Positions 1 to 32,727 of a stretch of 32,727 bases of DNA are shown piece by piece. Origin of the DNA: Rhodobium gokarnense (GTDB taxonomy: Bacteria; Pseudomonadota; Alphaproteobacteria; Rhizobiales; Rhodobiaceae). Positions within the stretch are counted from its first letter, which is position 1, and each line of letters begins with the position of its first letter. Made by a program: the position numbers and the translations under genes. The stretch lies in the NCBI RefSeq assembly GCF_025961475.1, contig NZ_JAOQNS010000021.1, forward strand, positions 1 through 32,727. Reading direction: 5' to 3'. The notes beneath the pieces were generated by a model. The model ran no database searches. It worked only from the letters and a program-made list of their open reading frames with translations, and had not been told where the DNA came from.

Positions 1-212
1 GCGGCCAGAAGCGCTGCCTCGTGGCCGCCCGTCGCCTCGCAGACCAGAAGCGCTCCGGCCGGGTCCGGCATCACCTCGGCAAGGGCCCGGCGCAAGGCTT
101 TCGGGGTGTTGTCGAGGCAGCGCGTTTGGCCGCTCAGGGTATCGAACAGGGTGATGCTGTCCTTGCCGACATCGCAGCCAAGGACGCGCAGGTCGTTGGA
201 TCGGTTGGTCAT
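1..212 (-). CDS. IS110-family transposase, N-terminal part (runs off left edge)
   Basis: The minus strand from the ATG at 212 stays open to the window edge, giving about 70 residues. Near the start it reads LGCDVGKDSITLFD and later LLVCEATGGHEAALL. These match the RuvC-like DEDD domain of IS110-family recombinases: the Asp in GCDVGKD and the Glu in CEATG are the first two catalytic acidic residues. The C-terminal part, with the serine-containing transposase-20 domain, lies outside the window, so intactness cannot be judged. The family catalyses transposition of IS110/IS1111 elements guided by a structured bridge RNA from the element's non-coding end. The gap between this start codon and the next repeat (213-478) has the size and hairpins expected for that end. 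Confidence 0.85.
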   Translation of the reverse strand, partial: MTNRSNDLRVLGCDVGKDSITLFDTLSGQTRCLDNTPKALRRALAEVMPDPAGALLVCEATGGHEAALLA

Positions 213-478
213 CGGGATTATGCTCCGTCGTGCTTGCGATTGTCTGCGGGCGTCAAACCCTGGCAACACATCAAGCGATTGCGGAAAGCGGACGGGCGAC
301 CCGGATGACGGCGGGTGTCTTCACCCGATTGCGAGACGGCCGACCCATCCGCGCCGGGTCCGGAGCGGCCGCCCCGGACCCGGCATCGCCATCTGCGGCG
401 ACACAACGATCCTAACCAACTTCAAACAGACAATTGCGAGGGTCCGAAGGACGGGGAGCGGCGGGTGACGCGAGCCAG
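213..478 (-). ncRNA. Candidate IS110 non-coding end / bridge RNA region
   Basis: About 265 bases upstream of the transposase start carry no convincing gene but hold two clean hairpins. One has arms CGGGTG/CACCCG at 312-317 and 322-327. The other has an 11-bp perfect stem at 353-363 and 374-384 with a 10-base loop. IS110-group elements encode their bridge RNA in the non-coding segment 5' of the recombinase, on the same strand. RNA boundaries and guide loops cannot be assigned by eye, and a GC-rich leader could also form such hairpins. The element end is placed near 478 only because a REP-like sequence begins there. Confidence 0.4.
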
Positions 479-500
479 GTAAGGCCGACGCGGCAATCCA
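466..500. repeat. REP-like repeat next to IS110 end
   Basis: Positions 479-500 match 11735-11756 with one mismatch in 22 bases (shared core GTAAGGCCGACGCGGC followed by an A/G change and ATCCA). The sequence to the left, 466-478, matches the second copy only loosely. This looks like part of a dispersed palindromic repeat. The loss of similarity at 478/479 may mark the insertion boundary of the IS110 element. Confidence 0.5.
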
Positions 501-544
501 TGCAGCCTTTCGACATCACTCTTTCGCCGGCAACCTACCCCGGC

Positions 545-1375
545 CTATCCGACCTCGAAATGCTCCCTGAGCGCGTGCCAGGTGGCCTCGTCCGGCGCCA
601 GAAGCAGCATGCCGTCCTCGCGGGCCGGGCTGTAGGGGCGGCCGTCGACGAGGGCGGCGTGGCCGCCGGCTTCGCGGAAGATGAGTTCGCCCGCCGCGTG
701 GTCCCAGGGCCGGATGTGCGGCGTCAGCAGGAACGACGCGCTGCCGAGGGCCAGCATGCGGTATTCGTAGGCGGAGCAGCGCAGGGTCAGCACCCGGTGG
801 AAGGCGGCAAGCTTTTGCGCCATTCGGGCCTTCTCCACCTCGTCCTCGAACAGGAAGATGGAGAAGAAACCGACGGCGTGTCTGAAATCCTCGACGGGCG
901 TGACCGACAGGCGCCGGCGGGCGCCTTTTGCGTTGCCGTACCAGGCGCCAAGCCCCTCGATCGCGCAAACCCAGTCGTCGCCGAGCGGGTCGTAGACGAT
1001 ACCGAGCTTCGTGCGCCCGCCCTCGGCGACCGCGAGCATGACGCCGAAGAGCGGCAGGCCGTCGACGAAATTCCAGGTGCCGTCGATGGGGTCGATGATG
1101 ACCGACCGTTCTGCATCGGCGATTTTTTCCAGAAGGCCCGGGTCGTCGGCGACGGCCTCCTCGCCGATCACTGTGGCCAGCGGGAAGGCGTCGCGGACGC
1201 GGGCGGTAATCACCTCTTCGGCGCGCCGGTCGGCCTTGGTGACGAAATCGCTGGCGTGCGCCTTGGTGTCGATGGCATCGCCAGGAAGGTTGCGGAAGAG
1301 CGGCACGATCTCGTCGCTTGCGGCCTGGCGGACGATATCGATGAGGGTGGCGAGGGTCGCCTCGGAGAAATCCAT
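545..1375 (-). CDS. Inositol monophosphatase family protein
   Basis: The 276-residue product has the full set of metal-dependent phosphatase motifs of the inositol monophosphatase family. These are GEE at 71-73, DPIDGT at 95-100 followed by WNFV, and the C-terminal WDHAAG at 224-229. The Glu and Asp residues bind two or three Mg2+ ions that activate water for hydrolysis of a phosphate monoester. Length is typical. Family members act on inositol phosphate, histidinol phosphate, fructose-1,6-bisphosphate or 3'-phosphoadenosine phosphate, and the motifs alone do not choose between these. It lies 133 bp downstream of the GMC dehydrogenase on the same strand, with two hairpins between them, so co-transcription is uncertain. 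No strong ribosome binding site is visible before the ATG. Confidence 0.88.
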   Translation of the reverse strand: MDFSEATLATLIDIVRQAASDEIVPLFRNLPGDAIDTKAHASDFVTKADRRAEEVITARVRDAFPLATVIGEEAVADDPGLLEKIADAERSVIIDPIDGTWNFVDGLPLFGVMLAVAEGGRTKLGIVYDPLGDDWVCAIEGLGAWYGNAKGARRRLSVTPVEDFRHAVGFFSIFLFEDEVEKARMAQKLAAFHRVLTLRCSAYEYRMLALGSASFLLTPHIRPWDHAAGELIFREAGGHAALVDGRPYSPAREDGMLLLAPDEATWHALREHFEVG

Positions 1376-1459
1376 GTCATGCGGTCCGATGGCAGGCGGG
1401 AGGAGGGCGCGCGATTCGCGGCGCCCGTATTGTTGCCGGCCATCATAAGGATTCCATGA

Positions 1460-1496
1460 CGGCCCGCCAGCGGGCCGACTGCCGCGCCGCCGGCAG
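1460..1496 (-). terminator. Tandem hairpins after the GMC gene (weak terminator candidate)
   Basis: Two adjacent hairpins lie 13 bp beyond the end of the minus-strand GMC gene: CTGCCG/CGGCAG (1479-1484 and 1491-1496) and CGGCCCG/CGGGCCG (1460-1466 and 1471-1477). No T-run follows on the minus strand, so this may stabilise the mRNA end or attenuate transcription instead of terminating it. Confidence 0.3.
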
Positions 1497-1508
1497 TTCC
1501 CGCCCGCC

Positions 1509-3116
1509 TCAGCCCTTTCCGTCTTCCAGGATCATGGCGCTGGCTTTCTCGCCGATCATGATCGTCGGGGCGTTGGTGTTGCCGGAGACGATGGTCGGCA
1601 TGATCGAGGCATCGGCGACCCTGAGGCCCTCGATGCCGTGGACGCGCAGGCGGTCGTCGACGACGGCGCCCGCGTCATGGCCCATCTTGCAGGTGCTGGT
1701 CGGGTGATAGATCGTCTGGGAGATGTTGCGGGCGGCTTCCAGCAGGTTGTCTTCGCCGTCGACCTCGGCCCCAGGCACCTTTTCAGCGACTATGAACGAC
1801 GAGAGGGCCGCGGTTCCGACGAGGCGGCGGGAAAAGCGCATGGCGTCGACCACCGTTTCCTGGTCGCGCAACGCGGAAAGGTAATTGGGAAAAATCTTCG
1901 GATAGGTGCGCGGGTCGGGCGCGGCGATGGCGATGCGGCCGCGGCTTTCCGGGCGCAACTGGCAGACCGAGGAGGTGATGCCGGAGAAGCGGTGCATCTC
2001 GATGCCGGGCTTGTCGGCGGAGAGCGGCTGGACGTGGAACTGGATGTCCGGCGTTTCCAGTTCCGGGCGGGTCTTGGCGAAAATGCAGACCTGGCTGGCG
2101 CCCATCGCCATCGGGCCGGAACGCTTCAGCACGAATTGCAGGCCGATCATGCCGCGGCGGATCAGGTTGTTGATCTCGTCATTGAGGGTCGGGACGTTGA
2201 CCTCGTAGATCATGCGCACCTGCAGATGGTCCTGCAGGTTCTCGCCGACGCCGGCAAGGTCGCGCACGATGGGGATGTCCATCTCCTGCAGCAGCGCGCC
2301 CGGACCGATGCCGCTGAGCTGCAGGATCTGCGGCGAGCCGATGGCGCCGGCGGACAGGATCACCTCGCCGCCGGCCCTCAGCGTCGCGAGCCGCGGCTCG
2401 TTGCCGACGGCGTAGCGGATGCCGTCGACCCGCTCGGGCGCCTCGTTCGCGAACACCAGCCGCTCCACATGGGCGTGGGTCACGATCTCCAGGTTTGGTC
2501 GGTTCTTAGCCGGCTTCAGAAAGGCCGTGGCAGACGAACAGCGCAGGCCGTTTTTCGCGGTGAGCTGGAAGTAGCCGGCGCCCTCCTGGCTGGCGCCGTT
2601 GAAGTCGTCGGTGCGCGGCACGCCGAGTTCCTCGGCGGCGGCGATATAGGCATCGCAGATGTCGCGCCGGGCGCGCAGATTGGTGACGGAGAGCTCGCCG
2701 TCGGCGCCGTGGAAATCGTCGCTGCCGCGCTCCTGGTGTTCCGACCTGCGGAAGAACGGCAGTACGTCGTCATAGGACCAGCCGACATTGCCGAGCTGGC
2801 GCCAGTGGTCGTAATCCTCGCGCTGGCCGCGGATATAGAGAAGGCCGTTGATGGAGGAGGAGCCGCCGAGCACCTTGCCGCGCGGCCATTGCAGGCTGCG
2901 CCCGTTGAGGCCCGGATCGGGCTCGGTCTTGAAGCACCAGTCGGTCCTGGGATTGTGCAGGGTCTTGAAATAGCCGACCGGCACATGGATCCAGGGATTG
3001 GTGTCGCGGCCGCCGGCCTCCAGGAGCAGAACGCGTTTCTTCGGATCGGCCGACAGGCGGTTGGCGAGGACGCAGCCGGCGGATCCGGCGCCGACGACGA
3101 TGTAATCGTACTCCAT
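1509..3116 (-). CDS. iseJ: GMC-family FAD dehydrogenase, probable isethionate dehydrogenase
   Basis: The 535-residue flavoprotein belongs to the GMC (choline dehydrogenase/BetA-like) family. It has the FAD dinucleotide motif GAGSAG at 9-14, the first GMC signature PRGKVLGGSSSIN at 78-90 and the second at about 257-271. The catalytic histidine lies in HPTSTCKMG (His471), and the partner Asn region is SGNTNAP at 511-517. There is no signal peptide. A GGGAG box precedes the ATG. Family members oxidise primary alcohols to aldehydes and pass electrons to a respiratory acceptor. Known isethionate clusters pair a GMC enzyme, IseJ, with a TRAP or MFS transporter, an IclR regulator and xsc, and all of these lie next door here. 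Oxidation of isethionate to sulfoacetaldehyde is therefore the best inference. Choline or another alcohol remains possible from sequence alone. It is divergent from the TRAP operon. Confidence 0.8.
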   Translation of the reverse strand: MEYDYIVVGAGSAGCVLANRLSADPKKRVLLLEAGGRDTNPWIHVPVGYFKTLHNPRTDWCFKTEPDPGLNGRSLQWPRGKVLGGSSSINGLLYIRGQREDYDHWRQLGNVGWSYDDVLPFFRRSEHQERGSDDFHGADGELSVTNLRARRDICDAYIAAAEELGVPRTDDFNGASQEGAGYFQLTAKNGLRCSSATAFLKPAKNRPNLEIVTHAHVERLVFANEAPERVDGIRYAVGNEPRLATLRAGGEVILSAGAIGSPQILQLSGIGPGALLQEMDIPIVRDLAGVGENLQDHLQVRMIYEVNVPTLNDEINNLIRRGMIGLQFVLKRSGPMAMGASQVCIFAKTRPELETPDIQFHVQPLSADKPGIEMHRFSGITSSVCQLRPESRGRIAIAAPDPRTYPKIFPNYLSALRDQETVVDAMRFSRRLVGTAALSSFIVAEKVPGAEVDGEDNLLEAARNISQTIYHPTSTCKMGHDAGAVVDDRLRVHGIEGLRVADASIMPTIVSGNTNAPTIMIGEKASAMILEDGKG

Positions 3117-3181
3117 GGACGGCTCCCAAAATTTTTATCGACATTTTTTATCGGCCGCGTGAATGCGGTCCACTTTTGGCG

Positions 3182-3210
3182 TTTACATTACAATGCATAT
3201 AGCATTAATA
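3182..3210 (+). promoter_or_regulatory. Candidate promoter of the TRAP/iclR operon
   Basis: A TTTACA box (3182-3187) is followed after 17 bases by TTAATA (3205-3210), in an AT-rich patch that stands out from the surrounding GC-rich DNA. The operator-like palindrome begins at the next base, the usual place for a repressor to block initiation. The boxes are only moderately close to consensus. Confidence 0.45.
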
Positions 3211-3229
3211 TTGAGACTGTCAGTCTCAA
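3211..3229. promoter_or_regulatory. Palindromic operator, site 1 (probable IseR site)
   Basis: The sequence TTGAGACTGTCAGTCTCAA is a perfect inverted repeat with 8-bp arms around GTC. Its core GAGACT-N3-AGTCTC recurs upstream of xsc at 7612-7626. It lies in the divergent gap between the GMC gene and the TRAP operon, so it could control both directions. The IclR-family gene at the end of the operon is the obvious candidate binder, since IclR proteins bind short palindromes of this size. Confidence 0.65.
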
Positions 3230-3298
3230 AAAAACATAATTTTGCTCAACGCATATGCAAACGACACGCATATGCAGGCGATAACAGGGAGGAAGCCG

Positions 3299-4534
3299 AT
3301 GCTGACAGCATCCGAGAAGCTCAAGGGAATTTCACGCCGCGACATACTGCGCCTCACCAAGCAGTTCGGGATCACCTCGACGCTGGTCGCGGCTGGCGGC
3401 CTGACCGGCACCGTAACGCTGTCGCGTCTCGCCGAAGCGGCGAACTCCACCTACGAAAAGCGCTTCAAGACGCCGGCCAAGCACACCTGGAAATTCGGTG
3501 CGGCCGGCTTCAACGAGCGCAATCTCCTGATCGAGCGCGCCGGCTGCCTGGAATTCGTGCGCGACATCGAGGAGCGCTCGGACGGCGCCATCCGCATCGA
3601 GTTCATCGGCTCCAACCAGATGTGCGGCCAGCTCGACTGCGTGAAGAAGACCCAGCAGGGCATCACCGACGTGTTCTCTGCCTCGACCCAGAACTCGGCC
3701 GGCGGCGCGCCCTATCTCAACGTCCTCGACTACGCCTACATGTTCCCGACCCGGGCCTCGCAGTACTACTTCTTCTACCATCCGGGCAGCGAGAAGGTGC
3801 TGCGCGAGCCGCTGCGCAAGCGCCACGGCCTGCAGTTCCTGTTCACCCACTGCGAGCTGCGCGGCATCCAGCTTGGCCTCAAATGGAAGGACAAGCCGCT
3901 GGTCAAGAGCGTCAAGGACCTCGCCGGCACCAAGAACCGCGTCACCGGCACCCAGCTCGGCCGCATTGCCATGGAGCTGATGGAGCTGAACCCGACGCCG
4001 ATCGCCTGGGAAGAGACGCTGGACGGCCTCAAACAGGGCCTCATCGACGGCGCGGAGACCTGGGCCGCGGCGGTCGCCTACGCCAACATGTCGCCGGTGG
4101 TCTCGCAGTGCGTCAATCTTGGCTTCTTCTGCGGCACCGAGCACACCTCGATGAGCGCGTCGAAGTTCGATGAGCTGTCCGGCGACCTGCAGGACGCCGT
4201 CATGGAATCGGCCTACCTGACCCAGGTGCAGATCCAGGCGGCGAACGAGGCGGCCCTCGTCAACACCGTCGGCTTCTCCGACCCGCAGCTTCCTGACACC
4301 CTGTTCGCCAAGAACAACGTCCGCGTCGCCATGCTCGACGATGCGGCCCGCCACGAGGCCGAACAGATGTGCTCGCCGGAATTCAAGCCGGAGCCGTGGG
4401 AGAAGTGGCGCGAGCGCCTCAACGACTGGTCCGGCGGCATGGACACCTACAAGACCATCTACGACATCGCCCGGGAGATCCCGGCCGACACCAAGCCGGA
4501 GAACGTCGAGCCGCGGCGCTGGTGGAAGGGCTAA
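3299..4534 (+). CDS. iseK: TRAP transporter solute-binding protein (DctP family)
   Basis: From the ATG at 3299 the product has 411 residues. An AGGGAGG box six bases upstream supports this start over an upstream ATG at 3242. The N-terminus carries a twin-arginine type leader (SRRDIL at 12-17, hydrophobic stretch to about 42, AEA cleavage site near 47), so the protein is probably exported folded to the periplasm. The rest matches the DctP solute receptor of TRAP transporters, including the central region around TGTQLGRIAMELM and the pocket region around EETLDGLKQGLIDGAE. It would bind an organic acid and deliver it to the membrane subunits encoded just downstream. Beside xsc and the GMC enzyme, isethionate is the likely ligand; another sulfonate is possible. 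A hairpin follows the gene before the permease genes. Confidence 0.85.
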   Translation: MLTASEKLKGISRRDILRLTKQFGITSTLVAAGGLTGTVTLSRLAEAANSTYEKRFKTPAKHTWKFGAAGFNERNLLIERAGCLEFVRDIEERSDGAIRIEFIGSNQMCGQLDCVKKTQQGITDVFSASTQNSAGGAPYLNVLDYAYMFPTRASQYYFFYHPGSEKVLREPLRKRHGLQFLFTHCELRGIQLGLKWKDKPLVKSVKDLAGTKNRVTGTQLGRIAMELMELNPTPIAWEETLDGLKQGLIDGAETWAAAVAYANMSPVVSQCVNLGFFCGTEHTSMSASKFDELSGDLQDAVMESAYLTQVQIQAANEAALVNTVGFSDPQLPDTLFAKNNVRVAMLDDAARHEAEQMCSPEFKPEPWEKWRERLNDWSGGMDTYKTIYDIAREIPADTKPENVEPRRWWKG

Positions 4535-4560
4535 TCGGGCCCGTCGTCCGAGACATCGGC

Positions 4561-4590
4561 AAGGGTGTGGTCGGCCCGCCGCACCCTTTT
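4561..4590 (+). terminator. Hairpin between solute-binding and permease genes
   Basis: AAGGGTG (4561-4567) pairs with CACCCTT (4582-4588); the stem extends inward with a G-T wobble and two G-C pairs, and a short T-run (TTTT, 4587-4590) follows. It lies 26 bp after the solute-binding gene and 136 bp before the small permease gene. Such an attenuator or mRNA-stabilising hairpin would give more binding protein than permease. The short T-run makes full termination unlikely. Confidence 0.45.
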
Positions 4591-4726
4591 CCGTCGATGG
4601 CCGCCTTGAGGAACGCCCCCGGTATCGCTTCTGCGTGCCGTCGGTGTTGCCTCAAGGCGTGCCGTTGACCGGTCCGGCCCGCCCGCGCGAACATCAATCT
4701 CAAATTGCAGATAAGGGAGGGAGTGC

Positions 4727-5245
4727 ATGCCCGTCATCCGGTGGCTCGACCGCAACGTCGAGCGCGTCGTCATCCTCGTGAGCTACACGGTGATGGCGCT
4801 GATCGTCTTCGTGGAGGTGATCCGTCGCTTCACGATCAACGAGCAGGCGCCCTGGAGCAGCACCATCCCGGTCTACCTGTTCCTGTGGATCGTCTGGGCC
4901 GGCTGCGCCTACAATGTGCGCATCCGCACCCATCTGCGCTTCGACGAACTGAGGGTCCGGCTCCCCTATACCGTGCAGTTCCTCTGCCTCCTGCTCGATG
5001 CGGCGCTGTGGATCATCTTCTCCGCGATCGTCATCTATTTCACCGTGCACCAGGTGCAGCTCGCCAGGGACAATTTCGCCATCGTCCAGGGCACCGACGA
5101 CGTCATGCAGTGGTGGTTCTACCTGGCAACGCCGCTCGCCTTCTCGCTCCTCATCGTGCGCGTCTTGCAGAACGTCTATGAGGACGTCGCCAAGTACCGG
5201 CGCGGCGAGTCCCTCGACATCCAGACCAGCATTCTCGGCGATTAG
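4727..5245 (+). CDS. iseL: TRAP transporter small permease (DctQ family)
   Basis: The 172-residue protein has four hydrophobic segments (about 13-33, 48-67, 84-108 and 126-146) and the EVIRRF...PWS pattern typical of DctQ small permeases. It forms a membrane complex with the large subunit and helps dock the solute-binding protein. The ATG at 4727 is preceded by AGGGAGGGAG. The stop lies 11 bp before the large permease start, so the two are translated from one message. Substrate is inferred from the operon, not from this sequence. Confidence 0.85.
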   Translation: MPVIRWLDRNVERVVILVSYTVMALIVFVEVIRRFTINEQAPWSSTIPVYLFLWIVWAGCAYNVRIRTHLRFDELRVRLPYTVQFLCLLLDAALWIIFSAIVIYFTVHQVQLARDNFAIVQGTDDVMQWWFYLATPLAFSLLIVRVLQNVYEDVAKYRRGESLDIQTSILGD

Positions 5246-5256
5246 AGGGTCACCCC

Positions 5257-6693
5257 ATGGATCAACAAACCCTCATCTTCCTGATCTCGATCGGCGTCAC
5301 GCTCCTGTTCCTCATCGGCGTGCCGATCTTCCTGGTCATCGGCTTCTGGGTCATCGGCGTCAGCATCGTCATCGACTTCACCCTCGCCAATCTCGGCGTC
5401 ACCCTCTATGAGGGCCTCAACTTCTTCGGCCTTCTGGCGCTGCCGCTCTTCATCCTTACCGGCGATCTCATCAACGGCGCCGGGATTGCCAAGCGGCTGT
5501 CCGATTTCGCCTATTCGATCCTCGGCTGGCTGCGCGGTGGCCTCGCCATGGCGGCGCTCGGCGCCTGCGGCCTGTTCGCGGCCATCTCCGGCTCCAATTC
5601 GGCCACGACGGCGGCGATCGGCTCGATCATGCATCCGGAAATGGTCAAGGGCGGCTACGACGAGAACTTCGCCGCCGCGACCGCTGCTTCCGGCGGCACC
5701 GTCGGCATCATCATCCCGCCGTCGATCATCTTCATCGTCTACGGCTTCCTGATGAACCTTTCCATCAGCGACCTGTTCATCGGCGGCCTGTTGCCGGGCG
5801 TGATGATGGTCGCGGCCATGCAGGCGGCGTGCTGGTGGATCTGCCACAAGAACGGCTGGGGCCATCTGATCCAGTTGCGCCTGAAGCGGATCATCGGCAC
5901 GGCCTTCGGCGCCTGGCTCGGCTTCTTTGCCATCGGCCTGGTGCTCTGGGGCATCTATACCGGTGCTTTCTCGCCGACCGAGGCGGCGGGCGTCACCGCG
6001 GGCTTTTGCGCCATTGCCGGCCTCGTCTGCTATCCGATCCACAAGGTCCTGATGCGGATCCAGGACCGGCGCGGGCGCCCGCAGGTCGGCGACGACGTCG
6101 CGCCGGACGCGGAGGGCGGCGCCCATGTGGCGGAAATCGACAGCCGCGGCATCCTCGGCAACCTCGTGGTGCCGGGCTTCAGCCCGCTGGAGCTGCCGAC
6201 GCTGATCATGCGCTCCGGCCAGATCACCGGTCTGCTTGCGCCGCTGATCGCGATTTCCGTCGTCATGCAGCAGATCCTGACGCTGCTCGGCGCCAAGGCG
6301 TTCGTCACCGGCATGCTCGGCGAACTGGGCGGCTACTACGCCATCCTCTTTGCCTGCATGGGCATCGTGCTGATCGCCGGGACGATCCTGGAAAGCCTTC
6401 CCAACACCATCATCCTGGCACCGATCCTGGCGCCGATCGCCGCCTCCATCGGCGTCGACCCGATCCACTTCGCCGTCATCTTCCTGATCGGCGATGCCAT
6501 CGGCTTCATCACCCCGCCCTACGGCCTCAACCTCTACGTTGCCAGCGGCATCACAGGCATTCCCTATTTCCGGCTGCTGCGATACACCATGCCCTACCTT
6601 TTCGCGCTCATCGCCGTCTGGGTGATCGTGGCGCTGGTGCCGCAGCTATCGACGATCCTGCTCTTCAATACAGGAGCGGGCGTCTACCAGTGA
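5257..6693 (+). CDS. iseM: TRAP transporter large permease (DctM family)
   Basis: This 478-residue protein is an ion-coupled TRAP large subunit with roughly 12 membrane segments. Family landmarks are the Gly-rich GDLINGAGIAKRLSDFAYS region, the SGSNSATTAAIGSIMHPEM motif and IIIPPSIIFIVYG; a matching second half includes GDAIGFITPPYGLNLYVAS. These contain the hairpins that line the sodium and substrate sites. It is longer than the usual 425-430 residues because of a polar stretch at about 261-310, rich in Arg, Asp and Gly, in the middle of the chain. Its TGA overlaps the ATG of the regulator gene (TGATG), indicating translational coupling. It should import the sulfonate bound by the upstream solute receptor. 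Confidence 0.87.
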   Translation: MDQQTLIFLISIGVTLLFLIGVPIFLVIGFWVIGVSIVIDFTLANLGVTLYEGLNFFGLLALPLFILTGDLINGAGIAKRLSDFAYSILGWLRGGLAMAALGACGLFAAISGSNSATTAAIGSIMHPEMVKGGYDENFAAATAASGGTVGIIIPPSIIFIVYGFLMNLSISDLFIGGLLPGVMMVAAMQAACWWICHKNGWGHLIQLRLKRIIGTAFGAWLGFFAIGLVLWGIYTGAFSPTEAAGVTAGFCAIAGLVCYPIHKVLMRIQDRRGRPQVGDDVAPDAEGGAHVAEIDSRGILGNLVVPGFSPLELPTLIMRSGQITGLLAPLIAISVVMQQILTLLGAKAFVTGMLGELGGYYAILFACMGIVLIAGTILESLPNTIILAPILAPIAASIGVDPIHFAVIFLIGDAIGFITPPYGLNLYVASGITGIPYFRLLRYTMPYLFALIAVWVIVALVPQLSTILLFNTGAGVYQ

Positions 6694-7508
6694 TGACGGA
6701 GGCCTTCTTGCCGGGACATTCGGAACGCGACGACGAGACCGGCGAAGGTCGCGTTCCGACCGGCATCCGCAGCCTGATCATCCTGGAGGAACTGGCCCGC
6801 ACCGGGACGCCGATGACGGCAACGGAGATCACCGCGGCCCTCGGCCTGCCGAAGCCGACCATCCACCGGCTTTGCCAGCAGCTCGAGGCGGAGGGGTTCC
6901 TGGAGCGCGATCTCGACGGGCGGCGCTACCTGCCGGGACGGCGCATGCGCGAGACGGCCGCCGGGGTCACCCAGTTCTCGTCGATCTTCCAGGAGCGGCA
7001 CGCCATCCTGGAGCGGGTGTCGACCCGGCTCGGCGAGACCTGCAACATCGTTAGCCACGACAAGGACGGCATGTTCTATCTCGACCGGGTGGAATCGCGC
7101 TGGCCCCTGAAGGTCGACCTGCCGGTCAGCGGGCGGGTGCCGTTCCACTGCACGGCCAGCGGCAAGCTCTACCTGTCGAGCCTCAGGAAGGCCCAGCGGC
7201 ACACGCTGGTCCATGCGCTCACCTTGCGCAAATACGGCCCCAACACGCTGACGGCGCCGGAAGCGCTGATGGCCGAGGTGGAGGCGACGGCGAAGCGCCG
7301 CTACGGGATCGACAACGAGGAATTCATCGAGGGCATGGTGGCGCTGGCCGTGCCGGTGCGCGATGCCGGGGGGCGGCTCGCGGCCATCCTCGCCGTGCAC
7401 GGACCGGTCCAGCGCATGAGCCTTGAGGACGTCATCGGCCACCTTCCCGTGCTGCGCGAGGGCGCCGAACAGCTTGCCGCCGTCATCAACGCGGAAGCGG
7501 CGGGCTAG
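6693..7508 (+). CDS. iseR: IclR-family transcriptional regulator
   Basis: The 271-residue product has the IclR layout. A winged helix-turn-helix lies at about 24-75 (RSLIILEELARTG, then PMTATEITAALGLPKPTIHR). An effector-binding domain runs from about 90 to the C-terminus (FHCTASGKLYLS, RRYGIDNEEFIEGMVALAVP, AAILAVHGP). The ATG overlaps the permease stop, so it is the last gene of the TRAP operon. Known isethionate clusters encode an IclR protein, IseR, as local regulator. The matching palindromes at 3211-3229 and 7612-7626, one at each transcription unit, are the expected binding sites. Their position just behind a -10 box suggests repression relieved by the substrate or an intermediate, but this is inference. 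Confidence 0.88.
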   Translation: MTEAFLPGHSERDDETGEGRVPTGIRSLIILEELARTGTPMTATEITAALGLPKPTIHRLCQQLEAEGFLERDLDGRRYLPGRRMRETAAGVTQFSSIFQERHAILERVSTRLGETCNIVSHDKDGMFYLDRVESRWPLKVDLPVSGRVPFHCTASGKLYLSSLRKAQRHTLVHALTLRKYGPNTLTAPEALMAEVEATAKRRYGIDNEEFIEGMVALAVPVRDAGGRLAAILAVHGPVQRMSLEDVIGHLPVLREGAEQLAAVINAEAAG

Positions 7509-7582
7509 GGCGATGGGCGGGGCGCGATCCGGCGCGGTTTTCCGCGGGCGCGGGCTCGCCAAAGGGAATACGGGAAAAACCG

Positions 7583-7610
7583 TTGACAACTGCGGCATAT
7601 CGTCTAATTA
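7583..7610 (+). promoter_or_regulatory. Candidate promoter upstream of xsc
   Basis: TTGACA (7583-7588) is a perfect -35 box. It is followed after 16 bases by the AT-rich TAATTA (7605-7610); TCTAAT at 7603-7608 is closer to consensus but at a short 14-base spacing. The palindrome begins at 7612. The arrangement repeats that seen before the TRAP operon. Confidence 0.5.
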
Positions 7611-7611
7611 C

Positions 7612-7626
7612 GAGACTGCAAGTCTC
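7612..7626. promoter_or_regulatory. Palindromic operator, site 2 (probable IseR site)
   Basis: GAGACTGCAAGTCTC has the same six-base arms and three-base spacer as site 1 at 3213-3227, and in both cases the palindrome is followed by CAAAAA-like sequence. Two such sites in 4.4 kb, each immediately behind a candidate -10 box, are unlikely by chance. The expected binder is the IclR protein encoded just upstream. Confidence 0.65.
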
Positions 7627-7929
7627 AAAAACAGAGCAATTTGCATGGAACGCGGAGGCGGGAATCCCGCCGGTGTGGTGACCAGGTGGAGCCGGCGATA
7701 CGGTTTCCCCTTCGCGGCAAGAAAAGCCGACCGACTTGCATCAATGGGCCTCAACGTGTGTGTAACGCTAGAGTGAGCTGAGAAACCGCCAGACCGTCGG
7801 ACACGACCGTTCCATCGGCCCTATGATCTTCGCGACAAGCCGTCCCGCGCCTGCCGTCTGATACCGCTTCGGACCAATGCCCGACCTTTTGTCGCGATAC
7901 CTTCGATCGCACCAAGGAGTGTATCCCCC
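7627..7929 (+). other. Long xsc leader region without a clear gene
   Basis: About 300 bases separate the candidate promoter/operator from the xsc start codon. The stretch contains a short GC hairpin (GGCGGG/CCCGCC, 7657-7662 and 7666-7671) and a 43-codon open frame at 7645-7776 with no good ribosome binding site. No known riboswitch or terminator is recognisable. It may be an untranslated leader, or xsc may have a second promoter inside it. Confidence 0.3.
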
Positions 7930-9705
7930 ATGAGAATGTCCACCGAAGAAGCCTTCATCAAAGTCCTCCAGATGCACGGCATCGATCAGGCCTTCGGCAT
8001 TATCGGCTCGGCGATGATGCCCGTGTCCGACCTGTTCCCCCAGGCCGGCATCAAGTTCTGGGACTGCGCGCACGAGACCAATGCCGGCTATATGTGTGAC
8101 GGCTACACACGGACGACCGGCAAGATGGCCATGGCCATCGCCCAGAACGGGCCCGGCGTCACCGGCTTCGTCACCTCCATCAAGACCGCCTACTGGAACC
8201 ACACGCCGATGCTGCTGGTGACCCCGCAGGCCGCCAACAAGACCATCGGCCAGGGCGGCTTCCAGGAGGTCGACCAGATGGCGATGTTCCGCGACATGGT
8301 CGCCTATCAGGAAGAGCTGCGCGACGCCTCGCGCGTCGGCGAAGTGCTCAACCGGGTGATCGAGAAGGCGTGGCGCGCCTCGGCGCCGGCACAGATGAAC
8401 GTGCCGCGCGATTTCTGGACCCAGGTCGTCGACATCGAGCTGCCGCAGATCGTGGCGCTGGAGCGCACCTCAGGCGGCCGCGGTTCCATCAAGCAGGCGG
8501 CGGAATTGCTGTCGGAGGCCAAGTTCCCGGTGATCCTGTCCGGCGGCGGCGTCGTCATCGGCAACGCCATTGGCGACTGCGCGGCGCTGGCCGAGAAGCT
8601 CGACGCCCCGGTCTGCTCCGGCTACCAGCACAATGACAGCTTCCCGGGCTCGCACCCGCTCGCCGTCGGCCCGCTCGGCTACAACGGCTCCAAGGCCGCC
8701 ATGGAGCTGATCTCCAAGGCCGACGTGGTGCTGGCGCTCGGCACCCGTCTCAATCCGTTCTCGACCCTTCCCGGCTATGGCATCGACTATTGGCCGAAGG
8801 ACGCCAAGATCATCCAGGTCGACATCAATCCGGACCGCATCGGCCTGACCAAGAAGGTCTCCGTCGGCATCTGCGGGGACGCCAAGCTGGTCGCCCAGGA
8901 CATCCTGGCGGCGCTGTCGCCGAGCGCCGGCGATGCCGGTCGCGACGAGCGCAAGGCGCTGATCCACCAGACCAAGTCGGCCTGGCTGCAGACGCTGTCC
9001 TCGATGGACCACGAGGACGACGATCCGGGCACGACCTGGAACGAGCGCGCCCGCGACCGGGATTCGGACCTGATGTCGCCGCGCCAGGCCTGGCGGGCAA
9101 TCCAGGCGGCGCTGCCGAAGGACGCCATCATGTCCACCGACATCGGCAACAACTGCGCCATCGGCAACGCCTATCCGACCTTCGAGACCGGCCGCAAATA
9201 CCTGGCGCCGGGCATGTTCGGCCCCTGCGGCTACGCCTTCCCGGCGATCCTCGGCGCCAAGATCGGCTGCCCCGACGCCACCGTGGTCGGCTTTGCCGGC
9301 GACGGCGCCTTCGGCATCTCCATGAACGAGATGTCGGCCTGCGGCCGCGACGACTGGCCGCCGATCACCATGGTCATCTTCCGCAACTACCAGTGGGGTG
9401 CGGAAAAGCGCAATACGACGCTCTGGTACGCCGACAACTTCGTCGGCACGGAGCTCGACCGCGACGTCTCCTATGCGAAGATCGCCGAGGGCTGCGGTGC
9501 CAAGGGCGTGCAGGCGCGCTCGATGGAAGAGCTGACCAGCGTCCTCAACACGGCCATCGAGGACCAGAAGAAGGGCATCACCACCTTTGTGGAGGTGCTG
9601 CTCAACCAGGAACTCGGCGAGCCGTTCCGGCGCGATGCCATGAAGAAGCCGGAGAAGATCGCCGGCGTCGACCCGGCCGACATGCGCCAGCAACCCGGCG
9701 CGTAA
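7930..9705 (+). CDS. xsc: Sulfoacetaldehyde acetyltransferase
   Basis: The 591-residue protein is a thiamine-diphosphate enzyme matching Xsc throughout. Typical stretches are GIIGSAMMP(V/I)SDLFP, CAHETNAG with the cofactor-activating Glu49, NKTIGQGGFQEVDQMAMF, GYQHNDSFPGSHPLAVGP and PGYGIDYWPKDA. The ThDP/Mg motif starts at GDG (457-459) and runs into RNYQWGAEKRNTTLWY. Xsc converts sulfoacetaldehyde plus phosphate to acetyl phosphate and sulfite, the shared desulfonation step of taurine, isethionate and sulfoacetate catabolism, in the cytoplasm. The start ATG follows an AGGAG box (7915-7919), and an alternative ATG lies two codons in. A Rho-independent terminator follows. No phosphate acetyltransferase gene lies immediately downstream, although xsc and pta are often adjacent. 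The identification distinguishes it from acetolactate synthase relatives. Confidence 0.97.
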   Translation: MRMSTEEAFIKVLQMHGIDQAFGIIGSAMMPVSDLFPQAGIKFWDCAHETNAGYMCDGYTRTTGKMAMAIAQNGPGVTGFVTSIKTAYWNHTPMLLVTPQAANKTIGQGGFQEVDQMAMFRDMVAYQEELRDASRVGEVLNRVIEKAWRASAPAQMNVPRDFWTQVVDIELPQIVALERTSGGRGSIKQAAELLSEAKFPVILSGGGVVIGNAIGDCAALAEKLDAPVCSGYQHNDSFPGSHPLAVGPLGYNGSKAAMELISKADVVLALGTRLNPFSTLPGYGIDYWPKDAKIIQVDINPDRIGLTKKVSVGICGDAKLVAQDILAALSPSAGDAGRDERKALIHQTKSAWLQTLSSMDHEDDDPGTTWNERARDRDSDLMSPRQAWRAIQAALPKDAIMSTDIGNNCAIGNAYPTFETGRKYLAPGMFGPCGYAFPAILGAKIGCPDATVVGFAGDGAFGISMNEMSACGRDDWPPITMVIFRNYQWGAEKRNTTLWYADNFVGTELDRDVSYAKIAEGCGAKGVQARSMEELTSVLNTAIEDQKKGITTFVEVLLNQELGEPFRRDAMKKPEKIAGVDPADMRQQPGA

Positions 9706-9719
9706 GCCTTAGCGTTCGG

Positions 9720-9741
9720 CGGGCGGCGCCAACGCCGCCCG
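9720..9741. other. Strong GC hairpin after xsc
   Basis: CGGGCGGCG (9720-9728) pairs perfectly with CGCCGCCCG (9733-9741) around a CCAA loop. No T-run follows, so this probably protects the mRNA end or assists the terminator 45 bp further on. Confidence 0.5.
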
Positions 9742-9785
9742 TCCAAAAGCCGGCATCGCCGCCAAAAGATGCCGCTCATTGCCTC

Positions 9786-9819
9786 AACGCCGGTCGGCTT
9801 TTGCCCGCCGGCGTTTTTT
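9786..9819 (+). terminator. Rho-independent terminator of xsc
   Basis: AACGCCGG (9786-9793) pairs with CCGGCGTT (9808-9815) around a 14-base loop and runs directly into six T residues (9814-9819). An alternative pairing of AAAAGCCG (9745-9752) with CGGCTTTT (9795-9802) would compete with this stem. It separates xsc from the next gene. Confidence 0.8.
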
Positions 9820-9853
9820 CTTGGCCGCGCGGTGCGTCCTTTTCAGCGGACCA

Positions 9854-9883
9854 TTCGAATTCCCGCGCGAATTTTGCTATATT
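9854..9883 (+). promoter_or_regulatory. Weak candidate promoter of the dioxygenase gene
   Basis: The rest of the gap before the dioxygenase gene (9820-10036) holds one AT-rich patch with TATATT (9878-9883) 18 bases after TTCGAA (9854-9859). Only the -10 box is close to consensus. Nothing else recognisable is present in the gap. Confidence 0.3.
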
Positions 9884-10036
9884 GCTTCTCAACTGCAACT
9901 AACCGGGCGGACAGCTTGAACCTCGTCATTGCCAGGGTCCTTTCCAGAAGCGTTCGCGGCGTTCCTTGCGCGCCGCCGGTATCGGCTGCGCCCGCGGCCT
10001 GACCGCACCGATTTTTTTCTCACAGGGACCCCGCCA

Positions 10037-11113
10037 ATGACCGATCTTTTCGACAACCCGATGGGGCTCGACGGCTTTGAGTTCGTCGAGTTCGCCGCGC
10101 CCTACGCGAACGTTCTGGAGCCGATCTTTGAGATGCTCGGCTTCACGCTCGTCGCCAATCACCGCTCCAAGGACGTCGCCCTTTACCGCCAGGGCGGCAT
10201 CAACTTCATCCTCAATCGCGAGCCGAAGAGCCTTGCTGCCTATTTCGCCGAGGAGCACGGACCGTCCGCCTGCGGCCTCGCCTTCCGGGTCCGGGACGCC
10301 CACAAGGCCTATGCGCGGGCGCTGTCCCTCGGTGCCCAGCCGGTCGAGATTCCGACCGGGCCGATGGAGCTGCGCCTGCCGGCGATCAAGGGCATCGGCG
10401 GCGCGCCGATCTATCTCATTGACCGCTACGAGGACGGCTCCTCGATCTACGACATCGATTTCGAATTCCTTGAGGGCGTCGACCGGCATCCGGCCGGCTG
10501 CGGCTTTACCACCATCGACCACCTGACTCACAACGTCTATCGCGGGCGTATGGCGCACTGGGCCGAGTTCTACTCAAAGCTCTTCAATTTCCGCGAACTG
10601 CGCTTCTTCGACATCAAGGGCGAATATACCGGCCTCACCTCGCGGGCGATGACCGCGCCGGACGGCAAGATCCGCATTCCCCTCAATGAGGAGGCCTCGG
10701 GCGGCTCCGGCCAGATCGAGGAATTCCTGATGGATTTCAACGGCGAGGGCATCCAGCACATCGCGCTCCTCTGCGACGACCTCATCGCCGCCTGGGACCG
10801 CCTGAAGCGCAAGGGCCTGCCCTTCATGACGGCACCGCCCGCCACCTATTACGAGATGCTGGAAGGCCGGCTGCCGGGCCATGGCGAGCCGGTCGACGAG
10901 CTAAAGGCCCGCGGCATCCTCCTCGACGGCTCCACCGACGACGGCGATCCGCGGCTGCTCCTGCAGATCTTCTCTGCGCCGCTCCTCGGCCCGGTGTTCT
11001 TCGAGTTCATCGAACGCAAACGCGACGAGGGTTTTGGTGAGGGCAATTTCAAGGCGCTGTTCGAATCCATCGAGCGGGATCAGGTGCGCCGCGGGGTCAT
11101 TGCGGCCGATTGA
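10037..11113 (+). CDS. hpd: 4-hydroxyphenylpyruvate dioxygenase family protein
   Basis: The 358-residue protein has the two vicinal-oxygen-chelate domains of HPPD. The iron ligands are all visible: His162 in TIDHLTHNV, His241 in GIQHIALL and Glu323 in VFFEFIERK, which is the C-terminal helix closing the active site. HPPD converts 4-hydroxyphenylpyruvate and O2 to homogentisate and CO2 in tyrosine breakdown. The start at 10037 has AGGGA eight bases upstream; an upstream in-frame start at 9929 lacks support. Length is standard for bacterial HPPD. No homogentisate dioxygenase or other tyrosine-pathway gene is adjacent, so the relative hydroxymandelate synthase cannot be wholly excluded, but the overall match favours HPPD. 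It stands as a single-gene unit between the xsc terminator and a repeat cluster. Confidence 0.9.
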
Positions 11114-11152
11114 GGGGGCGGTCTTGCGCCCTCTGTCGCCACAAACACCGCC

Positions 11153-11398
11153 GTCACCCCGGCCCCCGAGCCGGGGCCTATTGCCCCTATCCACGCGGTA
11201 TGTCGCTCGCTAGCGGAACGGGGCGTCGGGCCCGGCGATAGGCCGTACCAAGGCCAGATGCGGGCTACCGTGTCGAGGTGGGCAATGGGTCCCGGCTCTC
11301 CGCTTCGCTCCGGCCGGGATGACGGGAGAGGGTGGGGGCGACCCGGAGGCATTCCCCCAGCGCCGCTCTGGATCGCTTCGCTTTCGCTCGCGATGACG
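11153..11398. repeat. Composite palindromic repeat, copy 1
   Basis: A 246-bp unit recurs at 11457-11702 with the same length and about 10 mismatches. Its first part (GTCACCCCGGC... to ...GCCGGGATGAC) is a large imperfect inverted repeat. Its end (11366-11397, GGATCGCTTCGCTTTCGCTC then GCGATGAC) is a REP-like sequence. No plausible gene lies in it: reading frames through it encode the low-complexity peptides usual for REP DNA. Confidence 0.85.
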
Positions 11399-11456
11399 CA
11401 AGGGGGAAGGGATCGTCATTAGCGGTGGCGCACTTCTGTCGGCCAACCACTCCATC

Positions 11457-11702
11457 GTCACCCCGGCCCCCGAGCCGGGGCCTATTGCCCCTATCCACGC
11501 GGTATGTCGCTCGTTAGCGGAACGGGGCGTCGGGCCCGGCGATAGGCCGTGCGAAGGTCCGATGCGGGCTACCGTTTCGAGACGGGCAATGGGTCCCGGC
11601 TCTCCGCTGCGCTCCGGCCGGGATGACGGGAGAGGGTGGGGGCGACCCGGAGGCATTCCCCCAGCGCTGCTCTGGATCGCTTCGCTTTCGCTCGCGATGA
11701 CG
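11457..11702. repeat. Composite palindromic repeat, copy 2
   Basis: This is the second 246-bp copy, offset by exactly 304 bp from copy 1 with no net insertion or deletion. A 58-bp unrelated spacer lies between the copies. The near identity suggests a recent duplication or gene conversion. It lies between two convergent transcription units, where such repeats often collect. Confidence 0.85.
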
Positions 11703-11716
11703 AAGGGAAAAATGGT

Positions 11717-11756
11717 CGTCATCGCGAGGAGGCCGTAAGGCCGACGCGGCGATCCA
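11717..11756. repeat. REP-like repeat
   Basis: This short palindromic element begins GTCATCGCGAGGAGGCC, contains the small hairpin GGCC-GTAA-GGCC and ends GCGGCGATCCA. Its right half matches 479-500 next to the IS110 end. It sits just beyond the 3' end of the metal-transporter operon. Confidence 0.6.
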
Positions 11757-11773
11757 GAAGGCGGCAATCTCCG

Positions 11774-12430
11774 TCAGTCCGACACCGCCTCCAGCCGCCC
11801 GCCCCGCAGCGCCAGCGTGCGCGTCGCAACCGCCTCGCGGAACGGGCGGTCGTGGGAGACGAGGACCATGGCCTGGGGAAGGCCGGTGAGGATCTCCATC
11901 AGCCGGGCGCAGGTTTCCTCGTCGAGGGCGTTGGAGGGCTCGTCCAGCAGCAGCACCTCGGGCTCCATGGCGAGCACCGCGGCGATGGTGATCAGACGCT
12001 TTTCGCCGCCGGACAGCTTGTGGGTGACGCGGTTGCGGAAATCGCCGAGGCGCAGGCGATCCAGCACGTCGTCGACGATGGCCATCGCCTCGGCCCGGCT
12101 CTTGCCGAGATTGAGCGGGCCGAAGGCAACGTCCTCGGCGACCGTCGGGCAGAAGAGCTGGTCGTCGGGGTCCTGGAAGACGAGGCCGGCGAGGCGGCGG
12201 ACCTCGTGGAAATCGGCCTCGGCCCGGCGCTCCTCGCCGAAGGCGTGGACGCTGCCGCGCGACGGCCTCAAAAGCCCGACCATGATGTGAAGCAGGGTCG
12301 ACTTGCCGGCGCCATTCGGCCCGGCGATCGCCAGCCGCTCGCCGGGCTCCAGGTTGAGCGAGACCTCCGAGAGGACAGGCGGGCCGCCGCGATAGGCGAA
12401 GTGGATTTCCCGGAGGTCAAAGAGGGGCAC
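11774..12430 (-). CDS. cbiO: ECF metal transporter ATPase (CbiO/NikO type)
   Basis: From a GTG at 12430 the product has 218 residues. GAGGT five to six bases upstream supports this start, whereas an in-frame TTG at 12451 lacks such a signal. ABC ATPase motifs are complete: Walker A GPNGAGKST (37-45), Q-loop in VFQDPDDQLF, signature LSGGEK (139-144), Walker B LLLDEP (160-165) and the H-loop VSHD (His193). VFQDPDDQLF...DVAFGP is typical of CbiO/EcfA ATPases. It would power uptake through the CbiQ and CbiM subunits encoded upstream, and it overlaps the cbiQ end by 14 bp. It is the last gene of the operon. Cobalt and nickel versions cannot be told apart from the ATPase. Confidence 0.9.
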   Translation of the reverse strand: MPLFDLREIHFAYRGGPPVLSEVSLNLEPGERLAIAGPNGAGKSTLLHIMVGLLRPSRGSVHAFGEERRAEADFHEVRRLAGLVFQDPDDQLFCPTVAEDVAFGPLNLGKSRAEAMAIVDDVLDRLRLGDFRNRVTHKLSGGEKRLITIAAVLAMEPEVLLLDEPSNALDEETCARLMEILTGLPQAMVLVSHDRPFREAVATRTLALRGGRLEAVSD

Positions 12431-13232
12431 GCAGCACCTCGATGGCGGCAAGACCGGTGAGCAGGGTGAAGGTCACAAGCCCAAGGCCGAGGTCGCGGCG
12501 GCGCCAGGCGAGGTCGTCGATCAGCGGGATCGTTCCGGTGAAGCCGCGGCATTTCATGGCGGCCAGGATGCGCTCCGACCGCTCCAGGGACCGCACCAGC
12601 ATCATGCCGACGAGATAGCCGAAACTCTTCCAGGTATGGCGCGAGTTCGACGGCCGGAAACCGCGCGCCTTCATCGCCGTGCGCAGCGTCTGGTATTCGT
12701 CGACGAGCACGTCGATATAGCGGACCGTGAACATCATGAGGTGGACGAGGGGCTCCGGCGCCTTCAGGCGATGCAGCGCGCGGCCGATGGTGATGGCGTC
12801 CATGGTGCCAACGAACGACAAGAGCATCAGGACGATCGCGTTGGCCTTCAGCGCGATTTCCACGGCCCTTATCAGCCCCTGCCAGCTTGCCGGAAAGCCG
12901 AAGATGGTGACGATCGGATCGCCCGGCATGGTGAAGGGCAACAGCATCAGCATGAAGATGATGAAGCTGTCCATCATCGCCATCCGCCTCAGCGTCGGCG
13001 CTGGCGGCAGATTTGCGAGCCCCATGGCGAGGAGGCTGGCACAAAGGGCGACGACGAGCGCGGCAAGGTCGCTCAGCACCACGACGACGAGGGCAAACGC
13101 GACGACGGCGAGGATCCGCGCCCGCGGATCGAAGCCTTGGATCGGCGTTGTCCCGGCCGCCTCTGCGCTCGGCAGCGCCAGGGTTTCGGTCTGGACGGCT
13201 GAGCTCGCCGGGGTCTTCAGGACGTGCCCCAT
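12417..13232 (-). CDS. cbiQ: ECF metal transporter transmembrane subunit (CbiQ/NikQ type)
   Basis: The 271-residue membrane protein has about five or six hydrophobic segments and the two short cytoplasmic coupling motifs of ECF T-components: KARGF (Ala189-Arg190-Gly191) and KCRGF (228-230, Cys in place of Ala). These helices contact the ATPase dimer. The first 30 residues are a polar extension. Its ATG overlaps the stop of the preceding gene by one base, and its end overlaps cbiO. The role is to couple ATP hydrolysis to movement of the CbiM substrate subunit in the inner membrane. Confidence 0.9.
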   Translation of the reverse strand: MGHVLKTPASSAVQTETLALPSAEAAGTTPIQGFDPRARILAVVAFALVVVVLSDLAALVVALCASLLAMGLANLPPAPTLRRMAMMDSFIIFMLMLLPFTMPGDPIVTIFGFPASWQGLIRAVEIALKANAIVLMLLSFVGTMDAITIGRALHRLKAPEPLVHLMMFTVRYIDVLVDEYQTLRTAMKARGFRPSNSRHTWKSFGYLVGMMLVRSLERSERILAAMKCRGFTGTIPLIDDLAWRRRDLGLGLVTFTLLTGLAAIEVLRAPL

Positions 13233-13834
13233 CAGGCGCCCTTCAGCCGGCGCCGGGCGGCGACATAGAAGGCGACGCCGAAAAGGCCGATGATGTAGCC
13301 GATGCCGCCGAGGACATTCTGCAAATCGTTCTTTTCCTTGTAGGCGGCGATCTCGCGGCGCAGCGGCCGGAGTTCGCGGCGGATTTCTTCCGCGATGACG
13401 GCGCGCTGCTCGGCGGAAAGGCCGGGGACCATCGCCGCGCTCACCGTTCCGGCCGGGGCGACGGCGGGTGTGGCAGGGTCCGCGGCGGCGGTCGCGGGCG
13501 CGGCGGCCTGCGGCAGGTCGGCGATCTCCACCCGCGCTTCGGCGACGTGGCCGGCGCCGAGGTCGGCGCGGAAGACGTGGACGGATTTCTGCGTCGGCCT
13601 GTAGGTGAAATAGCCGTCGCCGTCCGTCGTCGTCTCGCCGATCTTCTTCTCGGCATCGTCATAGATGTCGATGCGGGCGTTCTCGGCCATGTCGCCGTTG
13701 GAAAAGCCGACCTCGCCCTCCAGCGCCTCGCCGACCGCATAGACGGACAGGACGACCTTGTGGGCGAGGGCCGGCGGCGCGGCGAGCACGGCCAGGAGCA
13801 TGACGGCGGCAAAGAGCGGCGCGAAGGGCTTCAT
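13232..13834 (-). CDS. NikL-like accessory subunit of the metal transporter
   Basis: The 200-residue protein has a cleavable signal peptide (AxA site at 22-24, so the mature chain would begin with His25) and a carboxypeptidase-like beta domain at about 25-90 (GDGYFTYRP). An Ala/Pro linker, a charged coiled segment (RREIAAYKEKNDLQ) and one C-terminal membrane helix (about 173-192) ending in RRRLK complete it. This matches the NikL additional component found in nickel/cobalt ECF systems in place of the small CbiN. It probably sits in the inner membrane with its domain in the periplasm, next to the substrate subunit. It overlaps the cbiM stop by four bases. Confidence 0.78.
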   Translation of the reverse strand: MKPFAPLFAAVMLLAVLAAPPALAHKVVLSVYAVGEALEGEVGFSNGDMAENARIDIYDDAEKKIGETTTDGDGYFTYRPTQKSVHVFRADLGAGHVAEARVEIADLPQAAAPATAAADPATPAVAPAGTVSAAMVPGLSAEQRAVIAEEIRRELRPLRREIAAYKEKNDLQNVLGGIGYIIGLFGVAFYVAARRRLKGA

Positions 13835-14460
13835 GACGTTGCCTCCTTCTCGGTTTCGGAAAGGGCATCAAAGAGTTCCGGCTTGACCCGGTGGGCGAGC
13901 AGGACGGCGGCGCCGGTGAGGAGAGCTTCGACGGCCATCACCGGGACATGGGCGAAGAACACCAGCTTTGCCGCGGGAATGTATTCGTCGCCAGAAAGGG
14001 AAAGGGCGAGGGCGACGAGGAGCGTCGTCAACGCGATCGCCAGTCCGCCGCCGAGCGCGCCCCAGCCGGCGGCAACGGCGGAGGAGCGGGCGGCGATGCC
14101 GCGCCGGCAGAGATAGTAGACAATGACGGCGGGCAGGGCGATGTTGAGCGTGTTGATGCCGAGCACCGTCAGCCCGCCGAAGCCGAAGAAAACCGCCTGC
14201 AGCAATAGCCCTATGAAAAGGGCGGGAAAGGCGGCCCAGCCGAGCACCAGCCCGGCAAGGCCGTTCATGATCAGGTGGACGCTGGACGGCCCGATCGGCA
14301 CGTGGATGAGGGAGGCGACGAAGAAGGTGGCCGACAGCACGCCGGCGGCCGGGATCTTCTCCATCGTCAGCGACCTCAGCCCCAGCGCGATGCCGCCTGC
14401 GGCAACGACCGCGCCGCCTGCGACGACCGGGAGCGTCAGGGCGCCGTCGACGATATGCAT
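13831..14460 (-). CDS. cbiM: ECF metal transporter substrate subunit (CbiM/NikM type)
   Basis: The start is set at 14460, giving 209 residues, because CbiM/NikM proteins need Met1-His2 (here MHIVDGALTLP) as metal ligands, and AGGAGGAAA precedes this ATG. An upstream in-frame start at 14502 would bury the N-terminus. Further conserved features are LIHVPIGPSSVHLIMNGLAG, with His53 and His62, and about six to seven membrane helices. In the nickel homologue the N-terminal amine, His2 and a second histidine bind the ion in a square-planar site. The protein determines metal choice, but sequence by eye does not separate Co2+ from Ni2+. The operon's cobalamin riboswitch favours Co2+. Confidence 0.9.
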   Translation of the reverse strand: MHIVDGALTLPVVAGGAVVAAGGIALGLRSLTMEKIPAAGVLSATFFVASLIHVPIGPSSVHLIMNGLAGLVLGWAAFPALFIGLLLQAVFFGFGGLTVLGINTLNIALPAVIVYYLCRRGIAARSSAVAAGWGALGGGLAIALTTLLVALALSLSGDEYIPAAKLVFFAHVPVMAVEALLTGAAVLLAHRVKPELFDALSETEKEATS

Positions 14461-14501
14461 GGACCTTTCCTCCTCTTGTTGCCGTTCGGGCCGCCGGGCC
14501 A

Positions 14502-15296
14502 CTACTGGATGTCGTAGGCGCGGACCCAGATCACGGCGTCCTGGGAGAGCTCCTTGCCCTCGTGCTCCTTGGCCGGACCGGACCCGAGCGCGGCAAAGCC
14601 CCAGAAGCCGGCCTTTGGAATGCCGAAGGTGAATTCGCCGTCGGCATCGGTGACGGCGACAAGGGCACCGCCCGGCATCGGCGAGGCGGTCGGATCCTTC
14701 GGCGTGTTGGCGTCCATGTCCGGTTCGGCGGCCATGAACTCCACCTCGATCTCGGCGCCGGCAACGGGCTTGCCGTCCGCCAGCAGCTTACCGGAAAAGG
14801 TCGAGCCGGCGATCACGTTGGTCGGCTTGTTGAGCGGCACGATTTCGGTGGCGAGCCCGATCGGCTCGTGCCAGCCGGTCGGCATGCCGCCCTTGTTGAC
14901 GTAGCTCTTGGTGATCTGCTGGATGAAGATGTCCTCGCTGCCCTCGTAATAGGGCGCGGGCTCCACCACGAAGACGTAGTCGCCGTTGCGGCGGACCGGC
15001 ACGGTGGCCTCGAAGGCCGCGGCCGCGTTGCCCGAGCCGGTGAAGGTGATCGGGTTGAGGGCGTCCATCAGGTCGGTCTTCTTGCCCTTGTGGACGACGT
15101 AGAAGGCCTCAGGCTTTGCCATATCCATGACATGGCCGTTCTCGAATGGGTGCCAGAAGATCAGCTTGAAGGGCAGGTCTCCGGCCTCCTCGACGTTCAC
15201 TTCGGGCGTGTAGACGAGCTGGAAATGGGCCGCGGCGGGCGCGGCAGCAAAGGTGGCGGCGGCAAGGCCGGCCACGGCGGTCAGAAGTTTTTTCAT
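14502..15296 (-). CDS. DUF4198 periplasmic protein (NikK-like)
   Basis: From ATG 15296 the product has 264 residues. An upstream in-frame start at 15332 would place 12 charged residues before the signal peptide. The signal peptide ends with PAAA at 20-23, making His24 the first mature residue, followed by FQLVYTPE. The body is a DUF4198 domain with IFWHPFENGHVMDM, a carboxypeptidase-regulatory-like segment (GKPVAGAEIEVEFM) and GKELSQDAVIWVRAYD near the end. DUF4198 proteins (NikK) accompany nickel and cobalt transporters and are thought to capture metal in the periplasm. It is the first gene of the operon, directly behind the cobalamin riboswitch, with GGGAG upstream of its start. Confidence 0.82.
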   Translation of the reverse strand: MKKLLTAVAGLAAATFAAAPAAAHFQLVYTPEVNVEEAGDLPFKLIFWHPFENGHVMDMAKPEAFYVVHKGKKTDLMDALNPITFTGSGNAAAAFEATVPVRRNGDYVFVVEPAPYYEGSEDIFIQQITKSYVNKGGMPTGWHEPIGLATEIVPLNKPTNVIAGSTFSGKLLADGKPVAGAEIEVEFMAAEPDMDANTPKDPTASPMPGGALVAVTDADGEFTFGIPKAGFWGFAALGSGPAKEHEGKELSQDAVIWVRAYDIQ

Positions 15297-15439
15297 GTCG
15301 AGTCTCCCGTATGGTCTTGGCGACCGGCTCAATTGCCGGTTTCACAGGAGACGCGCGGGAGAAGAGGCGACGGCGGGAGAGGGGACCTCACCCGGCCGAC
15401 TGCACTCGACGCTCACCCCGGCGTCCGGTCAGTCAAATC

Positions 15440-15455
15440 GCCGGGGAACCCCGGC
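15440..15455 (-). promoter_or_regulatory. Riboswitch expression-platform hairpin
   Basis: On the minus strand, nine bases after the end of the riboswitch, GCCGGG pairs with CCCGGC around GTTC. It lies between the aptamer and the first gene, so it is a candidate part of the switch that affects transcription or translation. No T-run follows, which argues against a simple intrinsic terminator. Confidence 0.4.
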
Positions 15456-15463
15456 GGCGGGCG

Positions 15464-15652
15464 ATGGCAGGTCTCCTGGCTCGCGGGTCGTCGCGCTACC
15501 CCGCCTTCCCGGCCTTTTGGGGCCAGTGGCGGTTTGGGGCAGCGCTCGCCGCATACAGTTGCGGGGGCAGCCACGGACTTGACTCGGCCGAAAGGCAAAA
15601 GCCGTACCGTGTTCCCTTTTCATCCCCGAAAAGCGATTCCGGGGAACCATCG
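15464..15652 (-). ncRNA. Cobalamin (B12) riboswitch
   Basis: Read on the minus strand, the region carries the conserved blocks of the cobalamin aptamer in order: GGTTCC, GATGAAAAGGGAACACGGT, GTGGCTGCCCCCGCAACTGT, GCCACTG, GGGAAGGC and finally GAGCCAGGAGACCTGCC (ending near 15466). It precedes the DUF4198 gene by about 170 bases and should reduce expression of the whole metal-transporter operon when adenosylcobalamin is plentiful. Such riboswitches usually control cobalt uptake or corrinoid genes, so this is the best in-sequence clue to the transporter's metal. Confidence 0.95.
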
Positions 15653-15885
15653 CGGCCACTATCGAAGGCGCGTTCCGGCTTGTCAATCGGACATCGCACC
15701 CGGTATGCGAAAGGCCGACGGCAAGGTGCGCCGCAGGGAGGCGGCGACGGGGGCGGCGCTGTGGGGCGCGACAATCTGTTGCCTTGCCGTCGCCGCTTCG
15801 TGCCCCACGTCCGGGATTTGGTGGTTGTAATATGTCATAAATGCCCGCGCCGCCCATTCCAGCACGCCAACAAGGGGACCCAGTC

Positions 15886-16608
15886 ATGTCCATCGAAATG
15901 CCCTCACTCACCGGCCTTCCGACCGTTGCCGAACCGACCTCCGCCATGGAGGTGATCGAACTCGGCTTCGGCGAGATCGACGGCCAGTCGATCCTCGACA
16001 TCGGCTGCGGCAAGGGCGCGCTCGCCGCCGCGCTGATCGAGCGCGGCGCGACGATCACCGGGCTCGACCCGAACGAGATCGCCCTTGAGGAGGCGAAAAA
16101 GGCGGCTCCCGAGGCCGACTTCCATCTCCTTTCCGGTGCCGAACTGCCCTATGAGGACGGCGCGTTCGACGGCGCGATCTTCCTCAACAGCCTGCACCAC
16201 ATTCCGCAAGCGGAGATGGCGACGGCGCTTGTCGAGGCCGCGCGCGTCTGCGGGCCCGGCACGACCGTGGTCGTCGTCGAGCCGGTGGCCAGCGGCTCCT
16301 ATTTCTCCGCCGTCCGGCTGATCGACGACGAGACGGAGGTGCGGGCAAAGGCGCAGCAGGCGATCGTTGCTGCCGTAGACGCGGGCACCTTCGCCCTCGA
16401 CCTCGACACGACCTATGAGCGGATCTCGACCTTCGCCGACAAGGAAGCCTTCCTGGAGCGCGTCGTCTCGATCGATCCGGCGCGGCGGGCAAAGGGCGAA
16501 GCCAAACGCGCCGAGGTGTTCGCGGCGCTGGACGCCAACGGGGATGAAGGTCCGGACGGCATCACGCTGATCCAGCCGATGCGGGCGCAGATCCTGACGG
16601 TGCTTTGA
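15886..16608 (+). CDS. Class I SAM-dependent methyltransferase
   Basis: The 240-residue product has the Rossmann methyltransferase motif I, LDIGCGKG (37-44). Motif II has an acidic residue (GLDPNE, Asp61) for the ribose of S-adenosylmethionine, and FDGAIFLNSLHHIP resembles the Methyltransf_11 family. AGGGGA seven bases before the ATG at 15886 favours this start over an in-frame ATG at 15841. The substrate is unknown. It is transcribed away from the riboswitch-controlled operon and no neighbour suggests a pathway. The 150 bases upstream are GC-rich with one AT patch near 15825-15840 that may hold a promoter. Confidence 0.82.
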   Translation: MSIEMPSLTGLPTVAEPTSAMEVIELGFGEIDGQSILDIGCGKGALAAALIERGATITGLDPNEIALEEAKKAAPEADFHLLSGAELPYEDGAFDGAIFLNSLHHIPQAEMATALVEAARVCGPGTTVVVVEPVASGSYFSAVRLIDDETEVRAKAQQAIVAAVDAGTFALDLDTTYERISTFADKEAFLERVVSIDPARRAKGEAKRAEVFAALDANGDEGPDGITLIQPMRAQILTVL

Positions 16609-16802
16609 TGGCGGTGGTCGCGGGTTTGGGGGGCGATTTTCTCTCTCCGTTACGACCCCATACGGCGTTTTAATTGGGCTGACTGCCTCTCTCTGCCCCC
16701 GCGTCACTGCCGGGCCAGACCCGCTGCTGTGCTGTTCATGGTTTGGGCGCGACGGTACCCACTCACGTTCTTGGGCACATCAGCACCCACCCACTCGGCG
16801 TC

Positions 16803-16825
16803 ACCACCGTGCTTGACACGGTGGT
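16803..16825. repeat. REP palindrome
   Basis: ACCACCGTG (16803-16811) and CACGGTGGT (16817-16825) form a perfect 9-bp inverted repeat around CTTGA. The flanks resemble GTCAC...GATGAC, as in the other repeats of the window. Confidence 0.7.
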
Positions 16826-16881
16826 CCATGATGACGTGCGGCATACTTCAGCCTAACGGGTTGAAAACAAAGGCCTCATGG

Positions 16882-16904
16882 ATTGCCGGGTCAAGCCCGG
16901 CAAT
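16882..16904. repeat. REP palindrome of the alphaproteobacterial type
   Basis: ATTGCCGGG (16882-16890) pairs with CCCGGCAAT (16896-16904) around TCAAG, followed by GAC. This short palindrome is a familiar dispersed repeat in alphaproteobacterial intergenic DNA. The loop TCAAG is the reverse complement of the CTTGA loop in the palindrome 57 bp away. Confidence 0.75.
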
Positions 16905-17006
16905 GACGCGGAGTGAGTGGGGGTGGGAGTGCGCAAGCTTCCGCTTTCCAAGCGGCGAATTGGCCTTATGATGCGTACTGCGTATTATCCGTAATTCGGT
17001 TTTACG

Positions 17007-17849
17007 TCACACGAACCGCGCCGTTGCGACCATGGCGATGCGGCCGTCCTTGGCGCGGGCTTCCAGTTCGACCGTGTCGTTCGTCTCACCTTCGATGCCG
17101 ACGAGGTCGAACGGATCGGTGTCGAAGAGCGGCGACATGGCACGAAACTCGTAATATGCGCAAATCGCGCCTCGGCGGCGCTCGGCCGCTTCCAGCAGCA
17201 GCATGGCGATCATCGGGCCGTGGACGACGAGACCGGGATAGCCCTCCGTCTCCGTCGCGTGGTTGCGGTCATAGTGGATGCGGTGGCCGTTGAAGGTGAC
17301 GGCGGAGAACCGGAACAGCATCACCGGGTCGGGCGTCACGGTCTCGGTCCAGGCAGTCGGCCGGGTTCCCATCTTCGACGCCGGGGCGGCACCGGAGGAG
17401 ACCATCTCGCGATAGACGATGTCCTGCTCGTCGCGCACGCAGAGTTTGCCGTCCTGGTGCACCTCGTGACTGAGCGTGACGAAAACGAGGGGACCGCTGC
17501 GGCCGTTCTTCTCCACCACGCTGTCGATGCGGCTGGTCATGGCCGCCGGCGCGCCGAAGCGGAGCTGCGCCGCTTGCGTGATCCGGCCGCCGGCATACAT
17601 GCGCCGCGGCAGCGGCACCGGCGGAATGAAGCCACCGGTCGCCGGATGGCCGTCAGGACCGAGGTCGCCCTGGGCCGCCACCGGCATGAAATAGAGCCAG
17701 TGCCAGAGCGGCGGCACGGCATCGCCGGCTTGAAGGGGATGGCCGGCGCCATGGGCGTCTAAGGTCGCGGCGAGCCGCTCGGCGGGCGCCGTCGCAAGAT
17801 ACTCCTCGACGGTCGTCTCGCGGCCGATCCAGTCCGAATAGTCGGTCAT
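17007..17849 (-). CDS. MaoC-like CoA hydratase (mesaconyl-C4-CoA hydratase family)
   Basis: The 280-residue protein is a double hot-dog hydratase with an N-terminal FAS1-like dehydratase domain (about 10-140). Its second hot-dog (about 165-280) carries the hydratase pattern IHYDRNHATETEGYPGLVVH, in which the Asp and His are the expected catalytic pair. Members such as mesaconyl-C4-CoA and itaconyl-CoA hydratases add water across an unsaturated dicarboxyl-CoA. Its ATG overlaps the stop of the CoA-transferase gene (ATGA), so the two are translationally coupled and probably act in sequence: CoA is loaded on the acid, then the thioester is hydrated. The exact acid is not evident. No lyase to complete an itaconate-type pathway lies in the window. 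Confidence 0.82.
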   Translation of the reverse strand: MTDYSDWIGRETTVEEYLATAPAERLAATLDAHGAGHPLQAGDAVPPLWHWLYFMPVAAQGDLGPDGHPATGGFIPPVPLPRRMYAGGRITQAAQLRFGAPAAMTSRIDSVVEKNGRSGPLVFVTLSHEVHQDGKLCVRDEQDIVYREMVSSGAAPASKMGTRPTAWTETVTPDPVMLFRFSAVTFNGHRIHYDRNHATETEGYPGLVVHGPMIAMLLLEAAERRRGAICAYYEFRAMSPLFDTDPFDLVGIEGETNDTVELEARAKDGRIAMVATARFV

Positions 17850-18985
17850 TCTTTTTCGCTTTCTTTCTCGGCGAATTCGGCCCGCAGCGCCGCGTCGTGG
17901 GCGCCGAGATCCGGTACCGGGCCGAAGTCGGGCGTCACGCCGTCGATCTCCGCCGCCGGGGCCAGCAATTCCGCCGTGCCGCCGTCGACTTTCACCGAGA
18001 CGAGGCGGTTCTGGGGATGGGCGAGAAGGTCGTCCATGGTCGAGATGTTGCCGTTGGCGATCCGCTCTGCATCGAGCCGTGCCGCGACCTCGGCACGGGG
18101 AACGGACCCGAGCACCGCCTGGATCGCGCCGTCGACATCGGCTCGGTTCTCCACACGCCTTGCGTTCGAGGAAAAGCGCGGGTCGGACGCAAGCTCCGGC
18201 CGGCCGAGCACCTTCTCGCACAGCACCTGCCATTCGCGCTCGTTCTGGATCGAGATGACGATCTCCTCGCCGCCCTTGCACCGGAATGCGCCGTAGGGCG
18301 CGATGGTCGGGTGGGCGAGGCCGACGCGCTTCGGCGTTGCCCCGCCATAGCGGTGCTGCAGATAGGGCACGTTCATCCAGTCGCCGAGGCTGTGGAACAG
18401 CGAGACCTCGATGGAAGCGCCCCGCCCCGTTCGGCCGCGCGAAATCAGCGCTTCCAGGATCGCCTGGTAGGCATACATGCCCGTCGCGATGTCGCAGACG
18501 GAGACGCCGACACGGCTCGGCGCCTCAGGTGTGCCGGTCAGCGACACGAGGCCGCTTTCGGCCTGGACGAGGAGGTCGTAGGCCTTCTTGTCGCGATAGG
18601 GGCCGCGCGATCCGTAGCCGGAGATGTCGCAGGTGATCAGCCTCTCGTCGCGCGCGCGCATCGCCGCGGTGGACAGCCCCAGCCGCTCGGCGGCGCCGGG
18701 GGCAAGGTTCTGGATGTAGATGTCGGCGCGGGCGATCATGCGCGAGACGAGCGCGCGGTCCTCCGGCGTCTTCAGGTCGACGCGGCAGGATTCCTTGCCG
18801 CGGTTCAGCCAGACGAAATAGGCGGATTCGCCGTGGACGTGGTGGTCGTAGTAGCGCGCGAAGTCGCCCTCCGGCCGCTCCAGCTTGATGACGCGGGCGC
18901 CGGCATCGGCGAGCTTGCAGGAGGCATAGGGCGCGGCGACGGCCTGTTCCAGGGCGACGCAGACGAGTCCTTGAAGGGCTTTCAC
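17846..18985 (-). CDS. CaiB/BaiF family CoA-transferase
   Basis: From a GTG at 18985 the product has 379 residues, starting directly in the conserved fold (LQGLVCVALEQAVAAPYASCKLADAGARV in shifted form of the family's N-terminus). A TTG at 19048 would add 21 unconserved residues; no strong ribosome binding site decides between them. Class III motifs are present: the RVIKLERPEGDFAR segment and the catalytic Asp in AYDLLVQAESG (Asp137). These enzymes move CoA between carboxylic acids through an aspartyl anhydride. Coupling to the MaoC-like hydratase suggests activation of an unsaturated or branched C4-C5 dicarboxylate such as mesaconate or itaconate, which is inferred from the pair only. Confidence 0.87.
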   Translation of the reverse strand: MKALQGLVCVALEQAVAAPYASCKLADAGARVIKLERPEGDFARYYDHHVHGESAYFVWLNRGKESCRVDLKTPEDRALVSRMIARADIYIQNLAPGAAERLGLSTAAMRARDERLITCDISGYGSRGPYRDKKAYDLLVQAESGLVSLTGTPEAPSRVGVSVCDIATGMYAYQAILEALISRGRTGRGASIEVSLFHSLGDWMNVPYLQHRYGGATPKRVGLAHPTIAPYGAFRCKGGEEIVISIQNEREWQVLCEKVLGRPELASDPRFSSNARRVENRADVDGAIQAVLGSVPRAEVAARLDAERIANGNISTMDDLLAHPQNRLVSVKVDGGTAELLAPAAEIDGVTPDFGPVPDLGAHDAALRAEFAEKESEKE

Positions 18986-19070
18986 CGGGGCGTTTCCGTG
19001 TCGTTGTTTCTTGGCTGCCAGACAAGGCGTTTCGGGCGGCAAAGGCAAGGGGCGTTGACGCCCCGGCCCG

Positions 19071-19493
19071 TCAGTCGTCGCCCCCGACCTTGCCGCGCAG
19101 GCGCTTCACGTTGCCGCGCTTGGTCTTCGCCTCCAGCCGGCGCCGCTTGGACCCGAGGCTCGGCCGGGTCGGGATGCGCGGCTTGTCGCGCTCCGCGGCC
19201 TTTTGGATCATTTCCACGAGGCGTTCGACGGCGTCGCGCCGGTTGGCCTCCTGGGTGCGGTGGCGGTTGGCGGTGATGACGATGACCCCGTCCTTGGTCA
19301 GCCGGCTGCCGGCGATGCGCTGGAGCCGGCGCTTCACATAGTCCGGCAGCGACGGCGAAGAGCGCGCGTCGAAGCGGAGCTGGACGGCGGTCGAGACCTT
19401 GTTGACGTTCTGCCCGCCGGGGCCGCCGGCGCGGATGAAGCTCAACTCGATTTCGTCGTCGGAAAGAAAGAGCCGGTCGGATATCGTGATCAT
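19071..19493 (-). CDS. arfB: Alternative ribosome-rescue peptidyl-tRNA hydrolase ArfB
   Basis: From ATG 19493 the product has 140 residues, the length of Escherichia coli YaeJ/ArfB. The catalytic GGQ (26-28, in RAGGPGGQNVNKVST) hydrolyses peptidyl-tRNA. The very basic C-terminal tail (SKRRRLEAKTKRGNVKRLRG) is the part that inserts into the empty mRNA channel of stalled ribosomes. An ATG four codons upstream is possible but has no better signal. It acts in the cytoplasm on ribosomes stalled on non-stop mRNA. It stands alone between the CoA-transferase gene and a divergent flavoprotein gene. Confidence 0.93.
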   Translation of the reverse strand: MITISDRLFLSDDEIELSFIRAGGPGGQNVNKVSTAVQLRFDARSSPSLPDYVKRRLQRIAGSRLTKDGVIVITANRHRTQEANRRDAVERLVEMIQKAAERDKPRIPTRPSLGSKRRRLEAKTKRGNVKRLRGKVGGDD

Positions 19494-19639
19494 GGCACCC
19501 GTCATAGCCGAAACGGGGCGGCAATGGCACCCGCTGGCGCGGCCGGCAGCAGTAGTGCGCCACGCTGGGGCTTGCCTCCCGAGCCGTCCTATTGTCTATG
19601 GCGTTGCATGCCAAGAAACGAAATTCGGGAGACGCATCG

Positions 19640-20857
19640 ATGGGCGGCGTGGTGATTATCGGAGCCGGGCAGGGCGGGTACCAGACCGCCGAATCCCTCC
19701 GGCAGGAGGGCTATGAGGGAACGATCACGCTGATCGGCGCCGAGCCGCATCTGCCCTATCAGCGCCCGCCGCTTTCCAAGGCCTATCTCCTCGGCGACAG
19801 CGATGCGGAGCGGGTCAAGTTCCGCACCGAGACCTATTACGAGGAACGCAGGATCGACCTCAGGACGTCGACGACGGTGACCTCCGTCGACCGCGAGGCC
19901 AAAACCGTGACGCTCCACGACGGCAGCACGCTTTCCTACGACCATCTGGTGATCGCCACCGGTGCACGGATCCGCGAACTGCCGGTGGAAGGCGCGGACC
20001 TTGCCGGCGTCTGCTACATGAAGACGCTGAACGATGCGGACCATATCGGCGCCCTGATGGAGACGACCGAGCGGGTCGTCGTCGTCGGTGCCGGTTTCAT
20101 CGGGCTGGAATTCGCCGCTGTCGCGCGCAAGCTCGGCAAGGACGTGACGGTGCTTGAGGCGATGGACCGGGTGCTCGGCCGGGTAGCGCCGCCGATCCTG
20201 TCCGACTATTTCTCGCGCCTGCACGAGGGCAACGGCGTCCACATCCGCTGCGGCGAGGTGGTCACCGGCATCATCGGCGACGACCACGGCCGGGTTGCCG
20301 GCGTGCGCTGCGCCGACGGCCACGAGGTGCCGTGCGAACTCGTCGTCGTCGGCATCGGCGTCATCCCGAATGTGGAGCTTGCCGAGGCCGCGGGCATTGA
20401 CTGTGACAACGGCATCCTGGTCGACGCCAATGGCCGGACTTCGGACCCAAATGTCTATGCGCTTGGGGACGTCGCCAATTACGAGCATCCCTTCGCCGGC
20501 AAGCGCGGGCGGCTGGAATCGGTGCAGAACGCCATCGACCAGGGCAAGGCCGTTGCCTCGGCGATTGCCGGGTCCGGCGTTCCCTACACGACGGTGCCGT
20601 GGTTCTGGTCCGATCAGTACGCCACCAAGCTGCAGATGGTCGGCTTTTCCGAAGGCTGCGATGCGTTCGAGATCCGCGGCGACATCGCCGAGGGCAAGTT
20701 CTCGATCTTCCACTATCGCAGCGGCGAACTGCGCGGCATCGACACGGTCAACCGGCCGGCCGACCACATGATGGGCCGCAAGCTGCTCGCCGCCGGCATC
20801 TCGCCGACGCCGGAACAGGCCGCCGATGCGGAATTCGCCCTGAAGTCGCTGCTCTAG
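19640..20857 (+). CDS. NAD(P)/FAD-dependent ferredoxin reductase-like protein
   Basis: The 405-residue flavoprotein begins with the FAD motif GAGQGG (8-13), has a second nucleotide motif GAGFIG (150-155) for NAD(P)H, the VYALGDVANY FAD-binding segment and a C-terminal reductase domain. PYQRPPLSKAYLLG is typical of the rhodocoxin/putidaredoxin reductase group, which moves electrons from NADH to a [2Fe-2S] ferredoxin feeding a P450 or ring-hydroxylating oxygenase. No ferredoxin or oxygenase gene is adjacent, so the partner is unknown. GGGAGA precedes the ATG at 19640; an upstream in-frame ATG at 19592 is less likely. Its end overlaps the convergent ATPase gene by four bases. Confidence 0.9.
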   Translation: MGGVVIIGAGQGGYQTAESLRQEGYEGTITLIGAEPHLPYQRPPLSKAYLLGDSDAERVKFRTETYYEERRIDLRTSTTVTSVDREAKTVTLHDGSTLSYDHLVIATGARIRELPVEGADLAGVCYMKTLNDADHIGALMETTERVVVVGAGFIGLEFAAVARKLGKDVTVLEAMDRVLGRVAPPILSDYFSRLHEGNGVHIRCGEVVTGIIGDDHGRVAGVRCADGHEVPCELVVVGIGVIPNVELAEAAGIDCDNGILVDANGRTSDPNVYALGDVANYEHPFAGKRGRLESVQNAIDQGKAVASAIAGSGVPYTTVPWFWSDQYATKLQMVGFSEGCDAFEIRGDIAEGKFSIFHYRSGELRGIDTVNRPADHMMGRKLLAAGISPTPEQAADAEFALKSLL

Positions 20858-21456
20858 GCGAGCTCGGCGAGCGCCGAGAGCACGAAATCGGCACGCGCAG
20901 GCGTCGGCGCCTTCGGCAGGATGACGGTCTCGTAGCCGAGCCGCGGAAAGGCGTGCGTCAGCCGGCGGTATTCCGCTTCGGCTTCGTCGAAGCCGTGCCG
21001 GCGGTCCGCATCGGTGCCGTAGATCTCCGGCCAGGGCGGGGCCAGAAACACGCAAGGATGATAGCGATGCTCCGCGCCGAGCGCGGCAAGGATCGGCTCG
21101 CCGGTGAGCGCTTCCAGCGCCGAGGCCGCATCGACAAGGCCGCGGTCGAAGAACACCCAGCCCGATTGGCTTGTTGAGCCGGCCCTGTCCGCCAGCGCCA
21201 TGTCGATCGCCCGGCGCAGGAACGCTTCCATGTCGACCCACGGCAGGGCGGTGCCGCCCGCCGCGCGTTCCTCTTCAACGACGCGGCGGCCGGGCTCTTC
21301 GACGATGCCGTAGCCGCGCCTGCCGAGTTCGGCGACAAGCGTCGACTTGCCCCCGCCCGAACAGCCGGAAATGACGACAAAACGCTTGCTCAAGACGTGG
21401 GCTGTCCTTTGGTACTCTTCGATTTGTGCATCGAAAGGCGGCGTGCTGCCCCTCAC
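20854..21456 (-). CDS. P-loop NTPase/AAA-family ATPase (AAA_28-like)
   Basis: The product of up to 200 residues has a kinase-like Walker A, GCSGGGKST (31-39), after the beta strand KRFVVIS. EEPGRRVVEEE and FFDRGLVDAAS resemble the lid and acceptor regions of nucleoside-kinase-like P-loop ATPases often labelled AAA_28. The function is unknown. The GTG at 21456 overlaps the stop of the upstream DUF4424 gene in a GTGA arrangement, suggesting coupled translation. A TTG at 21393 would give a 179-residue protein starting directly before the P-loop, as is usual for the family, so the true start is open. Confidence 0.75.
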   Translation of the reverse strand: MRGSTPPFDAQIEEYQRTAHVLSKRFVVISGCSGGGKSTLVAELGRRGYGIVEEPGRRVVEEERAAGGTALPWVDMEAFLRRAIDMALADRAGSTSQSGWVFFDRGLVDAASALEALTGEPILAALGAEHRYHPCVFLAPPWPEIYGTDADRRHGFDEAEAEYRRLTHAFPRLGYETVILPKAPTPARADFVLSALAELA

Positions 21457-22469
21457 TCCACCGGGACGGCGAAGAGGACGTCGATGTCCTTTTCCGGCGC
21501 GAAGTTCTCTGCTCGGTGGACGAAGGTGGTCGGGCCGGTCTTTTCGATGCCGTCGATGCAGAGCGAGATGAGGGCGTCGGGCGTTCCCTTGTCGATGGTC
21601 AGCGAGAAGCGGCCGATGGGGCCGAGCCAGTTGTTGCCGGTGGTCAGCACGTAGCGCAGATCGTTGCCGTGGATGATGTTGTGGCGGGAGCGCTCCACCA
21701 GGCGGGAGACGCCGCGGCGGAAGCCGGCGTCGGTGCAGTATTGTTTCGTGAATTCCGATCCCGGCTCCAGCAGCGAGGCATCGAGGAAGAAGACGCCGGG
21801 CACCGGGCGGTAGGAATGGGTGACCTCGATGGTGTCGTTCGCCGGGAAGGTCTGCTGCCAGTAGAAGACGACCTCGGCCTGCCAGTGGAACGAGGCGATC
21901 GGCTTTCCCTCGCCGATCCAGGCGCTCGACCAGTCCATGACGCCATGGGATTCCAGCTCCTGCCGGTCGGCCTCGGGCAGGGTGTTGAGGCGCTGGTAGA
22001 GGAGGTCGGCCTCGTCGGGATCGGTGGTGATCCCGGTCACCGGCACGTCATAGGCCTTGAGGACGTCGGTGACGTCGACGCCGAAGCGGGTGGCACGGAC
22101 CTGGGTCTCGAAGCTGATCGGCTCGCCGTCGACGGCGGCCTTGAAGTCGACGAAGTTGTCCGGGTCGTTGGCGTCGACGCTGTAGTTGACCTCGTCGCCG
22201 ACGGTGAGCTTCGGCAGCGGGAAGGCGACGAGGGTGGTGACGTCCTTGTCGGAGGTGTTGCGGAAGAGATAGCGGACGCGGACCTCGCCGCGGGAGAGAT
22301 AGAGGTCCTCCTCGGCCATCTCGATGGCGGAGGACTGGGTGAAGACGAGGCCGCCGGCGTCGATGCGGGCGGTGCTGTCATTGGCGCGGGCAGGCCCGCC
22401 AAGGGCGAGGAGCGCTGCGAAAAGGGCGACGGCGGCAAGCGGCCGCGGCAAAGAGTGGGCGGACTGCAT
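21453..22469 (-). CDS. DUF4424 exported protein
   Basis: From ATG 22469, with AGGAGGG upstream, the product has 338 residues. A signal peptide (hydrophobic AAVALFAALLALGG, cut after ARA) precedes a domain matching DUF4424: DSTARIDAGGLVFTQSSAIEM, EDLYLSRGEVRVRYLFRN, then FHWQAEVVFYWQQTFPA and a C-terminal beta region. Such proteins are beta-rich and periplasmic or extracellular, with no known activity. It lies 87 bp downstream of the four-segment exported protein on the same strand and is coupled to the ATPase gene at its end. The three may form one transcription unit. Confidence 0.82.
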   Translation of the reverse strand: MQSAHSLPRPLAAVALFAALLALGGPARANDSTARIDAGGLVFTQSSAIEMAEEDLYLSRGEVRVRYLFRNTSDKDVTTLVAFPLPKLTVGDEVNYSVDANDPDNFVDFKAAVDGEPISFETQVRATRFGVDVTDVLKAYDVPVTGITTDPDEADLLYQRLNTLPEADRQELESHGVMDWSSAWIGEGKPIASFHWQAEVVFYWQQTFPANDTIEVTHSYRPVPGVFFLDASLLEPGSEFTKQYCTDAGFRRGVSRLVERSRHNIIHGNDLRYVLTTGNNWLGPIGRFSLTIDKGTPDALISLCIDGIEKTGPTTFVHRAENFAPEKDIDVLFAVPVE

Positions 22470-22556
22470 CAAACCCTCCTGTGGTGTCGGCCGCGACGCC
22501 CGTGGCGCCGGCCGGAATGATCGCGGCCAGAATAGCAGCCGACCCAGCAAAAGATC

Positions 22557-25115
22557 CTATTCCGTGCGCAGACCGATTGCCTCGGCCGTGGCGAGCGGGG
22601 CGACGAGGCCGTCGGTCGAAAAGGCCCTGTCTAGGGCGCCCCGGTTCGCGGCCGGCGCGAAGGCGGAAAAGACGAGGAGCCGGCCGTCGCGCCTGGCGAT
22701 GGCGAGGCGCACGACCGCATCGATCCTTTTGCTGCCATTGGCGTCGAGCGCTCCGGCGATGTCGGCATAGCGCATTTCGCCGGCCCCGAAGGGCAGCGTG
22801 CCTTCGCCCAAGGTCTCGCCGCCCTCCAGGACCTTGGTCGCAAAATGCGTCTTGGTCTCGGCAAAGAGGTCGTCGAGGGAGCCCTTGGCGCCGGAGACGG
22901 TGACGGCAGCGGAAAAGACGCCTTCGGGCACCGTTCCGGCGCGCCAGGCCTTGTCGCGCAGGCGCCAGGACTCGACGGCCGCGCCGCGGTCCTCGCGGAT
23001 CGTCCAGCCGTCCGGCACGCGCAGCGCAAAGCCACGGGCCTCGACCTTGCGGACATAGATCGGAGCGACGTCTGCGGGCGCAGCCGCGGGCTTTTCGGTC
23101 TGCACCGTGCCGGTCCGGGGAACCGATGCCACCTTTGGAGATGTTGTGGCGGCCGGCGGCTCCTCGGCAGATGCGTTCTGATCAGGAGCCGGCGCAGCGG
23201 CCTGCGTTTCTTCCCCGGTGTCGGCGGCGTCCGGCTCCGAAGCGGCCGGGGACGCTGATGCCGTGTCCTGATCCGGCCTTTTGTCCGTGGCCGGGGCCTC
23301 GCTGCGGTCCTCCGCCGGCGGTTCTTCTGCGGCCGGTTCGTCGGGCTCGCCTTCCGGCCCCGTTTCGGGCGGCTCTGCCGCTTCGGGGTCTGTCGCGACC
23401 GGCGTTCCGGTCAGGGTGACGCTGTCGGCGATCGCCTGCACGGCATCGGCGGTGGCGTCGTCGAGGTCGACGGGGGCAAGGGTCGCCATGGCGATGGCCG
23501 GCACGGCCTTGTCGGCGAGCAGCACCTCAAGGCCGACATCCGCACCGTCCTGGCTGGCGCCCTCATAGGCTTCGAGAAAATGCCAGGTGTCGCTATCCTC
23601 GACTTCGGAATTGGCGGTCAGCACGTCGTCGGACATCAGGGTGAGCATCGCTTCGACGAAGCGGTAATAGGGCTCGTCGATGCCGCCGCCATAGGCGCCG
23701 GGTTTCAGGACCGCGAAGCGGATGAGGACTTTTCCGTCGGCGCTGGCCGCCTCATAGGGCGCGACGGATCCGGCCTCGCCCTTCCGCCAGGTCCAGCCGG
23801 CGGGGAGCGTTGCGGAAAACCCCTCTCCGGAAACCGCGACCGGTTCGGTGGAGGCAGGCGGCGCGCTCCCGGCGGCCGCCGGCTCGGCTGCTGCGACGAC
23901 GTCTTGTGGTGAAGGCGTTTCGGCCTCTTCGTCGGTTGCCGGCCCTTCGGCAGCTGCGGTCTCCTCTGCCTCGGGCTCTGCCTCCTCTATGGCGCCGGCC
24001 GCCTCGGGCTCTTGCGGTGCTTCAGCGGTTTCTTCCTTGGCCTTGGCCGCGCCGTCGATGGCGACACTCCCTGCGATCTCCTTGAGGAGCTTCGCCATCG
24101 CCGCATCCGCGTCGGCCGGGGCGAGGGTCGCCATGGCGATCGCCGGGCGCTGGCGGTCGGCAAGAAGAATGTCGAGGGTGACGTCACTGCCGTCGGCGGC
24201 GCGGCCCTCATAGGCCTCGCGGAAATGCCAGACGCCGCCGTCTTCCAGTTCGCTATTCGCGGTCAGTTCGTCTTCGCTCAGGAGGCCCCGGATGCCGTCG
24301 ACGAACTGGTAGTAGGGCTCGTCGATGCTGCCGTAGCCGCCCTCCTTCAGGACGCCGAAGCGGATCCGCGCGGCGCCTTCCGGTGCAATGGCGTCGTGGT
24401 ATGCGGTCAGCCCGCGCCCGCCTTCGCGCCACTGCCAGGTGTCGGGGATTTTGACCGAAAATCCCTCGCCGGTGATGGTCACGAGTTTCGTCGCTGCGGT
24501 GGATGCAGCAGGCTCATCGGGTGCCGATGTTTCGTCGGCCGCGGCGACGTCCTCGCCACGTTCACCGGCGGCGGAGGCCTCGTCCGCCACTGCCGTCTCC
24601 GGCGCGCTCGCGGTCAGCTTGATGCTCCTCAGCGCCAGCCGGAAGGTTTTTCGGGCAAGGTTCCAGCGCTTCTGCGGTGCCGAGAGGACGAGGGCGATCT
24701 GGCCGCCCTGATGGGCGGGATCGGAGAGGATGATGGTGGCGCCGCGCTCGCTGCCGGCGCGCCAGTCGAGGCGGCGGGCGATCTGGCCGGCGACGACAGC
24801 GGACGACGTGCCGATCTGGGTCTCGCCGTCGTTGATGTCGGTCACATCCGCGTCGACGATGACGGTGATGCTGGCGCCGCTGCCGTCTTCCGCTTCCAGG
24901 AGCACCAATTCGTTGGCCGAGCTTTCCGCCTCGGTCCAGGCCGAGGGCACGTCGAGCGACACGGACTGCAGGGTCTTCGTCGTCCAGCCTTCCCGTGCGG
25001 CCGCCGCCGGGCTGGAGGGGAGCAGCACTGCGGGCGGCATCGCCAGAAGCCCGAGCGCGACAAGGGCAACTCCGGCGCGGAACGGCTTTCCGCGACGATT
25101 CTTTCGGCAGATCAT
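22557..25115 (-). CDS. Large exported protein with four PsbP/Mog1-like segments
   Basis: I do not recognise this 852-residue protein as a named family. A signal peptide (positive start, hydrophobic 14-32, AAAA near 40) leads into four alpha/beta segments at about 43-170, 213-355, 426-570 and 688-838. Each opens with a variant of GF-(S/A)-hydrophobic-P-x-W, like PsbP/Mog1 or DUF1795 domains. They are joined by linkers rich in Ala, Glu, Pro and Thr (about 171-212, 356-425 and 571-687). Segments 2 and 3 are clear duplicates, sharing IDEPYY-x-FV, LTANSE-x-ED, WHF-x-EAYEG and PAIAMATLAP. It probably lies in the periplasm or on the cell surface. It precedes the DUF4424 gene on the same strand and is divergent from the hydrogenase operon. 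Confidence 0.72.
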   Translation of the reverse strand: MICRKNRRGKPFRAGVALVALGLLAMPPAVLLPSSPAAAAREGWTTKTLQSVSLDVPSAWTEAESSANELVLLEAEDGSGASITVIVDADVTDINDGETQIGTSSAVVAGQIARRLDWRAGSERGATIILSDPAHQGGQIALVLSAPQKRWNLARKTFRLALRSIKLTASAPETAVADEASAAGERGEDVAAADETSAPDEPAASTAATKLVTITGEGFSVKIPDTWQWREGGRGLTAYHDAIAPEGAARIRFGVLKEGGYGSIDEPYYQFVDGIRGLLSEDELTANSELEDGGVWHFREAYEGRAADGSDVTLDILLADRQRPAIAMATLAPADADAAMAKLLKEIAGSVAIDGAAKAKEETAEAPQEPEAAGAIEEAEPEAEETAAAEGPATDEEAETPSPQDVVAAAEPAAAGSAPPASTEPVAVSGEGFSATLPAGWTWRKGEAGSVAPYEAASADGKVLIRFAVLKPGAYGGGIDEPYYRFVEAMLTLMSDDVLTANSEVEDSDTWHFLEAYEGASQDGADVGLEVLLADKAVPAIAMATLAPVDLDDATADAVQAIADSVTLTGTPVATDPEAAEPPETGPEGEPDEPAAEEPPAEDRSEAPATDKRPDQDTASASPAASEPDAADTGEETQAAAPAPDQNASAEEPPAATTSPKVASVPRTGTVQTEKPAAAPADVAPIYVRKVEARGFALRVPDGWTIREDRGAAVESWRLRDKAWRAGTVPEGVFSAAVTVSGAKGSLDDLFAETKTHFATKVLEGGETLGEGTLPFGAGEMRYADIAGALDANGSKRIDAVVRLAIARRDGRLLVFSAFAPAANRGALDRAFSTDGLVAPLATAEAIGLRTE

Positions 25116-25433
25116 GCTCGACGTCCTTCCTCTGCGCCCCCGCGCGTGGCGGCCCCTATCGCGGCATTCAAAAGGCCGCTTATCGCGAACCGCCCGTCCC
25201 CTTCAACTCCGGAACCTATCATAGCATGGGGTCCGGCGATGCGATGTCCCTTTCGAAAAACCTGCCGGACGAGGCCGGTTTTCGACAATCGCGACGGGGT
25301 GTGCGTAACGCCGGCGCGCGCCCGAATGGCCGGATTTTAGCGCGTTTCCAGGGTTCCTGCGTAATCTTCCGCATGGGCAGACACATCATAAAATACTAAA
25401 GTATGCATGCATAATTTCGGGGGGCTCGTCGTA
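25116..25433. other. Divergent intergenic region before the hydrogenase operon
   Basis: This 318-bp gap should hold promoters for both directions. On the plus strand, TAAAAT (25389-25394) is a good -10 box with only a poor -35 match (TTCCGC, 25367-25372). It would start transcription near 25401, just before the ATACT-AA-AGTAT inverted repeat ends. No sigma-54 type (-24/-12) site, often found before hydrogenase operons, was seen. The rest shows nothing recognisable. Confidence 0.35.
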
Positions 25434-25955
25434 ATGACCGGAACAGCCGCCAGAGGGTCCGCAGAAGACCCGCACATATCGGGGGAAGCGCATCGCACGC
25501 TCGTCCTCGGACTGGGAAACGCCGTTCTTACCGACGATGGTGTCGGGATTCACGTTGTCCGTCGGCTGGATGCCGACGCCGGCCTGCCGCGGGGGGTGAC
25601 CCTTCGCGATGGCGGCACGATCGGCCTCGGCCTGTTGCCCGACATTGCCGATGCCGACGCGCTGATCGTCGTCGATGCCGCCGAGCTTCATGCCGCGCCG
25701 GGCGCGGTCAGGGTGTTCGAGGGGGCGGAGATGGACGCCCAGGTCGGCCGCAGCAAGGGCAGCGTCCACGAGATCGCCCTTTCCGACGTGATGACGGCGG
25801 CGGCCCTTTCCGGCAGCCGACCGGAGCGCCGCGCGCTCATCGCCATCCAGCCCGAAATCCTTTCCTGGGGAACCGAGCCGACCGGCGCGGTCGCCGCGGC
25901 CATCCCCGACGCCTGCGCCGCCATTGCCGGACTGGTCGACAAATGGACCCGCTAG
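25434..25955 (+). CDS. [NiFe] hydrogenase maturation protease (HyaD/HybD family)
   Basis: The 173-residue product contains LVLGLGNAVLTDDGVGIHVV, the N-terminal signature of hydrogenase maturation proteases, with an acidic residue at the first nickel-binding position. The second, Asp, is in VVDAAELHA and the third, His, in VHEIALSD. The enzyme uses bound nickel to recognise the loaded large subunit and cut off its C-terminal tail. The substrate is the large subunit encoded by the last gene of the operon, whose tail after DPCIACAVH is 15 residues. An upstream ATG at 25407 lies very near the predicted transcription start and lacks a ribosome site, so 25434, behind GGGGGG, is preferred. It overlaps the next gene by 13 bp. 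Confidence 0.88.
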   Translation: MTGTAARGSAEDPHISGEAHRTLVLGLGNAVLTDDGVGIHVVRRLDADAGLPRGVTLRDGGTIGLGLLPDIADADALIVVDAAELHAAPGAVRVFEGAEMDAQVGRSKGSVHEIALSDVMTAAALSGSRPERRALIAIQPEILSWGTEPTGAVAAAIPDACAAIAGLVDKWTR

Positions 25956-26425
25956 AACAGGCCGCCCCCTCCCACAACGACGACGCGGGCGTCGCCGCAA
26001 CGCGGGAGGAGTCGCCGCTGGCGATGGCGCTGCTGCGCGAGATTTCTTCAGCGCTCGCCGACTATCTGGAAACCGGAGAGACCGCGGTCATCGACCTGAA
26101 AAGCCTCCCGATGCTGGAGGCCGACCGCGCCGCGCTCGCCGATCTCCTCGGCGAGGGCGAAGTGACGGCGATGCTCGACGTTGCCGGCGAGAGCGAGGTC
26201 CGCGAGACCGGCCATGCCGGGGTCTGGTGGGTCCGCCATTTCGGTGCCGACCGCAGGCTCGCGGCCGAGCAGATCGAGGTCACCGCCATTCCCGACATCC
26301 TTCTTTCGCACCGCGACGACATCGCGGCGGCGGCGGACCGGCTCGCCGAAACCCTCAAGACCGACCGAGAGACCGACCCACCCGAACCCATCACCACGCT
26401 GGATAGGGACACGCACCATGTCTGA
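25943..26425 (+). CDS. HupH-like hydrogenase expression/formation protein
   Basis: The 160-residue protein resembles the C-terminal domain of HupH/HyaF: ALLREISSAL, VIDLKSLPML, LGEGEVTAMLDVAGESEVRETGHAGVWWV and IEVTAIPDILLSH. Full HupH proteins are about 280 residues with two such halves, so this is a single-domain version. HupH helps assembly of the hydrogenase small subunit, with a role in iron-sulfur cluster delivery or protection. It starts inside the protease gene and ends eight bases inside the small-subunit gene, so all three are translationally linked. The first 25 residues look unstructured. Confidence 0.78.
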   Translation: MDPLEQAAPSHNDDAGVAATREESPLAMALLREISSALADYLETGETAVIDLKSLPMLEADRAALADLLGEGEVTAMLDVAGESEVRETGHAGVWWVRHFGADRRLAAEQIEVTAIPDILLSHRDDIAAAADRLAETLKTDRETDPPEPITTLDRDTHHV

Positions 26426-27512
26426 CGGCAGAACCCTCGGCCAGTTGCTGGCCCGGCGGGGCATCTCGCGCCGCGCCTTCCTCAAATATTCGTCTTATCT
26501 GGCCTCGCTGATGGCGTTGCCGCCGGCGGCCTCCAAGGCGATGGCGGAGGGGCTCGCCATGGCGCCGCGGCAGTCGGTGATCTGGCTCTCCTTCCAGGAA
26601 TGCACGGGCTGCACGGAATCGATCACCCGCGCCCATTCGCCGACGCTGGAAGACCTGATCTTCGACTTCATCTCGCTCGACTATCACCATACCCTGCAGG
26701 CGGCCTCCGGCGAGGCGGCGGAAGCGGCGCGACATGAGGCGATGGAAGCCAACAAGGGCAAATACATCGTCGTCGTCGACGGCTCGGTGCCGGTCGGCGC
26801 CGGCGCGATCTACTCGACCATTGCCGGCATCACCAACCAGCAGATGCTGGAGGAGACGGTGAAGGACGCGTTTGCGGTCGTTGCCGTCGGCTCGTGCGCT
26901 GCCTTCGGCGGCATCCCGCACGCCAAGCCGAACCCGACCAACGCCATGCCGATCGGCCGGCTGGTGAAGGACAAGCCGGTGATCAACATTTCCGGCTGCC
27001 CGCCGATCCCCGAAGCGATGGCCGGAACGCTCGCCCATGTGCTCGCCTTCGGCAACGTGCCGGAGCTCGACAGCCACGGCCGGCCGCTCGCCTTCTTCGG
27101 CGACAGTATCCACGACCGCTGCTACCGGCGGCCGTTCTACGACAAGGGCCAGTTCGCCGAGAGCTTCGATGACGATGGCGCCCGCAAGGGCTGGTGCCTC
27201 TACAAGCTCGGCTGCAAGGGCCCGGTCACCTACAACGCCTGCGCGACGCTGAAATGGAACGGCGGCGTTTCCTTCCCGATCCAGTCGGGCCACGGGTGCC
27301 TTGGCTGCTCGGAACCGCATTTCTGGGACATGGGCGGCTTCTACAAGCCGGTCTCGGCGCCGAGCGACGAGGTCGGCCCGGTCGCCGCGATGGCCGTTGC
27401 CGGCGGGGCGGCCGCCGGTGTCGCCGCCGGGCTCGTCCACCGCGCCGCCCGGTCGAAGGCGCGGGCCGACCACACCACCGTCACCGTCGATGATCTGGAG
27501 AAGTCGTCATGA
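26418..27512 (+). CDS. hynS: [NiFe] hydrogenase small subunit (Isp-type, group 1)
   Basis: The 364-residue product has a twin-arginine leader (SRRAFLK at 17-23). The proximal cluster motif ECTGCTES (Cys62, Cys65) is followed by VGSCAAFGG, GCPPIPEAM, and the cysteines for the medial and distal clusters in CYRRPF, GWCLYKLGCKGP, YNACATLKWN and SGHGCLGCSEPHFWD. A Gly/Ala-rich hydrophobic stretch near 325-340 is a C-terminal membrane anchor. Gly occupies the places of both extra cysteines that define oxygen-tolerant enzymes. The subunit carries electrons from the NiFe site to the cytochrome b partner. Order with isp1, isp2 and the large subunit matches the HynS-Isp1-Isp2-HynL type of purple sulfur bacteria. 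The ATG at 26418 overlaps the HupH-like gene. Confidence 0.94.
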   Translation: MSDGRTLGQLLARRGISRRAFLKYSSYLASLMALPPAASKAMAEGLAMAPRQSVIWLSFQECTGCTESITRAHSPTLEDLIFDFISLDYHHTLQAASGEAAEAARHEAMEANKGKYIVVVDGSVPVGAGAIYSTIAGITNQQMLEETVKDAFAVVAVGSCAAFGGIPHAKPNPTNAMPIGRLVKDKPVINISGCPPIPEAMAGTLAHVLAFGNVPELDSHGRPLAFFGDSIHDRCYRRPFYDKGQFAESFDDDGARKGWCLYKLGCKGPVTYNACATLKWNGGVSFPIQSGHGCLGCSEPHFWDMGGFYKPVSAPSDEVGPVAAMAVAGGAAAGVAAGLVHRAARSKARADHTTVTVDDLEKSS

Positions 27513-28168
27513 CCGCCGTAGACCTTTTGGCGCTTGCGCGTGGACCGCTGTTTCAGATCGCGCTCGTTATCTTTGCCGCGGGCGTGACGCTGCGCATCGT
27601 CGAAATCCTGGTGATCGGCCGCCGGCCGGACTATTCGGAAGCGCGGCAGGGGGCGGTGTTGTCCGGTCTCAGCACCATGTTCACCCGCTCGATCCCGCGC
27701 GAGGGCATGTTCCGGCGCAATCCGTTCGTGATCGTCTCCGGCTACATCTTCCATATCGGCATCTTCGTGGTGGTCTTTTTGTCCGCGGCGCATATCGAGG
27801 TCTGGCGGGCGATCACCGGCTTTGCCTGGCCGAGCCTGCCGACGCCCCTGGTCGACTTCCTGACGGTTGCCTCGATCGCCGCCATGCTGGTGGTTCTGGT
27901 CAACCGGCTGCGCGATCCGATGCTGAGATTCCTCAGCACCTTCCAGGACTATCTGGTCTGGGTGGCGACGTTCCTTGCGTTCGTGACCGGCTATCTCGCC
28001 TTCCACCACATGCTGCTGCGCTACGAGCTGATGCTGGCGGTGCACATCATCGCCGTCGAGGTGCTGCTGGTCCTGTTCCCGTTCACCAAGCTGATGCACA
28101 CGTTCACGCTGTTCATCGCGCGCTACTACACGGGCTCCACGTTCGGCCGGAAAGGGGTGGAATCATGA
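27509..28168 (+). CDS. isp1: Isp1, NarI-like cytochrome b subunit
   Basis: The 219-residue protein has about five membrane helices (around 13-35, 73-95, 115-135, 147-168 and 175-195). Histidines sit in membrane positions suited to haem b: IFHIGIFVVVFLSAAHIE and FHHMLLRYELMLAVHIIAVE. It resembles the NarI/DsrM cytochrome b family and the Isp1 protein of Isp-type hydrogenases. It would pass electrons between the periplasmic hydrogenase and the cytoplasmic Isp2 or quinone pool. Its ATG overlaps the small-subunit stop (ATGA), and its end overlaps the isp2 start in the same way. Confidence 0.88.
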   Translation: MTAVDLLALARGPLFQIALVIFAAGVTLRIVEILVIGRRPDYSEARQGAVLSGLSTMFTRSIPREGMFRRNPFVIVSGYIFHIGIFVVVFLSAAHIEVWRAITGFAWPSLPTPLVDFLTVASIAAMLVVLVNRLRDPMLRFLSTFQDYLVWVATFLAFVTGYLAFHHMLLRYELMLAVHIIAVEVLLVLFPFTKLMHTFTLFIARYYTGSTFGRKGVES

Positions 28169-29433
28169 GCGAGCGCAGCCAACGCGCCATTACCGCTTTC
28201 AAGGAGCAGATCGATTCCTCCACGGCGGCGTTCTTCTCAAGCTGCGTCCATTGCGGGATGTGCGCCCATGCGTGCCTGTTCTTCAACGAAAGCGACGATC
28301 CCAAATACATTCCGATCCACAAGGTCGAGCCGATGCGCCGGGTCTGGTGGAGCGAATACACCTTCTTCGGCAAGCTCCTGTCGGCCGTCGGGCTCGGCCC
28401 GAAGGTGACGGACGAGATGCTGCAGGAGTGGCAGGAACTGGTCTACAACGGCTGCAGCCTGTGCGGCCGCTGCTCCATGGTCTGCCCGGTCGGCAACGAC
28501 ATCACCGGCATGATCCGCAAGGAGCGCGAGGGCATGGTCGCCGCCGGCTACGCGCCGGAGGGCCTGATCGGCGCCTCGGCCCGTGCGGTTCGGATCGGCA
28601 GCCCGATGGGCGTGACGCTGAAGGCCGTGCAGGCCCAGGTCCGGCACGTGGAGAACGACACCGGCCTCAAGGTCCCGTTCGACCAGGAGGGCGCGGAATA
28701 CCTCGTCCTGATGTCGTCCATGGAGATCATGAACTACCCGGAATATCTGGAGGCCATCGTCCAGATCTTCGACCATGCCGGGCTCTCCTGGACGCTTTCC
28801 AGCGAGGCCTTCGAGGCGACCAATTCCGGCATCCAGATCGGCTCGTCCGATATTGCCCGCGAACTCGTCTCGCGCGTCGTCGAGGCCGCCGAGAAGCTGA
28901 AGGTCAAGACCGTGATCAGCCCGGAATGCGGCCATGCCTATACGGCGCTGCGCTGGGAGGGGCCGAATCTGATCGGCCGGCCCTACAGCTTCAAGGCCCG
29001 GCACATCGTCGAAGTGCTCGACGAGCTTCGGGAGCGCGGGCTCCTGAAGACCGAGGGCATGGAGGACGAACTGGTCACCTTCCACGACCCGTGCCAGCTC
29101 GTGCGCCGCGGCGGCGTGGAGAAGGAGCCGCGCCGGCTCGTCGACATGATCTGCAGCAACTTCGTGGAGATGCACGACCACGGCAAGCTGAACTGGTGCT
29201 GCGGGGCGGGCGGCGGCGTCGGCGCCATCGAGGAGGCGCATGACCTCAAGATGACGGCGTTCAACGCCAAGAAGCGCCAGCTTGAGGAGGTCAGGCCCGA
29301 CAAGCTGATCACCGCCTGCGCCAACTGCCGGATCCAGCTCGAGGAAGGGCTGGAGGAGAACAATATGGATATCCCCGTCGTCGGTCTCACCGAAATGCTC
29401 GCCGAGCATCTGGCCGACAAGACCGACGCCTGA
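28165..29433 (+). CDS. isp2: Isp2, HdrD-like iron-sulfur subunit
   Basis: The 422-residue soluble protein starts with two [4Fe-4S] ferredoxin motifs, CVHCGMCAHAC (Cys27, 30, 33, 37) and CSLCGRCSMVC (near 98-108). Two heterodisulfide-reductase-like halves follow. The first is degenerate (SPECGHAY). The second is a full CCG domain (HDPCQLV, NWCCGAGGG, CANCRIQ) that would bind a non-cubane cluster. This architecture matches HdrD/DsrK and Isp2. It is expected on the cytoplasmic side, bound to Isp1, and may link hydrogen oxidation to thiol/disulfide or sulfur chemistry. The physiological partner is not known from the sequence. Confidence 0.9.
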   Translation: MSERSQRAITAFKEQIDSSTAAFFSSCVHCGMCAHACLFFNESDDPKYIPIHKVEPMRRVWWSEYTFFGKLLSAVGLGPKVTDEMLQEWQELVYNGCSLCGRCSMVCPVGNDITGMIRKEREGMVAAGYAPEGLIGASARAVRIGSPMGVTLKAVQAQVRHVENDTGLKVPFDQEGAEYLVLMSSMEIMNYPEYLEAIVQIFDHAGLSWTLSSEAFEATNSGIQIGSSDIARELVSRVVEAAEKLKVKTVISPECGHAYTALRWEGPNLIGRPYSFKARHIVEVLDELRERGLLKTEGMEDELVTFHDPCQLVRRGGVEKEPRRLVDMICSNFVEMHDHGKLNWCCGAGGGVGAIEEAHDLKMTAFNAKKRQLEEVRPDKLITACANCRIQLEEGLEENNMDIPVVGLTEMLAEHLADKTDA

Positions 29434-29462
29434 CGGGCGGCGGGTCAGGAGAGGTGACAGCC

Positions 29463-29927
29463 ATGTCCGAGATCACCAACGATCAAGATTTCCGCAAGGC
29501 GCTCGACGGCCTTGCCATCGACGACCAGCGCCGGATCGGCGCGGAGTTCGTCGAAAGCGTCATCGGTTTTTCCAGCGACGACCGGGTCCGCGAGGCGGTG
29601 AAGGCCGCCCGCGAGGGCATGTCGGCGGAAATGCAGAGCGCCGTCTTCAAGAGCGCCAAGAAGGCCTCGCTCGACAGCCATGCGCGCTGCGGTGCGGAGG
29701 CCGACTGGTCGTGCCAGGCCGACTATTTCGTGGCGAGGGCGGCGAGCGCCGTCGTCGCCCCGCCGGGCCAGATGAAGAGCGACAACGTCGCCTGGCTCGC
29801 CGCCGTCCATGCCCGCATGGCCAAGACCTGCGCCTCCGTCGATGCGCCGGAAGACCTGGCGGAGGAGGAACGCCAGCGCCAGTACCGGCTGCTGTCCGAC
29901 TTCCTGCAATCGGCAGAGAACGCCTGA
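29463..29927 (+). CDS. Unrecognised 154-residue protein inside the hydrogenase operon
   Basis: I do not recognise a family. The product is predicted largely helical and soluble, with no signal peptide or membrane segment. It has three cysteines (76, 84, 123) and a short HARCGAEADWSC stretch. The C-terminal third is acidic and charged (EDLAEEERQRQYRLLSDFL). AGGAGAGG eight bases upstream supports the ATG at 29463. It sits between isp2 (29 bp gap) and the large subunit (14 bp gap), where known Isp operons pass directly from isp2 to hynL, so it is co-expressed with the enzyme. It could be an assembly chaperone or extra subunit; position is the only evidence. Confidence 0.8.
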   Translation: MSEITNDQDFRKALDGLAIDDQRRIGAEFVESVIGFSSDDRVREAVKAAREGMSAEMQSAVFKSAKKASLDSHARCGAEADWSCQADYFVARAASAVVAPPGQMKSDNVAWLAAVHARMAKTCASVDAPEDLAEEERQRQYRLLSDFLQSAENA

Positions 29928-29941
29928 AGGGGGACCCGATC

Positions 29942-31684
29942 ATGGCCAACCGCATCGTCGTCGACCCGATCACCCGCATCGAGGGGCATTTGCGCATCGA
30001 GGCGGAAACCGGAACGGACGGCGCCATCACCGGCGCCTATTCCTCCGGCACCATGGTGCGCGGCATCGAGATCATCCTGAAGGGCCGCGATCCGCGCGAC
30101 GCCTGGGCCTTCGCCCAGCGCATCTGCGGCGTCTGCACGCTGGTCCACGGCATGGCCTCGGTGCGCTCGGTGGAGGACGCGCTCAATTACGAGATCCCCG
30201 CCAACGCCAACCTCATCCGCAACCTGATGATCGCCGCGCAATATGTGCATGACCACGTCATGCACTTCTATCACCTGCACGCCCTCGACTGGGTCGACGT
30301 GGTCTCCGCACTCGCCGCCGATCCGAAGGCGACCTCGGAGCTTGCCCAGTCGATCTCCAGCTACTCCAAATCGAGCCCCGGCTACTTCTCGGACGTGCAG
30401 ACGAAGCTGAAGACCTTCGTCGAAGGCGGCCAGCTCGGCATCTTCGCCAATGGCTATTGGGGCCACCCGGAATACAAGCTGCCGCCGGAAGCCAACCTGA
30501 TGGCGGTGGCGCATTACCTGGAGGCGCTTTCCTGGCAGCGCGACGTGGTGCGCCTGCACGCCATCTTCGGCGGCAAGAACCCGCATCCGAATTTCCTCGT
30601 CGGCGGCGCGCCGGCGCCGATCTCGTCGAACAGCGCGGCGGGCGGGGCGGCGATGACCGCGCTCAACATCGTCGGGCTGGAAGACATCCGCAATGTCATC
30701 AAGTCGATGCAAGCCTTCGTCGACCAGGTCTATGTGCCGGACACGATCGCCATCGCCTCCTTCTACAAGGACTGGTTCGAGCGCGGCGAGGGCGTCGGCA
30801 ATTTCCTGTGCTATGGCGACTTCCCCGAACACGGCAACGACGACCCGTCGACCTGGCTGATCCCGCGCGGGGCCATCCTCAATCGTGACCTTTCCACCGT
30901 CCATCCGGTCGACCTCGACAGCCCGGAGGAGGTCAAGGAGTTCATCGCCCATTCCTGGTACGACTATTCCAGCGGCAAGGAGGCGGGCCTTCACCCCTAT
31001 GACGGCGAGACGGAGTTCGCCTATGACGGGCCGGAGCCGCCCTACGACCAGCTCGATGTCGACAAGGGCTATTCCTGGCTGAAGGCGCCGCGCTGGAAGG
31101 GCGATGTCATGGAGGTCGGGCCGCTCGCCCGGGTCCTCATGCTCTACGCCACCGGCCACGAGCCGACCAAGGCGCTGGCGGACGCGACCCTCTCGAAGCT
31201 CGACCTGCCGCTCACCGCCATGTTCTCCACCCTCGGGCGGACTGCGGCGCGCACGCTGGAATCCAAGATCGTCGCCGACCAGATGATGGTCTGGCTCGAC
31301 AACCTGATCGCCAACATCAAGGGCGGCAACCTCTCCGTCCACAACGAGGCGAAGTGGGATCCGTCGTCCTGGCCGTCGGAGGCCAGGGGCGTCGGCTTCA
31401 TGGAGGCGCCGCGCGGCGGGCTCGCCCACTGGATCGTCATCAAGAACGGCCGCATCGACAACTACCAGGCCGTGGTGCCCTCGACCTGGAACGCCGGCCC
31501 GCGCGACCCGCAAGGCAAGCCGGGCCCCTACGAGGCGGCGCTGATGGACCGACACTCGCTCGCCAACCCGGAACAGCCGCTGGAGATCCAGCGCACCATC
31601 CATTCCTTCGATCCCTGCATCGCCTGCGCGGTCCATGTGGTCGATCCCGACGGCGAGGAGCTGACGAAGATCGAGGTGAAATAG
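29942..31684 (+). CDS. hynL: [NiFe] hydrogenase large subunit
   Basis: The 580-residue catalytic subunit has the N-terminal motif RIEGHLRIE and the two nickel-iron-binding motifs RICGVC (Cys62, Cys65) and DPCIACAVH (Cys559, Cys562). The 15-residue tail after His565, starting VVDPDG, is removed by the protease encoded at the operon's start. It splits H2 into protons and electrons in the periplasm after Tat export with the small subunit. AGGGGGA precedes the ATG. The gene is followed by a terminator, and no hyp accessory genes follow, so those must lie elsewhere. Length and motifs show an intact enzyme. Confidence 0.96.
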   Translation: MANRIVVDPITRIEGHLRIEAETGTDGAITGAYSSGTMVRGIEIILKGRDPRDAWAFAQRICGVCTLVHGMASVRSVEDALNYEIPANANLIRNLMIAAQYVHDHVMHFYHLHALDWVDVVSALAADPKATSELAQSISSYSKSSPGYFSDVQTKLKTFVEGGQLGIFANGYWGHPEYKLPPEANLMAVAHYLEALSWQRDVVRLHAIFGGKNPHPNFLVGGAPAPISSNSAAGGAAMTALNIVGLEDIRNVIKSMQAFVDQVYVPDTIAIASFYKDWFERGEGVGNFLCYGDFPEHGNDDPSTWLIPRGAILNRDLSTVHPVDLDSPEEVKEFIAHSWYDYSSGKEAGLHPYDGETEFAYDGPEPPYDQLDVDKGYSWLKAPRWKGDVMEVGPLARVLMLYATGHEPTKALADATLSKLDLPLTAMFSTLGRTAARTLESKIVADQMMVWLDNLIANIKGGNLSVHNEAKWDPSSWPSEARGVGFMEAPRGGLAHWIVIKNGRIDNYQAVVPSTWNAGPRDPQGKPGPYEAALMDRHSLANPEQPLEIQRTIHSFDPCIACAVHVVDPDGEELTKIEVK

Positions 31685-31756
31685 GCCGCGGCGACCGGGA
31701 ACGACCTCCAAACGCGGCCTGGGGCGCTTTGCCCGCACTGTCGAAGCGCTCCGGAG

Positions 31757-31786
31757 AAGCGGCCTCGCGACGCGGGGCCGCTTTTT
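31757..31786 (+). terminator. Rho-independent terminator of the hydrogenase operon
   Basis: AAGCGGCC (31757-31764) pairs with GGCCGCTT (31776-31783) and the stem runs into five T residues (31782-31786). It lies 72 bp after the large-subunit stop. Confidence 0.8.
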
Positions 31787-31848
31787 CCTTTTGTGCTCCC
31801 GCCGCCAGGTCTATGACGGGCCCGTCCGAGATTGAGGGAGTACAGGTC

Positions 31849-32499
31849 ATGGAAGCGGCGGAGCGCCGGTTGCGGCAGGAGATCATCGACGTCTGCCTGA
31901 AAATGTCCGACGTCGGCATCAACCAGGGCACGTCCGGCAACGTCTCGGTGCGCCATGGCGACGGCATCCTCATTACGCCGAGCGGCATCGCCTACGAGCA
32001 ACTTGTGCCGGAGGACATCGTCGCCATGGATTTCGACGGCACGGCGACCGGCAAATACGCCGCCTCGTCGGAATGGCGCTTCCACCTCGACATCCTGAAG
32101 GCGCGGCCGGACCTTAACGCCGTCGTCCACGCCCACCCGATCTATTCCACGGCCATTGCGATGTGCCGGGAGGAAATCCCGGCGGTACACTACATGATCG
32201 CCGGCGCCGGCGGTCCGACCATCCGCTGCGCACCCTACGCCACCTACGGCACCAAGGAACTCTCCGACCACGCGCTCGCCGCCCTCGACGGCCGCAACGC
32301 CTGCCTCCTCGCCAACCACGGCCTGATCGCCGGCGGCCCCTCGCTCGCCAAGGCGCTGTGGCTTGCCGTCGAGATCGAAACCCTCGCTCACCAGCTCACG
32401 GTGGCGCGCCAGTTCGGCAATCCGGTGGTGCTCGGCGATGACGAAATCGCGGTCGTTGTGGAGAAGTTCAAGAACTACGGGTTGAAGGAGAAGGACTGA
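31849..32499 (+). CDS. Class II aldolase/adducin family protein (L-fuculose-phosphate aldolase-like)
   Basis: From ATG 31849, with GAGGGAG eight bases upstream, the product has 216 residues, close to FucA. Features are the phosphate loop TSGN (28-31), SSEWRFH with the catalytic Glu75, the zinc histidines HAH (94, 96) and ANHG (His157). Members cleave or epimerise phosphorylated ketoses through a zinc enediolate, and FucA gives dihydroxyacetone phosphate and lactaldehyde. No other sugar-pathway gene is adjacent, so the substrate stays open. An in-frame ATG at 31813 would add 12 residues and has no better signal. Confidence 0.88.
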   Translation: MEAAERRLRQEIIDVCLKMSDVGINQGTSGNVSVRHGDGILITPSGIAYEQLVPEDIVAMDFDGTATGKYAASSEWRFHLDILKARPDLNAVVHAHPIYSTAIAMCREEIPAVHYMIAGAGGPTIRCAPYATYGTKELSDHALAALDGRNACLLANHGLIAGGPSLAKALWLAVEIETLAHQLTVARQFGNPVVLGDDEIAVVVEKFKNYGLKEKD

Positions 32500-32615
32500 G
32501 GGCGAGGGCCGCGGGCCAGACATTCCGTCGTCGCCCGGGCCCTGGGTTTCGCGCCATTCGCGCTGACGGAGTATCGGAAACGCGGAGACACCACATCGTC
32601 GCCGAGCGCGCTGCC

Positions 32616-32643
32616 CTGGATTGCTTCGCTTTGCTCGCAATTG
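32616..32643. repeat. REP-like fragment
   Basis: CTGGATTGCTTCGCTTTGCT followed by CGCAATTG resembles the repeat ends at 11366-11397 and 11670-11701. It is a shortened copy lying between the aldolase and the next gene. Confidence 0.5.
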
Positions 32644-32689
32644 TGCGAGTTCAGATATTCGGTGATGGGATCGCGGAAAGGAGCGACCC

Positions 32690-32727
32690 ATGCGCGACAA
32701 CAGCTATGACCGGACGATCGAACGGAA
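32690..32727 (+). CDS. Start of an unknown gene (cut by right edge)
   Basis: AGGAG (32679-32683) lies six bases before an ATG that opens a frame reading MRDNSYDRTIER to the edge. Only 12 codons are present, too few to assign a family. The good ribosome binding site is the main support. Confidence 0.45.
   Translation, partial: MRDNSYDRTIER

Follow-up and report, generated by a model that had tools for sequence, protein, structure and literature searches.

The closest described counterpart of the locus analysed here is the isethionate dissimilation locus of Ruegeria pomeroyi DSS-3, in which iseR (SPO2355) is the isethionate dissimilation regulator and iseJKLM (SPO2356-2359) encode the dehydrogenase IseJ and the TRAP transporter IseKLM (PMC4334477). 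The passages of that paper drawn on here describe no operator for iseR, and a literature search by titles and abstract openings found no paper naming an IseR operator. Phytoplankton release the sulfonate isethionate, and its exchange has been inferred from transcripts of the genes that degrade it; iseJ, iseK and xsc of R. pomeroyi were among the transcripts enriched near Micromonas, and the same work, in the parts used here, also ties xsc to taurine (PMC9870897).

Operators of IclR-family regulators have been assigned to two consensus types (Suvorova and Gelfand, 2021; PMC8222616). The group 1 consensus is GKTYCRYW3-4RYGRAMC. The group 2 consensus is TGRAACA-N1-2-TGTTYCA, which leaves 3–4 bases between TGRAAC and GTTYCA, with sites near gene starts. 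DctPQM and TauABC are named there among the co-regulated transporter subunits, and the main text of the paper (the site tables are supplementary) contains none of the terms sulfo, taurine, TRAP, GMC, Rhodobact or TGAGAC. A first-pass annotation of our DNA knew of no described operator for this type of regulator, but IclR-type operators are well described in that paper. We propose that the palindrome TGAGAC-N5-GTCTCA is very likely the operator of the IclR-type regulator encoded at 6693-7508 (here IseR), which would keep iseKLM-iseR, probably iseJ, and xsc repressed as long as isethionate or sulfoacetaldehyde is absent.

Gene Cluster and Palindromes

The window is a stretch of 32,727 nucleotides of Rhodobium gokarnense DNA, and its relevant features are collected in Table 1. 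It contains an isethionate cluster consisting of a GMC dehydrogenase, DctPQM, an IclR gene and xsc, a set that recurs in many relatives. Isethionate is the probable substrate as judged from gene context; the DctP binding protein matched no solved structure at 1e-20. Both the helix-turn-helix (PF09339) and the C-terminal ligand domain (PF01614) of the regulator scored above cut-off, and its recognition helix reads LPKPTIHRL. The R. pomeroyi iseR is presumably of the same IclR type. The nearest named record is that of Rhodobium orientis DSM 11290, with a regulator copy 95-96% identical. The iseR-like gene is probably the last of the TRAP operon, its start overlapping the dctM stop by one base; it is therefore probably autoregulated and should limit its own synthesis.

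Table 1. Positions of genes, promoter-like pairs and predicted operators in the window.
Feature	Positions	Strand	Basis or remark
GMC-family dehydrogenase, iseJ-like	1509-3116	-	Pfam/NCBIfam; isethionate dehydrogenase by context; set as R. pomeroyi SPO2355-2359
Promoter-like pair TTTACA-N17-TTAATA, TRAP-iclR operon	3182-3210	+	Read from sequence
Operator 1 (predicted), TTGAGACTGTCAGTCTCAA	3211-3229 (15-bp core 3213-3227)	none	Between iseJ-like and iseK-like genes; conserved in relatives
TRAP substrate-binding protein DctP, iseK-like	3299-4534	+	Pfam/NCBIfam
TRAP small permease DctQ, iseL-like	4727-5245	+	Pfam/NCBIfam
TRAP large permease DctM, iseM-like	5257-6693	+	Pfam/NCBIfam
IclR-family regulator, iseR-like, 271 aa	6693-7508	+	PF09339 50 bits, PF01614 106 bits
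Promoter-like pair TTGACA-N16-TAATTA, xsc	7583-7610	+	Read from sequence
Operator 2 (predicted), CGAGACTGCAAGTCTCA	7611-7627 (15-bp core 7612-7626)	none	Upstream of xsc
xsc, sulfoacetaldehyde acetyltransferase	7930-9705	+	TIGR03457 959 bits, cut-off 676

A scan of the window located two exact copies of the 15-mer GAGACT-N3-AGTCTC, GAGACTGTCAGTCTC in site 1 and GAGACTGCAAGTCTC in site 2, just where the first-pass annotation had placed them; a third place (5222-5236) has three mismatches. Site 1 is fuller than first described (TTGAGACTGTCAGTCTCAA), with arms of nine bases about one central base. The palindrome is an inverted repeat beside an A/T run. The candidate -10 boxes claimed one or two bases before each site could be read as described. 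On the ise side TTTACA (3182-3187) is followed after 17 bases by TTAATA (3205-3210), with the operator core two bases further on; on the xsc side TTGACA (7583-7588) is followed after 16 bases by TAATTA (7605-7610), with the core one base further on. A mechanical promoter scan gave the ise promoter as TTTACA-N18-TAATAT (9/12), one base off the hand reading, together with a second ise-side pair, TTGAGA-N18-CATAAT (3211-3240, 10/12), whose first box lies inside the palindrome; the xsc pair was absent from its output. Either way, the palindrome overlaps a predicted promoter. At xsc, positions 7581-7631 are identical in R. orientis (51/51).

Conservation at Regulator Homologues

Starting from regulator homologues we assembled 64 loci (L024-L058, L109-L137) and located the cluster genes in them with tblastn; the ends of the tblastn matches served as gene starts, which makes the region edges approximate. 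A divergent region was obtained from 46 loci, and 18 were left out because the neighbour was absent, truncated or separated from the regulator gene. Counting the window there were 47 regions; after removal of four near-duplicates, 42 were tested with the window excluded. The query was window site 1, TGAGACT with its mirror image, 14 letters in all, of which the flanking ones had been added after homologous loci were viewed. As a control we used every one of the 629 alternative arrangements of the half-site.

The best match had at most 1, 2, 3 and 4 mismatches in 18, 23, 27 and 36 of the 42 regions, respectively, vs. permutation means of 0.003, 0.03, 0.41 and 2.99, and none of the 629 permutations equalled the real half-site at any of the four limits. 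Fifteen regions gave no match within three mismatches, some of them from deeper homologues whose layout differs and may have three boxes. When the 18 left-out loci were scanned whole, three had a match within two mismatches (L034, L123 and L036, the last being R. orientis again), five had three-mismatch places only and ten had none within three.

A second set was found via DctP. In 385 genomes of the class this protein had nine matches outside the window; eight of them were used, plus four plasmid loci from Ruegeria, Paracoccus and Leisingera. Within 1, 2 and 3 mismatches, 3, 7 and 10 of these 12 regions matched, counts reached by 0/629 permutations. The palindrome is thus present at orthologous loci in both sets, the check that had been suggested for it. 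Plasmid loci were sampled (five of 13 records from one search, and two more, H26 and H32, of 94 from another). The match had three mismatches in one Ruegeria and two Leisingera loci and two mismatches in one Paracoccus locus; two plasmid loci found via the regulator, one from Paracoccus denitrificans that contains iclR, the dehydrogenase and xsc, the other from Alisedimentitalea, had none within three. Plasmid matches to the ise intergenic region itself were not found. The palindrome recurs at loci of the iseR/iseJKLM type throughout Alphaproteobacteria, and one of three Billgrantia/Modicisalibacter loci has a match within two mismatches.

TGAGAC and GTCTCA stand at a constant distance of five bases: at up to two mismatches this spacer fits 39 of 54 regions, and each of ten other spacers fits 0-2.

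Promoter Geometry

The 31 strong sites (at most two mismatches) were aligned so that the transporter or regulator gene lay downstream. In 20 of them the first base of a -35-like TTG lies 27-30 bases upstream, in 18 cases at -29 or -28; every other offset occurs at most four times. The corresponding boxes of the window lie at -28 (xsc TTGACA) and -30 (ise TTTACA) relative to the site. With the TTG so placed, transcription probably starts within the palindrome, where repressors that act by excluding polymerase usually bind. This overlap is consistent with the predicted geometry, which derives from predicted boxes that the mechanical scans read differently.

The IclR family contains both activators and repressors, PcaU and PobR being activators, and IseR might accordingly bind the palindrome as an activator or act both ways depending on its ligand. 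The Leisingera and Ruegeria plasmid sites, which are weaker (three mismatches) and have upstream boxes that look poor by eye, would fit such a role. Activators, however, usually bind upstream of -35, whereas the site cores in the window lie one or two bases behind a -10-like box and the upstream TTG keeps nearly one distance in most strong sites. We consider activation unlikely and repression by IseR the better reading of the geometry.

The xsc Site

We scanned 34 xsc upstream regions, counting those of the window and R. orientis. Among the other 32, six have a match within three mismatches, one of which (L137) lies inside an iclR-type gene, and 26 have none. The xsc site is therefore much less widely conserved than the ise site. 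The paired geometry proposed in the first-pass annotation applies to the window, where both sites follow promoter-like pairs, but its xsc half is less general.

Sixteen of the 34 regions entered the permutation test. The test excluded the window and R. orientis, as well as G001, which lacks a regulator match, one duplicate, and regions that follow the dehydrogenase or have another regulator, additional or different. Apart from those of the window and R. orientis, the 16 excluded regions held one three-mismatch place (L137) and none closer. Five of the 16 tested regions matched within three mismatches and 11 did not (permutation mean 0.18; reached by 0/629). When L117 and L127 were set aside, whose sites may also serve iclR, the count was 3/14, reached by 5/629. 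In six genomes xsc lies apart from the regulator (on another draft contig in five, ∼9 kb away in one), and three of these xsc regions (G282, G044 and G117) carry a site within three mismatches, a count that no permutation (0/629) reached. This suggests that unlinked xsc may be controlled in trans, the two- to three-mismatch matches being a lead and not proof. In several relatives (L028, L029, L112-L114, L124 and L169) xsc closely follows iseJ, in the iseJ direction from site 1, so one site could serve the whole pathway there.

An RNA element at xsc was considered and rejected: Rfam gave a single match in the window, to a cobalamin riboswitch at a great distance, and the xsc leader is not unusually stable when folded (z 0.35). 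Relatives of this leader were found only in the own genome and R. orientis among 61 genomes, and none in the plasmid collection.

Rarity in the Own Genome

The own genome (5,096,651 bases, 5.10 Mb) was searched with the patterns and with their reversed forms as a backward control. The 15-mer has 34 places within two mismatches (backward control 36), of which two are exact, both being the window sites, and none has one mismatch. The 17-mer TGAGACTNNNAGTCTCA has two places within two mismatches (backward control 1); these are the window sites, since both qualify at that limit. By simple arithmetic ∼0.3 exact 12-letter matches are expected per 5.1 Mb, and two exact copies in one cluster, each after a promoter-like pair, are therefore far beyond chance. 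Genome-wide rarity plus the permutation tests at homologous loci led us to reject a chance palindrome.

A wider regulon in the own genome was looked for as a third site within two mismatches of the 17-mer, and none was found; likewise no third site was found near the own pta-type genes. One two-mismatch 15-mer place, on contig C16 (13723), falls within a phosphotransacetylase-domain match. A further place, GATACTGTCAGTATC, was read in the DNA of contig C2 (282997).

Link of the Site to the Regulator Gene

We searched 297 genomes of the order with the exact pattern TGAGACN5GTCTCA and with the regulator. The pattern was found in 34 genomes (41 sites) and the regulator in 41. In the 14 genomes with both, 11 of 20 sites lie within 5 kb of the regulator vs. 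0.06 expected; with the two Rhodobium genomes excluded, nine sites do vs. 0.05 expected. Six of the 11 near sites are in genomes outside the first 61 used for the pattern (G061, G062, G083, G096, G125 and G282). The 5 kb limit was chosen after the places were seen, which matters little because the expectation is so low. Counted per genome, 14 had both, 20 the motif only, 27 the regulator only and 236 neither (Fisher 2e-5), and the backward pattern gave 5, 10, 36 and 246 (P 0.04); presence per genome is weaker evidence than site position.

The remaining 30 of 41 exact sites are more than 5 kb from a regulator match, and most of these are presumably due to chance. One, in G261, precedes a dehydrogenase-xsc pair on another contig, and two others, perfect and orthologous to each other, lie between a fumarase and a molybdopterin oxidoreductase gene.

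Across genomes the predicted operator accompanies the IclR regulator gene, and in the loci compared here it goes with the regulator rather than with the transporter. L117, in the stretch fetched, shows only iclR and xsc of the query genes, arranged divergently with a perfect site between them. In L037, L038, L041 and L116 the fetched stretch holds no orthologous transporter and the site lies between iclR and the dehydrogenase; in L034, again with no orthologous TRAP set in the fetched stretch, it lies ∼90 bases upstream of iclR. Conversely, no site within three mismatches is present at a Desulfolutivibrio TRAP operon that lacks iclR and is accompanied by a sigma-54 regulator gene, and the Rhodobium genome G001, which has xsc, shows neither a regulator match at 1e-55 nor an exact site. 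The recognition-helix motif PKxTxHR occurs in all 30 proteins with a site within two mismatches and also in 16 of the other 22; the helix comparison is therefore nearly uninformative.

Another regulator, such as an IclR paralogue or a general sulfonate regulator, might read the site, the linked IclR gene being incidental. A loose first search of the own genome with the IclR query indeed gave 22 candidates, and many exact sites have no iseR match nearby. The clustering of exact sites near the regulator gene, the site adjoining iclR even where other cluster genes were not found (L117, L034), and the joint lack of regulator and exact site in a genome of the same genus (G001) argue against it, and we regard this alternative as quite improbable. 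An RNA hairpin or terminator, which an inverted repeat adjoining an A/T run might bring to mind, was rejected as having next to no likelihood, for the run behind the repeat on the + strand is A and not T, scans of 3000-3400 and 6600-8000 gave nothing resembling a terminator, and the half-site letters are conserved beyond what pairing alone would require.

Discussion

The palindrome had initially been read as the operator of the IclR protein over the TRAP/iclR genes, perhaps the GMC gene, and xsc. Conservation and confinement support that regulon: the predicted operator recurs at iseR loci and in the own genome is confined to the locus, rather than being absent from orthologues or scattered. 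We infer binding, repression and ligand of IseR from the sites, their near-uniqueness and conservation, the spacer and the geometry, all of which are read from sequence. An IseR dimer would sit just behind the -10 box, across the transcription start. At site 1 it would block the iseKLM-iseR operon and probably also the divergent iseJ, and at site 2 it would block xsc. Isethionate, or sulfoacetaldehyde derived from it, would release IseR; uptake, oxidation and desulfonation would then be induced in concert, and IseR would keep its own production in check. The enrichment of iseJ, iseK and xsc transcripts near Micromonas fits this model without testing it, because xsc is also tied to taurine in that work (PMC9870897).

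An IseR operator known at the level of letters would allow prediction of the genomes that switch these genes with isethionate, would guide the search for members of the regulon that are unlinked, xsc for example, would permit a test of IseR on two short DNA fragments, and would add a spacing variant to the catalogue of IclR-family operators. More broadly, we see about even chances that TGAGAC-N5-GTCTCA is a third IclR operator arrangement, belonging to a widespread IseR clade that controls a C2-sulfonate regulon in Alphaproteobacteria and some Gammaproteobacteria, acts on unlinked xsc in trans and has three-box sites in deeper clades.

Compared with the described systems, the window has the same gene set side by side as R. 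pomeroyi iseR-iseJKLM (PMC4334477), but R. pomeroyi carries its xsc (SPO3561) at another place, beside pta (SPO3560), whereas here it is joined to the ise genes. Group 1 operators, as given in the main text of PMC8222616, belong to the same family and have a similar box reversed; the window boxes face the other way, and by eye the window sites have no third box in that arrangement. The group 2 operators given there are closer, being palindromes with similar boxes in the same order and lying near gene starts, and three-box sites like those of group 2 also seem, by eye, to occur in some deeper homologues here. The window differs from group 2 in its spacer of five, one to two bases longer, and in the box TGAGAC, with G as the fourth base; at spacers of 3 and 4 the TGAGAC box fits 2 and 1 of the 54 regions, respectively, within two mismatches, compared with the 39 fitted at spacer 5. 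IclR operators are thus a known kind, and TGAGAC-N5-GTCTCA differs from the two published consensus types, as that text gives them, in both spacer and box.

Conserved leader of xsc

Comparison with the nearest named relative, R. orientis, showed that the leader of xsc (the sulfoacetaldehyde acetyltransferase gene) is identical in the two genomes over 212 bases, ending with the xsc start codon. No other identical run in the compared 9.7 kb is as long. By contrast, identity is 84-90% at the third codon positions of four genes and 85-91% in the remaining non-coding stretches (the promoter-operator piece upstream of xsc excepted). Among 61 genomes searched, the leader turned up only in these two. 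Its predicted RNA folding was not unusual in a fold test, and no Rfam family matched it. A promoter scan detected a promoter-like pair within the leader. The leader likely holds a second regulatory element or a promoter.

Other palindromes and loci

Overlapping the iseK start codon is a further 6-N3-6 palindrome, GATGCTGACAGCATC, which has CTG-N-CAG in common with operator 1 (the predicted operator between the iseJ-like and iseK-like genes). It may be a coding chance, since 24 such palindromes occur across the window. A perfect TGAGACTTAAAGTCTCA separates a fumarase gene from a molybdopterin oxidoreductase gene in G044 and G083, which are species of the same genus; in both, the regulator gene lies on a different contig from this site. 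Locus L030 carries a second site, TGAGGCTATAAGTCTCA, ∼170 bases past the xsc end, followed by a region with a weak match (36%) to the TRAP large permease DctM. On a Desulfolutivibrio plasmid (L174), the gene for a TRAP binding protein (47% identical) adjoins a sigma-54-interacting regulator gene in place of the IclR gene.

Coordinates of the xsc leader and of additional sites and elements
Feature	Position	Strand	Score
xsc leader, identical run	window 7722-7933		
Promoter-like pair	window 7798-7827		
GATGCTGACAGCATC	window 3298-3312		
Cobalamin riboswitch	window 15449-15666	minus	140 bits
TGAGACTTAAAGTCTCA (G044, G083)	L138:8922-8938; L139:1670-1686		
TGAGGCTATAAGTCTCA	L030 about 14128 (G018:C6:390127-390143)		

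Possible three-box arrangement

Inspection by eye of the divergent regions at deeper homologues of the regulator revealed boxes of alternating direction, GTCTCA-N5-TGAGAC-N5-ATCTYA, in L046 and L051, and a less clear alternation in L048 and L052. The boxes of L046 and L051 resemble the three-box IclR sites described in a survey of IclR-family operators (Suvorova and Gelfand 2021; PMC8222616).
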